From Ignavibacteriales bacterium (lineage in GTDB: Bacteria > Bacteroidota > Ignavibacteria > Ignavibacteriales > SURF-24): a DNA stretch of 64,000 bases. A program made the translations under genes and the position numbers. The DNA lies in contig JAPLFH010000007.1 in the NCBI GenBank assembly GCA_026390815.1, positions 62,001 through 126,000 on the forward strand. Direction: 5' to 3'. Positions 1 to 64,000 of the stretch are shown piece by piece; position 1 is the stretch's first letter, and the number at the start of each line of letters is the position of its first letter. Below the pieces are notes generated by a model, which was not told the DNA's origin, ran no database searches, and was given only the letters and a program-made list of their open reading frames with translations.

Positions 1-1
1 G

Positions 2-1387
2 CCTATTGCTAACCAAATAAAGGTACCTGTTAAATTAGTGCCGGACGATTTGGATATAAATGGTACTGGCAGCGGAAGTAACGATCTTATCTATAATGCA
101 GATGTAAACTATCGTTTAGATACAGCCGAATTTAAAAGTGGTTCATTGTATTTGGCACTTACGAATAATTCAATTACTACTCTTACTTACGAATTGAAGG
201 TTCCCGGTTTTAAAAGAAAAAGTGATAGATCAATTCTTAAAATGCAGGGTAACCTTAATCCAGGTGACAAAAAATTAATTGAAGTTCTTCTAAGTGAATA
301 TATTTATGCGCAAATGAAAAAGGGGGGGTTTTCCAATACGGATTCTACACAAAAATCTGATGGAATTCTTATCCGGGGTAAAGCCTCTTCGACCGGAGGT
401 GGGAATGTTGATTTTAAAACTCAGGTAACCAACAGCGAAATTACATTGAGCCATTTAGTTGGTAAGCTAAAAAAAATCGATCTGGGTTTTCAGAAACAAG
501 AATTTAATGACGTATTTGGAAAACAAACACAGGACTTTAATTCTAAAATTAAATTTAAAGGAACACGAATTGGATTCGAAGCCAAGTCTATTGGATCTTT
601 AAGGAACCTGAAAATTCTTATCAGCTCTCTTAGAATTGCCGGGTATAATAAGTTGCCTAATGGATCGTACGGAGCACCTTACTATTTAAAAATCCTTTCC
701 AATGAATTCTATTCTGATTCTTTAGTTGCCGGCACAACAATGAAAAGATTTTTTGATGAAAACAATACTAACCTTTTAGAATTTCTACAAAAATTTCCGG
801 AGCTAATTACTGTTGAAAACAAATTTTTAATTGATAATGAAAATCCCAATGTTGGTGGATCAATCTCTGATCAGGATTCGATCAAAATTATTTTGGATAT
901 TTCTGCTCCAATAATAATATCAGTTTCTGATGCTGGTTTTACAGATACAACGACGGTTGACATTTCCAATAATGATCGCGAAGATATTATTAAAAGCAAT
1001 GAAGCAAAATTGACTGTTGAGATGGAAAATCATATTGCGTTAGGTGTAATTGCTAAATGTACTTTCGCTGATAAAAATTACAAACCATTATTCTCTATAA
1101 GGAATGAAGCAGCCAGCGGCGAAATATTTGAAATACCACCATCGGCAGTTGATAATAATGGAGTATCTTCCCAGCCATCAATTTCTAAGATAACCTGCGT
1201 TTTGAACGATGTTGAATTTCAAAAATTAAAAGATGCGGAATATATAATTTTTAATGTTAAACTGCGCTCTACCGGAAGCACGAGCACTGCATTTGGACCT
1301 TTTGTTCAGGTAAGGGCAAAGGATTTTATAAAGTTCAAAGTATATGGCGGTGTAAACTACAACTTAGATCCTGAAAATTTGAAGTAG
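2..1387 (+). CDS. Unrecognised envelope-type protein, 5' end cut by window edge
   Basis: I do not recognise this protein. The frame is open from the left edge of the window, so the GTG at base 38 need not be the start and the N-terminus is probably missing; about 461 residues are visible. It is rich in Asn, Ser, Thr and Asp with alternating hydrophobic residues, which suggests beta structure, and no membrane segment is seen in the visible part. It ends 9 bases before an outer-membrane barrel gene on the same strand, so the two are probably co-transcribed and this product is probably exported or surface-associated. That role is inferred from context only. Confidence 0.6.
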   Translation, partial: PIANQIKVPVKLVPDDLDINGTGSGSNDLIYNADVNYRLDTAEFKSGSLYLALTNNSITTLTYELKVPGFKRKSDRSILKMQGNLNPGDKKLIEVLLSEYIYAQMKKGGFSNTDSTQKSDGILIRGKASSTGGGNVDFKTQVTNSEITLSHLVGKLKKIDLGFQKQEFNDVFGKQTQDFNSKIKFKGTRIGFEAKSIGSLRNLKILISSLRIAGYNKLPNGSYGAPYYLKILSNEFYSDSLVAGTTMKRFFDENNTNLLEFLQKFPELITVENKFLIDNENPNVGGSISDQDSIKIILDISAPIIISVSDAGFTDTTTVDISNNDREDIIKSNEAKLTVEMENHIALGVIAKCTFADKNYKPLFSIRNEAASGEIFEIPPSAVDNNGVSSQPSISKITCVLNDVEFQKLKDAEYIIFNVKLRSTGSTSTAFGPFVQVRAKDFIKFKVYGGVNYNLDPENLK

Positions 1388-1396
1388 GAAAACACC

Positions 1397-2839
1397 ATGA
1401 AAAAAATATTTATAATAATCGCCTTATTCAATTTTTGTGTTATGGATTTATATGCGCAGATGGGATCGGTTGGAACATCAGACGCTCGATCTGTAGGAAT
1501 GGGGAAAACATCTACGTCAACTTCGCGCGGAGTTTTTTCTATTGGCTACAATCCGGCTAATCTTTTGTTTGATGAAGATAATCATTTTGAATTTGCTACC
1601 GTTATTCCTTTCCCAAATTTAAATATGAGATTTGGAACTAACTTTATTACAATAAAAGATTACAATTATTTCTTTGGTGGAGTTAAGGACGAATCGGGTA
1701 AAACTGTTGGAAGATATCTTTCGGAGTCTGACAAGAATAATTTAAAAACAATATTTAGTGGCGGAGGATTTTTTGTTGCAGATTTTTCAACTTCCATTTT
1801 TACGGCTACACTAAAAATAAATGATGAAGTTGGAGCATTTGGGTTTGGGATAAATGATATCATTGCGTTTAAAGCAACTTTCCCGGGACAATTAATTAAT
1901 TTAGCTTTAGAAGGAAATCCAATCGGTTCAGTTTATAATTTTAATGATGCAAATGCAAAAGGCTGGTGGTTAAGGGATTATTCTTTAACTTATTCCCGTG
2001 CTTTACCGGAAATTTCTACAAAGTATTTTAAAAAACTTTCGGCGGGAATTTCTTTCAAATACATCCAGGGATTTGCTTATGCAGGAATTGATAAAATTGA
2101 AACATCACTTTCAACTGGAGCGCACAATGAAATAACAGCTAAAGGCAATGTACTTGCTCATTCTTCTTTCTCAGATGATTTTCAAGTTAAATATGATTTT
2201 GATTCAACCGGTACAAAGCAAGATGCGTCAGTTGGTCCTTTCCCTTCACCAGCCGGAACAGGTTTAGGAATTGACTTTGGCATTTCTGCACAACTTGATG
2301 ATGTTTGGACTTTCGGTTTAGCTTTAACTGATATTGGAAGTATTAACTGGAATAAAAATGTAGCAATGTATTCTTCAAATACAGTTATGATTTTAAGAGA
2401 TATTACAAACAAAGAAGAAGTTGATTCACTAAAAGATGTATTTACTGGTAAAGGTAAATTTGTAAATGAAGTTTCTACTCCGTTACCAACAGCCCTTAGG
2501 ATTGGCGCTTCTTTTCAATTAGATAAATATGTCAGCGGCTCATTCCCCGGCTCTTTGCTGCTTGCATTGGATTATAACCAGGGATTTAATGATCAACCCA
2601 GGAATAGCAAAAATCCCAGGTTATCACTTGGCGCAGAGTGGAAGCCGATGAATTGGATTCCATACATCAGAACTGGTTTTTCATTTGGTGGTGCAGATGG
2701 TTTTGGTTGGGCGTTTGGATTCGGTTTTAATGCTGGAATATTGGAGTTTAATTTTGCTTCACCTGATTTTCATTATTTGTTTATGGCAAATCAGGCTAAG
2801 AGAATTTCACTTGCTATTGGATCGCGGTGGAAGTTTTAA
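1397..2839 (+). CDS. Outer-membrane beta-barrel protein (DUF5723/PorV-like)
   Basis: 480-residue protein with a signal peptide of about 20 residues ending LYAQ. The mature start (GSVGTSDARSVGMGKT followed by GYNPANL) resembles the N-terminus of FadL/PorV-type barrels and DUF5723 proteins of Bacteroidota and Ignavibacteria. The rest alternates Gly/aromatic strands, and the C-terminus ends in an aromatic residue (SRWKF), as expected for Bam-dependent outer-membrane insertion. It follows the preceding gene by 9 bases with GGAAAACACC before the ATG. Family assignment is tentative and the cargo or function is unknown; the outer-membrane location is the firmer part of the call. Confidence 0.7.
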   Translation: MKKIFIIIALFNFCVMDLYAQMGSVGTSDARSVGMGKTSTSTSRGVFSIGYNPANLLFDEDNHFEFATVIPFPNLNMRFGTNFITIKDYNYFFGGVKDESGKTVGRYLSESDKNNLKTIFSGGGFFVADFSTSIFTATLKINDEVGAFGFGINDIIAFKATFPGQLINLALEGNPIGSVYNFNDANAKGWWLRDYSLTYSRALPEISTKYFKKLSAGISFKYIQGFAYAGIDKIETSLSTGAHNEITAKGNVLAHSSFSDDFQVKYDFDSTGTKQDASVGPFPSPAGTGLGIDFGISAQLDDVWTFGLALTDIGSINWNKNVAMYSSNTVMILRDITNKEEVDSLKDVFTGKGKFVNEVSTPLPTALRIGASFQLDKYVSGSFPGSLLLALDYNQGFNDQPRNSKNPRLSLGAEWKPMNWIPYIRTGFSFGGADGFGWAFGFGFNAGILEFNFASPDFHYLFMANQAKRISLAIGSRWKF

Positions 2840-2932
2840 GTTTTTTTGTGAATCAAGAAAATAAATTTGGAATGACGGGTTCACGAAAAATTTAGTAAAT
2901 AAGTATTTAGTATTTGATTCTTAAAAGTTTAT

Positions 2933-4015
2933 TTACTTCTGTGCTTTTATCAAATTTATAATTGCAAAAACAATAAAGACAATGTTTGCAAACCAAGCCG
3001 TTAGCAATGGATCGAGAACACCATTTTTTCCAAATGCCTGGCTGATTTTCATAAATCCAAGATAGATAAAAGTAAAAAGCAAACTTATACCAAATTGAAG
3101 AGCCAATCCTCCCCGGCGTTTACTTGCCGCCAACGGGAGCCCAATAAATACAACAATAAAACTCGCAATGGAAAAAGCATACCGGGAATGATATTCAATC
3201 AAAGTCCGGGTTGGGTCATTACCGGTTCTTGCCTGGTTTTCATAATATTTTTTCAGATCAGGAATGGACATCTCTTCCGGTTTTTCCTGTTTAGTTTTTA
3301 TATCCATTGGTTTAAAATTTAACTCTTTTAAAATTTGATGAGTAAACTTTTCTACTGATTCATGGTTACCATTAAAAATTCTTTTAGTACCGTTAAATGC
3401 TTCCCATTGTTGCTTAAGCGAATCATATTTCATTCTTCCAACATCAATCCGGGAGGTCATTTCTGCCGGAATATTTTTGTTAAACTCCTGAATGCTTACT
3501 CTGTTTGCTTGTTGGTTCTGAACATCATAATAGGATATCCAAACAATTCTTGTATTGCTATCCTGAAAAAAAATATTACTTCCGGGAGGTGGTATATCTT
3601 TTTTCATGTAAGTTATTTCTATGTTAACTTTTCCTTTGTTAGCAAGAGGAACAACATAACCACCAAAGTAAACTGAAAAAATACTTATTACTAAAGATGT
3701 TGCAAGATACGGCAACATAATTCTGTAAATGCTTGTTCCGGCAGAGCGGATTGCGGTTAATTCGTTTTGGTTCGCCATCTTTCCAGTTGTAAATAAACAA
3801 GCAAGGAATACCGCCACCGGAGTCATTAATCTTAGAATCTCTGGAATAAAATAAAGGTAATATTCAAAAATAATTTGATAGGGAACAGATTGATCAATAA
3901 AATCATCAAGATTTTCCATCATATCTATTACTACAAAAATAATTGCAAAGGCAATTAATCCGAATACAATAGTTTGCAGGAATTGTTTTATAAAATATCG
4001 ATCAATTATTTTCAT
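2933..4015 (-). CDS. LptF/LptG (YjgP/YjgQ) family permease, second of pair
   Basis: 360-residue inner-membrane protein of the lipopolysaccharide-export permease family. It has three N-terminal membrane segments (about residues 10-35, 50-80, 95-120), a periplasmic middle domain of about 150 residues, and three C-terminal membrane segments from about residue 275. It begins MKIIDRYFIKQFLQTIVFG, typical of the family. It overlaps the upstream permease gene by 14 bases, so the two are translationally coupled. The pair is expected to form the LptFG part of the LptB2FG transporter, which moves LPS from the inner membrane to the periplasmic bridge. Which one is F and which is G cannot be fixed by eye. 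Confidence 0.88.
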   Translation of the reverse strand: MKIIDRYFIKQFLQTIVFGLIAFAIIFVVIDMMENLDDFIDQSVPYQIIFEYYLYFIPEILRLMTPVAVFLACLFTTGKMANQNELTAIRSAGTSIYRIMLPYLATSLVISIFSVYFGGYVVPLANKGKVNIEITYMKKDIPPPGSNIFFQDSNTRIVWISYYDVQNQQANRVSIQEFNKNIPAEMTSRIDVGRMKYDSLKQQWEAFNGTKRIFNGNHESVEKFTHQILKELNFKPMDIKTKQEKPEEMSIPDLKKYYENQARTGNDPTRTLIEYHSRYAFSIASFIVVFIGLPLAASKRRGGLALQFGISLLFTFIYLGFMKISQAFGKNGVLDPLLTAWFANIVFIVFAIINLIKAQK

Positions 4016-5372
4016 TTACTTCTTGAGATGATCTCCAATTTTTAGGAATAAGTTTTTGCAAGAATGAAAAATCCAAAGTAATTGTTTCCCTTGCCGATTT
4101 TACTGTTATTATAATTCCGAAAATTCCTAAAACAATATTTGCGCTCCACATACCCAAAAATGGTGAAAGCAAACCACGGTCAGAAAGTTTTTCGCCTCCA
4201 ATTAAAAAAGCCCAGTAGATTAAAAAGAATACTATACTTATTCCTGCTGCTACACCTATTCCTCCTTTCCTGGTCATCATACCAAGCGGCGCTCCAATAA
4301 GAATAAAAACAATACACGCTGCAGGAAGCGAATATTTTTTGTGAATTTCAACTTCATATTTATTTATATCTTCTTTGTTACTTTTAAGATATTCTACATC
4401 AGAAAGTATTACATTTTTTGCTGAGTTAATCCTATCCTTAACTCTTAATAAAACAAATTCATCTGAACTGGAAGCTGTAGTAGTAGGCACTGTTAAGTTC
4501 GCTTTCAAAGTAAAAAAATCTGCAGCATCATTTCTTAGTCTTGTTAGAAAAGTATTTCTGATCTTCTTCAAACTATCAACAATAACCATCATATCGCCTG
4601 CACTTAATTCTCTATCTCCACGCTGCCCACCGGGTGTGGATTGCTGGAAGGTAAATTGTTCAGCATCCATAAGAATTCTGTGTTTTGAAAAAATTAATTT
4701 TCTATAAGCTGCATTATCACTAACACCTTGTTGATGGATTTCACCATCGCTTAAATCCATAATTAATTTTCTTTGATCACCTGAAAAATAAATTTTTCCC
4801 TTCTTTGCAGTAATCACATTCATCCTGGATGGATCGTTATAATCATAAATTATTACATCTTCTAATTCATTACTATTTTCCTGAATCTTTTTTACCAGAA
4901 TTGCATAGTTTGAAACTTCCTGTGAAAAAAGTCCTGGTACTAAAGATAGTGTTGGTTTTTTGTTAGAGATATCCTGCATAAGAATTCTTGCAGCATGATT
5001 TGCATCTGGATAAATATTATTATTGAACTCGATTAGCAATAAACCGATTATAGCGCTTACAATTAAAGAAGGGAACATCATTTTGTAAATGCTTATTCCA
5101 GATGCTTTCATTATTGCAACTTCATTATTGTTAGACATGTTTCCATATGCCATTAGTGTTGCAACAAGAACAGACATTGGGATAACGAGTACTACCATCC
5201 AGGCAAGATTATATGCAATCAGTTTGGTTATTATCCAAAAACCTAATCCTTTTCCTACAAGTCTATCAGCAAACTTTGTTAAGAAATTAAAAAGTAACAT
5301 AAAAATTAATGTAACCAGCGAAAACAAAAATGGACCAATATGATTTTTAAGTATGTAGCGGAAAAGGATCAT
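4002..5372 (-). CDS. LptF/LptG (YjgP/YjgQ) family permease, first of pair
   Basis: 456-residue inner-membrane permease of the LptF/LptG family and first gene of a two-gene minus-strand operon. Membrane segments lie at about residues 12-35, 55-85 and 98-122, followed by a long periplasmic jellyroll region (about 125-345) and three C-terminal segments with the family-typical LPAACIVFILIGAPLG stretch. It is about 100 residues longer than its partner, the extra length being in the periplasmic domain. With the overlapping downstream gene it should form the LptFG heterodimer that extracts LPS for transport to the outer membrane. No lptB lies nearby. Confidence 0.87.
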   Translation of the reverse strand: MILFRYILKNHIGPFLFSLVTLIFMLLFNFLTKFADRLVGKGLGFWIITKLIAYNLAWMVVLVIPMSVLVATLMAYGNMSNNNEVAIMKASGISIYKMMFPSLIVSAIIGLLLIEFNNNIYPDANHAARILMQDISNKKPTLSLVPGLFSQEVSNYAILVKKIQENSNELEDVIIYDYNDPSRMNVITAKKGKIYFSGDQRKLIMDLSDGEIHQQGVSDNAAYRKLIFSKHRILMDAEQFTFQQSTPGGQRGDRELSAGDMMVIVDSLKKIRNTFLTRLRNDAADFFTLKANLTVPTTTASSSDEFVLLRVKDRINSAKNVILSDVEYLKSNKEDINKYEVEIHKKYSLPAACIVFILIGAPLGMMTRKGGIGVAAGISIVFFLIYWAFLIGGEKLSDRGLLSPFLGMWSANIVLGIFGIIITVKSARETITLDFSFLQKLIPKNWRSSQEVNENN

Positions 5373-5716
5373 TTATTTTAATTATTTACTTTATAACTAA
5401 TTGGAAAAACAGTAAAGCCTTCTTGTCTTAATTCTTATATCTTATTAGATTTGTATCAAATTTTACAGAATCTTTTCTAAATGCTGGTTTCTTAAATAAT
5501 GATCTGCTTAAGAAATAACAAGATAAAATTAACTGTAATAAAGATAAATATTTCTTGCTGAGGTTGAAAGGAAGAAAATTTATTTATCAATGGTTAAATT
5601 GTAAACAGATAAGAAATAAAACCGTAAAAATTTACTAAGAAACTAAATATAAATTTTGTAAATTCATTAAGTAAAATTTTCAATAAAATCAATATTGATT
5701 ACTGAAGAGGAATAAA
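5373..5716. other. Divergent intergenic region
   Basis: 344 bases of very AT-rich DNA between the divergent lptFG operon and the M20 peptidase gene. It must hold promoters in both directions, but I found no convincing pair of -35/-10 boxes, no terminator hairpin, no RNA gene and no reading frame with coding character. A GAAGAGGAA ribosome-binding site sits just before the GTG start at 5717. Confidence 0.5.
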
Positions 5717-7081
5717 GTGGAAAAAGTAAAGAATTACATTCTGGCTAATTATGATAGTTATGTTGAAGAATTAAAAGATTTTTTAAAAATCCCGAGCATA
5801 AGCACAATGCCAGAAAACAGAAACGATGTTGCTAAAGCCGCTGAGTTTGTGGCTGGTAAATTAAAAACTGCCGGATTAAGCCAGGTAGAAATCTATAAAA
5901 CGGAAAATCATCCTATTGTTTATGGGGAGTGGTTAGGTGCGCCAGGAAAACCCACGTTATTAGTTTATGGTCATTACGATGTTCAACCGGTTGATCCTAT
6001 TGAACTTTGGACAAATCCTCCATTTGAACCAATTATTAAAGATGGAAAAATTTGGGCACGTGGTGCTACAGATGATAAAGGTCAGATGTTCGTTCATATT
6101 AAAAGTGTAGAAGCATTTTTCAAAACATATGGAAGCCTTCCGATTAATATTAAATTTCTAATTGAAGGTGAAGAAGAAATAGGAAGTGAGAGCTTGGGAT
6201 CATTCCTTGAACAGAATAAAGATTTGTTAAAATGCGATGCAGTTTTAGTTTCAGACACTTCTATGTATGCTCCTGGTGTCCCTTCATTAACTTATGGTTT
6301 ACGCGGTTTAGCTTATTTAGAAATTGAAATAACCGGACCGAATAAAGATCTTCATTCTGGTAGCTTTGGTGGTGCTGTTTCAAACCCAATTAATGTATTA
6401 ACCGAGATAATTGCAAAACTTCATGATAAAAATGGGAAAGTAACAATACCAAATTTTTATAAAAACGTTATTAAAATTACAAAGAAGGAAAAAGATAATT
6501 TTGGGAAACTTAAATTTTCCGATAAGAAATATGCTAAAGAATTAGGAGTTGCAGAATTATCTGGCGAAAAAGGATTTTCAACCTTGGAAAGATTGTGGAC
6601 AAGACCAACATTAGATTGCAATGGAATTTGGGGAGGATTTATTGGTGCAGGAGCTAAAACTGTAATTCCATCTAAAGCCACTGCAAAAATTAGTATGCGC
6701 TTAGTCCCTAACCAAGATCCGAATAAAATCGCCAATCTATTTACAAAGTATATTAAATCAATCACACCAAAAAGTGTTAAAGTTAATGTTAGAAATCTAC
6801 ATGGTGGATATCCTGTTTTAGTACCGCTTGAAGATAAAATAGTTTCTAAAGCAGCAATTGCTATGGAAAAAGCCTTTGGAAAGAAAACCATTTTTATGCG
6901 TGAAGGCGGCTCTATACCAATTGTAGTGGAATTTGTAAAAAGCCTTAAGATCCCTGCAATCTTAATGGGCTTAGGTCTGGATAGTGAAAATGCACATTCT
7001 CCTGATGAGCATATGGATTTATCTCATTTTAAATATGGGTTGCTCTGTTCAGCATATTTCATTGATGAGTTATCGAGCTAA
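5717..7081 (+). CDS. M20 family metallopeptidase (dipeptidase)
   Basis: 454-residue cytosolic zinc peptidase of the M20 family (dipeptidase/CNDP-like branch). Visible signatures are YGHYDVQP with metal ligands His86 and Asp88, GATDDKGQ with bridging Asp119, and EGEEEIGS around 150-157 holding the catalytic Glu and a further metal ligand. An insertion dimerisation domain follows (about 200-350), containing LHSGSFGG. The C-terminal SENAHSPDEH carries the last His ligand. Length fits the dipeptidase branch. The GTG start is preceded by GAAGAGGAA. Expected to hydrolyse di- or small peptides; substrate cannot be read from sequence. No signal peptide. It stands alone, 60-70 bases before a lipoprotein gene. 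Confidence 0.9.
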   Translation: MEKVKNYILANYDSYVEELKDFLKIPSISTMPENRNDVAKAAEFVAGKLKTAGLSQVEIYKTENHPIVYGEWLGAPGKPTLLVYGHYDVQPVDPIELWTNPPFEPIIKDGKIWARGATDDKGQMFVHIKSVEAFFKTYGSLPINIKFLIEGEEEIGSESLGSFLEQNKDLLKCDAVLVSDTSMYAPGVPSLTYGLRGLAYLEIEITGPNKDLHSGSFGGAVSNPINVLTEIIAKLHDKNGKVTIPNFYKNVIKITKKEKDNFGKLKFSDKKYAKELGVAELSGEKGFSTLERLWTRPTLDCNGIWGGFIGAGAKTVIPSKATAKISMRLVPNQDPNKIANLFTKYIKSITPKSVKVNVRNLHGGYPVLVPLEDKIVSKAAIAMEKAFGKKTIFMREGGSIPIVVEFVKSLKIPAILMGLGLDSENAHSPDEHMDLSHFKYGLLCSAYFIDELSS

Positions 7082-7147
7082 TAAATATTAAACAACTTAC
7101 AATAGTATTGGGATTAGTAAACTGGTAGGATGGAGGGGTAATTGTTT

Positions 7148-7996
7148 ATGAAAAATAATCTTCCTTTTTATATTATTTTAATTTTTACTTCTATTATTTT
7201 GATATCCTGTGGCAAAGAAGAAGATAAAAATTTGCAAGGTGAAGACCCTGCTTTTTCTGAACAGAAAGATCAAAGCATTCAGTCGTATAATATTGATGTG
7301 CAAAAGGAACAAACACAAAATAGAAATCCTTGCGATACGATTGCATTGAAAGAGTATATTCTAAATAATTATCCTGCAGGTTCCTATTTGTTGGAGTTTG
7401 ATAGAACACTCACATACAACATTCCCAAATCAGCGGTTATTTATTACAAATCCGATGCAAGTTATGTATTTGCAGTAATTGCAAAATCGAAATCTGGGGA
7501 AAGATTAATTGAACGCAAAAATATAAGAGGATTTGAATCAAGTTTTATAAATCTTGATAGTACCAAATTAGGAACGGCATTCTTTTTCTTAACACTATTT
7601 ACCTGTAATAATGATGGATTTTCAAAAATTTGGGAAAGAGAAATTCCTATACATGGCGGATTCAACAAAATTTCTATGAAAACCTGGAAGGCAAAGGGAA
7701 CACCATATATAGAAACAAACTATGAAGATGGGATAATTGTAGGTCATCGTAATTATAATTTTTTTATGCTGCATGGAATAAAATCTTACCCGCATCTTTT
7801 GGAAACTTATGAAGGACTGGCAAGAAAAAGAACTATGGCGAACGTAAATGATGATATTTATCCTGATTATTATGAATATCATTTTTACAATCTTGCAGAT
7901 AGAATCAGATCTGCGGATTCTGTTGCTTTCATATGGAAAGTAAAAGATAGTTTGTATGTAAACACTAAAAATCCACGGCAAACTAGACCGTACTGA
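7148..7996 (+). CDS. Putative lipoprotein of unknown function
   Basis: I do not recognise the family. The protein is about 282 residues with a lipoprotein signal peptide: hydrophobic stretch, then lipobox LISC with Cys21, then a charged linker. The ATG at 7148 is chosen over the in-frame TTG at 7142 because GGAGGGG at 7132-7138 is 9 bases from the ATG but only 3 from the TTG. The mature part is rich in aromatic and Lys residues without obvious repeats or catalytic motifs. Expected to be a membrane-anchored periplasmic or surface protein. Neighbours give no functional hint. Confidence 0.72.
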   Translation: MKNNLPFYIILIFTSIILISCGKEEDKNLQGEDPAFSEQKDQSIQSYNIDVQKEQTQNRNPCDTIALKEYILNNYPAGSYLLEFDRTLTYNIPKSAVIYYKSDASYVFAVIAKSKSGERLIERKNIRGFESSFINLDSTKLGTAFFFLTLFTCNNDGFSKIWEREIPIHGGFNKISMKTWKAKGTPYIETNYEDGIIVGHRNYNFFMLHGIKSYPHLLETYEGLARKRTMANVNDDIYPDYYEYHFYNLADRIRSADSVAFIWKVKDSLYVNTKNPRQTRPY

Positions 7997-8137
7997 TAAT
8001 ATAAAATTTCATTATCTTTAGAACGCATTTTATATTTTTCAAACACACCTTAGGGCAAAAAATTACTCCCAGGGTTTTTAAAATTATTTCTTTCTATTTG
8101 GTTTTTTAATTTTAAGTTAGAGTTATTAGGAGATTTA

Positions 8138-9235
8138 ATGTCGGAACTGGAATTGAATGTTGCATCTAGACTAGATGTTTATTTGTCGCTATACAATAAT
8201 ATGCAAGTTGATAATCAAAATAATACCGTTAAAGTTTATGATAATTTGCTTGAAGAATATCAAACACTTCGTAATGGTGTTGGTTTAAGGGATATTTCTA
8301 CCAATTGTATTCTTGAATTTGCGGGCGGTGAGAGTTTAGATTTTCTAAATAGAATAACTACTAATTTATTAAGGGATCTTCAACCAAATAACTTTCGTGT
8401 AACTTTATTTACAAATGAAAAAGGAAGAATTATTGAACGCGGAGATGTAATTAGATGCAATGGATCTATTTTACTATTAAGCAGCGCTCATTGTAAAAAT
8501 AAACTTTTCAGTTGGGTGAACAAGTATATTATAATGGAAGATATTAAAGTAGTTAATGCAACTGGTAATTATAATATATATGAATTAATCGGACCTCAGG
8601 CAGAATCTTTTGCTACACTTATTTTTGATAATGATGTGGATAAATTGTCACTTAATCAGGTAAAAAGTTGTAATGTTGATGGAAATGAATATTTAGTACT
8701 TAAAAAGAAAGAATTTGGATTGGATAAGTTCGTCATACTTCATAAATCAAAACCTGATGGCAAATTTGTAAAACATTTATTTGAACAAAAAAGTGTTTTT
8801 GATTTTAGATTAATTGGTGAAGATGCCTATGAAAAATTTCGAATTGAAATGGGAATTCCAATTGCACCAAATGAACTAAATGATGCCTACAATCCTCATG
8901 AAGCAGGATTAATAAACGAAGTGAGTTTTACAAAAGGATGTTTCATTGGTCAGGAAGTTATTGCACGTTTGGATACTTATGATAAAGTTCAGAAATCTCT
9001 TACTGGGGTAATAATAAATTGTCAGGAAATTCCTTTGGGTAGTTTGGTATTGTTGGAAGCTAAGAATGAAATTGGTAAGATTACTTCAATTACATATTCT
9101 CCTTTCCTTAAAAAATTTATTGGTTTGGCTTATGTAAGAAAAGAATTTAAGATTAATGGTACAATACTTATTGCTAAAGCTGATGATGGATTAGAATATC
9201 CAGTAACAATTTGCGATCTTCCTTTTAAAAGATGA
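8138..9235 (+). CDS. ygfZ: YgfZ/GcvT-like folate-binding protein
   Basis: 365-residue cytosolic protein of the YgfZ (IBA57) family, which resembles the aminomethyltransferase GcvT and uses folate to help assembly or repair of certain iron-sulfur enzymes. The N-terminal domain shows GcvT-like LRDIS, FLNRITTNLL and FTNEKGRIIERG. The YgfZ signature KGCFIGQEVIARL is present, with its conserved Cys at about residue 268. A C-terminal barrel domain follows. The stop overlaps the next start by 4 bases (ATGA), so it is coupled to the cobalamin adenosyltransferase gene. The nearby multiheme and Fe-S genes would be plausible beneficiaries, but that link is inference. Confidence 0.85.
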   Translation: MSELELNVASRLDVYLSLYNNMQVDNQNNTVKVYDNLLEEYQTLRNGVGLRDISTNCILEFAGGESLDFLNRITTNLLRDLQPNNFRVTLFTNEKGRIIERGDVIRCNGSILLLSSAHCKNKLFSWVNKYIIMEDIKVVNATGNYNIYELIGPQAESFATLIFDNDVDKLSLNQVKSCNVDGNEYLVLKKKEFGLDKFVILHKSKPDGKFVKHLFEQKSVFDFRLIGEDAYEKFRIEMGIPIAPNELNDAYNPHEAGLINEVSFTKGCFIGQEVIARLDTYDKVQKSLTGVIINCQEIPLGSLVLLEAKNEIGKITSITYSPFLKKFIGLAYVRKEFKINGTILIAKADDGLEYPVTICDLPFKR

Positions 9236-9780
9236 AAATATATACTAAGACTGGGGATAGAGGGGAGACAAGTTTAATTGGCGGAAAGCGGGTAACAAAA
9301 GATAATTTGCGAATTGATGCTTATGGAACGATTGATGAACTTAATTCCGCACTTGGCATTGCAATAATTGAAATAAAAAACGAAGCATTAATAAAACTCC
9401 TTCAAAAAATTCAGAATCAGTTATTTGTTGTTGGTTCTGATCTGGCAACACCAAAATCTGAAACATCTGAAAAACTAAACATTGCAAAAATTACAATAGA
9501 TTATTATGAAGGAATTGAGAAGGAGATAGATTTTTTTTCCACTCAGCTTCCGGAATTGAAAAATTTTATCCTACCAGGTGGTTCCAAAGGTGCTTCTTAT
9601 CTTCATCTGGTAAGAACAATCTGTCGTCGTGCAGAAAGAATAGTTGTGGCACTAAGTAAATCTGTTGATATTGGTGAGAATATAATCATATATTTAAACC
9701 GTCTTTCAGACTTGTTCTTTGTCTTAGCAAGATATGAAAATAAAGTTCTTAATATCCCTGATATTATTTGGAAGATGTAG
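9232..9780 (+). CDS. Cob(I)alamin adenosyltransferase, PduO type
   Basis: 182-residue cytosolic enzyme that transfers adenosyl from ATP to cob(I)alamin to make coenzyme B12. The N-terminus MKIYTKTGDRGETSLIGGKRV is the classical PduO-type ATP-binding motif, followed by RIDAYGTIDELNSALG and, in the last third, RTICRRAERIV and YLNRLSDLFFVLAR. Length matches the family (about 180-190). It overlaps ygfZ by 4 bases. No other B12 genes are in the window, so it probably serves salvage of imported corrinoids. It ends 54 bases before the tmRNA gene. Confidence 0.92.
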   Translation: MKIYTKTGDRGETSLIGGKRVTKDNLRIDAYGTIDELNSALGIAIIEIKNEALIKLLQKIQNQLFVVGSDLATPKSETSEKLNIAKITIDYYEGIEKEIDFFSTQLPELKNFILPGGSKGASYLHLVRTICRRAERIVVALSKSVDIGENIIIYLNRLSDLFFVLARYENKVLNIPDIIWKM

Positions 9781-9834
9781 AAAATTAAAAGCTACTTTTC
9801 CATTATCATTATTCCGAAATCTGAGTTAGATTCC

Positions 9835-10196
9835 GGGGGTGAAATTGGTTTCGACGGGGTTAGAAGGCTTTGAACTGCGCACCGTGATCTCCAATTACAC
9901 GTTAAACGTTGGAAACAAAAATATAAACGGCGAATATAATTACGCCCTAGCTGCTTAATCCCGTAAAGCGGGAGCAGCCGTTCATTATTTTTCCTCATAC
10001 CGGGGAATAATTGAACGTCGCTTAGGTATGATAGCTGAATCGAGTGCCAGGTAGATAAGGCGAAATAAACACTGGCGGGATTTAAAGACAGCTTTGCTTG
10101 TTAAGGAACTTTAAGTCTAAAAAAAATAACAGGCTATGTGTGTAGACGTTCACTGGATTTTAATTTCGGACGCGGGTTCGACTCCCGCCACCTCCA
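9835..10196 (+). ncRNA. ssrA: tmRNA (transfer-messenger RNA)
   Basis: Rescues stalled ribosomes by trans-translation. The 5' strand GGGGGTG (9835-9841) pairs with CACCTCC (10189-10195), giving a 7-bp acceptor stem with one G-U pair and A73 at 10196; CCA is not encoded. The start continues GAAATTGGTTTCGACGGGG, the conserved tmRNA head. The T-arm is GCGGG-TTCGACT-CCCGC. The tag frame at 9911-9958 gives GNKNINGEYNYALAA then TAA if GGA is the resume codon. The ALAA end is canonical; 15 residues is long for a tag. The resume codon is inferred by position. The last 38 bases recur at 10465-10522 after a GIY-YIG gene. Confidence 0.96.
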
Positions 10197-10199
10197 CAA
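10162..10199 (+). repeat. Direct repeat copy 1: intact tmRNA 3' end
   Basis: 38 bases from AATTTCGG to CTCCACAA, covering the 3' part of the tmRNA (T-arm, acceptor strand, A73) and three bases beyond. The same 18 + 20 bases occur at 10465-10482 and 10503-10522, split there by 20 extra bases. The offset between copies is 303 bp, and the space between is almost filled by one small GIY-YIG gene. Confidence 0.95.
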
Positions 10200-10211
10200 A
10201 TATTTTGTATT

Positions 10212-10454
10212 ATGTTTTATACTTATATACTTTTTAGCGAGATTGGGAATAAACATTATTATGGTTCGACAAAAGATATACCGACCAGATTGAATGAACA
10301 TAATAATGGGAAAGTAAAATTCACAAAGCCATTCAGACCCTGGCAAATAGTTTATTATGAAGAATATCCCACCCGAAGTGAAGCTTGTAAACGTGAATTA
10401 TTTTTTAAGAGTGTTGATGGACGTATCTGGCTAAAAAATAATAGAATACTCTAA
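10212..10454 (+). CDS. Small GIY-YIG nuclease-domain protein next to tmRNA
   Basis: 80-residue single-domain GIY-YIG protein (UPF0213/YhbQ-like branch). Visible: YTYIL at 3-7 (the GIY half), HYYGST at 15-20 (the YIG half), Arg26 in RLNEH (expected catalytic Arg), and KREL at 60-63 with the expected metal-binding Glu62, ending FFKSVDGRIWLKNNRIL. Such domains cut DNA in homing endonucleases, UvrC and related enzymes, but small stand-alone members are often uncharacterised. It starts 15 bases after the tmRNA and ends 11 bases before a second copy of the tmRNA 3' end. This suggests a small mobile module that targets the tmRNA T-arm, which is inference. Confidence 0.85.
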   Translation: MFYTYILFSEIGNKHYYGSTKDIPTRLNEHNNGKVKFTKPFRPWQIVYYEEYPTRSEACKRELFFKSVDGRIWLKNNRIL

Positions 10455-10464
10455 GACAAGAAGA

Positions 10465-10522
10465 AATTTCGGACGCGGGTTCTGCACAGCATCCCTTTGG
10501 GAGACTCCCGCCACCTCCACAA
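10465..10522 (+). repeat. Direct repeat copy 2: tmRNA 3' end with 20-base insert in T-loop
   Basis: Copy of the tmRNA 3' end (18 + 20 identical bases) interrupted at 10483-10502 by tgcacagcatccctttggga. The break lies inside the T-loop, after GCGGGTTC and before GACTCCCGC, so the T-stem is kept while the loop grows from 7 to 27 bases. The insert contains a small hairpin TCCC-TTT-GGGA. With no matching 5' acceptor strand after copy 1, this copy is not a functional RNA end. Confidence 0.9.
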
Positions 10523-10632
10523 TTTTTACGTTTAATAACTGTAAAAAGCATTTCTATTTTCCAATCAAATTATTCCAAAACAAACAGATTTTTATTGCTT
10601 AGAAAAGTTTATTCATTTAAATTACATACGCT

Positions 10633-11514
10633 ATGAAAAAAATTTCCTTTGCAAAAATGAGCGGCGCTGGTAACGATTTTATTCTATTCGATAGAAGGTT
10701 TAATCCGGATATGGAACTGCATCCCGCAGTTATAAAAAAATTATGTAATAGAAGAACTGGAATAGGTGCTGATGGAATCCTTATTATATCAGATTTTCCC
10801 GGTTATGATTTTATGATGGAATATTTCAATTCAGATGGTTCAACTGGTTCATTGTGTGGGAATGGTGCAAGATGCGCAATCAGATATGCACATTTAAGTG
10901 GCAGAATAAATAATGCAACCACCAATTTTATCTCCAATAATGTCCAATATGCTGGTGAAATTCTGGATGCTGATAATGTAAAATTTTATTTATCTGAACC
11001 AAAGAATTTTAAGTATAATTTTAAAATTAAGACCTTTAATCAACTTGTCAGTTCAAGTTTTGTTGATACAGGTTCACCTCATGTTGTTATTAAATTGGGG
11101 GATGTATTGCAAAACGTCCAAATTCCAAATTCTTTTTATCAGGATTTAGATGATTTTCCAGTTGTTCAATATGGAAGAGAGATTAGAAATTCAAAAGATT
11201 TTGCTCCATCTGGCACTAATGTTAATTTTATAAAAATTGTTGATAATAAAATATTCATTAGAACTTATGAAAGAGGAGTCGAAGACGAAACTTTAGCCTG
11301 CGGAACTGGTTCTACCGCTGCTGCAATAATAAGCTATGTTAATGATAAACTAAAACCACCTATTACTGTTGTTACCAAAAGTGGTAATGAATTAATAATT
11401 GACTTTAAAGTTGAAGATCAGCATATAAGGAATTTATCCTTGACTGGTCCTGCGGAAATAACATTTACCGGGGAATTTTACTCAAGTTTATATTTTAATA
11501 ATTCGGAGAAATAA
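10633..11514 (+). CDS. dapF: Diaminopimelate epimerase
   Basis: 293-residue cytosolic racemase converting LL- to meso-diaminopimelate, for lysine and peptidoglycan synthesis. The N-terminus KMSGAGNDFILFDRR is the family signature. The two catalytic cysteines are visible: Cys75 in SLCGNGARCA and Cys223 in ACGTGSTAAA, matching the two-base mechanism. The C-terminal GPAEITFTGEFY is also typical. Length is slightly above the usual 275-ish residues because of a short N-terminal insertion. The stop abuts the ATG of the next small gene. No other lysine genes are nearby. Confidence 0.95.
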   Translation: MKKISFAKMSGAGNDFILFDRRFNPDMELHPAVIKKLCNRRTGIGADGILIISDFPGYDFMMEYFNSDGSTGSLCGNGARCAIRYAHLSGRINNATTNFISNNVQYAGEILDADNVKFYLSEPKNFKYNFKIKTFNQLVSSSFVDTGSPHVVIKLGDVLQNVQIPNSFYQDLDDFPVVQYGREIRNSKDFAPSGTNVNFIKIVDNKIFIRTYERGVEDETLACGTGSTAAAIISYVNDKLKPPITVVTKSGNELIIDFKVEDQHIRNLSLTGPAEITFTGEFYSSLYFNNSEK

Positions 11515-11817
11515 ATGGGAAAAGTAATTTTTTCAATTCAATATGATGTTAATTCACCTAAAAGGGATGAATATTTAGGTATTATGCGTGAATTGAAATC
11601 GCTTGTAAAAGCCGATGGCTTGATAAGTTATTCTGTTTTTGAAAAGAAAAATAAACAAAATAGCTTTGAGGAATTATATCAGTTTGAAAGTGAACAAGCA
11701 TATGAAGAGTTTGATGATAATCAGGATGAGCGTGTGGATATTCTTATGTCCAAACTTTCAGACCTGATTAAAGAAAATTCTACAAAATACACAACAATGC
11801 ACGAAGTTGTGGAATAG
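11515..11817 (+). CDS. Small protein, possibly ABM-like dimeric alpha/beta barrel
   Basis: 100-residue cytosolic protein whose ATG directly follows the dapF stop, so the two are co-transcribed. The pattern IFSIQYDVNSPKRDEYLGIMRELKSLV, then GLISYSVFEKK, then ELYQFESEQAYEEF resembles the ferredoxin-like fold of antibiotic-biosynthesis-monooxygenase/heme-degrading domains (a strand, a helix, and the EEF helix), but the match is only by eye. No catalytic residues can be named. It could equally be an unrelated small dimeric protein. Coding character is good: acidic, regular codon use, clear start. Confidence 0.6.
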   Translation: MGKVIFSIQYDVNSPKRDEYLGIMRELKSLVKADGLISYSVFEKKNKQNSFEELYQFESEQAYEEFDDNQDERVDILMSKLSDLIKENSTKYTTMHEVVE

Positions 11818-11844
11818 TAATTAAGGTATTTTCAAGTTTATATT

Positions 11845-11880
11845 GGGGCACAACTGATTTGACTGTGACCCCTCTATTTC
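11845..11880 (+). terminator. Possible terminator or palindromic remnant after dapF unit
   Basis: GGGGCAC (from 11845) and GTGACCCC (ending 11872) can form a 7-bp stem with one bulged A and a 13-base loop, followed by the pyrimidine-rich TCTATTTCTTTT. It lies 28 bases after the small gene and before the cytochrome cluster, so it may end the dapF transcript. The T run is impure. The end GATTTGACTGTGACCCC also resembles ends of REP-like palindromes, so it may instead be a repeat remnant. Confidence 0.4.
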
Positions 11881-11977
11881 TTTTATTGAGCAATCAGAAT
11901 CCCAGTTTATTTTTTAGATTTGAAATAATAAGATCACATAGCTAACTTATTCTCCAAATATTATAATTCCAATATCA

Positions 11978-12850
11978 ATGTCAAAACGAATTCATACTAT
12001 TTACATATCATTTTTTTTCTTAGTAACAATAGTAGTAACTATATATCTAACAATTACCGGATTTAACTATTTCACAACACCAGTAACCGAACGTTTCTGG
12101 AATCCTGATTATTCTTCACTTAAACCAAGTGGTATAATTGGTCACGGAACCGGAATTATTGGCTCGTTATTGATGATAGCCGGTGTTGCTATTTATATGC
12201 TAAGAAAACGTGTTAGAAGATTTTTTCATATTGGAATTCTTAAATATTGGTTAGAATTTCATATCTTTTTATGTACTCTTGGTCCAATACTCGTTTTATT
12301 CCATACCTCATTCAAATTTGGGGGAATTGTTTCTGTAAGTTTTTGGAGTATGGTTGCAGTTGTACTTAGCGGTATCATTGGTAGATTTATTTATATACAA
12401 ATTCCAAGATCTATACAAGGACAGGAATTGGGCATTAAAGAGCTTGATGAAATAAATTTTAATCTTAACTTTCGACTTAGAAATGAATTAAAAATAGAAG
12501 AAAGCATTCTTTTGGAAATAGAAGAAGCTGCTTCAATAAAAAGGTTTAAAAATTTGACTTTACTTAAAAGTATTTATTTAATATTTATTGATTACTATAA
12601 AACGAAGTTATTAGTTAGAAAATTTAAAAAGGAAATTAAAACAAAACAGCCAAATGCGAATGTTTCAGAAATAGTTAAGGCGGCTAAAAGTAAACTTATT
12701 CTATCCAGAAGAATTGGGTTACTCAGATCGATGCAGAGTTTATTTAAATACTGGCATGTAGCTCATCTTCCTTTTGCAATGGTAATGTTTTTAATAATGA
12801 TAATTCACATAATAATTACAATAACTTTTGGTTATAAATGGATCTTTTAG
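11978..12850 (+). CDS. Inner-membrane di-haem b-type cytochrome
   Basis: 290-residue polytopic membrane protein with helices at about 8-28, 57-75, 92-112, 117-141 and 262-283. Two helices each carry two histidines 14 residues apart: His95/His109 and His263/His277. The H-x13-H pattern on two helices is the known bis-His, two-haem arrangement of cytochrome b/b6-type proteins. Further His residues (56, 84, 260) lie near helix ends. A charged cytosolic loop of about 100 residues separates the haem helices. First gene of a six-gene electron-transfer cluster; expected to pass electrons across the inner membrane between the Fe-S/FAD protein and periplasmic cytochromes. I cannot name the family. Confidence 0.7.
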   Translation: MSKRIHTIYISFFFLVTIVVTIYLTITGFNYFTTPVTERFWNPDYSSLKPSGIIGHGTGIIGSLLMIAGVAIYMLRKRVRRFFHIGILKYWLEFHIFLCTLGPILVLFHTSFKFGGIVSVSFWSMVAVVLSGIIGRFIYIQIPRSIQGQELGIKELDEINFNLNFRLRNELKIEESILLEIEEAASIKRFKNLTLLKSIYLIFIDYYKTKLLVRKFKKEIKTKQPNANVSEIVKAAKSKLILSRRIGLLRSMQSLFKYWHVAHLPFAMVMFLIMIIHIIITITFGYKWIF

Positions 12851-12859
12851 GAGGAAAAA

Positions 12860-13459
12860 ATGAAAATTAAACCACTTTATATTTACCTAAGTATAATTAT
12901 TATTGCAGTAGTTCTTTTGATAATTTTTACAACTAATCAAGAAACTCCAAATACAAATATAGCAGCACAAATGCCTCAGGATGAAATTCATAAAGGATTA
13001 ACAAAACCAGGTATGGGTGGTGGGCCATCCGGCTCAAACGTAAGTGAAGAAATTAAAAAAAGAATGGAGATGTTAAAGACTGCTTATGATAAAAATCCTA
13101 ATGATACATTAAAAGCGCGAGAGTACGCAGAATTTCTTGCTGCTGCACATAAACCGAATGATGCAATTACTGTGTACGAAAAAATATTGAAAAAAGATCC
13201 TAAAAGAACAGATTTAAGATTTTCACTGGCTTTGATTTATTTCCATAGACAGGATTACGCTAAAGCCGAACAATTGATTTCCGAAGTTTTTAATTACGAT
13301 AAAAAAAATGCTCAAGCCAGGTATAACCTTGGCGCCATAGCTGCAAATAAAGGTGAATCAGATAAAGCTAAACAATTATGGACTGAATTAGTAAAGGAGC
13401 AACCAAACACTGAATTAGGCAAAATGGCGCAAGAATCGCTTACCAGTTTAGGTAAATGA
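12860..13459 (+). CDS. Membrane-anchored TPR protein of the cytochrome cluster
   Basis: 199-residue protein with an N-terminal membrane anchor (about residues 5-25) and, after a Gly/Pro linker, tetratricopeptide repeats from about 75 to 195 (for example DAITVYEKILKKDPKRTDLRFSLALIYF and ARYNLGAIAANKGESDKAKQLW). The layout resembles the TPR part of CcmH/NrfG-type cytochrome c biogenesis factors. A role as chaperone or assembly factor for the neighbouring multiheme cytochromes is a reasonable guess, but TPR domains are generic. GGAGG at 12850-12854 precedes the ATG, and the TTG start of the next gene follows the stop by one base. Confidence 0.75.
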   Translation: MKIKPLYIYLSIIIIAVVLLIIFTTNQETPNTNIAAQMPQDEIHKGLTKPGMGGGPSGSNVSEEIKKRMEMLKTAYDKNPNDTLKAREYAEFLAAAHKPNDAITVYEKILKKDPKRTDLRFSLALIYFHRQDYAKAEQLISEVFNYDKKNAQARYNLGAIAANKGESDKAKQLWTELVKEQPNTELGKMAQESLTSLGK

Positions 13460-13460
13460 T

Positions 13461-14789
13461 TTGATAGAAACATTCTTAGAAAATACATTAGCCTATATTT
13501 TAATTTTTTTAATTTTTGCCCTTGTACTTTTTATTTATATAAAAACGGTTGCCAAGAAATCTGACTCTGTAAAAGAAAAAATTAAAATAGCAAAAGAACT
13601 GGGGTTTCATGAACCTGTATCTTTACATCCGTACATAAATCATGAAATTTGCCTTGGGAGCGGTGCCTGCGTTCTTGCATGTCCTGAAAAAGATGTGCTT
13701 GGCTTAGTAAATGGAAAAGCTTTTACAATTAATGCTTCCAGATGTGTAGGTCACGGAGCCTGTTTTCATGCCTGTCCTGTTCATGCAATAACTTTAGTTA
13801 TGGGGACTGAAACAAGGGGGATTGAATTACCACATGTATCCCAGGATTTTGAATCTAATGTTCCCGGAATTTATATCGCCGGAGAATTAGGTGGAATGGG
13901 GCTCATCAAAAATGCTGTAGAACAAGGTAAGCAGGCAGTTGAAAATATATCCAAGAACTTAAAACGATCCTCCAAAGCAAGCTACGATGTGGTAATCGTT
14001 GGAGCTGGTCCAGCAGGTATTTCTGCAACTTTAACTGCTGCAAAAAATAATCTTAAATTTCTAACCATTGAACAAGACAGTTTAGGTGGAACCGTCTTTA
14101 ATTTCCCGCGTGCAAAACTGGTTATGACTTCCCCAATGGATTTACCTTTATATGGCAAAATAAAATTGATGGAAACTTCAAAAGTAAAACTACTTGATTT
14201 ATGGAAAGAAATTCTTCAAAAGAACAATATAAAAATTAATGAACAGGAAAAAGTTATTAATATTGAAAAAAAGGAAGATCATTTTATAATTGTTACAAGT
14301 TGTAGCACTTATACTTCCAACGCAATTTTACTTGCTATTGGTAGACGCGGTTCTCCGCGGAAACTTGGAATACCTGGTGAAGAATTGGAAAAAGTAAGTT
14401 ACAGGCTTTTAGAACCAGAATATCTTAAAAATCAAAATGTATTAATTATCGGTGGTGGGGATTCTGCAATTGAATCCGCTTTACTTTTAGCTGATGATAA
14501 TGAAGTTGTTATTTCATACAGGAGTAATTCATTTAGCAGAATAAAACCAAAAAATCTCGAGAGAATAATTAAAGCACAATCTGAACAAAAATTAAAAATA
14601 ATTTTTAATTCAGGCGTGGAAGAAATAAAGGAAGATAAAGTTATTCTTAAAATGACGGATAATTCCTTGGTTGAATTAAAAAACAATCTTGTTTTTATTT
14701 TTGCGGGTGGCGAACTGCCAACACAATTTCTTGAAAAAACTGGAATTAAAATCACTAAAAAATTTGGAGAAACAATATTAAAGCATTGA
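13461..14789 (+). CDS. Membrane-anchored Fe-S/FAD pyridine-nucleotide oxidoreductase
   Basis: 442 residues, TTG start one base after the TPR gene. In order: one membrane helix (10-29); a ferredoxin-like domain with two clusters of three cysteines (Cys64, 70, 74 and Cys95, 101, 105), each lacking the usual second Cys (Ser67 and His98); the motif NVPGIYIAGELGGMG (134-147), which looks like the C-terminal FAD motif of thioredoxin-reductase-like enzymes; FAD Rossmann motif GAGPAG (181-186); and NAD(P) motif GGGDSAIE (331-338). There is no CxxC disulfide motif. Expected to exchange electrons between NAD(P)H and the membrane cytochrome b. Overlaps the next gene by 4 bases. Physiological direction unknown. 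Confidence 0.8.
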   Translation: MIETFLENTLAYILIFLIFALVLFIYIKTVAKKSDSVKEKIKIAKELGFHEPVSLHPYINHEICLGSGACVLACPEKDVLGLVNGKAFTINASRCVGHGACFHACPVHAITLVMGTETRGIELPHVSQDFESNVPGIYIAGELGGMGLIKNAVEQGKQAVENISKNLKRSSKASYDVVIVGAGPAGISATLTAAKNNLKFLTIEQDSLGGTVFNFPRAKLVMTSPMDLPLYGKIKLMETSKVKLLDLWKEILQKNNIKINEQEKVINIEKKEDHFIIVTSCSTYTSNAILLAIGRRGSPRKLGIPGEELEKVSYRLLEPEYLKNQNVLIIGGGDSAIESALLLADDNEVVISYRSNSFSRIKPKNLERIIKAQSEQKLKIIFNSGVEEIKEDKVILKMTDNSLVELKNNLVFIFAGGELPTQFLEKTGIKITKKFGETILKH

Positions 14790-16366
14790 TTAAGAATTTA
14801 CTATTTCTTTTTCTTCTCTTTAGTAGTCAAAAAATTCTCGCTCAAATTTCACCTGGCGAATTATCCAGAGCACACTCTCAGTTTGAGGGAATAAGCAATT
14901 GTACTAAATGTCACGATTTAGGTTCAAAACTTTCAGATACAAAATGTATTGGATGTCATAAAGAAATAAATTTTCAGGTACAGAACAAACTTGGCTTTCA
15001 CTCTTCAAAGTATGTTAATGGGAAAAATTGCTGGCAATGTCATGGTGAACATTTCGGACGTAATTTTCAACTGATCCGATTTGATGAAAAGAAATTTGAT
15101 CATTCAGTAACAGGATTTGAGTTAACGGGGAAACATTCTCCATTAGCTTGTAAACAATGTCATCAACAAAAAAATATTTCTTCATCAGAAATAAAGAATC
15201 GTAAAAATACTTTCCTTGGATTAGATCAAAATTGTAATTCCTGTCATCAGGATTTTCATCAAAATACATTGGGCAATAAATGCGAATTCTGCCACAATAC
15301 TTCAACCTTCAAACCTGCTATTTCTTTCAATCACGACCGGGCAAAATTCAAACTACTTGGTGCACACGCAAAAGTAGATTGCATCAAATGCCATTTAAAA
15401 GAAAAAAGAAATGGGAAGGATTACCAAAAATTTACAGGATTGAACTTTAGTAATTGTTCTCCTTGCCACCAGGATGCGCATAAAGGTAAATTCGGTAATG
15501 ACTGTAAGAAATGCCATGTGGTTTCTGGATTTAAATTTGTTAACAAAGGATCCTTTGATCATGATAAAACAAATTATCCTTTAATTGCAAAACACAAATT
15601 AGTAAACTGCGATAAATGTCATAAAGGAAACATTAGTGTTAAACCAGTTTTTGATAAATGTTTTAGATGCCACGAAGATTTTCATAAAGGACAGTTTACG
15701 GTAAATAATCTCCAGCGCGATTGCTCAGAATGTCATCAGCTTGAAGGATATTCGCCATCAACTTTTTCATTGGAAAAACATAATAATTTAAAGTTTGCAT
15801 TGGAAGGAAAACATAAAGCAATTGATTGCAAGAGTTGTCATATCAAAGAAACAAAATGGCAATTTATACTTGGTGATGTAAAATGCATTAATTGTCATTC
15901 AAATGTTCATGGAAATGAAATATCCGGAACGTTTATGAAAGATGATAATTGTATAAGTTGTCATACTGTTGACGGATGGAAAATAATAAACTTCAATCAC
16001 TCAAAAACAAAATTTGATCTTACAGGAAAACACAAAGAAGCCAGTTGTAAAAAATGCCACATTAAAGAAAATAATCTTGGAGAAATAAAATATTTTTTCA
16101 GTTCGGTAAAAAGCTATTGCGAGTATTGTCATAATGATGTACATTTTAACCAATTTAGAGATGGCGATAAAACACTATGCGAGCGATGTCATACTTCTTC
16201 TGGATGGATTCCAGTTAGTTTTGATCATCAATCCACCAAGTTTCCACTTGAAGGAGCGCATAGCAAAGTTGAATGCAGAAAATGTCATAAAGAAATTTTA
16301 GAACAAGGGCATAAATTTATTAAATTCAAAATCGATGAGTTTAAATGTTCAGATTGTCATTCATAA
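14786..16366 (+). CDS. Periplasmic 20-haem c-type cytochrome
   Basis: 526-residue exported protein: signal peptide of about 19 residues ending ILAQ, then 20 CxxCH haem-attachment motifs by direct count. Recurrent segments such as FDHxxTxFxLxGKH before a CxxCH supply extra His residues likely to act as distal ligands, so most haems are probably bis-His and low potential. No membrane helix after the signal. TTG start overlaps the oxidoreductase gene by 4 bases, and the end overlaps the next cytochrome gene by 22 bases. Expected to carry electrons through the periplasm between the inner-membrane cytochrome b and the outer-membrane part. It is not a recognised NrfA, MtrA or OmcS type by motif. 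Confidence 0.9.
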   Translation: MIKNLLFLFLLFSSQKILAQISPGELSRAHSQFEGISNCTKCHDLGSKLSDTKCIGCHKEINFQVQNKLGFHSSKYVNGKNCWQCHGEHFGRNFQLIRFDEKKFDHSVTGFELTGKHSPLACKQCHQQKNISSSEIKNRKNTFLGLDQNCNSCHQDFHQNTLGNKCEFCHNTSTFKPAISFNHDRAKFKLLGAHAKVDCIKCHLKEKRNGKDYQKFTGLNFSNCSPCHQDAHKGKFGNDCKKCHVVSGFKFVNKGSFDHDKTNYPLIAKHKLVNCDKCHKGNISVKPVFDKCFRCHEDFHKGQFTVNNLQRDCSECHQLEGYSPSTFSLEKHNNLKFALEGKHKAIDCKSCHIKETKWQFILGDVKCINCHSNVHGNEISGTFMKDDNCISCHTVDGWKIINFNHSKTKFDLTGKHKEASCKKCHIKENNLGEIKYFFSSVKSYCEYCHNDVHFNQFRDGDKTLCERCHTSSGWIPVSFDHQSTKFPLEGAHSKVECRKCHKEILEQGHKFIKFKIDEFKCSDCHS

Positions 16367-19300
16367 TTATATTTCTTCTATCAGGTTTGTTGGCAGCACA
16401 ATCACCTCACGGAAAGAATTTTAAATTAGATTGTGGTACCTGCCACAACTCTGAAAACTGGAAAATTACATTAGGTAAGCTGAAGTTCGATCATAGTAAG
16501 ACAAAATTTTCCCTAATTGGACAGCATAATTCCATAGCTTGTAAGGCATGCCATTCAACTTTGATTTTTTCTGAAGCAAAAACTGAGTGTGTTAGTTGCC
16601 ATAAAGACATGCATTCTAATACAGTTGGTAATGATTGCGCAAAATGTCACGAACCAACTTCCTGGCTTGTCCGGAATATTAATGAATTGCATCAGCTTGG
16701 TAGATTTCCTTTAGTTGGCAAACATATATCTGCCAGGTGCGAACAATGCCATATCCAAATTAATGAATTAAAATTTCCGCAGATGGGGACACGATGTTTT
16801 GATTGTCATTCATCTGATTATTATTCGGCTAAATCACCAAATCACGTTGATGGAAATTTTTCTCGCGAATGCCAGGATTGTCATCAACTTTCGGATGTTC
16901 AGTGGAACGTATCGCAATTTGCACATAATTTTTTCCCTCTGGTTGGTGGACACAATGTTAAAACATGTTTTTCGTGTCATCAGCAAAATAAATTTACAGG
17001 GTTATCTAAGGAGTGTATTACTTGCCATCGTTCTAATTTTGAAGCAGCTAAAAATCCGGACCATATTGCTAATAATATTCCCATAAAATGTGAAAACTGC
17101 CATAGTATTAATGCCTGGCAGCCAGCAAGTTTCAATCATGCACTTACAACATTTCCGCTAACCGGTGCGCACATTAATACACAATGTACTCAGTGCCATA
17201 TTAGTGGTTATGGTAAGATTTCAACTGATTGTTACAGTTGCCATAAACCAGATTATGATAATTCGAAAAACCCTGCACATAAAACTGCTGGATTTTCAAC
17301 TACTTGTAATTCCTGCCACACTACAAATGGTTGGAGTCCGGCAACTTTCGATCATAATTTGACAAAGTTTCCTTTAACAGGAGCTCACATTGCAACACAA
17401 TGTGCTTCGTGTCATAAAGATGGTTACTCAAATATGTCAACTGATTGCTATAGTTGTCATAAATCTTCTTATGATAATTCAACTAATCCAAATCATATTG
17501 CAGCAGGATTTCCAACAGATTGCCAGCCATGCCACAGCACAACAGCGTGGAAGCCAGCAACATTCGATCACGATGCTAAAAATTTCCCAATTTACTCAGG
17601 CAAGCATAATGGAAAATGGAATTTATGTTCAGACTGCCATACGAATAACGCCAACTATGCAGTATTCAGCTGCGTAACGTGCCACGAACATAACCAGACA
17701 GATATGAACAGCAAGCACCAGGGAATACAGGGCTATGTCTATACAAGTGATGCGTGCTTGAGTTGTCATCCAAAGGGCAGTTCAGAAGGAAGCTTTAATC
17801 ATTCAACATCAATATTCCCATTAACCGGAGCACATACCACAGTAAACTGTTCAAGCTGCCACACGAATGGGTATGCAGGTACACCAACAAATTGTGTAAG
17901 CTGTCATCAGACAAAATACAACAGCACAACAAATCCGAATCATACAACACTGGGAATATCAACAGATTGTATAACCTGCCATACAACAAGCGAGGGATGG
18001 AAGCCAGCACAGTTCCCAACACACAGTACTTATTTTGCATTTACAGGAGCGCACACAACAATATCGAATGACTGCGCAAAGTGTCATAATGGAAATTATA
18101 CAAATACATCAAAGACTTGTGTAGGATGTCATCAGACAAAATACAATAGCACAACAAATCCAAATCATAGCGCACTTGGAATATCAACAGATTGTATAAC
18201 CTGCCATACAACAAGTGCAGGATGGAAGCCGGCACAGTTTCCGATCCACAATACAATATTTGCATTGGTAGGGGCTCACGCAACAATATCGAATGATTGT
18301 GCAAAGTGTCATAATGGAAATTATAGCAATACACCGAAGACTTGTGTAGAATGCCATCAAACGAATTATAATAATACAACAAATCCAAACCACGTAGCAG
18401 CAGGATTTCCGACAGATTGCCAGCCATGCCATAGCACAACAGCATGGAAGCCAGCAACATTCGATCACGATGCTAAGAATTTTCCAATATACTCAGGCAA
18501 GCATAATGGAAAATGGAATTTATGTTCAGACTGCCATACGAATAACACAAACTATGCAGTGTTCAGCTGCGTAACGTGCCACGAACATAACCAGGCAGAT
18601 ATGAATAGCAAGCACCAGGGAATACAGGGATATGTCTATTCCAGTGATGCGTGCTTCAGTTGTCATCCAAAAGGAAGTTCAGAAGGAAGCTTTAATCATT
18701 CAACATCCATATTCCCATTAACCGGAGCACATACAACAGTAACCTGTTCAAGCTGCCACACAAACGGATATGCCGGTACACCAACAAATTGTGTAAGCTG
18801 CCATCAGACAAAATACAATAGTACAACAAATCCCAATCATAGCACACTTGGAATATCAACGGATTGTATAACCTGCCATACAACAAGCGCGGGATGGAAG
18901 CCGGCACAGTTTCCAATCCACAATACAATATTTGCATTGGTAGGAGCACACGCAACAATATCAAATGACTGTGCAAAATGCCATAATGGAAATTACACAA
19001 ATACATCAAAGACTTGTGTAGGATGTCATCAGACAAAATACAATAGCACAACAAATCCAAATCATAGCGCACTTGGAATATCAACAGATTGTATAACCTG
19101 CCATACAACAAGCGCAGGATGGAAGCCGGCACAGTTTCCAATCCACAATACAATATTTGCATTGGTAGGAGCTCACGCAACAATATCAAATGACTGTGCA
19201 AAATGCCATAATGGAAATTATAGCAACACACCGAAGACTTGTGTAGGATGCCATCAAACAAATTATAATAATACAACAAATCCAAACCACGCAGCGGCAG

Positions 19301-19611
19301 GATTTCCAACAGATTGCCAACCGTGCCATAGTACAATAGCGTGGAAGCCAGCAACATTCAATCATGATGGGCAATTTTTCCCCATATACTCCGGAAACCA
19401 TAATGGAAAATGGAATTTATGTGTAGACTGCCATACCAATAATACTAATTTTGCTGTCTTTTCTTGTATAACTTGTCACGAGCATAATAAAACAACTACG
19501 GATAATAATCACCGAGAAGTAAGTGGGTATTCATATGTAAGCTCCGAATGTTATCGCTGTCATCCAAGGGGTTCATCTGGCGGAGCTAGAAAATCTATTG
19601 AGTTAAAGTAA
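16345..19611 (+). CDS. Giant 43-haem c-type cytochrome with internal tandem repeats
   Basis: 1088 residues: signal peptide MFRLSFIIIFLLSGLLAAQ, then 43 CxxCH motifs by direct count. The N-terminal third (about 12 haems) is diverse. From about residue 390 the protein is built from near-identical repeats: two full 299-residue units of 12 haems each plus a diverged partial third. Each unit contains two 75-residue, three-haem sub-repeats (CITCH, CAKCH, then CVGCH or CVECH). GAH and NPNH/FDH histidines recur and probably give bis-His ligation. Expected to be a wire-like periplasmic or extracellular cytochrome. The ATG lies inside the end of the 20-haem gene; the barrel gene follows 2 bases after the stop. 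Confidence 0.92.
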   Translation: MFRLSFIIIFLLSGLLAAQSPHGKNFKLDCGTCHNSENWKITLGKLKFDHSKTKFSLIGQHNSIACKACHSTLIFSEAKTECVSCHKDMHSNTVGNDCAKCHEPTSWLVRNINELHQLGRFPLVGKHISARCEQCHIQINELKFPQMGTRCFDCHSSDYYSAKSPNHVDGNFSRECQDCHQLSDVQWNVSQFAHNFFPLVGGHNVKTCFSCHQQNKFTGLSKECITCHRSNFEAAKNPDHIANNIPIKCENCHSINAWQPASFNHALTTFPLTGAHINTQCTQCHISGYGKISTDCYSCHKPDYDNSKNPAHKTAGFSTTCNSCHTTNGWSPATFDHNLTKFPLTGAHIATQCASCHKDGYSNMSTDCYSCHKSSYDNSTNPNHIAAGFPTDCQPCHSTTAWKPATFDHDAKNFPIYSGKHNGKWNLCSDCHTNNANYAVFSCVTCHEHNQTDMNSKHQGIQGYVYTSDACLSCHPKGSSEGSFNHSTSIFPLTGAHTTVNCSSCHTNGYAGTPTNCVSCHQTKYNSTTNPNHTTLGISTDCITCHTTSEGWKPAQFPTHSTYFAFTGAHTTISNDCAKCHNGNYTNTSKTCVGCHQTKYNSTTNPNHSALGISTDCITCHTTSAGWKPAQFPIHNTIFALVGAHATISNDCAKCHNGNYSNTPKTCVECHQTNYNNTTNPNHVAAGFPTDCQPCHSTTAWKPATFDHDAKNFPIYSGKHNGKWNLCSDCHTNNTNYAVFSCVTCHEHNQADMNSKHQGIQGYVYSSDACFSCHPKGSSEGSFNHSTSIFPLTGAHTTVTCSSCHTNGYAGTPTNCVSCHQTKYNSTTNPNHSTLGISTDCITCHTTSAGWKPAQFPIHNTIFALVGAHATISNDCAKCHNGNYTNTSKTCVGCHQTKYNSTTNPNHSALGISTDCITCHTTSAGWKPAQFPIHNTIFALVGAHATISNDCAKCHNGNYSNTPKTCVGCHQTNYNNTTNPNHAAAGFPTDCQPCHSTIAWKPATFNHDGQFFPIYSGNHNGKWNLCVDCHTNNTNFAVFSCITCHEHNKTTTDNNHREVSGYSYVSSECYRCHPRGSSGGARKSIELK
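17521..19314 (+). repeat. Two tandem 897-bp in-frame units inside the cytochrome gene
   Basis: Unit 1 is 17521-18417 and unit 2 is 18418-19314, measured from the TGC of the CQPCH codons (17521, 18418, 19315), exactly 897 bases apart each time. The two units are nearly identical at DNA level, including silent positions, which points to recent duplication or gene conversion. A third, truncated and diverged copy starts at 19315 and fades by about 19500. Each unit adds 12 haems. Confidence 0.93.
17968..18417 (+). repeat. 225-bp three-haem sub-repeats (shown for unit 1)
   Basis: Within each 897-bp unit, a 225-base (75-residue) block beginning at the CITCH codons occurs twice (17968 and 18193 in unit 1; recurring in unit 2 at +897). 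Each block encodes three CxxCH motifs with conserved spacers GWKPAQFP, GAH-TISNDCAKCHNGNY and TTNPNH. Confidence 0.88.
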
Positions 19612-19612
19612 A

Positions 19613-21238
19613 ATGAAATTTATTCTATTAAATATTTTAATCATTCTCTTTATTCATTCTATCTTAAACTCCAGGACAGAAAATATGAATGAATATTTTG
19701 GTAAGATTACTTATCAATCCTCTCAATATTCTTATTTGAGTTTTAAAAATACTGATGGGTTGAATTCCGGTGATACGTTGTATACAATATCTAACAATAC
19801 ATCTAAACCTATTTTAATAATTAAATTTGTGTCCAGCAGGTCGTGTGCAGTAGTTATTTTAGCTGGGGCAAAACTTAAAGTAGGTGAGGAAGTTACTTTA
19901 TTCAAAATCGGTCCAGTAGAAATTCCTTTACAGGTAACGGAATTAAAGAAATCCAAAGATTCTATTGAAACTGCTCCCGTACTTATAGTTGAAAATAAAC
20001 CTGAAAATAAAATTTCAAAACAACAGATTTCAAGTTCTTTCCGAGGTAGATTTTCGGTTCAATCTTATGGTAGCTTGTCAAACATTTCATCCTATGTAAA
20101 TGATCAGGGTTGGCGCTACACTTTTTCAACTGATGCAGAAAACATTAACGGTTCAGGTTTTTCCTTAACAAGCTATTTGAATTTTTCCTATCGTACAATT
20201 GAATGGAATAGGATTAAAGATGATATTTGGAATAATATACGTGTATATGATCTTGCTGTAAAATATAATTTTGATAAATCGATGTTTGCTTTATTTGGCA
20301 GAAATATTAATCAGAAAATAAGCAGCCTGGGTTCAATCGATGGAGTCCAGTTTCAAAAAAGTTTTAGCGGCATTTATACTGGGATTGCAGTAGGATCCAG
20401 GCCAGATTATAGCAATTTTGGATTCGATTCAAAACTTTTTGAAGTTGGTGCATATGTTGGTTATTTGGATACTTTAAATAGTGGAATTATGGAAAATACA
20501 TTTGCTGTCTTTGAGCAAACGAACAATTTTAAAACAGATAGACGTTTTTTATATTTTCAGCATAACAGCAATATTTTTACTGATTTTAATTTCTTTTTCT
20601 CTTCTGAAGTTGACCTTTACAAAAAGGAAAATGGTGAAAACAAATCCACATTATCCTTAACAAGCATTTACTTAAATTCCAGGTATTCACCATACAGATG
20701 GTTATCTATTTCATTTTCGTATGATGCCAGAAAGAATGTTATTTACTACGAGACGTATAAAAACCTTGCCACTACTTTATTTGATAATGAAACCAGGCAG
20801 GGATTCAGGTTGGGACTAAGTTTACGTCCAATTAATAACATTTATATCAGTCTAAATGCTGGGTATAGATTTCAAAAGAATGACGTTACTCCATCCAGAA
20901 ACTTTGGAGGAAATATTACTTATTCTTATATCCCAATTATAGAATCTTCAATTTCACTTTCAGCTACGAGTCTTATAAGCAGTTATTTGGATGGAATAAA
21001 CTATGGAATTATGATTTACAAAGATTTATTCTCCGGGATAATTTCTGTTTCTGGTGGATATAGTAAAGTAGTTTATAAATATCGGATCGGCGATTTCAAA
21101 CTGAGTCAGGATATTTTATCAATAGATATTTCTACCAGAATTATAAAAAGTATTTATCTTAATTTTAGTTTTGAAAGTACTTTAGAAAAGAAAAATACTT
21201 CAAATAGAATCGTGGCTGATTTAACATATAGATTTTAA
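19613..21238 (+). CDS. Outer-membrane beta-barrel of the cytochrome cluster
   Basis: 541 residues. N-terminal signal sequence (about residues 1-20), then a small SH3-like beta domain (about 45-115: LNSGDTLYTISNN, KPILIIKFVSSRSCAVV, LKVGEEVTLF), a Lys/Glu linker, and from about residue 150 a long run of amphipathic strands ending in TYRF, the aromatic end expected of outer-membrane barrels. It starts 2 bases after the 43-haem cytochrome, so it is co-translated. By position it could act as the porin of a porin-cytochrome conduit, like MtrB in Shewanella, but I see no sequence similarity to MtrB and it has no haem motif. The porin role is inference. Confidence 0.75.
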   Translation: MKFILLNILIILFIHSILNSRTENMNEYFGKITYQSSQYSYLSFKNTDGLNSGDTLYTISNNTSKPILIIKFVSSRSCAVVILAGAKLKVGEEVTLFKIGPVEIPLQVTELKKSKDSIETAPVLIVENKPENKISKQQISSSFRGRFSVQSYGSLSNISSYVNDQGWRYTFSTDAENINGSGFSLTSYLNFSYRTIEWNRIKDDIWNNIRVYDLAVKYNFDKSMFALFGRNINQKISSLGSIDGVQFQKSFSGIYTGIAVGSRPDYSNFGFDSKLFEVGAYVGYLDTLNSGIMENTFAVFEQTNNFKTDRRFLYFQHNSNIFTDFNFFFSSEVDLYKKENGENKSTLSLTSIYLNSRYSPYRWLSISFSYDARKNVIYYETYKNLATTLFDNETRQGFRLGLSLRPINNIYISLNAGYRFQKNDVTPSRNFGGNITYSYIPIIESSISLSATSLISSYLDGINYGIMIYKDLFSGIISVSGGYSKVVYKYRIGDFKLSQDILSIDISTRIIKSIYLNFSFESTLEKKNTSNRIVADLTYRF

Positions 21239-21329
21239 GTTTTAATTATTGAATTCACCTTCCACAAGTTTTAACCGCTTTTCTCTAAAATGAATTATGG
21301 CTATATTTACAAGCAAAATTTAAGTTTTT

Positions 21330-22376
21330 ATGTTTGAATATGTCGGTGCTATTCATGTTCATTCCACCTATTCTGACGGGTCTGGAGAAATTAAAGATAT
21401 TGGTTTTACAGCAAGCGAAGCAGGGCTGGATTACACTATTATAACAGATCATAACACTTTAAGAGGATTAAAGGAAGGTTATGAAGGTTGGTACGGAAAA
21501 ACTTTAGTTCTTATTGGGTGTGAGTTAAACGATAAAGAAAATAAAAATCACTATCTTGCATTAGGAATTGAAGATACAATTTCAACAAGAAATCCTGCAG
21601 CAGAAATTGTTGCTAAAGTAAAACAAAATGGTGGTATTGGATTTATAGCCCACCCGCATGAAAAACGCTCTTCGATGAAGGAGCATCCACCTTATCCGTG
21701 GATCGATTGGCATGTTACTGGTTTTAATGGATTGGAAATCTGGAATCATATGTCTGAATGGATGGAACGATTGACGGAAGAAAATAAATATCAATCGTTT
21801 GTGCATCCATTAAGAACAATTGAAGCGCCACCTAAAGAAACACTTGAATTGTGGGATAAACTTAATTTGGAACGTAAAGTAGTTGGAATTGGAGGCGTAG
21901 ATGCCCATGCACATAAAGTTAATTTACTGGGATTTTTTGAAGTAGAAGTTTTTCCATATAAAGTATTGTTCAAATCCATAAGAACACATATTTTAACGAA
22001 TGAAAAAATTGAAGTTGGTTATAATCCAGCGGCTGTGGCTAAAGCAAAAAAAATAATTTATTCCTCACTGGAAACGGGAAGATGTTTTGTTTCTAACTAT
22101 TACACCGCTGATGCTTCAGGTTTCAGGTTCTTTGCGGAAGATGGACATAAAATTTACCAGATGGGTGATAATCTAAATTATTCTCCCAAATTGAAACTAA
22201 GAGTTCTATTACCAAATCTTAGTGGAAATATCAGGTTGATTCGGAATGGAAAACAATATGATTCAGTTGAAAGTTTTGAAGCAGAATTTAGAATTGGTGA
22301 AGCTGGTTCTTATAGAGTGGAAGTGTTCCTTGATAATAGGGCTTGGATATTTTCCAACCATATAAGAATAGATTGA
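21330..22376 (+). CDS. PHP-domain metal-dependent phosphoesterase
   Basis: 348-residue cytosolic protein with an N-terminal PHP domain: His9 and His11 in HVHSTYSDGSGE, Asp16, Asp40-His41 in TDHNTL, a later HPHEKRS segment, and DAHAHK near residue 193. These are the expected metal ligands. It resembles CehA/McbA-type hydrolases. The last 90 residues form an Ig-like beta region (for example GNIRLIRNGKQYD). Substrate unknown; PHP proteins hydrolyse phosphoesters or nucleotides. It starts 91 bases after the barrel gene and may be outside that operon. Confidence 0.82.
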   Translation: MFEYVGAIHVHSTYSDGSGEIKDIGFTASEAGLDYTIITDHNTLRGLKEGYEGWYGKTLVLIGCELNDKENKNHYLALGIEDTISTRNPAAEIVAKVKQNGGIGFIAHPHEKRSSMKEHPPYPWIDWHVTGFNGLEIWNHMSEWMERLTEENKYQSFVHPLRTIEAPPKETLELWDKLNLERKVVGIGGVDAHAHKVNLLGFFEVEVFPYKVLFKSIRTHILTNEKIEVGYNPAAVAKAKKIIYSSLETGRCFVSNYYTADASGFRFFAEDGHKIYQMGDNLNYSPKLKLRVLLPNLSGNIRLIRNGKQYDSVESFEAEFRIGEAGSYRVEVFLDNRAWIFSNHIRID

Positions 22377-22446
22377 TTTCCAAATGGAGATTTTAGATTT
22401 AATGATTGGAAAAATTCAATCTGAATTAGGTGTTCTAAAATTATTT

Positions 22447-22520
22447 GCGCCCATAGCTCAACTGGATAGAGCGTTGGATTCCGGTTCCAAAGGCTGGGGG
22501 TTCGATTCCTCCTGGGCGTA
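22447..22520 (+). tRNA. tRNA-Arg (anticodon CCG)
   Basis: Cloverleaf folds by eye: acceptor GCGCCCA with TGGGCGT (one G-U pair), D-arm GCTC...GAGC, anticodon stem TTGGA/TCCAA with loop TTCCGGT (anticodon CCG, reading CGG Arg codons), 5-base variable loop, T-arm GGGGG-TTCGATT-CCTCC, discriminator A at 22520. CCA is not encoded. 74 bases. Confidence 0.95.
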
Positions 22521-22650
22521 CTAAAAATAATCGGATTAGATTTGTCATCTGATAATACCGTCACTCAATTATTAAAATGATTGCGGACAATTAAGATGAC
22601 TATAGATTTTAATTAAACTTGTAAACATCAATTATTTGTTAGGAGTTATA

Positions 22651-23340
22651 GTGTTAACTAAAAAGAAAAAAATTAGTAAGAAAGAAATTAAAGAGGATAA
22701 ACTAGTTACTACATATTACAAAACTATACAGTTCGTTAATGATTATAAAAATCAGATTTATATGTATGGCGGAATTTTATTAGTGCTTGTGGCTGTTGTT
22801 TATTGGTATATAGATCATAGATCTTCCAATAATGATAAAGCCAGTACTGAATTAGCAAAAGTTTTAGAAAGCTATGAAAGAGGTGCTTACCAGGAAGCAA
22901 TTGATGGTAAACCTGCAAGCAAAAGTATTGGATTGAAGAAAATTGTTGATGAATATGGCAGTACTCAAACTGGAGAAGCAGCCAAAATATTTTTAGGGAA
23001 TGCTTATGCAGCACTTGGAAAAATGGAAGATGCTTATAAGTATTACAATGACTATAATGGAAGTAACGAAACTTTTAAAGCAACTGCGCTTTCTGGCAAA
23101 GCAAGTTATTATGAATTCAAAAAGGAATTTAGTAAAGCCGGAGATGCGTTTAATGAAGCAGGACATGTTTCTAAAGTTAACGCAATGAATGCTGAATATT
23201 TGCTAAAAGCAAGCATCAATTATATTGATGCAGGTGAAAAAGAAAAAGCCAGAGAACTTCTTAAACAAATTAAAGAAGATTATAAAACTTCCACGGCTGT
23301 TAGAGATGTTGACCGGTATTTAGTACAGGTTGAAGAATAA
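22651..23340 (+). CDS. Membrane-anchored TPR protein (YfgM-like)
   Basis: About 229 residues. The GTG at 22651 is chosen because AGGAG at 22641-22645 is 5 bases upstream; the in-frame TTG 15 bases earlier has no such site. A lysine-rich N-terminal tail is followed by one membrane helix (MYGGILLVLVAVVYWYI) and then TPR-like helices to the end (for example AKIFLGNAYAALGKMEDAYKYYNDY). This is the layout of YfgM/ancillary SecYEG-type proteins, which keep their TPR part in the periplasm. Function is inferred from layout only. It precedes the efp-accBC group but is separated by 154 bases with its own promoter. Confidence 0.75.
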   Translation: MLTKKKKISKKEIKEDKLVTTYYKTIQFVNDYKNQIYMYGGILLVLVAVVYWYIDHRSSNNDKASTELAKVLESYERGAYQEAIDGKPASKSIGLKKIVDEYGSTQTGEAAKIFLGNAYAALGKMEDAYKYYNDYNGSNETFKATALSGKASYYEFKKEFSKAGDAFNEAGHVSKVNAMNAEYLLKASINYIDAGEKEKARELLKQIKEDYKTSTAVRDVDRYLVQVEE

Positions 23341-23366
23341 AAAAAATAGGAATTTGTAACAATTCA

Positions 23367-23398
23367 AATTGAACTTCGGGTAAAGCTGGAGTTCAATT
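23367..23398. other. Perfect 9-bp inverted repeat upstream of efp
   Basis: AATTGAACT (23367-23375) and AGTTCAATT (23390-23398) form a perfect stem around a 14-base loop (tcgggtaaagctgg). No T run follows, so it is not a standard terminator; it may stabilise the 3' end of the TPR transcript or be a protein-binding site. Confidence 0.35.
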
Positions 23399-23435
23399 AT
23401 AACGGTTGTAAGATTTTTAATTAGCAAATCATTTA

Positions 23436-23465
23436 TTGACTTTTATACACATCTGTAACTATATT
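23436..23465 (+). promoter_or_regulatory. Putative promoter of efp-accB-accC
   Basis: TTGACT (23436-23441) and TATATT (23460-23465) separated by 18 bases, about 30 bases before the efp ATG. Good match to a sigma-70-type consensus; no experimental support. Confidence 0.5.
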
Positions 23466-23494
23466 TTTGCTGTTAATAAATAATAAAGGGAATT

Positions 23495-24058
23495 ATGCCA
23501 GATACATCAGATTTCAGAAATGGTTTAATCATTCGATACAAAAATGATTTATATTCAATCGTCGAGTTCCAGCACGTAAAGCCTGGAAAAGGTGGTGCAT
23601 TCGTTCGTACAACATTAAAAAATCTTAAATCCGGCAGAGTTTTAGAAAACACTTTCCGCGCCGGTGAATCTATTGAACCAATTAGAATAGAAAGAAGAAA
23701 ATATCAATATCTGTACAGAGAAGGAGAATTCTTAGTTTGTATGGATAACGAAACTTACGAACAGCTTTCAGTTACTTTAAATCTTTTTGGCGATGGAGTT
23801 AAGTTTCTTAAAGAAAGTGAGCAGGTTGAAATTCTGTTTAATGGTGAAGATATAATAAATGTTGAAATACCGATTTTCATTAATCTTAAGGTTGTAGAAA
23901 CAGAACCCGGATTTAGAGGTGATACAGCTACTAATGTTAATAAGCCTGCTAAGTTAGAAACCGGTGCATCAGTTTCTGTCCCGCTGTTTGTTAATGAAGG
24001 GGATTTACTTAAGATTGATACAAGAACCGGTTCTTATGTAGAACGGGTTAAAAATTAG
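23495..24058 (+). CDS. efp: Translation elongation factor P
   Basis: 187-residue factor that relieves ribosome stalling at polyproline. All three beta domains are present: KOW-like N-terminal domain with the tip loop KPGKGGAFVRT (Lys32 at the site modified in many bacteria), the central OB domain (YQYLYREGEFLVCMDNETYEQ), and the C-terminal OB domain with the signature GFRGDTATNVNKPAKLETGASVSVP. GGGA precedes the ATG. It is followed by accB 15 bases later, an arrangement common in many bacteria. Confidence 0.96.
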   Translation: MPDTSDFRNGLIIRYKNDLYSIVEFQHVKPGKGGAFVRTTLKNLKSGRVLENTFRAGESIEPIRIERRKYQYLYREGEFLVCMDNETYEQLSVTLNLFGDGVKFLKESEQVEILFNGEDIINVEIPIFINLKVVETEPGFRGDTATNVNKPAKLETGASVSVPLFVNEGDLLKIDTRTGSYVERVKN

Positions 24059-24073
24059 TTTAACAGGCGAACG

Positions 24074-24541
24074 ATGGATCTCGATTTAATAAAAAAACTA
24101 GTAAAGATTGTTGATACAAGTGGTGTGACTGAACTTGAAGTTCAGGAAGGCGAATTAAAAATTAAAATTGTAAAGAATTCGCAATCAAATGTTGTCTACT
24201 CTCAACCAGCTATTTCTTCTCCGCAACATTTGGCTGCAATTCCACAAATAAAAAGTGAACAGGAAATTAAAGCTCCTGTTGAAAAAGTACAAGCATCAAA
24301 TCTTTATGAAGTTCGTTCCCCAATTGTTGGTACGCTTTATCGTGCTCCTGCTCCAGACGCTGATCCTTATGTTCAGGTTGGAGATACAATTTCTAAAGGA
24401 ACTATCCTTTGCATTGTGGAAGCTATGAAACTTATGAATGAAATCGAATCTGAAGTTGATGGAAAGATTATGAAAATTCTTGTTGATAATGGAAAACCCG
24501 TCGAGTATAACCAACCGCTATTCTTAATTGAACGGAATTGA
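24074..24541 (+). CDS. accB: Biotin carboxyl carrier protein of acetyl-CoA carboxylase
   Basis: 155-residue carrier. An N-terminal helix-strand region (LIKKLVKIVDTSGVTELEV) is followed by a Pro/Ala-rich linker (about 45-75) and the biotinyl domain with VEAMKLMNEI, in which Lys119 is the biotinylation site; the domain also has the thumb-type insertion typical of AccB (YRAPAPDADPYVQVGD). It works with AccC, encoded immediately downstream, to carboxylate biotin in the first step of fatty acid synthesis. The carboxyltransferase genes accA/accD are not in the window. Confidence 0.95.
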   Translation: MDLDLIKKLVKIVDTSGVTELEVQEGELKIKIVKNSQSNVVYSQPAISSPQHLAAIPQIKSEQEIKAPVEKVQASNLYEVRSPIVGTLYRAPAPDADPYVQVGDTISKGTILCIVEAMKLMNEIESEVDGKIMKILVDNGKPVEYNQPLFLIERN

Positions 24542-24571
24542 GTTCTTTGCAAAGAAATTTTTGAGGTGAAA

Positions 24572-25909
24572 TTGTTTAAAAAAATTCTGATTGCAAATCG
24601 AGGGGAAATAGCATTAAGAATAATAAGGACGTGCAAAGAACTTGGAATTAAAACTGTTGCCGTTTATTCAGAAGCAGATCAGGATTCCCTGCATGTAACC
24701 TTTGCCGATGAAGCAGTTTGTATCGGTCCGCCTTCCGCCAAAGAAAGCTATTTAAAAATCCCAGCAATAATTTCTGCTGCTCATATAACTGGTGCAGAGG
24801 CAATTCATCCTGGATATGGATTTCTTGCAGAGAACGCTAACTTTTCAGAAATTTGTGCAGAATCAGAAATCAAGTTTATTGGTCCTTCTCCGCAAATGAT
24901 AAACTCGATGGGAGACAAAGCATTCGCAAAGGAAACAATGAAAAAAGTTGGTGTTTCGGTTATTCCTGGTAGCGATGGAATTGTAAAATCAGTTCCCGAG
25001 GCAATAGAAATAGCCAATTCAGTCGGCTATCCAATCATTATTAAAGCTACTGCCGGCGGTGGTGGAAAAGGAATGCGGATAGTTTGGGAAGATGAAAAAT
25101 TGGAAAATGCGTTTCAGACTGCAAGAGGTGAAGCTGAATCATCTTTTGGAAATGCGGAAGTCTATATAGAAAAATATATCGAAAACCCGCGCCATGTGGA
25201 AATTCAAATTATTGGTGATCAGTTTGGTAATGTTTTTCATTATGGTGAAAGAGATTGCTCTGTTCAGCGCCGGCATCAAAAATTAATTGAGGAATCACCT
25301 TCTCCTGCTGTTGATGATGAACTTAGACTTAAAATGGGAGACGCTGCTGTTGGTGGTGCTAAAGCTGTAAATTATGAAGGTGTTGGTACTATTGAATTTC
25401 TTCTGGATAAGCACAAGGATTTCTATTTTATAGAGATGAATACAAGAATACAGGTTGAGCATCCAGTTACGGAAATGGTGAATAATATTGATTTGATTAA
25501 GCAACAAATTTTAGCAGCCGCCGGTGAAAAACTTTTTGCACCATTAAGAAATCGTTTTGGGCATTCAATTGAATTTAGAATAAATGCTGAAGACTATGAA
25601 AATAATTTTAGACCAACACCGGGTAAAATTACTTCGCTTCATTTTCCAGGTGGATTTGGTGTGCGTGTAGATTCGCACATATACCAGGATTATGTGATAC
25701 CTCAATATTATGATTCATTATTGGCAAAACTAATTGTATGGGCAGAAGATAGAGAACAAGCCATCAAACGAGCAAGAAGAGCTTTGGAGGAATTTACTAT
25801 TGAAGGGGTTCCAACAACAATTCCTTTTCAGCTTAAAGTTCTGCAAGATGATAGATTTTTATCCGGAAAATTTGATACAAGTTTTATAGATAATCTTTTA
25901 ACAAAATAA
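24572..25909 (+). CDS. accC: Biotin carboxylase subunit of acetyl-CoA carboxylase
   Basis: About 445 residues, ATP-grasp enzyme. Start chosen as the TTG at 24572: it gives the usual N-terminus [16 protein letters not shown] and has GAGG 5 bases upstream; an in-frame GTG at 24566 is the alternative. Visible motifs: [11 protein letters not shown], the Gly-rich ATP loop [40 protein letters not shown] with catalytic Glu/Arg, and EFRINAED. It carboxylates the biotin on AccB. In operon with efp and accB; gcvH follows after 12 bases. Confidence 0.96.
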
Positions 25910-25921
25910 ATCGAGGTTAAA

Positions 25922-26302
25922 ATGAACGTTCCGCAAAATTTAAAGTACACCAAAGAACACGAATGGATTTTAGTTGAAGGTAACTTAGGAACTGTTGGTG
26001 TAACAGATTATGCTCAAGGAGAATTGGGGGACATAGTTTATGTGGATATTGATGTAAACAAAACAGAATTAACTGCTGGTGAATCATTTGGTACCGTTGA
26101 AGCGGTAAAAACGGTGAGTGATCTCTATGCCCCTTGCAGTGGGAAAGTAAAAGAGTTGAATAAAAAATTAGCTGATGAGCCGCAGGTGGTAAATACTGAT
26201 CCATACGGTGAAGGTTGGTTGATTAAGATTGAAATAGCAAATCCAGCAGAGTTGAACGATCTGCTTGACAGTGAAGCGTACAAACTACTTATTGGTCAAT
26301 AA
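25922..26302 (+). CDS. gcvH: Glycine cleavage system H protein
   Basis: 126-residue lipoyl carrier. The family starts with LKYTKEHEWI; the lipoylation site Lys63 lies in FGTVEAVKTVSDLYAP, and the C-terminal GWLIKIEI is conserved. It shuttles the aminomethyl group between GcvP, GcvT and lipoamide dehydrogenase. gcvP and gcvT are not in this window; the YgfZ gene at 8.1 kb is a GcvT relative but not GcvT. GAGG lies just before the ATG, and the gene follows accC by 12 bases. Confidence 0.95.
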   Translation: MNVPQNLKYTKEHEWILVEGNLGTVGVTDYAQGELGDIVYVDIDVNKTELTAGESFGTVEAVKTVSDLYAPCSGKVKELNKKLADEPQVVNTDPYGEGWLIKIEIANPAELNDLLDSEAYKLLIGQ

Positions 26303-26370
26303 AATTAAATGAATTAGTTTTTTCGCATCTATTAAGTTGCATAGAAAACTAAAATTATAATCAAACAAAA

Positions 26371-27912
26371 ATGCTCCATAAAGAAATAATTTTAATTCTC
26401 GATTTTGGATCTCAATACACGCAACTGATTGCGCGGCGAATTCGTGAGTGCGGAGTTTATTCGGAAATCCACCCATTTAATTTTAGTGTTGAGAAAATTT
26501 CAGAACTTAAACCTGCTGGAATAATTCTTTCTGGTGGACCATTAAGCGTTTACGATGAAGGCGCTCCAAGACTGGATAAGAATATATTCGAATTAGGCAT
26601 TCCTGTTTTGGGAATTTGTTATGGACTCCAATTAATATGTTTTCAACTTGGTGGGGCGGTGAAGAGCGCCAATAGCCGTGAATATGGAAAAGCTACTTTA
26701 AATCTTTCTCAGCCATCACCTTTGTTTAATAATGTAAAAACCAGTTCTATTGTTTGGATGAGTCATGGTGATAATGTAACAAAAATTCCTGAAGACTATG
26801 ATGTAGTTGGCACATCAGAAAACTCGCCTTTCTGTGCAATAGAACATCAATCCAAAAAAATATTTGGGATTCAATTCCATCCGGAAGTTGCTCATACTGA
26901 AGAAGGAATTAAAGTAATTAAAAATTTTCTTTTAGAAATTTGTAAGGTAAAAGGTGAATGGACTCCAAAACATTTTATTGAATCAACTACGAATGAAATA
27001 AAAAAAGTTATTGGTGAAAAGAAAGCGATTTGCGCTCTAAGCGGTGGCGTGGATTCATCGGTAGCTGCAATTCTTGTTAGCAAAGCAATTGGTGAAAAAT
27101 TGATTTGCATTCATGTTGATACTGGTTTAATGAGGGAGAATGAAAGCGCACAGATAAAGGAAATGTTTGAGAAAAATTATTCTCTAAAAATAATTCATAA
27201 GGATGCTTCGGAAATTTTCTTAAAAAAATTAACCGGTATTACAGATCCTGAAATGAAAAGAAAAATTATTGGTAATACTTTTATAGATGTATTTGAGGAA
27301 GAAGCCAAAAAATTTTCTGACGCCGAATATCTTGTACAAGGTACTTTATATCCAGATGTAATTGAATCCGTTTCAGTAGTAGGTTCCTCCGTTACCATTA
27401 AAACACATCACAATGTTGGCGGTTTACCGGATAAGATGAATCTTAAATTAATTGAACCGTTTAGGGAATTGTTTAAAGATGAAGTACGGAGAATTGGAAA
27501 AGATTTAGGATTACCGGAAGAATTCATTGCTCGTCATCCTTTTCCAGGTCCAGGTTTAGCAGTGCGCCTTTTAGGTGAAATAACAAAACCACGTCTTGAT
27601 GTTTTACGAAAAGCAGATGATATTTTTATTTCAGAAATTAAAATTGCTGGACTTTATGATAAAATCTGGCAGGCATTTGCAGTGCTTCTGCCCATTCAAA
27701 CAGTTGGTGTAATGGGTGATGCACGTACATATGAAAATGTAATTGCATTAAGAGCGGTTAATTCATCTGATGGAATGACGGCAGACTGGTTCAGATTTGA
27801 TAATGAATTCCTGGCGAAAGTATCAAACAAAATTATTAGGAATATCCGCGGTGTAAATAGAGTCGTTTACGACATCAGTTCCAAACCGCCATCAACTATT
27901 GAGTGGGAATAA
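26371..27912 (+). CDS. guaA: GMP synthase (glutamine-hydrolysing)
   Basis: 513 residues, full-length two-domain enzyme making GMP from XMP. The class-I glutamine amidotransferase domain (1-190) has GICYGLQL with nucleophile Cys83 and, near 174-176, FHPEVAH for the His-Glu part of the triad. The ATP pyrophosphatase domain has the P-loop SGGVDSSVA, followed by the dimerisation domain with [12 protein letters not shown] and the C-terminal [13 protein letters not shown]. The next gene begins 2 bases after the stop. Confidence 0.97.
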
Positions 27913-27914
27913 TA

Positions 27915-28787
27915 ATGCTTCAATTAGAATATAAAATAAAAAAAGCTAATGACTTTGAATCTGAAGGTAAATTTCTTCATGCCATTCAAATTTATAAAAG
28001 CATTATTGAAATGGATTCAAAATATTCCCTGGCGTATGTTAAACTTGCTGATTTATATGACCGAATAGGAAAACATGAAGCTGCTATTTCACTACTTAAC
28101 AATTTTCTGCTTGAATATTCTGATGATAAAGAAATCAGATTGTTTCTGGGACAAATACTTATTAATCATTTACTCTGGAATGAAGCAATAGAAATTCTTT
28201 CTTATTTTACACCCGAAGAACAGCCTTTAGCTTCGTTTTTACTTGGCTATGCTTACTTTATGAATCATGAATTGGAAATTTCAAAAATAAATTTTCAGAA
28301 TTTTCTTTCATTTAGCAGTAATGTTGAATTTAATGCAGAAGCAAATCTTTATATCGCTAAAATTTCCATTGGTTTAAATCAATTTAACGAAGCATTGGAA
28401 GCCGCTAAAAAAGCTGAGGAGATTTTTGGCTACAACTGGGAAGTTCATCTAGTTTATGCAATTATTAGTTACCAAAAAGGAATGTATTTACATGCATTAG
28501 CTTCTATTGAAAAAGCGAAAAACTTAAATCCGCAAGAAATTTCTTTAAATGAATGGGCTGGCAAAATTCATTTTAAACTTGGCGATTATGTTAATGCGGA
28601 AAAATATTTTCTTGAGTATGTAAAAAATTCCGAAGCTGATGCTTTAACTTATTCATATTTAGGATTAGTCTGTTTAAACTTCAATAAGCAGAAGGATGCA
28701 AAAATTTATTTTGATAGAGCCTTGAAACTCGATCCAAATAATGAAATTGCTTTGGATGGTAAGAAAAAGTGTAGTAGAAAAAGTTAA
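27915..28787 (+). CDS. Tetratricopeptide-repeat protein
   Basis: About 290 residues, nearly all TPR helices (for example FLHAIQIYKSIIEMDSKYSLAYVKLADLYDR, and the last repeat AKIYFDRALKLDPNNEIALDGKKK; written here as pieces of the repeats only). The ATG at 27915 is preferred over the GTG at 27903 that lies inside guaA. No signal peptide or membrane helix, so cytosolic. TPR proteins bind other proteins; the partner is not evident. It lies between guaA and radC on the same strand. Confidence 0.8.
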   Translation: MLQLEYKIKKANDFESEGKFLHAIQIYKSIIEMDSKYSLAYVKLADLYDRIGKHEAAISLLNNFLLEYSDDKEIRLFLGQILINHLLWNEAIEILSYFTPEEQPLASFLLGYAYFMNHELEISKINFQNFLSFSSNVEFNAEANLYIAKISIGLNQFNEALEAAKKAEEIFGYNWEVHLVYAIISYQKGMYLHALASIEKAKNLNPQEISLNEWAGKIHFKLGDYVNAEKYFLEYVKNSEADALTYSYLGLVCLNFNKQKDAKIYFDRALKLDPNNEIALDGKKKCSRKS

Positions 28788-28837
28788 ACAGAAACTTTTG
28801 TTTTTTTGTCTTTAATAAAAAATAAGCAGGGTAGAAT

Positions 28838-29515
28838 TTGAAAGTAAAAGATCTTCCTTTAGATGATAGACCTAGAGAAAAACTAATTTTGCGAGGAGCT
28901 CAAAATTTAAGTGATGCTGAGTTAGTTGCAATTCTTTTACGTACTGGAACCAAAGGAAAACCGGTAGTTGAAATTGCACAAGATATTCTTAACAAATATT
29001 CTAACCTCGCTGTATTAGCTTCAACTTCATTACAAAAAATTAAAGAAAATAAGGGAATAGGTAATGATAAGGTTGCAACACTTGCAGCAGCTTTTGAAAT
29101 TAGCAGACGAGTATCTTCTCAAAGCAAGTATTTATCGGATAAAAAAATATCTTCACCTTCAGAGGTTGCAGAGTTCTTCATCCCACTTTTAAGAGATGAA
29201 CTTAAAGAAAAATTTTTTGTTGTATGTTTAAATACTGCAAATAAAATGATAAAATATGAATTAATTTCAGTTGGTAACCTTAATTCAAGTGTAGTTCATC
29301 CGAGAGAAATTTTTAAGGTAGCTATTGAAAATAACGCAGCAAATGTTATATTAATACATAATCATCCAAGTGGAAATGCAGAACCAAGCAATGAAGATAT
29401 TTCGATAACAAAAAAGTTAGTGGAAGCAGGAAAGGTTATGGATATTCAAGTATTTGATCATATTATAATTGCTGGAAATTCATTTACAAGTTTTGTAGAA
29501 AGAAGACTTATTTAG
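28838..29515 (+). CDS. radC: RadC/JAB-domain family protein
   Basis: 225 residues with TTG start 7 bases after CAGGG. N-terminal helix-hairpin-helix-like region (ENKGIGNDKVATLAAAFEISRR) and C-terminal JAMM/JAB metallo-domain with HNHPSGNAEPSNEDI, where the two His and the Asp are the expected zinc ligands. Historically called a DNA repair protein; the actual role in most bacteria is uncertain. Length matches the family. Stand-alone chromosomal copy with no integrase or restriction genes next to it. Confidence 0.92.
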   Translation: MKVKDLPLDDRPREKLILRGAQNLSDAELVAILLRTGTKGKPVVEIAQDILNKYSNLAVLASTSLQKIKENKGIGNDKVATLAAAFEISRRVSSQSKYLSDKKISSPSEVAEFFIPLLRDELKEKFFVVCLNTANKMIKYELISVGNLNSSVVHPREIFKVAIENNAANVILIHNHPSGNAEPSNEDISITKKLVEAGKVMDIQVFDHIIIAGNSFTSFVERRLI

Positions 29516-29553
29516 CCAAAGTGGAACTATTATAAATTAATATTGGTTTTTGC

Positions 29554-29581
29554 TTGACATATTAAGCATTTTTGTTAATAT
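29554..29581 (+). promoter_or_regulatory. Putative promoter of lipoprotein/LysM pair
   Basis: TTGACA (29554-29559), 16-base spacer, TAATAT (29576-29581), about 50 bases before the lipoprotein ATG. It is the best sigma-70-like match I saw in the window. Confidence 0.6.
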
Positions 29582-29632
29582 TTTATCAGTACTTTTACAA
29601 TTTTAATCAAAACTATTTTTAGGAGGAAAGAT

Positions 29633-29902
29633 ATGACCAAACTAAAAGGTCTTTTGATATCGAGTCTCGCGGTTGCTTTTGCAGCGGTTTTATTTGTTGG
29701 CTGCGGTGGAGTAAACGAGGAGGAGATGGCGCAATTAGAATCTCTTAGGAAAGAGGTTAATACACTTAATGGTGATATTAACGGTCTAAGAAGTGAAAAA
29801 ACAAAATTAGAAAGAGAAATTGCTGAGAAGAATGCAAAATTAGAACAATGTGCAAAGGACAAAGAAGAAACTCAGAAAAACTTAGAAAAGTTACCTAAGT
29901 AA
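29633..29902 (+). CDS. Small coiled-coil lipoprotein
   Basis: 89 residues. Lipoprotein signal peptide with lipobox FVGC (Cys24), then a single predicted coiled coil (about 30-88) rich in Leu, Glu and Lys with heptad spacing. The size and layout recall Braun-type lipoproteins, but there is no C-terminal Lys preceded by a Lpp-like motif beyond KLPK, and no similarity to Lpp is claimed. A strong AGGAGG site and a consensus promoter suggest high expression. It is followed 39 bases later by a LysM protein, which fits a role in linking envelope and peptidoglycan. Confidence 0.8.
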   Translation: MTKLKGLLISSLAVAFAAVLFVGCGGVNEEEMAQLESLRKEVNTLNGDINGLRSEKTKLEREIAEKNAKLEQCAKDKEETQKNLEKLPK

Positions 29903-29941
29903 TCTGTTAAATTATAAAACGAAATTCGGAGGAAAATATAA

Positions 29942-30652
29942 ATGAAAAAATTAACCTATCTTGTTTGTAGTTTAGTATTGTTCCTTTCTGCATTATCCTT
30001 TGCTCAGGAAAAAATGACAAAGGAAGAATGGCAGAATGAGATTAGTCGTTTGACTGACCAAAAAACCACTCTTACAACAGAACGTGATGCAGTTGAAGGT
30101 GAGGTTTCCAAGTTAAAGGAAGTTAAGGTTCAAACAATTGAAGATTGTTATGATGAACTTTATGCTCTAATTGGCACCACAAAAGCTGATGTTGATAATT
30201 TTAGAAAATTAGTTGCTGATTTAAATGGCAAGATAATGAGAAAAGAAGCTCCAAAAGCTGATCGTCAGACAGAATTGGATGCATTAAAAAAGAATAGAAT
30301 TTCTGCTCTACCAGAATTTTTTGATAAAGTTCAGAATCAGATGCAAAGATCACTGGATGCTTGGGTAGAAGCTCCAAAAGAAGTTATGTACACAGTAGTT
30401 AAAGGTGATTGTTTATGGAACATTGCTAAGAAAAAAGAACATTATGGTAATGCATTTGCTTGGCCAAAAATTTATCAGGCTAACAGGGATCAAATTAAGA
30501 ATCCTGATTTGATTTATCCAAAACAAATCTTCAAGATTCCTAATTTAACTGAAGAAGAAAAAGCTAAATATGATAAGTTGAGAGCTAACTACAAACCAGC
30601 TCCTGTTTCCACAACTCCAGCGGCTGATACCAAACCCGAAGTTAAGAAATAA
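29942..30652 (+). CDS. Exported LysM-domain protein with coiled coil
   Basis: 236 residues: signal peptide ending LSFAQ, a helical coiled-coil region (about 23-145), and one LysM domain at about 149-200 (YTVVKGDCLWNIAKK ... IYPKQIFKIP), then a Pro/Ala/Lys-rich tail. LysM binds peptidoglycan glycan chains. The middle resembles the helical part of envelope-spacing proteins. It has GGAGG before the ATG, is probably co-transcribed with the preceding lipoprotein, and is followed by a clear intrinsic terminator. Confidence 0.85.
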   Translation: MKKLTYLVCSLVLFLSALSFAQEKMTKEEWQNEISRLTDQKTTLTTERDAVEGEVSKLKEVKVQTIEDCYDELYALIGTTKADVDNFRKLVADLNGKIMRKEAPKADRQTELDALKKNRISALPEFFDKVQNQMQRSLDAWVEAPKEVMYTVVKGDCLWNIAKKKEHYGNAFAWPKIYQANRDQIKNPDLIYPKQIFKIPNLTEEEKAKYDKLRANYKPAPVSTTPAADTKPEVKK

Positions 30653-30707
30653 TTGAGGATAAGAGAAAACTTACCTTTGATGATTTATTTAATATTTATT
30701 TCAACTC

Positions 30708-30741
30708 GCCCTTTTCAACTTTGTTGAAGAGGGCTTTTTTT
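30708..30741 (+). terminator. Intrinsic terminator after the LysM gene
   Basis: Perfect or near-perfect 12-bp stem GCCCTTTTCAAC / GTTGAAGAGGGC (one G-U) with a 3-base loop TTT, followed by seven T. It ends only 4 bases before the phoH ATG, so it also bears on how phoH is started (see findings). Confidence 0.92.
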
Positions 30742-30745
30742 ATTT

Positions 30746-31729
30746 ATGAATATGACACAATTAGAAAGAGTAATTACATTAGAAAACGTTGATATGCTTT
30801 CCTTGCTTGGAATAAATGATATCAATTTAAGACCTCTTGAGGATAGATTTAATACTATCATTACAGTACGAGGTGAAACTGTTCTTATAAAAGGTGTTCC
30901 CGAAGAAGTGGAGGCAGTAGATAAAGTAATTAAAGAAATGGTTTATGTTTTAAATACAACAGGTACGTTGAAGAATTCTGATGTACAAACAATTATTGAG
31001 CTGACTTTACAAGGTAAAGAAATTATCAGCGAGAAAGAGTACGATACCATCGTTCTTTACACAAAAAGTGATGTCATTAAAGCTAAAACTCCAAATCAGA
31101 TAAAATACTTCCAGGCAGTTAAGAAGAATGATATTTGTTTTGCTATTGGTCCTGCTGGTACAGGTAAAACTTATTTAGCCGTTGCATTTGCTGTTGCAGC
31201 ATTAAAAAAAGGAATCATAAATAAAATTGTACTTGCACGTCCAGCCGTTGAAGCGGGTGAAAGTCTTGGTTTTTTACCAGGAGATTTTAGAGAAAAAATT
31301 GATCCTTATCTCCGCCCTCTTTATGATGCACTTGATGATATGCTTCCTTCAGACAAATTAAAAAATTACATTGAGAAAGGAATTATTGAAATTGTTCCGC
31401 TTGCTTACATGCGTGGCAGGACTTTAAATAATTCGTTTGTAATTTTAGATGAAGCACAAAACGCTACTTCTATGCAGATGAAAATGTTTTTAACTCGTCT
31501 TGGTCCAAACTCTAGAGCAATAGTTACAGGTGATATTACACAGATAGATCTGCCATTTAAAACTATAAGTGGATTAGTTCAGATACAGGAAATTTTAAAA
31601 GGTGTTGAAGGTGTTACATTCGTCTATTTTGAAAAGCTTGATGTAGTACGACATAAATTGGTTAAAGATATTATCAATGCTTATGAAAAATTCCATAATG
31701 GAAGCGGAGAACAGGGAACTGGGAACTGA
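30746..31729 (+). CDS. PhoH-family ATPase
   Basis: 327-residue cytosolic P-loop ATPase of the PhoH/PhoL (YbeZ) family. N-terminal KH-like region (residues 20-75, with VRGETVLIKGVPEEVEAVDKV), Walker A GPAGTGKTYLA, Walker B FVILDEAQN, and the family stretch LARPAVEAGESLGFLPGDF. PhoH proteins are linked to RNA metabolism and often sit with ybeY, which is not seen here. The start codon lies 4 bases beyond a terminator T run; the only candidate SD (GAGGG) lies inside that hairpin. The ATG at 30752 is an alternative start. Confidence 0.92.
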   Translation: MNMTQLERVITLENVDMLSLLGINDINLRPLEDRFNTIITVRGETVLIKGVPEEVEAVDKVIKEMVYVLNTTGTLKNSDVQTIIELTLQGKEIISEKEYDTIVLYTKSDVIKAKTPNQIKYFQAVKKNDICFAIGPAGTGKTYLAVAFAVAALKKGIINKIVLARPAVEAGESLGFLPGDFREKIDPYLRPLYDALDDMLPSDKLKNYIEKGIIEIVPLAYMRGRTLNNSFVILDEAQNATSMQMKMFLTRLGPNSRAIVTGDITQIDLPFKTISGLVQIQEILKGVEGVTFVYFEKLDVVRHKLVKDIINAYEKFHNGSGEQGTGN

Positions 31730-31772
31730 GCTTTATTTTACCAATTCCCAATATACCCATTCGCCATTTCCA

Positions 31773-32531
31773 TTATTTGGTTTTGCTTTCATTCCAATAT
31801 AAATCCATCTCTTCCAAATTAGAATCAGAAATTGATCTCCCTGTTGCTTTTATTCTTTCCTGAACATAATCAAATCTTTTAATAAATTTTTCATTTGTTC
31901 TTCTTAAAGCATTTTCCGGATTTACTCCAAGGAAACGCGCATAGTTTACGAGCGAGAAAAATACATCGCCAATTTCATTTTCCAGTTCATCCTTGTTTCC
32001 GCTCTTTTCGGATTCGTGCATCTCTTCTATTTCTTCAATAACTTTTTTCCAAACGTCTTCCTTGTTTTCCCAGTCAAATCCAACCCGTGCAGCCTTTTCT
32101 TGCAAGCGATGAGCTCTTTGTAAGGAAGGAAGATTTTTAGGAACGCCTTCCAGAACAGAATCTCTCCCTTCGGATAATTTAATTGTTTCCCAGTTTCTCT
32201 TAACTTCTTTTGAGCCTGAAACTTCTGTATCTCCAAAAACATGTGGGTGACGACGAATTAGTTTCTCATGTATGTTTTCAATAACCTCATCTAATGTAAA
32301 ATGATTATCTTCCTGGGCAATTACAGTATGAAAAACAACATGAAGCAATAAATCTCCAAGCTCAATTTTCAATTCTTCAAAATCTTTATTGTCTATGGCT
32401 TCAACAACTTCATAAGTTTCTTCAATTGTTGCATCTTTAATTGAATCATTTGTTTGTTCACGATCCCATGGGCATTCTTTGCGCAGTTTTTCAACAACTT
32501 CAACAAATTCTGCAAATTTATTATTCAGCAT
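31773..32531 (-). CDS. mazG: Nucleoside triphosphate pyrophosphohydrolase MazG
   Basis: 252 residues with two MazG all-alpha domains. Early residues CPWDREQTNDSIKDATIEETYEVVEAID and ELGDLLLHVVFH contain the ExxE and ExxD metal-binding motifs; the second half repeats the pattern with ELENEIGDVFFSLVNYAR. The protein hydrolyses (d)NTPs and lowers the level of non-canonical or excess nucleotides. Length is typical (about 260). It is convergent with phoH, with a 43-base gap holding an imperfect inverted repeat. Confidence 0.93.
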   Translation of the reverse strand: MLNNKFAEFVEVVEKLRKECPWDREQTNDSIKDATIEETYEVVEAIDNKDFEELKIELGDLLLHVVFHTVIAQEDNHFTLDEVIENIHEKLIRRHPHVFGDTEVSGSKEVKRNWETIKLSEGRDSVLEGVPKNLPSLQRAHRLQEKAARVGFDWENKEDVWKKVIEEIEEMHESEKSGNKDELENEIGDVFFSLVNYARFLGVNPENALRRTNEKFIKRFDYVQERIKATGRSISDSNLEEMDLYWNESKTK

Positions 32532-32658
32532 TTATTTCCTTTCTTTTATTTCAAAGTTACTAAGAATGAAAATTCCGAGCAAACAAAGAACTTAATTCTG
32601 TTGCGAATATTTTTCCTTTAGAGTAACTTGGTACAGCATTAATTTAATGAGGAAAAAA

Positions 32659-33117
32659 ATGATTGAAGAAAAAATATTGCAGCTTGGATATTTTCTCCCC
32701 GATGCGCCAAAGCCAATTGCTGCCTATTTACCATCCTTAGTTGTTAACGGGTTGGTATTTACCGCTGGACAGATTCCGATGGTAAAAGGAGAATTGACTT
32801 ATAAAGGAAAACTTGGTAAAGATATTTCGGAAGAAGAGGGACAAAAAGCCGCAGAAATTTGTGTGCTGAATTGTTTAAGTGTTGTTAAATCTGCAACTGG
32901 AAGTTTAGATAACATTGAAAGAATTGTTAAGCTGACAGTTTTTGTTAATAGCGCTGATGGATTTACCTCTCAACCAAAAATTGCAAATGGTGCATCGGAA
33001 TTATTGGTAAAAATATTTGGCGAGGATGGTAAGCATGTAAGAAGCGCTGTTGGTGTAAATGAACTTCCATTAGGTGCTGCTGTTGAAATTGAGATGATTG
33101 CAAAACTTAAGTCCTGA
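32659..33117 (+). CDS. RidA-family deaminase-like protein
   Basis: About 152 residues, YjgF/RidA (L-PSP endoribonuclease-like) family. The ATG at 32659 has GAGG 6 bases upstream and is preferred over an in-frame ATG at 32647. Visible: [10 protein letters not shown], the long helix [29 protein letters not shown], and [25 protein letters not shown] with the Arg that in RidA binds the carboxylate of imine substrates. Members of this longer (about 150-residue) subgroup may not have RidA's enamine/imine deaminase activity, so the role is left open. Confidence 0.85.
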
Positions 33118-33151
33118 ATAATCGGGAAACCAGAAATTAAATATTTGTATA

Positions 33152-33946
33152 TCAATAATTAATTGTGCAAGATTGTTTTAATTCTTTTATCAAGGTTAAG
33201 GTTTTGTCGTAACTTTTATTATCATTCATCAGTTGCTTGATTATAGCGCTTCCAACAATTACTCCATCGCAGTATGGAGTAATTTCTTTTATGTTCTCCG
33301 GAGTTGAGATTCCAAATCCGATCAACATTTTATTTTTACTAACGAGTGAGTAAGTTCTTTTTAAAGAGTTTAAGGTTTCTTCAGAAAAGTTTTTCCGAAT
33401 TCCAGTTGTGCCGGATACGCTTACACAATATACAAAACCGCTGCTTTTTTCATCAATCATTTCTATTCTTTCATCTGACGAAGTTGGAGTTGTTAAAAGA
33501 ATAATATCCAAATCACTTCGATTATTTTCAAAAAATGAATCCATTTCTTCCAGAGGAATATCCGGAACAATTAGTCCGGATGCACCAGAGTTTTGTGCAT
33601 CTTTTAGGAAATTCTTTACACCATAATTAAGAATAGGATTTGCGTACCCCATAAGTATAATTGGTTTAGAAGTTCGAACATTGATTTTGTTGGTAAACTC
33701 TAAAACTGTTTCTAAATTTATTCCATTCTCTATGGCTAAATGCGATGATTGCTGAATAATTACACCGTCTGCAAGTGGATCGCTAAATGGAATGCCAAGC
33801 TCGATTAAATCTGCACCGGAATCTAAAACTTTTATAGCAAGATCAACAAAATTATTCTTATTCGGAAACCCCACAGTTAAGAAAATTGATAAAGCTTTTT
33901 CTTTTTTATCGTTTATTGATTTAATGTATTCTGATAGTTTTATCAA
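33152..33946 (-). CDS. trpA: Tryptophan synthase alpha chain
   Basis: About 264 residues, last gene of the trp operon. Converts indole-3-glycerol phosphate to indole and glyceraldehyde 3-phosphate. Signatures: [25 protein letters not shown] with the catalytic Asp/Glu pair region, and [10 protein letters not shown]. The TTG at 33946 is preferred as start: GGAG lies 7 bases upstream and the N-terminus then aligns in length with E. coli TrpA; an in-frame ATG at 33970 has no ribosome-binding site. It forms the alpha2beta2 complex with TrpB, encoded 38 bases upstream. Confidence 0.94.
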
Positions 33947-33984
33947 GAGCCTGCTCCAAGTTCCTTCCATAAAGGAAAAGGAAA

Positions 33985-35181
33985 TTAAATATTAATATTT
34001 TTTATAATTGTATTTAAATCTTTATCACCTCTGCCACTAATATTTACTACTATAATTTCATCTTTGGAGGTTTGAGGTAATAAATATTTTAGATAAGCAA
34101 TTGCGTGAGCGGTTTCTAATGCTGGCAATATTCCTTCTAACTTAGAAAGAAGTTTTGTTGCTTCAAGTGCTTCTTCATCAGTAACGGAAAAGTATTTAAC
34201 TCTTTCCAGATCTTTCAATAAACTATGCTCAGGTCCAACGCCAGGATAATCCAGTCCTGCAGAAATTGAATGCACTTCTGATACCTGTCCATTTCCATCC
34301 TGAAGTAGGTAACTTTTCATTCCTTGAAATATTCCTTCTTTACCCAAGGTAAGAGAGGCACAGTGTTTTCCGGAATTCAATCCTAACCCGGCGGCTTCAA
34401 TTCCAATTAATTTTACATTATCATTTATAAATGAATAGAAGATTCCCATTGCATTACTTCCGCCGCCAACACAGGCAAGGATATAATCAGGAAGTTTGTG
34501 CTCTTGTTTTAAGATTTGTTCTTTTGTTTCAATTCCGATAACTGATTGGAAATCTCTAACGATCATTGGATATGGATGCGGACCAACAACAGAGCCAATT
34601 ATATAATGAGTATCCTTAACATTGGTAACCCAATCGCGAATTGCTTCATTCGTTGCATCCTTTAAGGTTTTGCTGCCTGATGAAACCATAACAACTTCAG
34701 CTCCCAATAACTTCATTCTAAACACATTTAAACTTTGTCTTTCAACATCAACTTCACCCATATAGACAGCGCATTTCAATCCGAATTTGGCGCAGACGGT
34801 TGCAACTGCAACTCCGTGTTGACCAGCACCAGTTTCAGCAATTATTCTTTTTTTACCAAGTCTCTTTGCAAGTAAAACTTGTCCAAGTGCATTATTTAAT
34901 TTATGTGCTCCTGTATGACATAAATCTTCCCGCTTAAGATAAACTTTTGCTTTACCAAAATAATCTGTTAATCTGCCAGCGTATGTTAGTGGTGTTGGTC
35001 TTCCGTTATAATTTTTCTGAAGATCATTTAATTCAGAAATAAATGAAGGCTCATCTTTAACTTTAGTATAAAGTGATTCTAATTCTCTTAAGGCAGACAT
35101 CAAAGTTTCCGGAACAAATTTACCGCCGAACTTTCCAAATTTTCCTTTTATATCCGGACTATTATATTTTAGGTTGTACAT
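33985..35181 (-). CDS. trpB: Tryptophan synthase beta chain
   Basis: 398 residues, PLP enzyme condensing indole with serine to give tryptophan. It starts close to [16 protein letters not shown]. The PLP lysine lies in [13 protein letters not shown]; the phosphate-binding loop [10 protein letters not shown] and the C-terminal NISGRGDKD are present. Length equals the TrpB1 class, which works with TrpA. Overlaps the upstream DAHP synthase gene by 13 bases, so the two are translationally coupled. Confidence 0.96.
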
Positions 35182-36200
35182 AATAATTTCATTTCCTTAT
35201 CTACAATTGGAGCTAATTGTTCAAGTTTATCCAACAACCGTTTAAATGTTTTTGGAGTTAAAGATTGATATCCATCTGATAATGCAGTTTCCGGTTTATG
35301 ATGAACTTCGATAATCAGACCATCAGCGCCAGCAGCCACCGAAGCCATTGCCATTGCAGGAACCTTATCCCAAATTCCAATTCCGTGCGAAGGATCGACA
35401 ATAATTGGCAAATGCGAATGTTTTTTTATAACTGGAACTGCATTTAAATCGAGAGTATTCCTGGTATATGTTTCGAAAGTTTTAATTCCTCTTTCGCAAA
35501 ATATTACTTTATGGTTACCATTATACATTATATATTCTGCGCTCATCAGTAAATCCTCGATGGTTGCTGCCATTCCTCTTTTAAGAAGAATTGGTTTTGA
35601 AATGTTACCAAGTTTTTCCAGCAAACTATAATTTTGCATATTTCGTGCACCAATTTGAACTATGTCAGCAACTTCAGCAACCGCTTCGAGAGTTTCACTA
35701 TCTTTTGCTTCAGTTACAATCATCATATCAAATTCTTTTTTTACATCTGCCAAAATCTGTAATCCTTTTTCTTTCATTCCCTGGAAAGCGTATGGACTTG
35801 AGCGCGGTTTATAAGCGCCAGCTCTAAAGAATTTTATTCCCATTTCTTTAAGTTGTCCGGCAATCTCAAATATTTGATCGCGACTTTCTACAGAACACGG
35901 TCCCGCAATTATTCCAAGTTCCTTTCCACCGATTGAATGACTACCAAAATTGATTACAGTATCTTCATTTTTTACTTCGCGGCTTACAAGTTTATATTTT
36001 TTACTTACGCGCAAAACTTCTTCCACAGAATCCATTAACTGGAATTCTTCTTCATCGAGTGCTTCTGTTGGACCGGTTAATCCAATTGCCAATTTTTGTG
36101 CGCCATAAATTAAATGTGGTTTACAACCAACAGTTGCAATTTTTTCTTTTACTTTATCCACATCGGATTGTGGTGAATTAACATCCATTATGATTACCAT
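35169..36200 (-). CDS. aroF: DAHP synthase (type I-beta, with regulatory domain)
   Basis: 343-residue 3-deoxy-7-phosphoheptulonate synthase, first enzyme of the shikimate pathway. N-terminal ferredoxin-like regulatory domain (1-70), then the TIM barrel with [49 protein letters not shown]-like [10 protein letters not shown] and VDPSHGIG. Domain order and motifs match the Thermotoga-type enzyme, where the N-terminal domain mediates feedback inhibition by aromatic amino acids. It sits between trpF and trpB, so aromatic-pathway entry is co-expressed with the Trp branch. Overlaps trpF by 7 bases. The symbol aroF is a convention; it is not an E. coli AroF orthologue. Confidence 0.93.
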
Positions 36201-36814
36201 AATGCTCTCCTTATTTGATTTATCTTATTGAAAAATTCTTTCACTTTTATTTCATCTTTCTTTCCCGGTTCGCTTTCAAGTGAAGAAGAAAGATCAACGG
36301 CAATAGGGTTCACTTCTTTAATTACATCTTCGATATTGCGGTAAGATATTCCTCCAGACAAAATTATATTAGTGCGAATATTTTTTGGAATAATTTTCCA
36401 ATTAAAACTCTTTCCAGTTCCACCATACTGTATATTAGAAAATGTATCCAGCAGGGGAGTAATATTTTTGAATTCATTAATTGCATCAAAGTTAAAATTA
36501 TCTTTTACGCTAAAACTTTTTATAACCGGTGCTTCTATTTTAGCAGCAAGTTCCGGTGTTTCATTCCCGTGAAGCTGTACAGCATTAAGTTTAAGTTGCG
36601 ATACTATTGAATTTATTAATTCTGGTGATTCGTTTACGAAAACGCCAACCTTGATTGTAAAAAGTGATAGCTTTTTAATTATTTGGATGGCTTCTGCAAA
36701 ATTAATAAATCTTTTACTCTTGTTGAAGAAAATGAATCCCAGCAAATCGGCTCCACTGGCTTCACAAAGAAGTGCATCATTCAAGTTTGTTATTCCACAA
36801 ATTTTAACTTTCAA
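36194..36814 (-). CDS. trpF: Phosphoribosylanthranilate isomerase
   Basis: About 206 residues. The TTG at 36814 gives the usual N-terminus MKVKICGITN and the usual length; in-frame ATG codons at 36838 and 36853 would add unconserved residues and increase overlap with trpC to as much as 50 bases. Motifs: KVKICGITN with the catalytic Cys, VGVFVNE, VQLHGNE, LLDTFSNIQYGGTGKSFNW and ILSGGI. It isomerises PRA to CdRP in a TIM barrel. Minimal overlap with trpC is 11 bases. Confidence 0.93.
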   Translation of the reverse strand: MKVKICGITNLNDALLCEASGADLLGFIFFNKSKRFINFAEAIQIIKKLSLFTIKVGVFVNESPELINSIVSQLKLNAVQLHGNETPELAAKIEAPVIKSFSVKDNFNFDAINEFKNITPLLDTFSNIQYGGTGKSFNWKIIPKNIRTNIILSGGISYRNIEDVIKEVNPIAVDLSSSLESEPGKKDEIKVKEFFNKINQIRRALW

Positions 36815-37598
36815 TAGTACACCAGCTTTTAAATTCATTAATGCTTTCTTCAATATCTTTTGCTTTCATAAAATATTTTCCAACAAGCACAGCATCAATT
36901 TCTGCCGTTTTCAAAATATTTACATCTGATTTGGATTTTATTCCACTTTCTGAAACCAATAGAACATCATCAGGAATTAGTTTTGAGATGTTGACAGTTG
37001 TTTGAATATCTGTTATAAAACTTTCCAAATTACGGTTGTTAATCCCGATTAATTTGTTCAGTCCAAAATCAATTTTACTAATTTGATTTTCTGAGTGAAG
37101 CTCAAGCAGCACTTCTAAACCAACTTGTTGGGCAGTCAAAGTTAATTCTTTAATTTGAGTTGCACTTAATACCTCAGCAATCAAAAGTATTGCGTCCGCT
37201 CCGTTCGCTTTGGCTTCATAAACCTGCAACTCATCAAAAATAAAATCTTTGCGAAGCAATGGCTTATTTTTTATCTCAGCAATATCTTTTAGGTATAAAA
37301 TATTTCCTTGAAAATATTTTTCGTCTGTTAGAACAGAAATTCCATTTACATTTTGGGAAAAATAAGCTCTGGCAATTTCTAAGTGATTAAAATCTTCTTT
37401 TAGAATCCCTTTAGAAGGACTGGCTTTCTTGATTTCCGCAATGATAGATATATTTTTATCGCTGGAAATATGGTTCATCAAGCTGTAAGAAAGTTTATTG
37501 AAAAGAGGAGATTTCTCAAAATCCTCAATGGAAAATTCCTTTCGGAGTTTTTTTACTTCCTGCTTTTTTGAATCAACTATTTTATCAAGTATGTTCAA
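36804..37598 (-). CDS. trpC: Indole-3-glycerol phosphate synthase
   Basis: 264-residue TIM-barrel enzyme cyclising CdRP. Visible signatures: IIAEIKKASPSKGIL with the catalytic Lys, VLTDEKYFQGN, LLRKDFIFDELQVYEA, IGINNRNLESF and VSESGIKSKSDV. Stand-alone TrpC (not fused to TrpF). Overlaps trpD by 4 bases (ATGA) and trpF by at least 11 bases, so it is tightly coupled in the operon. Confidence 0.96.
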   Translation of the reverse strand: MNILDKIVDSKKQEVKKLRKEFSIEDFEKSPLFNKLSYSLMNHISSDKNISIIAEIKKASPSKGILKEDFNHLEIARAYFSQNVNGISVLTDEKYFQGNILYLKDIAEIKNKPLLRKDFIFDELQVYEAKANGADAILLIAEVLSATQIKELTLTAQQVGLEVLLELHSENQISKIDFGLNKLIGINNRNLESFITDIQTTVNISKLIPDDVLLVSESGIKSKSDVNILKTAEIDAVLVGKYFMKAKDIEESINEFKSWCTIES

Positions 37599-38617
37599 GA
37601 AAATCTCTCGCTTATTGATTTAAGTTCATGCAATTTTGATAAAGCGCCACCGCTTAAAATAGCTTCTTCTGCTGCATCTTTACATACCTTCAAATCCTTG
37701 GAAAAGTTACCACAATACAAAGCAACCGCTGCATTAGCAGATGTTACAAAAAATGCAGCGTTCTTTTTTTTACTTTTGAATAAATTTAAAATTAGTTCTG
37801 CATTATATTTTGGAGAAGCGCCTTTGATGTCATCAATATTAAGCTGTGGATAGTTGAAGCTATCGTGCGATAATTTGTAATTATTCAGTTCGGTATTTTT
37901 ATTAAATTCATTTACATCAGTATCTTCAATAAGAGAAATTTCATCCAGATTGTTTCCGGTACAAATGAAACAAACTTTTTCCATATCAAGATGTCCAGCG
38001 GCTTCTGACATCAGTTTTGATGACTTATTATTATAGACACCTATCAATTGTTTTTTTGTATTTGCTGGATTTGTTAGCGGACCCAGTAAATTAAAAACTG
38101 TTTTCATTCCCAATTCTTTCCGAACGGCTGCTGCATATTTCATTGCTGGATGAAAATTTGGCGCAAACAAAAAGCTTATTCCAATTTCCTTTAAAGCAAC
38201 ACAAGATTGCTCCGCATTTAAATTTATGTTTACTCCAAGCTCAGTTAACACATCTGCGCTGCCAGAGTTACTGGAGATTGATCTGTTACCGTGCTTTGCA
38301 ACTTTTACACCTGCTGCCGCAACTACAAATGAAGCAGCGGTAGAAATGTTAAATGTACCGGATGAATCTCCCCCGGTGCCGCAAACATCAATAAGATTTT
38401 CATTGTCAACATCAAGCTTAATACTTTTATATCGCATAGCTTTTGCCAGTCCTGCGATTTCTTCAGCAGTTTCACCTTTTACTTTTAATGCAATCAGAAA
38501 CGCAGCAAGCTGCGAATTATTTACTTTACCACTCATAATATTATCCATAGCGTCATATGCTTCCGAAATTGTTAGATTCTCTTGTTCAAGTATTTTTTCT
38601 ATATAATTTTTAATCAT
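37595..38617 (-). CDS. trpD: Anthranilate phosphoribosyltransferase
   Basis: 340 residues. The PRPP-binding motif CGTGGDSSGTFNIST is followed by KHGNRSISSNSGSADVLTELG and RKELGMKTVFNLLGPLTNPA, all family-typical; the helical N-terminal domain contains the MRYKSI and LAAFLIALKVKG stretches. Transfers phosphoribose to anthranilate. Stand-alone, with the glutaminase domain encoded separately by trpG. Four-base overlaps on both sides (trpG and trpC). Confidence 0.96.
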   Translation of the reverse strand: MIKNYIEKILEQENLTISEAYDAMDNIMSGKVNNSQLAAFLIALKVKGETAEEIAGLAKAMRYKSIKLDVDNENLIDVCGTGGDSSGTFNISTAASFVVAAAGVKVAKHGNRSISSNSGSADVLTELGVNINLNAEQSCVALKEIGISFLFAPNFHPAMKYAAAVRKELGMKTVFNLLGPLTNPANTKKQLIGVYNNKSSKLMSEAAGHLDMEKVCFICTGNNLDEISLIEDTDVNEFNKNTELNNYKLSHDSFNYPQLNIDDIKGASPKYNAELILNLFKSKKKNAAFFVTSANAAVALYCGNFSKDLKVCKDAAEEAILSGGALSKLHELKSISERFS

Positions 38618-39180
38618 AATTGTAACCAGTTGTTTATTATTTTTTCACCTTCAATAGTTAAAATAGATTCAGGATGAAATTGTATCCCTTCAATCGGATA
38701 GTTCTTGTGCCGTACTCCCATTATAACTCCAGCATCAGTGAAAGAAGAAATCTCCAACTCTTTTGGTAAGCTTTCTTTTTCAATAATTAAAGAATGATAC
38801 CTTGTGGCTATAAACTGCTGTGGAATATTTTTGAATATTGTTTTTTCATCATGTTTGATTTGAGATGTTTTCCCATGCATCAGTGCGGGTGCTTTTACAA
38901 TCTTACCGCCAAAACAATAACCAATTGCCTGATGCCCAAGACAAACTCCTAATACAGGAATATTTTTCCCGAATTTATTTATAGAAGTTAATGTCATTTT
39001 GGAATCCTCCGGACGACCAGGTCCTGGCGAAAGAAGAATTTTATCCGGAGCTATTGTTTCAATTTCCTCTTCAGTAATTTCATCATTTCTTTTTACAACC
39101 ATTTCCTGTTTGAATTTTCCCAATAACTGAACCAGGTTGTATGTAAATGAATCGTAATTATCAATCACTAATATCTTCAT
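38614..39180 (-). CDS. trpG: Anthranilate synthase glutamine amidotransferase component
   Basis: 188 residues, class-I glutamine amidotransferase supplying ammonia to TrpE. Starts MKILVIDNYDSFTYNLVQ. Oxyanion loop SPGPGRPED; nucleophile Cys80 in GVCLGHQAIGYCFGG; His-x-Glu in GIQFHPESILT. In some bacteria the same subunit serves p-aminobenzoate synthase too, but no pabB is in view. Overlaps trpE by 20 bases and trpD by 4. Confidence 0.95.
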   Translation of the reverse strand: MKILVIDNYDSFTYNLVQLLGKFKQEMVVKRNDEITEEEIETIAPDKILLSPGPGRPEDSKMTLTSINKFGKNIPVLGVCLGHQAIGYCFGGKIVKAPALMHGKTSQIKHDEKTIFKNIPQQFIATRYHSLIIEKESLPKELEISSFTDAGVIMGVRHKNYPIEGIQFHPESILTIEGEKIINNWLQL

Positions 39181-40636
39181 CTATTACCTCTGCATGTTCT
39201 AAAGCGTGTTTCATAACAGCCGATTTGTTTTTAATTTCCTTTGATTCGAGATGTGGAATACTATCTGCCACTATTCCCGCACCAGCTTGCCAGTTTACAA
39301 TTCTTCCTTTTGCAAATAAAGTTCTAATAGCTATGCACATATCAAGGTTGCCAGAAAAATCGATGTAACCAACTGCGCCAGCATAAACATTACGACTCAT
39401 TTTTTCATATTCATTTATAAGCTGCATTGCTTTAATTTTTGGAGCACCGGTTACTGTTCCTGCAGGAAAACATGCTTTTAATGTATCAATGCAATCTTTA
39501 TCGTCCGCTAATTTACCCTGCACTTTAGAAACAAGATGCATAACGTGTGAGAAGCGATGAACTTTCATTTCTTCGATTACCTTTATTGTGTCGTACTCAC
39601 AAACTCTTCCTAAATCATTTCTACCCAAATCTAAAAGCATAATGTGTTCAGCAATTTCTTTTGGGTCGCTGACAAGATTATTTTCCAGTTTTAAATCCTC
39701 TTCAACGGTATTTCCTCTTTTTCTTGTTCCTGCAATCGGCAATATCTCTGCAACTCGATCCTTTACTTTAACTAAATTTTCGGGTGAAGTGCCGATGATT
39801 GTGAAATCATTCTCAAACTCAAGGAAATACATATAAGGTGAAGGATTTATTATTCGCAGAGAACGATATACATTAAAAAGATCGCCGCTAAACTCGGATG
39901 AATATTTTTTGGATAATACAATTTGGAAAATATCTCCTTCCAGAATGTTATTTTTGCTTGCATCTACAAGTTGATGATAAGATTCATCACTAATGTTTAC
40001 TTCAACATCTTTCAGGAGTTTAAAATCAGATTTAAAGATGAGAGGTTTTGCTAAGTCTTTTCTAAGGTTTCTAATTGTTTTTTTTGCTTGAAGATATGCT
40101 TCTTCCAAATTTGTTTCATCCTGAACATTTACATTTGTAACTAAAATAATCTGATGTTTATAATGATCAAAAGCTATAGTAGTATTATAAACTCCAAAAA
40201 TTGAATCAGGATTATTAGAATCATCTCTTTTAAAACTTAGAACGTTTTCAATAAGTGAAATATTTTCGTAGCCAAGGAATCCAACAATTCCACCTGTAAA
40301 GTTTGGAAGTTCGGCAAGCTGCGGATGGTGACGTGAATTTATCTCTTCCTTGATAAAATCAAATATATTTTTCTTCATCTGGGTCGAAGAACCATCTTTA
40401 TGTACTGTTAAATCCATTCCGAAGTTAGAAAATGATTTTTCGGGATTTATTCCAATGAATGAGTACCGTCCTAAACTTTCTTTACCTTCAACTGTTTCCA
40501 GAAGAAAACTTTGTGTATTCGGTTTTCTTAATTTAAGATACGCAAGTACTGGAGTAAGTAGATCTGCAGTAATCTTTTCATAAACCGGAATAAAGTTGTA
40601 TTTATGAGCTAATTCTTTAAATATTTCAAATGTCAT
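39161..40636 (-). CDS. trpE: Anthranilate synthase component I
   Basis: 491 residues, first structural gene of the trp operon. Converts chorismate to anthranilate. N-terminal region with FLLETVEGKESLGRYSFIG, the area that binds feedback tryptophan in homologues (Leu-Leu-Glu-Ser-like motif), and the C-terminal chorismate-binding domain with IGTSPENLVKV, AGTRKRGN, LLDLGRNDLGRVC, TLKACFPAGTVTGAPKI and YAGAVGYIDFSG. The ATG lies 15 bases after a terminator hairpin that is preceded by a Trp-rich leader peptide, so transcription is probably regulated by attenuation as well as enzyme feedback. Confidence 0.96.
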   Translation of the reverse strand: MTFEIFKELAHKYNFIPVYEKITADLLTPVLAYLKLRKPNTQSFLLETVEGKESLGRYSFIGINPEKSFSNFGMDLTVHKDGSSTQMKKNIFDFIKEEINSRHHPQLAELPNFTGGIVGFLGYENISLIENVLSFKRDDSNNPDSIFGVYNTTIAFDHYKHQIILVTNVNVQDETNLEEAYLQAKKTIRNLRKDLAKPLIFKSDFKLLKDVEVNISDESYHQLVDASKNNILEGDIFQIVLSKKYSSEFSGDLFNVYRSLRIINPSPYMYFLEFENDFTIIGTSPENLVKVKDRVAEILPIAGTRKRGNTVEEDLKLENNLVSDPKEIAEHIMLLDLGRNDLGRVCEYDTIKVIEEMKVHRFSHVMHLVSKVQGKLADDKDCIDTLKACFPAGTVTGAPKIKAMQLINEYEKMSRNVYAGAVGYIDFSGNLDMCIAIRTLFAKGRIVNWQAGAGIVADSIPHLESKEIKNKSAVMKHALEHAEVIDEDISD

Positions 40637-40651
40637 TTTGTTTTATCCAAT

Positions 40652-40689
40652 AAAAAAGCCTTTCCTAGTGAACTAAGAAAGGCTTTTTA
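40652..40689 (-). terminator. trp attenuator terminator hairpin
   Basis: Minus-strand RNA: AAAAAGCCTTTC pairs with GAAAGGCTTTTT (12 bp), extended inward by four pairs around the loop TTCA, then a T run (40652-40657). Its first arm contains TTAGTTCACTA (40666-40676), which can pair instead with TAGTGAATTAA upstream (40711-40721). It stands 15 bases before the trpE ATG, too close to end a separate gene, and so fits an attenuator. The stem also reads as a terminator in the plus direction. Confidence 0.85.
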
Positions 40690-40718
40690 TATGTTTAAAT
40701 ATTACTTACTTTAATTCA

Positions 40719-40793
40719 CTATGTTAGGGTGTTTATAGTAAACCACCAAAAATTAATTGTAAAATTAAAGTAATATGTTTTGTTTCTTTTCAT
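40719..40793 (-). CDS. trpL: trp leader peptide with tandem Trp codons
   Basis: 24-residue leader peptide MKRNKTYYF...NFWWFTINTLT ending in TAG. Two adjacent TGG codons (40748-40743) encode Trp16-Trp17. A first hairpin, 8 bp with one bulged G (40728-40747), covers these codons. The TAG and next bases (40711-40721) can pair over 11 bp (one G-U) with the first arm of the terminator. This is the classical layout in which a ribosome stalled at Trp codons frees the antiterminator. No Shine-Dalgarno is seen and the distance from the predicted transcription start is only about 8 bases, so initiation may be leaderless. Too short for routine gene finding. Confidence 0.85.
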   Translation of the reverse strand: MKRNKTYYFNFTINFWWFTINTLT

Positions 40794-40807
40794 ATAATTC
40801 TATATGA

Positions 40808-40835
40808 AATATATGAAATTAAGACGAATAGTCAA
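40808..40835 (-). promoter_or_regulatory. Putative trp operon promoter
   Basis: Minus strand: TTGACT (40835-40830), 16-base spacer, TATATT (40813-40808). It would start RNA at about 40801, 8 bases before the leader-peptide ATG. No TrpR-like palindrome was recognised. Confidence 0.55.
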
Positions 40836-40946
40836 GAGCCTATAGAAAAAATATTGTAATAGAGCAATTTTTTTTTGATATTTATCAACGTTATTACAAT
40901 TTGTTTTTAAGTTCTAATTATTAAAAAAATAGCGAATTTGTGAATT

Positions 40947-41303
40947 ATGATGCTTGAAATGTTCAAATCGAAGATTCATCGTGCAACCGTTACGATGAGC
41001 GAACTTTATTATGAAGGCAGTATAACTATCGATAAAGATCTACTTGATGCTGCAGGAATATTGGTTGGTGAAAAAGTTCAGGTTGTTAACGTAAATAATG
41101 GTTCACGTTTAGAAACCTATACTCTTGAAGGTCCTTCCGGAAGTGGTATGATCTGCTTGAACGGACCAGCAGCAAGGCTCGGTGCTGTTGGAGATGAAAT
41201 AGTTATTATAACTTACGCTTCAATGACTCAAGAGGAAGCAAAAAATTACAAACCCAAAATCATTCTGGTTGATAAAGAAAATAAAGTTAAAAATGTTGTT
41301 TAA
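40947..41303 (+). CDS. panD: Aspartate 1-decarboxylase
   Basis: 118-residue pyruvoyl enzyme making beta-alanine for pantothenate. The proenzyme self-cleaves between Gly24 and Ser25 in YYEGSITID, and Ser25 becomes the pyruvoyl group; numbering equals E. coli PanD. Other conserved parts: [24 protein letters not shown] and [20 protein letters not shown]. Divergent from the trp operon; the intervening 150 bases are AT-rich with no clear promoter on this strand. Confidence 0.96.
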
Positions 41304-41413
41304 TTTAGATTAAGGAACCTTTTCCCAATTTAGAATTGTATAAGTTAAAAGTTGAATTCATTGCTTTTTTATTTTCTTTTAATTACAATTGTTTTGGTAA
41401 AGGAAGGTTAGAT

Positions 41414-41911
41414 ATGAAAAAGTTATTTATAGTTTTATATTTGGTCATTACTGCTGTCTCATTTGCTCAATTTAAAGATCAGGTGGATAATAGACCAACT
41501 ATTCATGAAGGACTTATAAGGAATGATACTCCAAGTTTAGTACTTGGATTTATAAATCCTAATAATTTTTCAATGCACCATTCAGTAGATCTTTCATATT
41601 CAGCTTTTGGAAATAATGGCATGGCGCTGGGTGTTTATACAAATAGTATGTTTTACAAGTTTGCTGAAAATCTCAATGTTCAGGCTGATATCAGCTTGGT
41701 TAATTCTCCTTACAACTCCTTTGGAAAGAATTTTGCCAATCAAATAAATGGACTTTATTTAACAAAGGCAGCTATCAATTACGAACCCTGGGAGAATTTT
41801 AAAATAAATATACAATATAGAAATAATCCATTAGGATACTACAACCCTTATTATGGCAATTCAAGATATATGAATCGTGGATTAATGGATAATGAATGGT
41901 TAGGATGGTAA
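41414..41911 (+). CDS. Exported protein of unknown function
   Basis: About 165 residues, family not recognised. The ATG at 41414 is chosen because AGGAAGG lies upstream and it directly begins a signal peptide (MKKLFIVLYLVITAVSFAQ); an earlier ATG at 41336 would add 26 residues of non-signal sequence. The mature protein is rich in Asn, Tyr and Gly with alternating strands, like a small outer-membrane or surface beta protein. The downstream LytR_C protein gene starts immediately after the stop, so they are coupled. Confidence 0.75.
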   Translation: MKKLFIVLYLVITAVSFAQFKDQVDNRPTIHEGLIRNDTPSLVLGFINPNNFSMHHSVDLSYSAFGNNGMALGVYTNSMFYKFAENLNVQADISLVNSPYNSFGKNFANQINGLYLTKAAINYEPWENFKINIQYRNNPLGYYNPYYGNSRYMNRGLMDNEWLGW

Positions 41912-42418
41912 TTGACAAATAAAGTAAAACGATCAGATAAACCTACCTCAAAAGTTGATAAAAAATCATCAACAAAAAATTTGTTTTTAAACGTAGCCAT
42001 TTTACTTCTTGGAATTATAATTATTTATATGACCTTTTCGATTATCTCCAAAATATTTATTAAAGAATCTGATAATGGACTGGAGGATAATAAGCATACA
42101 GCATCTAATATTGTTCAATTGGAAGTTTTAAATGGATGCGGCGTTAGTGGAACAGGACAAAAAGTTACAGATTTTTTACGGAAAAATAATTTTGATGTTG
42201 TTAACGTTAGCAATTACATAGTTAACAACCAATATATAAATGATATATCGCATACATTAGTAATTGATAGAATTGGTAATAAAGCAAATGCAAAAAAAGT
42301 TGCTGATTTACTTGGTGTTAAAAATGAAAATATTATTGAACAAATTAATAATGATTACTTTTTGGATGTTTCGTTGATTATTGGAAGAGATTTTAATCAA
42401 CTTAAACCTTACAAATAA
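41912..42418 (+). CDS. LytR C-terminal-domain protein
   Basis: 168 residues, TTG start directly after the previous stop. Short basic cytosolic tail, one membrane helix (about 24-46: NLFLNVAILLLGIIIIYMTF), then a periplasmic domain with VQLEVLNGCGVSGTGQKVTDFLRKNNFDV and HTLVIDRIGNKANAKKVADLLG, the pattern of LytR_C domains. No catalytic LytR/CpsA/Psr domain is present, so it is not a wall ligase by itself. It precedes rsfS and argS in what looks like one operon. Confidence 0.8.
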   Translation: MTNKVKRSDKPTSKVDKKSSTKNLFLNVAILLLGIIIIYMTFSIISKIFIKESDNGLEDNKHTASNIVQLEVLNGCGVSGTGQKVTDFLRKNNFDVVNVSNYIVNNQYINDISHTLVIDRIGNKANAKKVADLLGVKNENIIEQINNDYFLDVSLIIGRDFNQLKPYK

Positions 42419-42428
42419 AAGGAGCAAT

Positions 42429-42791
42429 GTGGATTCGAAAGTTTTAGCAAAAAAAATTTCAAACCTTATCTTTAATAAGAAAGGTTATGAAGTTAAAATT
42501 ATGGACTTACGGAAAATAACTTCTATTACAGATTATTTTGTAATCTGTTCGGCAGATTCCGATATGCAGGTTAAGGCGATTGCAGATGAAGTTGATGACA
42601 GGCTTAGTGAGCAGGGAATTAAATGTTATCACAAAGAAGGATACAAAGCACTCAATTGGGTACTTCTGGATTACTTTGATGTAGTTGTTCACGTATTTAA
42701 AAATGAATCGAGAAAGTATTACAACCTGGAAAAACTTTGGGGAGATGCACCAACTGAACTGGTTGAAGATAAACTACAATCATTAAGTTAA
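42429..42791 (+). CDS. rsfS: Ribosomal silencing factor RsfS
   Basis: 120 residues. The GTG at 42429 is chosen, with GGAG 4 bases upstream; a longer reading into the previous gene is unlikely. Iojap/RsfS signatures: DLRKITSITDYFVICSADSDMQVKAIADEV and ALNWVLLDYFDVVVHVFKNESRKYYNLEKLWGDAP (parts named only). Binds uL14 on the large ribosomal subunit and blocks subunit joining in slow growth. Located between the LytR_C protein gene and argS. Confidence 0.93.
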   Translation: MDSKVLAKKISNLIFNKKGYEVKIMDLRKITSITDYFVICSADSDMQVKAIADEVDDRLSEQGIKCYHKEGYKALNWVLLDYFDVVVHVFKNESRKYYNLEKLWGDAPTELVEDKLQSLS

Positions 42792-42833
42792 ACCACCTAC
42801 AATTACATCCATTGGAAATTGCTGGAGAATAAA

Positions 42834-44462
42834 TTGAAAAAGTATTTGAATGAAATATTTGTAAACCTTTCGCAAAAATTAGATTACTTAAAAAGTGTAA
42901 ATATTAATTTTAATGTTCCTAACATTTCCAATTATGGTGATCTTTCTACAAACGTTGCTATGCTTCTTACAAAACAATTGAAAAGAAATCCAAGAGAAAT
43001 TGCCACAGAAATTATTTCAAATTTAGAATACAACAAAAATATAATCTCCAAGGTAGAAATAGCTGGTCCTGGCTTTATCAATTTTCATTTTACATCTTCT
43101 TTTGTTACTAAGATTGTAAAGGAGATAATTGAAGCGAAAGAGGATTACGGCAAATCTAAAAAATATATTGGCAAAAAAGCGATGGTGGAATTTGTTTCTG
43201 CAAATCCAACCGGACCATTAACTGTTGGACATGGCAGAAATGCAGTTTTTGGAGATACAGCTGCCAATATGCTTAAGTGGATTGGATACGAAGTTGATCG
43301 CGAATATTATTTTAACAATGCCGGCAGACAGATGCGCGTTCTTGGTGAATCAGTTAAACTTCGTTATAAAGAATTACTTGGTTATGAAATTGAATTTCCC
43401 GAAGATTACTACCAGGGTGAATATATTAAAGATATCGCCTCAACTCTCCTTAAAACTTACGGCTCAGAATTAATTGATGAGCTTCCTGAAGGAAAATTTA
43501 AAGAAGCTGCCGAGAAAGAAATTTTTACAGATATTGAAAAAACACTTGCACGGATTAAAATTAAGTTCGAAAATTATTTCAACGAAAATACTCTTTACGA
43601 AAATGGAAAGATTAAAGAGCTGCTAAATACCTTTAAAGCTAAAAATCTTTCTTATGAAAAAGATGGTGCTGTTTGGCTTAAACTTACTGAACTTGATCAA
43701 GAGCAGGATAAAGTTATTGTAAAATCAACCGGTGAACCAACATACCGATTACCTGACATAGCTTATCACGAAACAAAATATCATCGCGGTTACGATCTGA
43801 TGGTTGACATTTTTGGCTCTGATCATAATGCTACTTATCCGGATGTGCTTGCAGGATTGAAAGCCCTCGATTACGATACTGACAAAGTAAAAGTCTTGAT
43901 TCACCAGTTTGTTACCATTATGGATAAAGGTGAAGTTGTAAAAATGTCAACGCGCAAAGCGAATTATATAACTCTCGATGAATTGATTGATGAAGTTGGG
44001 AGTGATGTTGTAAGATACTTCTTTAATATGCGCGGAATATCAAGTCATCTTAATTTTGATTTAGAATTAGCAAAAACTCATTCTGATGAAAATCCAGTTT
44101 TCTATCTTCAATATGCGCACGCAAGAATTTCTTCTATCCTGAAAATGACTAAAGGTGAAGAGTTAGAATCATCAATTGAAAATTTGGATTTACTTACTAC
44201 TGATGAAGAGCAGAACTTACTTAAAAAGCTTCATGAGTTTGAAGAAGAAATTTTATACGATGCTGAAAATTTTGAGTCACATAGAATTACTGCTTACCTG
44301 GAAGAATTGGCTGCCTCATTCCACCGGTTCTATACACAATGCCGGATTATTGGTTCAGAAAAAAAATTGGCTGAGGCAAGAATTGCGCTTTGTATTGCAA
44401 CACAAATTGTTCTGCGAAACGGATTGAAAATACTGGGAGTGGAAGCGCCGGAGAGAATGTGA
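42834..44462 (+). CDS. argS: Arginyl-tRNA synthetase
   Basis: About 542 residues, class I. The TTG at 42834 has GGAG 6 bases upstream; an in-frame TTG at 42819 lacks a site. N-terminal additional domain recognising the D-loop (1-110); HIGH-type motif ANPTGPLTVGHGRNAVFGD; KMSK-type VKMSTRKANYITLDEL; C-terminal anticodon-binding DALR domain with LEELAASFHRFYTQCRI and the end LGVEAPERM. The window also carries a tRNA-Arg(CCG). Convergent with the comF-like gene, with one base between. Confidence 0.96.
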   Translation: MKKYLNEIFVNLSQKLDYLKSVNINFNVPNISNYGDLSTNVAMLLTKQLKRNPREIATEIISNLEYNKNIISKVEIAGPGFINFHFTSSFVTKIVKEIIEAKEDYGKSKKYIGKKAMVEFVSANPTGPLTVGHGRNAVFGDTAANMLKWIGYEVDREYYFNNAGRQMRVLGESVKLRYKELLGYEIEFPEDYYQGEYIKDIASTLLKTYGSELIDELPEGKFKEAAEKEIFTDIEKTLARIKIKFENYFNENTLYENGKIKELLNTFKAKNLSYEKDGAVWLKLTELDQEQDKVIVKSTGEPTYRLPDIAYHETKYHRGYDLMVDIFGSDHNATYPDVLAGLKALDYDTDKVKVLIHQFVTIMDKGEVVKMSTRKANYITLDELIDEVGSDVVRYFFNMRGISSHLNFDLELAKTHSDENPVFYLQYAHARISSILKMTKGEELESSIENLDLLTTDEEQNLLKKLHEFEEEILYDAENFESHRITAYLEELAASFHRFYTQCRIIGSEKKLAEARIALCIATQIVLRNGLKILGVEAPERM

Positions 44463-44463
44463 T

Positions 44464-45171
44464 CTAATCTGCAATCGCCACCGATACAGCATAAATTTTA
44501 CTTGCACCGCTTTCCAATAAAACTTTTCCGCATTCTGCTGTTGTAGCACCGGTTGTAATTACGTCATCAATTAAAAGAAAGTTTTTATTAGCTACATTAG
44601 TTTTTCTTTTTATGGTAAAAGCGCCACCGACATTTTCCTTTCGTTCAATCAAAGTCATTGTTGTTTGGGATCCTGTATTTCTACTTCTCTTCAATAAATT
44701 TTGCTTTACTGGAATTCCGGTTTGTCTGGAAATCCCTTTTGCAATAAAGAAAGATTGATTATAACCTCTTTCAGCTTTTTTAATTGAGTGGAGTGGAACC
44801 GGGATCAAATAGTCAATCTTCCAATCTTTCAATTTATCTTTTACTTCATTACCAACTATTTCACCAAGAAAAATTCCATTTTTAAACTTCTTTTCATATT
44901 TCAAAGAATGAATTAAATTTTGCAGTGCTTTATCTTTTTCAAATACAAAATGAGAATAAAATCCTGATATGATTTTTTCTTTGATGAACTTTCGCTCAAA
45001 TTCATGTTGGATTCTTTCTGTGGATGCAATCTGGATTGTAGAAAAGCAATTACGGCAGATTACCTTTTCATCAACTTTTAATTTTTCTTTGCAGCTTGAA
45101 CAGAAACGGGGAAGAATGAAATCAAACAGAGGATTGAGTTTTGCTGTAATATTTATTAAATAATTCCCCAT
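44464..45171 (-). CDS. ComF-family phosphoribosyltransferase-like protein
   Basis: 235 residues. An N-terminal zinc-ribbon-like double pair CSSC...CRNC (residues about 23-42) is followed by a PRTase-fold domain ending in LLIDDVITTGATTAECGKVL, the PRPP-binding loop. In naturally competent bacteria ComF helps convert incoming single-stranded DNA; in others the role is unknown. Other competence genes are not in the window. Ends 1 base from argS; 6 bases after the VWA gene on the same strand. Confidence 0.88.
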   Translation of the reverse strand: MGNYLINITAKLNPLFDFILPRFCSSCKEKLKVDEKVICRNCFSTIQIASTERIQHEFERKFIKEKIISGFYSHFVFEKDKALQNLIHSLKYEKKFKNGIFLGEIVGNEVKDKLKDWKIDYLIPVPLHSIKKAERGYNQSFFIAKGISRQTGIPVKQNLLKRSRNTGSQTTMTLIERKENVGGAFTIKRKTNVANKNFLLIDDVITTGATTAECGKVLLESGASKIYAVSVAIAD

Positions 45172-45177
45172 CTATAA

Positions 45178-47328
45178 TCAAAGCATCCCACTTCGTTTTC
45201 TAAAAAACCATTCAATTCCAAATAGAAGAACAGCAATAATAAGAAGCCATTCGCTGGACCAAATATTAAATTCGCTTTTGATGAGTTTGATGTTTGATTT
45301 TCTTTCACTCAGACTTTTTATCAAATTAAAATATTGCGAATAATCTTTACTGAAGAAAAATTTCCCACCGGTTTGTACGGAAAGAAGATTTAAAAATTCT
45401 TTATCCATCCTTGGATTAACCATCTCAATTTCAACATCTCCAATACTGAATTTCCCAATGTCCGTACCAAGAGTTTTTCCATTTAGCTTTGCTATGCCAT
45501 CAAATTTAAAATCACCAGATTTATTAACTGCTAAGGTCCCCTCGTAAATCCCACCACCTATTGAGTTCATACTAACCGAATAATTTTCTTGTCCTGATTT
45601 AACATTAACCAATATTTCGGCGTCATCAACTGGATTGAGTGTTTCATTATAAACCTGGGCTGTGAATTCAACCGGTTCTCCCAGCGAATAAATTTTCTTT
45701 GATGATTTGATTGAAACAAGTTTCTGATCTTCTTTTGTATTCATCCACTTAACGCTGCTGGAAAAAAACCGATCAAACAAATCAAGATTTTTCTCTGCTG
45801 TTTGAAGTTTCCATTTCCAAATATCTTTGGCAAGGATAGCAATTGCGTGTTTGCTGCCAAGTTTTCTGGTAAGAATCAGTGGAGCGTTTATCGGGATGTT
45901 ATTCATTTTGATTTTTGCAAGAACTTTGCTTTCAGGCTTGGCAAGCAATTCGGTATTATCTTTATTTATAGGTGGAAGATTATTCCAAGCCTCAATAACA
46001 TTTTGTGCGTTACTCTTTAATAACGGATCTTCCATTTCTTCAAACGAAATAGATGGCTGCACTTCATTTGAACCCGGGGCGATTGTCTTAATTGTAAATG
46101 GTAGTTCCGGTTGCAGCAGCTTTAATTTATTATAATCTAATCCAGATGAAAGAACAATAAAGAATGGTTTATTTTTATCGCGGATGGCTTGAAGTACTTT
46201 ATTTAACAATTCTGATGAAGTTTGTTGGGATGGAAAACCTACAAGGTATAAAACATCGGCGCTATCAATCAGTTTATTTCTATCTATACTTTCCAAAAAT
46301 TTATTTGATGCAATCTGGGTTATACTTGATACTTTTAGATTTGGATCTGAAGAAAGTGAATTTTTAATAAATGATAAATCTGCGGATGGGCTTCCTGCTA
46401 AAATGAGTGCGTGGATTTTATTATTTAATACATTTACATAAACAATTTTTTTGTTATCTGCGGCAGATGATTCTCCGCTAAGTTCATTTACACTTATTGT
46501 TATTTTTTTTTCTCCGGCATTCCGTGGTGTATAAGTTAAAGTTGCCGTTGATAATTCTTCATTATTCAAATTTATGTTTTGCTTTTCCATTAGTTGATTA
46601 TCTTCGAAAAGACTAAGTGTTACGTTTTTATTTTTGAATCCAGTATTTGAAATTGTGACACTTATTGTTGTTGGAGTTTCAGCATAGACATACTCGTTTA
46701 TTAAAACTTTTCTAATCTCAATATTATTCTTTTTTGTTGTATCTCCAACGCCAATTGTAAAGATAGGAATCCCAAGTTTCTCAGCATTGTAAAGCGGATT
46801 AACACCTTCCGTTATCACTCCATCACTGATTATAGAGATTGAAGAAATGTTATTTTCTTCATTCTTAATGCTTGCAAATAATTTTGCAAAGTTAGTTGAT
46901 GGCTCTGCAAATTTAAGTTCATTTAAACTATCGGGATTTTTTTTGTTTGCTTTACTTCCAAAACTAAACAGTTCAGAATTTTTAAATAAACCAGCGTTTT
47001 TAGCTTTAGTTAAAAATTCATTTATCGATTCTTTCCGATCAGTACCGTCAGCAATTTGGATGGATTTGGAGTTGTCAATAAAAATCAAATTAACCGGTTC
47101 AATTATTTTCTTTCTTGTTAAGCTTAAGATTGGTTCAAATATGGCAAAGAGAATCATCAACAATGCTAATGTTCTTAAGCTAACTAAAAAGATTTTAAAT
47201 GTTTGGTTTACCTGGGGAATTGTATGGCGATAAACATAAACTGAATAAGCAACAATTAATATTGCACCAAGAATGAAAAAGAAAGCGGAGTAAGTAAAAC
47301 TGAGACTAATCTTTTCTATATTAAACAT
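45178..47328 (-). CDS. Membrane protein with VWA-type domain (BatA-like)
   Basis: 716 residues. Two N-terminal membrane helices (about 12-33 and 47-67), then a von Willebrand A-like domain with the MIDAS start FIDNSKSIQ and later SIISDGVITEG, then Ig-like and glutamine-amidotransferase-like regions (TITVNELSGES, HALILAGSPSADLSFI), and one C-terminal helix (about 692-708) with a basic end. The layout fits large Bacteroidota/Ignavibacteria VWA membrane proteins. Molecular function unknown; a periplasmic scaffold role is a guess. Stop-start overlap with the PhzF-like gene is 1 base. Confidence 0.75.
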   Translation of the reverse strand: MFNIEKISLSFTYSAFFFILGAILIVAYSVYVYRHTIPQVNQTFKIFLVSLRTLALLMILFAIFEPILSLTRKKIIEPVNLIFIDNSKSIQIADGTDRKESINEFLTKAKNAGLFKNSELFSFGSKANKKNPDSLNELKFAEPSTNFAKLFASIKNEENNISSISIISDGVITEGVNPLYNAEKLGIPIFTIGVGDTTKKNNIEIRKVLINEYVYAETPTTISVTISNTGFKNKNVTLSLFEDNQLMEKQNINLNNEELSTATLTYTPRNAGEKKITISVNELSGESSAADNKKIVYVNVLNNKIHALILAGSPSADLSFIKNSLSSDPNLKVSSITQIASNKFLESIDRNKLIDSADVLYLVGFPSQQTSSELLNKVLQAIRDKNKPFFIVLSSGLDYNKLKLLQPELPFTIKTIAPGSNEVQPSISFEEMEDPLLKSNAQNVIEAWNNLPPINKDNTELLAKPESKVLAKIKMNNIPINAPLILTRKLGSKHAIAILAKDIWKWKLQTAEKNLDLFDRFFSSSVKWMNTKEDQKLVSIKSSKKIYSLGEPVEFTAQVYNETLNPVDDAEILVNVKSGQENYSVSMNSIGGGIYEGTLAVNKSGDFKFDGIAKLNGKTLGTDIGKFSIGDVEIEMVNPRMDKEFLNLLSVQTGGKFFFSKDYSQYFNLIKSLSERKSNIKLIKSEFNIWSSEWLLIIAVLLFGIEWFFRKRSGML

Positions 47329-48194
47329 TAAAAAGAAAGTTCTCCACTTAAAACTGTTACAGCTTTTCCACCGATGTATAATTCATTTGTTTCGGGATAG
47401 TGAGTTACCCTTACTCTCCCTCTCCTTCCAATAATATCTCCCTGTTCAAATATTTTTGTTACTGGCTTGCTTACTTCTTTTATAAAATTTAATTTCTTAA
47501 GCACCAGCATAAGTGGTCCATTGGCAGAACCAGTTACTGGATCTTCATCTATTCCATAATGAGGTGTAAAAAATCTTGAATGAGCAAAGCTCTCTTTATC
47601 ATAAGTTTCCAGAGTAAAAATATTTATTGCGTTAAAACCATATTTAGCTCCAAGTATTTTTATTAAAGGAAAGTTAGGAGTCATTTCCTTCATAGCTTTA
47701 AGAGAATCTGTACAAACATAAAGATAGCCATTATCAGGTAGAAGGAATGGGATTTCTTTATCTATCGAAGCATTGTCGATTCCGAGAGCTTCAATAATCT
47801 CTTCGTTATAACCATCAAATTCCTCAATTTGTAAAATTGGAATTTGCATAAAGTATTCATCATCATTTACGCCGCAATTTAAAACACCAGATAGGGTTTC
47901 AAATTTAATATTGTTTCTGTTTTTAATTTTTCCAAGTTCATTTAAAAAATGAAGTGATGCAATTGTAGCATGCCCACAAAGCGGAACCTCGCTTGTTGGT
48001 GTAAACCATCGCAATTTATAATCGGCTTTATCTGATGAACTAATAAAAGCAGTTTCAGAAAGATTCATCTCGCGGGCAATTAGCTGCATTTCAACATCGC
48101 TTAAATCCGGAGAAAATGTTACGCCTGCAGGGTTTCCCATAAATGGTTTATCGGTAAAAGCATCAATTTGGTAAATGTTATATTTTCTTTTCAT
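47328..48194 (-). CDS. PhzF-family isomerase/epimerase-like protein
   Basis: 288 residues, DapF-like fold. Starts IYQIDAFTDKPFMGNPAGV; the conserved catalytic Glu is in MNLSETAFI, with LRWFTPTSEVPLCGHATIA and DEDPVTGSANGPL downstream, all typical of PhzF/YddE proteins. No phenazine genes are nearby, so substrate and reaction are unknown. Overlaps surE by 17 bases. Confidence 0.9.
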   Translation of the reverse strand: MKRKYNIYQIDAFTDKPFMGNPAGVTFSPDLSDVEMQLIAREMNLSETAFISSSDKADYKLRWFTPTSEVPLCGHATIASLHFLNELGKIKNRNNIKFETLSGVLNCGVNDDEYFMQIPILQIEEFDGYNEEIIEALGIDNASIDKEIPFLLPDNGYLYVCTDSLKAMKEMTPNFPLIKILGAKYGFNAINIFTLETYDKESFAHSRFFTPHYGIDEDPVTGSANGPLMLVLKKLNFIKEVSKPVTKIFEQGDIIGRRGRVRVTHYPETNELYIGGKAVTVLSGELSF

Positions 48195-48975
48195 TTAATA
48201 ACTCCTCAAGTTTCCAACTCTTCATTTTATCATAAGTCTGGTAATCTGTCAAATCAAAATGAATTGGTGTGATGGAAGCATAATTATTTTTTATTGCAGC
48301 GTGGTCGTTATCCAATTCTTTATCAACCTCAATCAGGTTGCCTGTTAGCCAATAATAATTTCTTCCGTAAGGATCGATACGTTCAACGTAAATATCATCC
48401 CATTTTGTTTTGCCCTGTTTAGTAAGCAGCACTCCTTTTATCTCTTCTTCCGGTACATCCGGAACATTTACATTCAACAAAGTTCCAACCGGTATTTCAC
48501 TTTCTTTCTGAAGAACCAGCGGAACAAGAAGTCTGGCAAGCTTTGCAGCGTAATCATAATGCAAAGGAGCGTGGTTTGTAACTGAGATAGCAATTGACGG
48601 GACATCCATAATTGCAGCTTCGCGCGCGGCTGAGACGGTTCCGGAATAAATTATATTAATTGCTGCATTAGATCCATTGTTAATACCGGACACAACTATA
48701 TCCGGTGGAGTTACCATAATATTTCTGATTCCAATCTTAACACAATCTGCCGGTGTTCCAGTAACAGCATAACCAAAAAAATCTCCGTTCTTAAAAATTT
48801 TATTTATTCTTAAAGGAACCTGCATTGTAATTGAATGACCAGCGGCACTTTGTTCTTTGTGTGGTGCAACCACTGTTACTTCTCCAATTTCTTTTAACGA
48901 CTTCACCAGAAGTTGAATTCCAACTGCATCAATTCCGTCATCATTACTAACAAGAATTCTCAACTTATTCTCCAT
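48178..48975 (-). CDS. surE: 5'/3'-nucleotidase SurE
   Basis: 265 residues, metal-dependent nucleotidase releasing phosphate from nucleoside monophosphates. Metal site residues are seen in LVSNDDGIDAVGI (Asp-Asp near 11-12), in SAAGHSIT, and in VVSGINNGSNAAINIIYSGTVSAAREA with the conserved Asn. Length is normal. First gene of a three- to four-gene minus-strand run (surE, PhzF, VWA, ComF). Confidence 0.95.
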   Translation of the reverse strand: MENKLRILVSNDDGIDAVGIQLLVKSLKEIGEVTVVAPHKEQSAAGHSITMQVPLRINKIFKNGDFFGYAVTGTPADCVKIGIRNIMVTPPDIVVSGINNGSNAAINIIYSGTVSAAREAAIMDVPSIAISVTNHAPLHYDYAAKLARLLVPLVLQKESEIPVGTLLNVNVPDVPEEEIKGVLLTKQGKTKWDDIYVERIDPYGRNYYWLTGNLIEVDKELDNDHAAIKNNYASITPIHFDLTDYQTYDKMKSWKLEELLNEKKI

Positions 48976-49152
48976 ATTTTTTATGAAAATATACCACTTT
49001 AAGAGTTGATACTCAATTGATGCTATCAGAATGAAAAGAAAAAATAAGAATCATAATGTAATTTATTTTCACTATTCACACGAGAAACTTCTTACTTAAC
49101 AATTTGAATAAATTATGTTAAATTAAATCTGTTAAAAAACAATTTGCGGTTA

Positions 49153-50007
49153 ATGATGAAAAAATACTTAATGCTTTTTATAATATTTCTCCTTTCTTCT
49201 TTTATTGATCTTAAAGCGCAGGAAGAAGCTTCAAATTCAGATTCGTTAGAAATATTTTTAATCGATTCTTATGTAACACCGGAAACACCAAATAGATTTA
49301 TCTTGTCTTTTATAACAAGCAGAAGATGTCAATCCAAAGTAATGCTTCAAAACAAATATGAATTTAAGATAAGTGAAAATTTTTCTGAGGATCACAAAAC
49401 TTCAATTGATATTTCTGCACTTAAATTTGATTCTTCATTTATACCATTCGTAATTATTGTAAAAGATTCTTTAGGGAATGAAATCCAAAGTGAAAAATAT
49501 GATGTATCACTTGGAAATGAGCAGAAACAGGAAGTTGTAGAAAAATCAAATTATTTATTTATGTGCTGTCTTGGCGGAGTAATCTTTGGTTTTCCATCTC
49601 CAACACTTGTGGTTCAAAAAGATAAACAATATTTCAGCTTAACTAAAGAAATTCCAATATTTTCTATTCGTGCATTTAATTCGCGGTACCCGATTGGATA
49701 TTTTGCAGTAGAATATTCATATATTTTTAACGCTGAAACCAGGAATTATTTCCGAGCCGGGTACAAACATGTGTTTGAAATTCCTTACCTGGAATACATT
49801 TCTCCTGGTATAAACTGGTTTACAAATTTTAAAGGATTCAACGGCATTAGTCCAGAAATATCGATCGGTTTGGTAAAATTTTACGATGTGTTTACTGTTT
49901 ATACAAAGTACAGGTACAATTTAAAACCAAATGATAAAAGCAGAGATTTTCATGAAATAACCGTTGGATTGTATTCAAGTTTCTTTTCTCTGAATCTTAA
50001 TTTTTAG
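49153..50007 (+). CDS. Exported beta-rich protein of unknown function
   Basis: About 284 residues, not recognised. Signal peptide (MMKKYLMLFIIFLLSSFIDLKAQ); the ATG at 49153 starts it directly and is preferred to the TTG at 49144. A first domain of about 100 residues (Ig-like, with CQSKVMLQNKYEFKI) is followed by strands rich in Tyr, Phe and Gly with ending FSLNLNF, consistent with an outer-membrane barrel. It lies 7 bases before the GNAT gene. Confidence 0.7.
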   Translation: MMKKYLMLFIIFLLSSFIDLKAQEEASNSDSLEIFLIDSYVTPETPNRFILSFITSRRCQSKVMLQNKYEFKISENFSEDHKTSIDISALKFDSSFIPFVIIVKDSLGNEIQSEKYDVSLGNEQKQEVVEKSNYLFMCCLGGVIFGFPSPTLVVQKDKQYFSLTKEIPIFSIRAFNSRYPIGYFAVEYSYIFNAETRNYFRAGYKHVFEIPYLEYISPGINWFTNFKGFNGISPEISIGLVKFYDVFTVYTKYRYNLKPNDKSRDFHEITVGLYSSFFSLNLNF

Positions 50008-50014
50008 GTGTGTA

Positions 50015-50926
50015 ATGATCATTAAACGCTTTTCTGAAGATCTTCTTCCGGCGGTTGCAAAACTTTGCAGGCAAAATATGAATCTCGATATTATGCCAGA
50101 CTTTCTTCTTAAAGAAAAAACTTTCGAAGATCCAGATTTTAATCCGAATATTACTCTTGTTGGATTTAATGATAGCACTCAGGATTTAGTTGGATTTATT
50201 CAAGGTGTAATACGAATAAGAGAAACCGGCAAAATGGGATATATCAAATTGATTTGTGTTGATTCCAATGATAGAAGAAAGCATGTTGCAAGCAATCTTT
50301 ATGGAATTGTGGAAGAAAAAATGAAAGCGGATGGTGTAAATGCGATTCGAGTTTATGAATCGTGGCCAAATTATTTTATGCCTGGATTAGATCCCTATTA
50401 TACTGAAGCAGTGTGTTTTTTTGAAAGGAAAGGATTTAAGAAGATTGGAGATACTTCCAACCTTGAAGCAGATTTAGCATATCAAAATTTTGAAACTACG
50501 AAATCTGAGGAAGTACTTGCTCAAAAAGGAGTATCAGTAAAACGTGCGGAATTATCTGATAAAGAAAGAGTAATTGGATGGATTAGAGAAAATTTCAAAG
50601 CCTGGGAAAGTGAAGTAACATCTTCATTTGAGAATAATCCAATCTCAATTCATCTGGCTGAAATGGAAGGAAAGATAATTGCTTTTTCTGGCTACGAAGG
50701 GAATAACAAAGGAACTGGCTGGTTCGGTCCGATGGGAACAGCAGAAGCTGCAAGAGGAAAAAATGTTGGGGGAGTATTGTACCGCCGCTGCCTGGCTGAT
50801 ATGAAAGAAATCGGTTTTGTAAAAGCAATTATTCCGTGGGTTGGACCAATTCCATTTTATATGCATTACTCAAATGCAAAAGTAAAAAGAGTTTTCTGGC
50901 GATTTGAAAAGCAAATTATTCAATAA
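50015..50926 (+). CDS. Tandem-GNAT-domain acetyltransferase-like protein
   Basis: 303 residues with two GNAT-like halves. The first (1-150) has GKMGYIKLICVDSNDRRKHVASNLYGIVEEKM, matching the acetyl-CoA-binding R/Q-x-x-G/A region, although the usual RGxGxG/A is imperfect (RRKHVAS). The second (about 170-300) has TGWFGPMGTAEAARGKNVGGVLYRRCLADMKE with a better match (ARGKNVGG). Cytosolic, substrate unknown. Seven bases after the previous gene. Confidence 0.82.
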   Translation: MIIKRFSEDLLPAVAKLCRQNMNLDIMPDFLLKEKTFEDPDFNPNITLVGFNDSTQDLVGFIQGVIRIRETGKMGYIKLICVDSNDRRKHVASNLYGIVEEKMKADGVNAIRVYESWPNYFMPGLDPYYTEAVCFFERKGFKKIGDTSNLEADLAYQNFETTKSEEVLAQKGVSVKRAELSDKERVIGWIRENFKAWESEVTSSFENNPISIHLAEMEGKIIAFSGYEGNNKGTGWFGPMGTAEAARGKNVGGVLYRRCLADMKEIGFVKAIIPWVGPIPFYMHYSNAKVKRVFWRFEKQIIQ

Positions 50927-51030
50927 AAGTTCTTGATCATATTCTTGAACTTGATTTTGTAGGTGTTCTTGTTCCCAACAGAGATTATGCAACACACTGG
51001 ACGCTATTAAACAACAATTCGGAACTAAAG
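50927..51030 (+). pseudogene. Possible gene fragment in front of the DUF3795 gene
   Basis: An open stretch in the frame of the next gene reads KVLDHILELDFVG then VLVPNRDYATHWTLLNNNSE, with no start codon context of its own. It looks like protein-coding sequence, but it has no support as part of the DUF3795 protein, whose usual start is near APCGMNCG. It could be a decayed remnant; this is a weak call. Confidence 0.3.
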
Positions 51031-51471
51031 TTGAGAATAAATATTAAGATTAAATCTTTGTTGATAGCTCCTTGTGGAATGAACTGTGGATTATGTTTGG
51101 CATATCATCGGGTTAAAAATAAATGTGCGGGCTGCCGATCAACGAATTCTAAAACATCTAACCATTCCATTAATTGTTCAATAAAAAATTGTGAATTGTT
51201 ATCAAATAATAAATCAAAGTATTGTTTTAATTGTCAAAAATATCCTTGTATTAGAATTAAAAATCTTGATAAACGCTATAGAACTAAATATGGTATGAGT
51301 ATGATTGAGAATTTAAACACAATTAAGGAAATTGGTATTCGAAAATTCACAAAACAAGAAAAACAAAAATGGGCATGTTCGATGTGTGGAAATATTATTT
51401 GTGTTCACAGAAAAAATTGTTTGGTTTGCGGTGGTAATAGAGATTTTAACGTTAGTAGCTATGGATTATAA
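51031..51471 (+). CDS. DUF3795-type cysteine-rich protein
   Basis: 146 residues, TTG start. Cysteine pairs follow the DUF3795 pattern: APCGMNCGLCLAYHR, KNKCAGCRS, CSIKNCE, YCFNCQKYPCIRIKNLD, then a C-terminal CSMCGNIICVHRKNCLVCGG, so it may bind two or more zinc or Fe-S centres. Function is unknown for the family. It sits in a patch with partial genes and unrelated neighbours, and its Lys- and Asn-rich codons differ from those of the housekeeping genes, which suggests acquisition by transfer. Confidence 0.72.
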   Translation: MRINIKIKSLLIAPCGMNCGLCLAYHRVKNKCAGCRSTNSKTSNHSINCSIKNCELLSNNKSKYCFNCQKYPCIRIKNLDKRYRTKYGMSMIENLNTIKEIGIRKFTKQEKQKWACSMCGNIICVHRKNCLVCGGNRDFNVSSYGL

Positions 51472-51733
51472 ACACCACACAATTGAACCAAATAGAACCA
51501 GGATTTTAAGATTTGATCTACCAGTGTATATGTTTCATGGTTCAGATGATGCAAACTGTCCGGTGGAAGGAATTATTCAATTAAAAAAAAAGGCGGAAGA
51601 GCTTAATAAAAAAAATATACAAGTATTTATATTTCCCGAACACGGTCATTCTCTGGAGTTTCTAAGTTGGGTAGGAAGAAAATCATTACCAGTTGGATTG
51701 AAAACATTGTTTGAGGAAATTGAAAAATTTTAA
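51461..51733 (+). pseudogene. C-terminal fragment of an alpha/beta hydrolase
   Basis: About 90 residues: LRFDLPVYMFHGSDDANCPVEG and VFIFPEHGHSLEF are the C-terminal Asp and His segments of an alpha/beta-hydrolase catalytic triad. The Ser nucleophile region and most of the fold are missing, and the start overlaps the end of the DUF3795 gene by 11 bases. It is probably a truncated remnant rather than a working enzyme. Confidence 0.6.
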
Positions 51734-51800
51734 AATATTGTTTGCCCTTTACAAGGTAAATAAAGTGTGCATCGTAAAACACAACTAAAAAGGAAAGGTT

Positions 51801-52361
51801 ATGAGTAATGATAAGAATCGTGTTTGTCCCGTAGAACTTTCAGGTACTTTGGATAGTAAAATTAGGAGGTGGTTACAAAATCCTCAAAAACTATTAGAGC
51901 CATATATTAAGGAAGGAATGAAGGTTCTTGATATTGGGTGCGGTCCCGGTTTTTTTTCAATTGAAATAGCAAAAATGATCGGCAAAACCGGGAAACTATT
52001 CTCGGTTGATTTGCAGGAAGGAATGCTTCAAAAAATTAGGAATAAAATACAAGGGACAGAAATTGAAGAAAGAATAACACTTATAAAAAGCGATCAGGAG
52101 GAAATCAGTGTACCGGAAAAAGTTGATTTCATTTTAGCTTTTTATATGGTTCATGAAGTTCCGAATAAAGATAAGTTATTCGAAGCACTAAAAAATCTTC
52201 TGGTTGAAAAAGGACAATTTCTTATTGTAGAACCTAAGTTTTTTCATGTATCGAAAACAGAATTTGAAATGACAATACAGAAAGCAGAGAAAGCAGGATT
52301 CAAAGCAACTAAAGGTCCAAAATTACATTTTAGTTTTTCAGCAATATTAAAAAATGCCTAA
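51801..52361 (+). CDS. Class I SAM-dependent methyltransferase
   Basis: 186 residues, UbiE/methyltransferase-11-like fold. The SAM-binding motif VLDIGCGPGFFSIEIAKM is at about 47-64, followed by the acidic residue in LFSVDLQEG and a later FILAFYMVHEVPNKDK. An AAGGAAAGG site precedes the ATG. Substrate unknown; small methyltransferases of this kind modify metabolites or toxic metalloids. It sits in the loose patch of accessory genes. Confidence 0.82.
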   Translation: MSNDKNRVCPVELSGTLDSKIRRWLQNPQKLLEPYIKEGMKVLDIGCGPGFFSIEIAKMIGKTGKLFSVDLQEGMLQKIRNKIQGTEIEERITLIKSDQEEISVPEKVDFILAFYMVHEVPNKDKLFEALKNLLVEKGQFLIVEPKFFHVSKTEFEMTIQKAEKAGFKATKGPKLHFSFSAILKNA

Positions 52362-52933
52362 CGTTATAGTGGAAAGATACCCTGGCTGTCTACCTGGTAT
52401 GTTATCCAAACGTTCTTTCATTTGCAAGATGCCGGCTAAAAAATAATGATGCTGAATGCCACCAAACAGGGCTACTTAATTAGAATGAGGTTAAGAATGC
52501 GGTGCTTAAAAATAAATTAAATTTCTCGACAAAGATTTACTAATCCTTGTGAAGTGTCCAATGAAAATATTTGTTGTGTAATTTAAAATTGAAACATAAT
52601 TAAAGTAGTACTTACAGAATTTAACTATTAGTTCCTGGTGAAACCGTTGTTTCCAATACATATTTGTTGTGTTGTGGGATAAAAAGAATTTAATCGATTT
52701 TTATTACTAAAAACGAGTCTGTAAAATATTTTATTTTAGCAATTCTTTTTCCAAAGGTTTTAATCACTTCTTTATTTCAATTGAAGTTATGGGATACCTT
52801 CCTTTTATCAATGTTTCCATTTTAAAATTCCTGTCTGTATTTTTCATGTAAACAATACAGGAGTTATTACAACTTGGGAAATGTTAACATTGTTGATTTT
52901 GATTATAATTTTTGATACAAACTTTATAACAGC
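52362..52933. other. Long non-coding stretch
   Basis: 572 bases without a supported gene. I see no RNA gene, no clear promoter pair and no strong terminator. Frequent stops in all frames. It may hold decayed sequence from the preceding accessory patch and the promoter of the TonB receptor gene. Confidence 0.45.
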
Positions 52934-55477
52934 TTGAAAAAAATAATTTACATTTTCATATCCTTCATTACTTTTACTTCATTTAGCTTCCCGCAAACCG
53001 GAAGTATTAAAGGAAATGTATCCGATAAAGATTCACCAATAGCTGGTGTAAGTGTATCTATAATTAATACCGGGCTTGGTGCAGTATCAGATCTTAATGG
53101 AAACTATTTTGTTGCCGATATTCCATTCGGAAGATATAAAGTAAAGTTTAGTGTAATTGGTTATCTAACAGATACTCTCGATATTCAAATAACGACTAAC
53201 AAAACCTTCGAACTAAATGTTGTATTACGGGAAACTATAATTGAAGTTTCTGAAGTTGAAATTATTGGAAACCGGGTGCAGAGACAAAGAGATACCAGAG
53301 TAAGCCTGCTTAGCCTAAAACCATCAAGTGCAAGAGTTTTACCCGGAGCAATTCAGGATGTACTAAGAGCATTGCAATCGCTTCCAGGGGTGCTTGCTAT
53401 TAATGATTTTTCATCTCAGTTGGTTATACGCGGAAGCGGTCCAGATCAGAACTTAATTGTAATGGACGATATCGAAGTATTCAGTCCATACCGGTTATAT
53501 GGTGTTATCAGTATGTTCAATCCGGAAGCTGTTTCGGATATAAGTTTAATAACGGGTGGTTTCCCGGCAAGATATGGGGATAGACTTTCTGCTGTTCTTG
53601 ATGTAACAAACAAAGAAGGAACTAAGAATAATCTTTTCAAAGGAAATATTAATGCAAGCATTGTAAGCGCAAATTTAGTTCTCGAAGGAAAAAATCCATT
53701 CAACATAAAAGGAAGCTGGTTGTTTAATTCTCGAAGAACTTACTATGATTTAATTATAGAACCGTTTGTTAAAAAGGCTGGACTCGTGGAAGATAATGTG
53801 GCATTCCCAAACTTTTATGATTTTCAAGCAAAGCTTACATTTGGACCATTTAGCGGGCACCGGTTTTTACTTAACGGAATTTTATCGCGTGATGCAGTTC
53901 ATGTTGTAAGCGGAGCAAAAAGAGTAACCCCGGATAGTGTGGCAATACAAGATCAAACTAAAAATGATCTGGCAGGATTCGCATGGCATTATTCTCCAAC
54001 ACAAAAATTTCTTAATAAAGTAATTTTATCCTGGTATCGCAATGGAGGCGATTCTGGTTTGGATGCAGAAGTTCTGGATCCATCTATCGATCGCGATAGA
54101 TTTAAAGGAGCAATACCGGATACGCTTGCTGCATACCTGGTTGGGTTTGGTTTTAATTCAACTTACGCATACCGCAAATATTCCATTGATGATAAATTTA
54201 TTATCAATTGGGGAAGCAATGAGTTTGAAGCTGGTGCTGGGTATGATTTAATGCAAACCACTATCGATTTAAACTTCAAACTCTCACCGGAATTTCGGGC
54301 GGTACTTGTAAACAATCCAAGCTTTCGTGCGGCATTTAGCAGTTTAAAAGATGTTAAAGATTATTCACGCAGCCGGTTCTATGTCCAAAATAATTTTAAG
54401 GTTTCGCAAAATTTATTTCTGCAACCTGGTTTACGTTTTGATTATTCCGGTATTCTGGATAAATATTATATTGCTCCAAGATTTTCCTTCTCGTACGCAT
54501 TTAATAATATAACAACGCTGCGTGCTGTCTGGGGAATTTATTATCAATCACCCGGATATGAAAAGATGCGGGACGCATATGTTCTTTTTGATTTAAGTGA
54601 AAAAAATACTAAAACTCTGCAGGCAGAAAAAGCAACTCATTATGTTTTAAGTTTAGAAAGATGGCTTAGCGAAGAATGGCATGCAAAATTTGAAACTTAC
54701 TTCAAAAAGTTTGATGATCTGATAGTTCAAAAAAGAATTGTTGGAACAAAGTTTTTTACTGAGTCAATTCCCGGTAAAGACCTTCGCTTTAAAGATGCCT
54801 GGACAAGTCCCGTTCCGATTCGTGCTGATTCAACTACCCAAGTTCCAGTTAATAATTCTAATGGAGAAGCTTATGGATTTGAGTTTCTTTTAGAAAAGAA
54901 AAACGTAGTTGGTTCAAATATTTTATCCGGTTGGATTTCCTACACACTGGCATGGGCAAATAGATACGAGGAAAATTATAATTTCCCATTTAGGTTCGAT
55001 CAAAGACATACTATAAATATTGTTCTTGATTACCAGGCTAACAATTGGTTGACAATTGGATTACGATTTCAGTTTGGGTCTGGATTTCCTGTAACTCAGG
55101 CAATTGGAATTAAACCACGTGTAATTCTAAAAGATGAAAACGCAGACGGTATATCGGAAACCCCGGAGATTGTTACTGTAAGAAATTATTCGGATCCTTC
55201 AACTGGTCCTGTAGTTGTGTACGATATAGATTATGGTGGAAGAGAAAATTATTTTAAATCAAGAAAACCAGACTATCATAGACTCGATTTAAGGTTTACG
55301 GCTGCAACCAACTTTTGGGGATACGATTGGAATTTTTACCTTGATGTCATAAACGTTTACAACCGGACAAATGTAATTAATTATGATTATTTTGTTACAC
55401 CTGATTTAAAACTTGGTAAAAGAGCAACCGGTATGTTCCCGATTCTTCCAACGTTTGGATTTAATGTTAAATTTTAA
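52934..55477 (+). CDS. TonB-dependent outer-membrane receptor
   Basis: 847 residues, TTG start. Signal peptide (about 1-20), a carboxypeptidase-regulatory-like domain (GSIKGNVSDKDSPIAGVSVSI, about 23-110), a plug domain (RALQSLPGVLAINDFSSQLVIRGSGPDQNLIVMDDIEV, named by its parts), and a long barrel ending FNVKF. A typical Bacteroidota-type receptor for energised uptake of siderophores, vitamins or oligomers. No SusD partner gene follows, so glycan uptake is less likely; the substrate cannot be read. Confidence 0.92.
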   Translation: MKKIIYIFISFITFTSFSFPQTGSIKGNVSDKDSPIAGVSVSIINTGLGAVSDLNGNYFVADIPFGRYKVKFSVIGYLTDTLDIQITTNKTFELNVVLRETIIEVSEVEIIGNRVQRQRDTRVSLLSLKPSSARVLPGAIQDVLRALQSLPGVLAINDFSSQLVIRGSGPDQNLIVMDDIEVFSPYRLYGVISMFNPEAVSDISLITGGFPARYGDRLSAVLDVTNKEGTKNNLFKGNINASIVSANLVLEGKNPFNIKGSWLFNSRRTYYDLIIEPFVKKAGLVEDNVAFPNFYDFQAKLTFGPFSGHRFLLNGILSRDAVHVVSGAKRVTPDSVAIQDQTKNDLAGFAWHYSPTQKFLNKVILSWYRNGGDSGLDAEVLDPSIDRDRFKGAIPDTLAAYLVGFGFNSTYAYRKYSIDDKFIINWGSNEFEAGAGYDLMQTTIDLNFKLSPEFRAVLVNNPSFRAAFSSLKDVKDYSRSRFYVQNNFKVSQNLFLQPGLRFDYSGILDKYYIAPRFSFSYAFNNITTLRAVWGIYYQSPGYEKMRDAYVLFDLSEKNTKTLQAEKATHYVLSLERWLSEEWHAKFETYFKKFDDLIVQKRIVGTKFFTESIPGKDLRFKDAWTSPVPIRADSTTQVPVNNSNGEAYGFEFLLEKKNVVGSNILSGWISYTLAWANRYEENYNFPFRFDQRHTINIVLDYQANNWLTIGLRFQFGSGFPVTQAIGIKPRVILKDENADGISETPEIVTVRNYSDPSTGPVVVYDIDYGGRENYFKSRKPDYHRLDLRFTAATNFWGYDWNFYLDVINVYNRTNVINYDYFVTPDLKLGKRATGMFPILPTFGFNVKF

Positions 55478-55528
55478 TGGCTAAAGAAATGTCATTTCTT
55501 GTAAGATAAAACATTTCTAAATTTCAAT

Positions 55529-56710
55529 ATGAACGAAATACTTACAGTAAGCGGATTAACAAAACTGATAAAACTAACTCTTGAAGAAGAGTTTACGGAT
55601 ATATCTGTTGAGGGAGAAATTTCTAACTATAAAGCTCATGTTTCGGGGCACTGGTATTTCAATCTTAAAGATTCCACCGCAGTAATTAATTGTACGATGT
55701 GGCGTGGATTAAACAGTTATGTTTTCTTTACACCAACTGATGGAATGAAAATTATAGTTAGCGGAAGAATTACTGTTTATCCACCGCGAGGCAACTATCA
55801 ATTAGAAGTTCGTTCAATGAAACCAGCCGGTGAGGGTGAACTGCAGGCAGCATTTGAAAGATTGAAAAGGAAACTTCAAGCAGAAGGATTGTTTGATGAA
55901 CAATTCAAAAAACCAATTCCCTCTTTCGCTAAAAAAATTGGAATTGTTACTGCAATTGATGGTGCTGCATTCAGGGATTTGATAAGCATTGCACGTAGAA
56001 GATTTCCATTGATTGAATTAGTCATCGCTCCTTCCAAAGTTCAGGGAGAAGGCGCCGCTATATCGATTGTTGAAAGTATTGAGATGTTGAATACTAAGAA
56101 AGATATTGATCTGATAATTGTTGGCAGAGGTGGTGGTTCATTGGAAGATCTTTGGGCTTTTAATGAAGAAGCAGTTGCCAGGGCAATCTTCGCATCAAAT
56201 ATTCCTGTTGTTAGCGCCGTTGGACATGAAGTTGATTTTACAATTGCTGATTTTGTTGCTGACTTACGTGCTGCAACACCTTCTGCGGCAATGGAAATTG
56301 TAACACCAAACCAGGAAGACTTAATGAATTTTTTAGAAGAATTTTCGTTAAAATCAACCGAGATTATTTCATATATTTTAGATGACAAAAAGAAAATGAT
56401 ATGGAATATTATGAACTCGTACGGTTTTAGAGTTCCGCAAGATAAGGTGAAAATAAAAATTCAGGAATTAGATAATCTTTTTTATAGAGTACAACAAAAG
56501 ATCGATGGTAAATTGAACTCTATAAAAAACAAATTCCAGCTTTTAGTTAAAGATCTCGAAGCGAATGACCTTAAGAAAATTTTGAAGAAAGGATTTGTTC
56601 TTGTTAGGCAGGATACCAAAATAATAAGTCGTGCAAAACAATTTGATGGGAACCTACCTGCATCATTAAATTTTTACGATAACGAAATTGTAGTGAAAAA
56701 AACTTTATGA
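55529..56710 (+). CDS. xseA: Exodeoxyribonuclease VII large subunit
   Basis: 393 residues, somewhat shorter than the E. coli subunit (456). N-terminal OB fold ([27 protein letters not shown] in parts), central catalytic region with [21 protein letters not shown] and [31 protein letters not shown]-like residues, then a coiled-coil region and the C-terminal GFVLVRQD. With XseB it degrades single-stranded DNA from both ends. Overlaps xseB by 4 bases. Confidence 0.95.
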   Translation: [393 protein letters not shown]

Positions 56711-56940
56711 AAAAAAACAATGTAAAATCATTTGAAGATTCTTTAAAAAGATTAGAAGAAATTTCAAATTTACTTGATAGCGAAGAAGTTGGGTTAGACC
56801 AGGCAATATCTCTTTATGAAGAGGGAATTGAGCTTTCTAAAATTTGCATGAACAAATTGAAAGAAGCCGAATTGAAAATTTCTTCATTTAAGAAAAATCT
56901 GGAAGACAATACAATTGAAGAAACTGAATTTGAAGAATAA
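56707..56940 (+). CDS. xseB: Exodeoxyribonuclease VII small subunit
   Basis: 77 residues, all-helical: SFEDSLKRLEEISNLLDSEE, GLDQAISLYEEGIELSKIC, LKEAELKI, the XseB signature. It binds the coiled-coil of XseA in the exonuclease VII complex. ATGA overlap with xseA. Acidic C-terminal tail. Confidence 0.95.
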   Translation: MKKNNVKSFEDSLKRLEEISNLLDSEEVGLDQAISLYEEGIELSKICMNKLKEAELKISSFKKNLEDNTIEETEFEE

Positions 56941-57059
56941 ATGAATTACTGTCGACTTAATCATATTTTTTAATAGTATGCTTAAGCAAATTGTTTTTGA
57001 TAATTAGGTCTTGTATTAAAGCATCATAAGAATTAAGTTGAATAGCACACAGGCAAAGG

Positions 57060-58979
57060 ATGGATGACGAAATTAAATATAAATTACTTTCCAAGATAAA
57101 CTCTCCAAAAGATATTAGAGATTTTGATTCTGGTGAGCTTAAACTTTTATGTTCAGAAATCAGGGAATTTTTAATCGATGTAATTTCGCAGGTTGGCGGA
57201 CATTTTGGCGGTGGTCTTGGCGCCGTTGAATTAACTGTTGCACTTCATAAAGTTTTTGACACACCGAATGACATTCTTGTTTGGGATACAGGTCATCAAG
57301 CTTATCCTCATAAAGTTCTTACAGGTAGAAAAGATTCCCTTAATACAATCAGGCAATTAAATGGTCTAAGCGGCTTTCTTAAAAGAAGTGAAAGTGAATA
57401 CGATGCATTTGGGGCAGGGCATGCTTCAACCTCAATTTCAGCAGCACTGGGTATTGCGCTTGCACGCGATTTAAATAAGGAAAGCAAGAAAGTAATTGCT
57501 GTTATTGGTGATGGAGCAATGACTGGCGGGATGGCTTATGAAGCTATGAATAATGCCGGAGTTCGTAAATCTGATTTAATTGTTGTACTCAATGATAACA
57601 ATATGTCTATTGGTCCAAACGTATGGCAGATTTCCAATTATTTTACTGAAATGATTTCCCACCCCGAATATAATAGATTCAAAGCACGCATTTGGGACTT
57701 GACTGGAAAGATGGATAATTTGGGAGACAGGGTTAGAAAAATTGCAGCTAGAATTGAAGGAGGAATTAAGGCAGTTATTACTCCAGGTATGCTGTTCGAA
57801 GCTTTAGGTTTCAGATATTTTGGACCGGTGAACGGGCACAATGTTACACAATTAATAAAATTATTTGAGCATGTTAAGCACTTGAAAGGACCGATTCTTA
57901 TCCATGCATTAACGCAGAAAGGAAAAGGTTACAAACCAGCTGAAGAACATGTTCAGCGTCTTCATGCTTCTACTCCATTTGATAAACTTACCGGCAAAGC
58001 TTTTAAAAAAGTTGGGGCGCTTCCATCTTTTACAAAAATATTTGGTGAAGCTATAGTAGAAATTGTAAAAGATAATCCTAAGGTTGTTGGTATAACGGCA
58101 GCAATGCCGGATGGTACAGGGATGGATATTTTACAAAATGCTTTCCCTCAAAATTATATTGATGTTGGAATAGCCGAAGAACATGCTGTAACTTCAGCTG
58201 CCGGTATGGCAACACAAGGAATAATTCCTGTTGTTGCAATTTATTCAACATTTCTTCAACGCGCTTTCGATCAAATTATTCATGATGTTGCATTGCAAAA
58301 ACTTCATGTAGTTTTTATTTTAGATCGCGCCGGACTGGTGGGAGCTGATGGTCCAACTCATCATGGTACTTTTGATTTATCGTATCTTAGATTGATTCCG
58401 AATATGGTAGTTATGGCTCCAAAAGATGAAGTTGAATTGCGCAATATGCTCTTTACCGCTATCGAGTATAAAGACGGACCTGTTGCAATCCGCTACCCAC
58501 GTGGTAATGTTTTCGGGCTTCAGATAAAAAATGGATTTGAAAAAATTGATATTGGGAAAGTTGAAATTTTGAATACCGGAGACGATGTTGCGATTCTCTC
58601 AGTTGGTTCTATGGTAAACAATTCTTTAAATGCGGCGGAAATACTCAAGGAAAATGAAATTAATGCTGAAGTTGTAAATATGAGATTTATAAAACCGCTC
58701 GATATAGAATTTCTTGATAGAATTGCTTCCACACATAAAAAAATTGTTACTTTAGAAGAGAATTCTTTGATGGGCGGTTTTGGCAGCGCTGTGGTTGAAT
58801 ATTTTGCTGATAAAAATTATCGAAATGAAATTCTACGATTAGGAATACCGGATAAATTTATTGAGCACGGAACGCAACAAGAATTGCATAAACTACTCGG
58901 ACTGGATGCTTTGGGAATTGCCGATAAAGTTAAACTCTTTTTGAAAGGAAAAGCAACTCACCAGGAGATAATTTTATAA
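57060..58979 (+). CDS. dxs: 1-deoxy-D-xylulose-5-phosphate synthase
   Basis: 639 residues, first enzyme of the MEP isoprenoid pathway. TPP-binding motif GDGAMTGGMAYEAMNNAG ... VLNDNNMSIGPNV; VGGHFGGGLGAVELTVALH near the start; transketolase-type YSTFLQRAFDQIIHDVAL, DRAGLVGADGPTHHGTFDLSY and the C-terminal TLEENSLMGGFGS. IAEEHAVTSAAGMA holds the catalytic Glu. Lengths agree with the family. Stop overlaps the next start by 1 base (TAATG), so it is coupled to the oxidoreductase gene. Confidence 0.96.
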   Translation: MDDEIKYKLLSKINSPKDIRDFDSGELKLLCSEIREFLIDVISQVGGHFGGGLGAVELTVALHKVFDTPNDILVWDTGHQAYPHKVLTGRKDSLNTIRQLNGLSGFLKRSESEYDAFGAGHASTSISAALGIALARDLNKESKKVIAVIGDGAMTGGMAYEAMNNAGVRKSDLIVVLNDNNMSIGPNVWQISNYFTEMISHPEYNRFKARIWDLTGKMDNLGDRVRKIAARIEGGIKAVITPGMLFEALGFRYFGPVNGHNVTQLIKLFEHVKHLKGPILIHALTQKGKGYKPAEEHVQRLHASTPFDKLTGKAFKKVGALPSFTKIFGEAIVEIVKDNPKVVGITAAMPDGTGMDILQNAFPQNYIDVGIAEEHAVTSAAGMATQGIIPVVAIYSTFLQRAFDQIIHDVALQKLHVVFILDRAGLVGADGPTHHGTFDLSYLRLIPNMVVMAPKDEVELRNMLFTAIEYKDGPVAIRYPRGNVFGLQIKNGFEKIDIGKVEILNTGDDVAILSVGSMVNNSLNAAEILKENEINAEVVNMRFIKPLDIEFLDRIASTHKKIVTLEENSLMGGFGSAVVEYFADKNYRNEILRLGIPDKFIEHGTQQELHKLLGLDALGIADKVKLFLKGKATHQEIIL

Positions 58980-59980
58980 TGGGGAAAAAGAAAATTGCAA
59001 TAATTGGCTTGGGCGGAATTTCACAACTGGTTCATTTGCCAATTCTTTCTAAATTTAAGGATATTGAAATTAATGCTGTTTCTGAAATAAATAAAAACAG
59101 ATTAAATGTTGTTGCTGATAAATTTTCTATTTCCAACAGGTACCAGGATTATAACAAAATGCTGGAGCAAGTAGAATTGGATGCCGTTATTATCGCGACT
59201 CCAACGAACACTCATACACAAGTAGGCATCGATTGCCTTAAAGCCAAAAAAAATATTTTTGTTGAAAAGCCAATAGCCAGAAGATTTGATGAAGCTGAAC
59301 TAATAAATGAAGAAGCAAAGTTGAATAAGAGAAATGTAATGATTGGAATGAACCAACGATTCAGACCGGAATCAATGCTTTTGAAAAGTATTATTAAAAC
59401 TGGTGAACTTGGGGATTTATATTTTTTAAAAGCTGCCTGGGCAAGAGAGCAAAGCAGCAGAGAAAAATGGATGTTGAAGAAAAGCGAATCTGGTGGTGGT
59501 GTTCTTCTGGATTTGGGTATCGTCCTTTTAGATTTAGCAATGTGGTTATATGATTACCGCAGTGTAAGTACTGTTACTGCCCAACATTACTTTCATTATA
59601 CAAAAGAAGTTGAAGACACAGCTGTTGCTTTTATCAGGTGTAAAGATTCTTCTGTAATTGGTATCGAAGTAAGCTGGGTGCCAAAACCAGTTAAAGAACA
59701 AATGATACTTACAGTTTATGGTTCCAAAGGTTGGGCGCAACTTAATCCATTAAAAGTTTATAAACGAATAAATGATCAGTACATCGATTATTCTCCTGCA
59801 CAGTTGAAAGATGAAAAAGGGATCTTCAAAAAATCCTATGAAAATGAATTGAGATATTTTATTGGTGCTCTTAGAGGCGATTTTCCATATATGTCTACCA
59901 GCGAAGATGCCGTGCTGAGAATGTCCTTAATAGAATCTATTTATAAATCTGCTGAAACAAAAACCGAAGTTAAAATTTAA
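58979..59980 (+). CDS. Gfo/Idh/MocA-family oxidoreductase
   Basis: 333 residues. N-terminal Rossmann motif GLGGISQLVHLPIL, NAD(P)-dependent, with the family signature EKPIARRFDEAE and a later GGGVLLDLGIVLLDLAMWLY (the usual catalytic HxxD region reads GIVLLD here, so the conserved His is replaced). The replacement may signal a changed or lost reaction. Substrate unknown; family members oxidise sugars or related compounds. One-base overlap with dxs and 8 bases before the response-regulator gene, so it may be part of the same transcript. Confidence 0.85.
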   Translation: MGKKKIAIIGLGGISQLVHLPILSKFKDIEINAVSEINKNRLNVVADKFSISNRYQDYNKMLEQVELDAVIIATPTNTHTQVGIDCLKAKKNIFVEKPIARRFDEAELINEEAKLNKRNVMIGMNQRFRPESMLLKSIIKTGELGDLYFLKAAWAREQSSREKWMLKKSESGGGVLLDLGIVLLDLAMWLYDYRSVSTVTAQHYFHYTKEVEDTAVAFIRCKDSSVIGIEVSWVPKPVKEQMILTVYGSKGWAQLNPLKVYKRINDQYIDYSPAQLKDEKGIFKKSYENELRYFIGALRGDFPYMSTSEDAVLRMSLIESIYKSAETKTEVKI

Positions 59981-59988
59981 GGCTGGAT

Positions 59989-60687
59989 ATGAAGTCTAAA
60001 ATACTATTAGTCGATGATGAACACGATATAATTGAATTTCTCCAATACAATTTGGAGCAGGAAGGATTTGATGTTATTTGTGCTTATGACGGAGAAGATG
60101 CATTACAAAAAATTATTGAAAAGCCGGATCTTATTATTCTTGATGTTATGATGCCAAAACTTGACGGCTATGAAGTATGTAAAATTATTCGTCAAAAAAA
60201 GGAATTTGAAAATACTCCAGTAATTTTTTTAACAGCAAAATCCGGTGAAAAGGATGAGATAAAAGGACTTGATCTTGGAGCTGACGACTTTATACAGAAA
60301 CCGATTTCACCAAAGAAATTAATTGCACGTGTAAAATCCAACTTAAGAAAGTTGGAAAGTTTATCTGAATTCAATCTACCAGGAAAATTAGTAATTGGAA
60401 TTCTGGAAATTGATCGGGAAAAATATATTGTAAATATTGCTGGCGATGATTTGGTTCTCCCAAGAAAGGAATTTGAAATATTAAATTACCTTGCCACTCA
60501 TCCAGGTAAAGTATTTAGCAGAGACGCAATTTTGCGGGATGTTTGGGGTACAAATGTTTTTGTTGTTGAAAGAACAATTGATGTACACATTAGGAAAATA
60601 AGAGAGAAGTTCGGGAAATATTCAGAAATGATTGAAACAATAAAGGGAGTTGGTTATAAATTCAAAAGCATTGAAAAACATTTTTAA
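59989..60687 (+). CDS. OmpR/PhoB-family response regulator
   Basis: 232 residues. Receiver domain (1-120) with Asp9-Asp10, phosphoacceptor Asp52 in LIILDVMMPKLDGYE, the conserved Thr/Lys in VIFLTAKS, and a winged-helix DNA-binding domain (about 135-228) ending ETIKGVGYKFKSIEKHF. It resembles PhoB-type regulators. Overlaps the sensor kinase gene by 38 bases, so the pair is co-translated. Target genes unknown; no Pho box could be judged by eye. Confidence 0.92.
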   Translation: MKSKILLVDDEHDIIEFLQYNLEQEGFDVICAYDGEDALQKIIEKPDLIILDVMMPKLDGYEVCKIIRQKKEFENTPVIFLTAKSGEKDEIKGLDLGADDFIQKPISPKKLIARVKSNLRKLESLSEFNLPGKLVIGILEIDREKYIVNIAGDDLVLPRKEFEILNYLATHPGKVFSRDAILRDVWGTNVFVVERTIDVHIRKIREKFGKYSEMIETIKGVGYKFKSIEKHF

Positions 60688-61699
60688 CAATATCTTTTCT
60701 TCAAGATTTTTTGGAAGTGGAATATTTGCTGCAAGTGCATTGTTATTTTTTATTTGTTCCTTTTCTTTTTCTATCAATGGTTATAATATTATTTATTTGT
60801 TTGTTATCATCCTTATTTTTGATATCGCAATCCATTTCATCATTAGCAAAAAACGAAATACAGAAATAGAAAAAATAAAAAATGTTATCCAATCAATAAG
60901 AAACAACAACTTTACTTCTCCGGATGAAATATTGCTTGATAAATCACTTGCAGGGTTGCAGGAAGAAATTCAAGCGATGTTTTTGAAATCGAAGAATGAT
61001 ATTGATAATCTTAAACGACTCGAACGAGTGCGAACGGAATTTCTTGGTAATGTTTCCCACGAACTTAGAACACCAATTTTTGCTATACAGGGATTTTTAG
61101 AAACTCTTCTCGATGGGGCAATAGATGATCCTAAGGTGAATAAAAGTTTTCTAAAGAAAGCAAATAACCACACTGAGAATTTAAACCAGCTTTTAAATGA
61201 TCTGATTGATATTTCGATGATCGAATCCGGTGAGATGCACTTGAGTTTTCGTTATTTCAATATCAAAGAATTTCTTGAACAAATTGTGTTTGAAATAAAG
61301 CATTTGGCTGAAGAAAAAAATATCGAGCTGTTGCTTCTTCATGGTAATGAAAATCTCCAACTATTTGGTGATAAGAACAAACTTAAACAGGTTATGATTA
61401 ATCTGATTCAGAACGCCATAAAGTATACAGAGCAAGGAAAAGTTGAAGTAATTATTGAAGAGAAAGATAAATTTGCCAAAATAATTGTTAAAGATAGCGG
61501 AATAGGAATTGCAAAAGAGAACTTAAATAGAATATTTGAACGATTCTACCGGGTCGATAAAGACAGGTCGCGCGCAATTGGTGGTACAGGTTTAGGATTA
61601 GCAATTGCAAAACATATAATCGAAGCACATTCATCCAAAATAGAAGTTGATAGTGATCTGGGAAAAGGTTCAACCTTTTGGTTCAATTTGAAAAAATAA
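60650..61699 (+). CDS. PhoR-like sensor histidine kinase
   Basis: 349 residues. Two N-terminal membrane helices (about 20-42 and 47-66), a short linker without a recognisable HAMP or PAS domain, HisKA with His137 in NVSHELRTPIFAIQGFLETLL, then the ATPase domain with NLIQNAIKYTEQGK (N box), VKDSGIGIAKENLNRIF (G1) and GGTGLGLAIAKHII (G2). The TTG start is placed by frame openness only; no SD is in good position. Partner is the overlapping response regulator. The stimulus cannot be inferred, as there is almost no periplasmic domain. Confidence 0.9.
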   Translation: MVINSKALKNIFNNIFSSRFFGSGIFAASALLFFICSFSFSINGYNIIYLFVIILIFDIAIHFIISKKRNTEIEKIKNVIQSIRNNNFTSPDEILLDKSLAGLQEEIQAMFLKSKNDIDNLKRLERVRTEFLGNVSHELRTPIFAIQGFLETLLDGAIDDPKVNKSFLKKANNHTENLNQLLNDLIDISMIESGEMHLSFRYFNIKEFLEQIVFEIKHLAEEKNIELLLLHGNENLQLFGDKNKLKQVMINLIQNAIKYTEQGKVEVIIEEKDKFAKIIVKDSGIGIAKENLNRIFERFYRVDKDRSRAIGGTGLGLAIAKHIIEAHSSKIEVDSDLGKGSTFWFNLKK

Positions 61700-61758
61700 A
61701 TATTGTTTTATAATTTGAATCATCCAGAAATTACTAGTGGATTTCAAAAGATAAATAA

Positions 61759-63435
<1,677 letters not shown>

Positions 63436-63451
63436 AAAAGGAAATTTTATT

Positions 63452-64000
63452 ATGAAGTATTTTGGATTTCGCCTTTTAAAAATATTTATTTCAATAAGTT
63501 TGTTCTTCTTACTCACATCGAATGTAAAAGGACAGGTTAAAACCATACCCGTTTGGTCGAATGGAATTCCGGGTGCGATAGAAAATAATGATTATAAAGA
63601 GGGAACTCTAAAAACTTCAATAGATCATATTGCAAAAGTAACTGAGCCAACTATTTCAATTTATTCCCCACCAAAGGATAAATCAACAGGAGCGGCAATA
63701 ATTATTTGCCCTGGTGGGGGATATGCTATGCTGGCAAATGGACACGAAGGTAAGGATATTGCAGCATGGCTTAATGAATTAGGTATTACTGGAGTCTTAC
63801 TTAAATATCGTCTGCCAAGCGATGAAATCATGAAAAATAAAAGTATTGGTCCGCTGCAAGATATTCAGGAAGCAATTCGTATCATAAGACGCAATGCAAA
63901 AGATTTTGGGATTGATGTTAAGAAAATTGGTGTTATAGGTTTTTCTGCTGGCGGACATCTTGCATCAACAATAAGTACGCATTATTTAGAAAAAGTTTAT
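63452..64000 (+). CDS. Exported alpha/beta-hydrolase (acetylesterase-like), cut by window end
   Basis: First 183 residues; the frame runs off the right edge. Signal peptide MKYFGFRLLKIFISISLFFL... ending VKGQ, then IPVWSNGIPGA, PGGGYAMLANGHEGKDIAAWLNELG with the HGG-like oxyanion segment replaced by PGGGY, and the nucleophile elbow GVIGFSAGGHLAST. This resembles BD-FAE/acetyl xylan esterase-type hydrolases of Bacteroidota. AAAGGAAA precedes the ATG. The Asp and His of the triad lie beyond the window. Confidence 0.85.
   Translation, partial: MKYFGFRLLKIFISISLFFLLTSNVKGQVKTIPVWSNGIPGAIENNDYKEGTLKTSIDHIAKVTEPTISIYSPPKDKSTGAAIIICPGGGYAMLANGHEGKDIAAWLNELGITGVLLKYRLPSDEIMKNKSIGPLQDIQEAIRIIRRNAKDFGIDVKKIGVIGFSAGGHLASTISTHYLEKVY

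Follow-up and report, generated by a model that had tools for sequence, protein, structure and literature searches.

In a stretch of 64,000 nucleotides of DNA from an Ignavibacteriales bacterium (the window), the tmRNA gene is followed by a small unit that we read, with moderate confidence, as a minimal, integrase-free, SegB-like homing unit which leaves one RNA gene intact and which belongs to a wide family at tRNA and tmRNA genes. Units of this family measure about 300-450 bp and are found at tRNA and tmRNA genes of bacterial chromosomes; each consists of a bare GIY-YIG gene that abuts an intact RNA gene in the same orientation, together with a partial copy of that RNA gene which mostly carries a short hairpin-forming insert. 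At the window locus the unit and its neighbours are arranged as follows:

9232..9780, plus strand: cobalamin adenosyltransferase gene (PF01923), upstream neighbour, outside the unit
9835..10197, plus strand: intact tmRNA gene, the target RNA gene, with tag GEYNYALAA (ARAGORN; Rfam RF00023)
10162..10199, plus strand: recurring 38-nt tmRNA 3' end (direct repeats), including two bases past the tmRNA end
10212..10454, plus strand: gene for the 80-aa bare GIY-YIG nuclease (Pfam PF01541, E 2.6e-18)
10465..10482, plus strand: left part of the second, partial tmRNA copy, AATTTCGGACGCGGGTTC (18/18 identity)
10483..10502, plus strand: double-hairpin insert, TGC-ACA-GCA followed by TCCC-TTT-GGGA, TGCACAGCATCCCTTTGGGA, in the T loop of the partial copy
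10503..10522, plus strand: right part of the second, partial tmRNA copy, GACTCCCGCCACCTCCACAA (20/20 identity)
10633..11514, plus strand: dapF (PF01678), downstream neighbour, outside the unit

The tmRNA gene was called complete by ARAGORN and matched all 374 positions of the RF00023 model (173.6 bits, E 9.9e-71), in agreement with a reading made earlier from the sequence only, according to which the first copy keeps the tmRNA intact. As that reading had also proposed, the gap between the copies is filled by an 80-residue GIY-YIG gene, the ORF of which starts 15 bases past the tmRNA end. The recurrence of the 38-base tmRNA 3' end is likewise real, but not with the single spacing of 303 bp given for it, as the second copy is split into 18 and 20 bases by the 20-nt insert: positions 10162-10179 return at 10465-10482 (18/18 bases, spacing 303) and positions 10180-10199 at 10503-10522 (20/20 bases, spacing 323). 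In the T loop the insert separates C56 precisely from G57, with zero tmRNA bases lost, and the second copy, which had been taken for a displaced or decoy copy, is not simply displaced but interrupted by a double hairpin; a decoy role for it is conjectural. When the tmRNA was compared with its own locus by blastn, the two halves of the second copy were recovered at E 8e-6 and 9e-5; these values, together with the same architecture at other loci and in other phyla, rule out a chance repeat, and an assembly artefact is ruled out by the same layout in cultured isolates and in the complete chromosome CP096135.1. A 70-aa minus-strand ORF at window positions 10134-10346, containing WRWRESNPRP, corresponds to a reverse reading of the tmRNA end and is likely an annotation artefact.

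Ordinary genes surround the unit, namely those for LptF/G, an M20 peptidase, a GcvT-like protein and the cobalamin adenosyltransferase on one side and dapF on the other, and no integrase, transposase or island genes were found by ORF and Pfam analysis among the genes neighbouring it. A comparison of the feature with the anti-phage defence models of PADLOC-DB gave no match at E 0.01. The proposal of a minimal unit made of one nuclease and a copy of the RNA end, with no integrase beside it, therefore stands, while the part of it that spoke of a 'replacement' end is not shown: because both tmRNA ends are identical outside the insert, it cannot be told which of them would be the replacement, and the picture of a replaced 3' end is at odds with the many family members in which the intact tRNA has the gene on its 5' side and a partial copy of the 5' part. 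The unit could in principle be the remnant of an integrase-type island with its attachment site in the tmRNA gene, given that islands commonly use tmRNA 3' ends as their sites (PMC11915505) and that a far-end direct repeat of the tmRNA 3' end is present, albeit interrupted by the 20-nt insert. This interruption speaks against such an origin, as does the duplication of the 5' part in mirror-image units, and the lack of an integrase and of island genes among the neighbours combined with the recurrence of one-gene units at many tRNAs in many phyla has led us to reject it as having next to no probability.

Across the family, the inserts of the partial copies occupy an arm tip, that of the D, the anticodon or the T arm. 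A hairpin that is missing from the intact gene but present in the partial copy was found in 46 of 57 cases, compared with 11.6% of control windows, using a test that misses the window insert, whose stems are only 3 and 4 bp long; by the same test the other 11 of the 57 partial copies are hairpin-negative. Clean inserts with zero target bases lost occur at fixed places, in the D loop at about nt 21/22, in the anticodon loop at about nt 36/37 and in the T loop between C56 and G57, the T-loop sites reading GTTC^RA in 18/18. Most inserts are 18-64 nt long, and their sequences and sizes vary widely around no conserved scaffold. Exactly two abutting hairpins make up 26 of the 45 inserts that were parsed (the other 19 are not double hairpins), an arrangement into which shuffled inserts parse in 0.1-2.7% of cases and shuffles of the window insert in 2%. 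Loop 1 is richer in purines than the pyrimidine-rich loop 2 in all 26 double-hairpin inserts, so that such an insert looks alike on both strands. Within a set of 13 inserts of 22 nt, 97% of the stem cells pair, two-sided changes number 22 compared with 6.1 in shuffles and G-U pairs occupy 1 of 104 cells, figures of which the pairing percentage is biased upward, and the pair counts partly too, because these inserts were mostly picked for parsing. The window insert is very similar to that of locus L111 (genome G020, tRNA-Ser), which has the same T-loop position and whose nuclease falls into the same clade. The 18-nt T-loop inserts of L108 and L111, located at different tRNAs of G020, match exactly once one of them is reverse-complemented, as though the insert could itself be copied in either orientation. 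Strong hairpins number only 4 in the 64-kb window, and so sparse a background cannot account for the presence of a hairpin in most partial copies. Dispersed copies do exist, since TCCCGA..TCGGGA hairpins occur 15 times in the 4.5-Mb genome, 4 times near tRNAs and otherwise away from them; an explanation of the hairpins as generic dispersed repeats was nevertheless rejected.

The hairpin-marked partial copy might also act at the level of RNA, as a noncoding RNA made together with the nuclease mRNA and serving as guide, decoy or processing signal, which would suit the observation that gene and partial copy are always on the strand of the RNA gene. At the window locus a scan revealed neither a consensus promoter immediately ahead of the nuclease gene nor, on the plus strand between it and the tmRNA, a terminator-like site, which makes read-through transcription plausible, and folding with DNA parameters indicates that the T stem can still pair despite the insert. 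Such a function has only a very slim chance of being the explanation in our view, in light of the diversity of the inserts in sequence and size, the near absence of G-U pairs from them, the existence of fragments that comprise the 5' part alone or the 3' part alone and the position of the partial copy, which is sometimes upstream of the gene.

The source genome contains seven GIY-YIG genes. Two of them are contained in long open frames whose lengths, 630 and 570 codons, correspond to UvrC, and L007 is of another type; the remaining four are small genes that directly adjoin tRNA-Pro, tmRNA, tRNA-Gly and tRNA-Leu, and all four have a partial copy of the RNA gene across the nuclease gene that is interrupted by hairpin-forming sequence. 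In a sample of 114 GIY-YIG loci from 38 related genomes, a tRNA is located at most 300 bp from the gene at 57 loci and is on the same strand in every case. A search for Rfam RNAs at the 57 loci without a tRNA revealed one tRNA and nothing else, and most of these loci represent other GIY-YIG subfamilies in the nuclease tree. In this tree, the single forks of which are weak because the alignment has only 78 columns, RNA adjacency is bound to clades, with 56 of 70 members in one clade and 0 of 40 in the clade of other small GIY-YIG types that serves as internal control. Among the 14 exceptions in the RNA-associated clade are one subclade of seven members and loci located at contig ends. A subclade recognised by a KRYIKNR motif (L088, L090, L105, L139, L157, L158 and L172) is sister to the tRNA-Cys lineage, and no tRNA or Rfam RNA was found near its loci. 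The nuclease lineages track the target RNA, not the host: within the RNA-associated clade the target isotype is clustered on the tree (14 changes versus a shuffled mean of 38.9) and the host family is not (19 versus 21.2), nucleases at the same target in different genomes share a mean identity of 48.9% compared with 40.9% for those at different targets in one genome, and each genome carries several unrelated lineages. The subfamily, which the sequence-only reading had suggested looking for next to other RNA ends, was thus found beside many tRNA genes in the source genome, in its relatives and in the wider collection described below; the gene neither always lacks the repeat nor keeps to a single RNA end, the two outcomes that had been named as counting against that reading.

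Sites lacking the unit, which the same reading had proposed to search for, were found as well. The distance between tmRNA and dapF is 435 bp in the window and 119 bp (G007) or 126 bp (G032) in two genomes that keep the gene order and have no unit, a difference of about one unit in length. Two genomes of one genus, G016 and G029, differ at tRNA-Asp: G029 has a single tRNA and an empty site, while in G016 the native upstream flank leads to a hairpin-broken 5' copy and the intact tRNA, behind which come the nuclease gene, then a 3' copy that is also broken and finally a second gene in truncated form, in a comparison where the DNA downstream of the site could not be aligned within the stretch compared. 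The tRNA-Cys site is empty in G030 and occupied in G009, again within one genus; both broken copies of the G009 locus (L163) have a GGCGG-type acceptor stem, differing from the GGTGGAG of the intact gene and of G030, which suggests that the broken copies are foreign or older.

The units occur in two orders. In class 1 the intact RNA gene is followed by the nuclease gene and then by a partial copy of the 3' part, and in the mirror class the partial copy consists of the 5' part and the nuclease gene precedes the intact RNA gene; at many loci broken copies flank both sides. Tandem arrays comprise up to five units, and with their often truncated last gene they resemble the segmental amplification driven by SegB. 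Some tRNAs have hairpin-marked fragments but no nuclease gene, as would be expected for relics. Hairpin-marked partial tRNA copies without a nuclease gene were observed at L215 and L217 in the source genome and at L226-L230 in G037, where they flank tRNA-Ala, -Pro, -Met, -Ser, -Gly and -Thr, and L226 consists of four tandem 5' fragments with a period of 109 bp. A second, distinct GIY-YIG lineage is located directly behind tmRNA at L048 (G024), L055 (G009), L066 (G013), L052 (G010) and L233 (G037), with a remnant at L050 (G038). A leader of some 150 nt, rich in inverted repeats (GGCTTCGTTTT..ACTACGCC), stands ahead of its gene and at L048, L055 and L233 occurs a second time after it; partial copies of the tmRNA were not seen at the loci of this lineage.

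Local tandem duplication alone, for which SegB-type segmental amplification offers a precedent (PMC13096335), could also account for the arrays in which the last unit is truncated and for those of hairpin-marked fragments that lack the gene: the gene would have settled beside the RNA gene long ago and been inherited vertically, and the partial copies would stem from unequal recombination and decay. We give this explanation a slim chance, considering that the nuclease phylogeny follows the target and not the host family, that a single genome holds several unrelated lineages, that an empty site exists within the same genus (G029 versus G016) and that decay leaves the precision of the hairpin inserts, with no bases lost, unaccounted for.

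In a collection-wide scan of about 85,000 species genomes, at least 515 relatives were detected, the best 80 of which were inspected. Among these best 80 of at least 515, a tRNA lies within 300 bp at 66 loci, on the same strand in all 66, a partial second copy is present at 58 and a hairpin within or beside the copy at 45. The hosts of the best 80 are distributed over about a dozen phyla, including Bacteroidota, Ignavibacteriota, Chlorobiota, Balneolota, Nitrospirota, Margulisbacteria, Planctomycetota and several candidate phyla, and comprise cultured isolates and one complete chromosome. Searches of 50,697 phage records and 72,556 plasmid records gave no relatives that cover 80% of the query, and phage or plasmid cargo was rejected on that ground.

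The nuclease gene in the window is an ORF of its own that lies outside the continuous tmRNA gene and in no intron or intein. Its catalytic residues Y5, Y16, R26 and E62 are invariant among 37 relatives, and G18 is nearly so. An AlphaFold2 model of the 80-aa protein shows a compact bare domain (pLDDT 97.7), and a separate DNA-binding module is absent, judging from the single Pfam domain and the compactness of the model; among free-standing GIY-YIG homing endonucleases a DNA-binding module besides the catalytic domain is common, though not universal. In the nuclease tree the protein is placed in the tRNA-Ser-associated clade, which has T-loop inserts. The T arm of tmRNA resembles that of tRNA-Ser, and a lineage normally located at tRNA-Ser appears to have moved to tmRNA in the window. 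The folds nearest to the model are those of UPF0213 and of Slx1, a branched-DNA nuclease, and this proximity turns structure-led cutting into a serious rival, in which an Slx1-like enzyme would act on hairpins extruded from tRNA-gene DNA and the double hairpins would be repair scars or substrates. Besides the predicted fold, to which Slx1 comes closest after UPF0213, the location of the inserts at tRNA arm tips, which are near-palindromic DNA, is consistent with this explanation, and the strand symmetry of the inserts, their two-sided pair changes and the almost complete lack of G-U suggest structure at the level of DNA. The binding of nuclease lineages to RNA isotypes, however, implies sequence recognition, and we consider cutting led by structure unlikely.

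According to the preferred reading as a SegB-like homing unit, the nuclease would cut the RNA gene at an arm tip, each lineage at one. In the window the putative cut site lies between 10179 and 10180 (GGGTTC^GACTCCC, between C56 and G57 of the T loop), as judged by the position of the insert and the overlap with the SegB motif GTTCSAWTY; by analogy, it is the splitting of this motif by T-loop inserts from which we infer one arm tip per lineage. The unit would be inserted when repair uses unit-bearing DNA, and the only surviving outcomes would be those with one complete RNA gene, so that a duplicate of part of it remains at the opposite end of the unit. The double hairpin would interrupt the cut site of the spare copy and thus prevent recutting, and in the window it probably plugs the site in the spare tmRNA copy. 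Recombination between copies could subsequently give rise to tandem arrays, or delete the gene and leave hairpin-marked RNA-gene fragments. Both the cleavage and the mobility of the units are what we infer here, and several observations weigh against homing. The intact RNA gene retains the supposed cut site, so that immunity of the occupied site is left unexplained, and a bare domain of 80 aa is small for a site-specific homing enzyme. Moreover, the 19 of 45 inserts that are not double hairpins and the 11 of 57 hairpin-negative copies do not fit, nor do the broken copies without a nearby nuclease gene and the TCCCGA..TCGGGA hairpins away from tRNAs. Tentatively, and with less than even confidence, the units might be assigned to a categorically new class of integrase-free elements present in many phyla, made up of a bare nuclease and a target fragment marked by a double hairpin, which would insert at tRNA and tmRNA genes and spare one of them, the strand-symmetric hairpins arising at the break as products of a distinctive end-capping or repair reaction coupled to insertion.

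Small 'GIY-YIG family proteins' are widely annotated and, to our knowledge, have no assigned role. If the homing reading is true, many of them would be components of a self-propagating DNA unit that ranks among the smallest known, essential RNA genes on bacterial chromosomes would be colonised without an integrase, and SegB-like homing would extend from phages to chromosomes. It would further explain the tRNA pseudo-copies and tandem arrays beside tRNA genes and would define a family of compact nucleases in which lineages go with particular arms of the RNA. A directly testable signature is provided by the double-hairpin inserts, which sit precisely at arm tips.

It is already known that homing nucleases occur near phage tRNAs, that islands integrate at tmRNA and that tRNA and tmRNA loops can harbour introns. 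For bacterial units of the present make-up no description was found in open papers, subscription journals and preprints being mostly outside the scope of that search. The small UPF0213 or COG2827-type GIY-YIG proteins (PDB 1ywl, 1zg2) are of the same size and fold and give the best sequence and structure matches, but in these genomes the remaining small GIY-YIG lineages group in a clade of their own, in which 0 of 40 members have an RNA gene as neighbour. Integrase-type islands at tRNA and tmRNA 3' ends also target the end of an RNA gene and leave a functional gene and a partial repeat, in contrast to which the units described here have no integrase, a single gene and an interrupted repeat and include 5'-end mirror units. 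Group I introns with homing endonucleases reside in tRNA and tmRNA genes, with T-loop sites known in tmRNA (PMC11915505). They share with the units the targeting of tRNA and tmRNA loops, the tmRNA T loop included, whereas here the functional RNA gene is uninterrupted and does not contain the nuclease gene, and the inserts are far too short for an intron. The closest parallel is SegB of phages T4 and T6, a free-standing GIY-YIG homing endonuclease encoded beside tRNA genes; it cleaves inside tRNA genes with a preference for RAWTSGAAC, and its activity causes the tRNA-segB segment to be amplified in tandem (PMC13096335). Like SegB, the feature in the window has a GIY-YIG domain with its catalytic residues, a gene of its own, a location at its target and nuclease-less alleles, and the family shares with it the position beside tRNA genes and co-amplification in tandem with the tRNA; the reverse complement of the preferred SegB sequence, GTTCSAWTY, corresponds to the T arm, where the T-loop inserts of these units are found. 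In contrast to the phage gene, the units are chromosomal and encode a bare 80-aa domain, a putative cutter, in lineages bound to isotypes, and they carry an interrupted partial target copy with a double hairpin.
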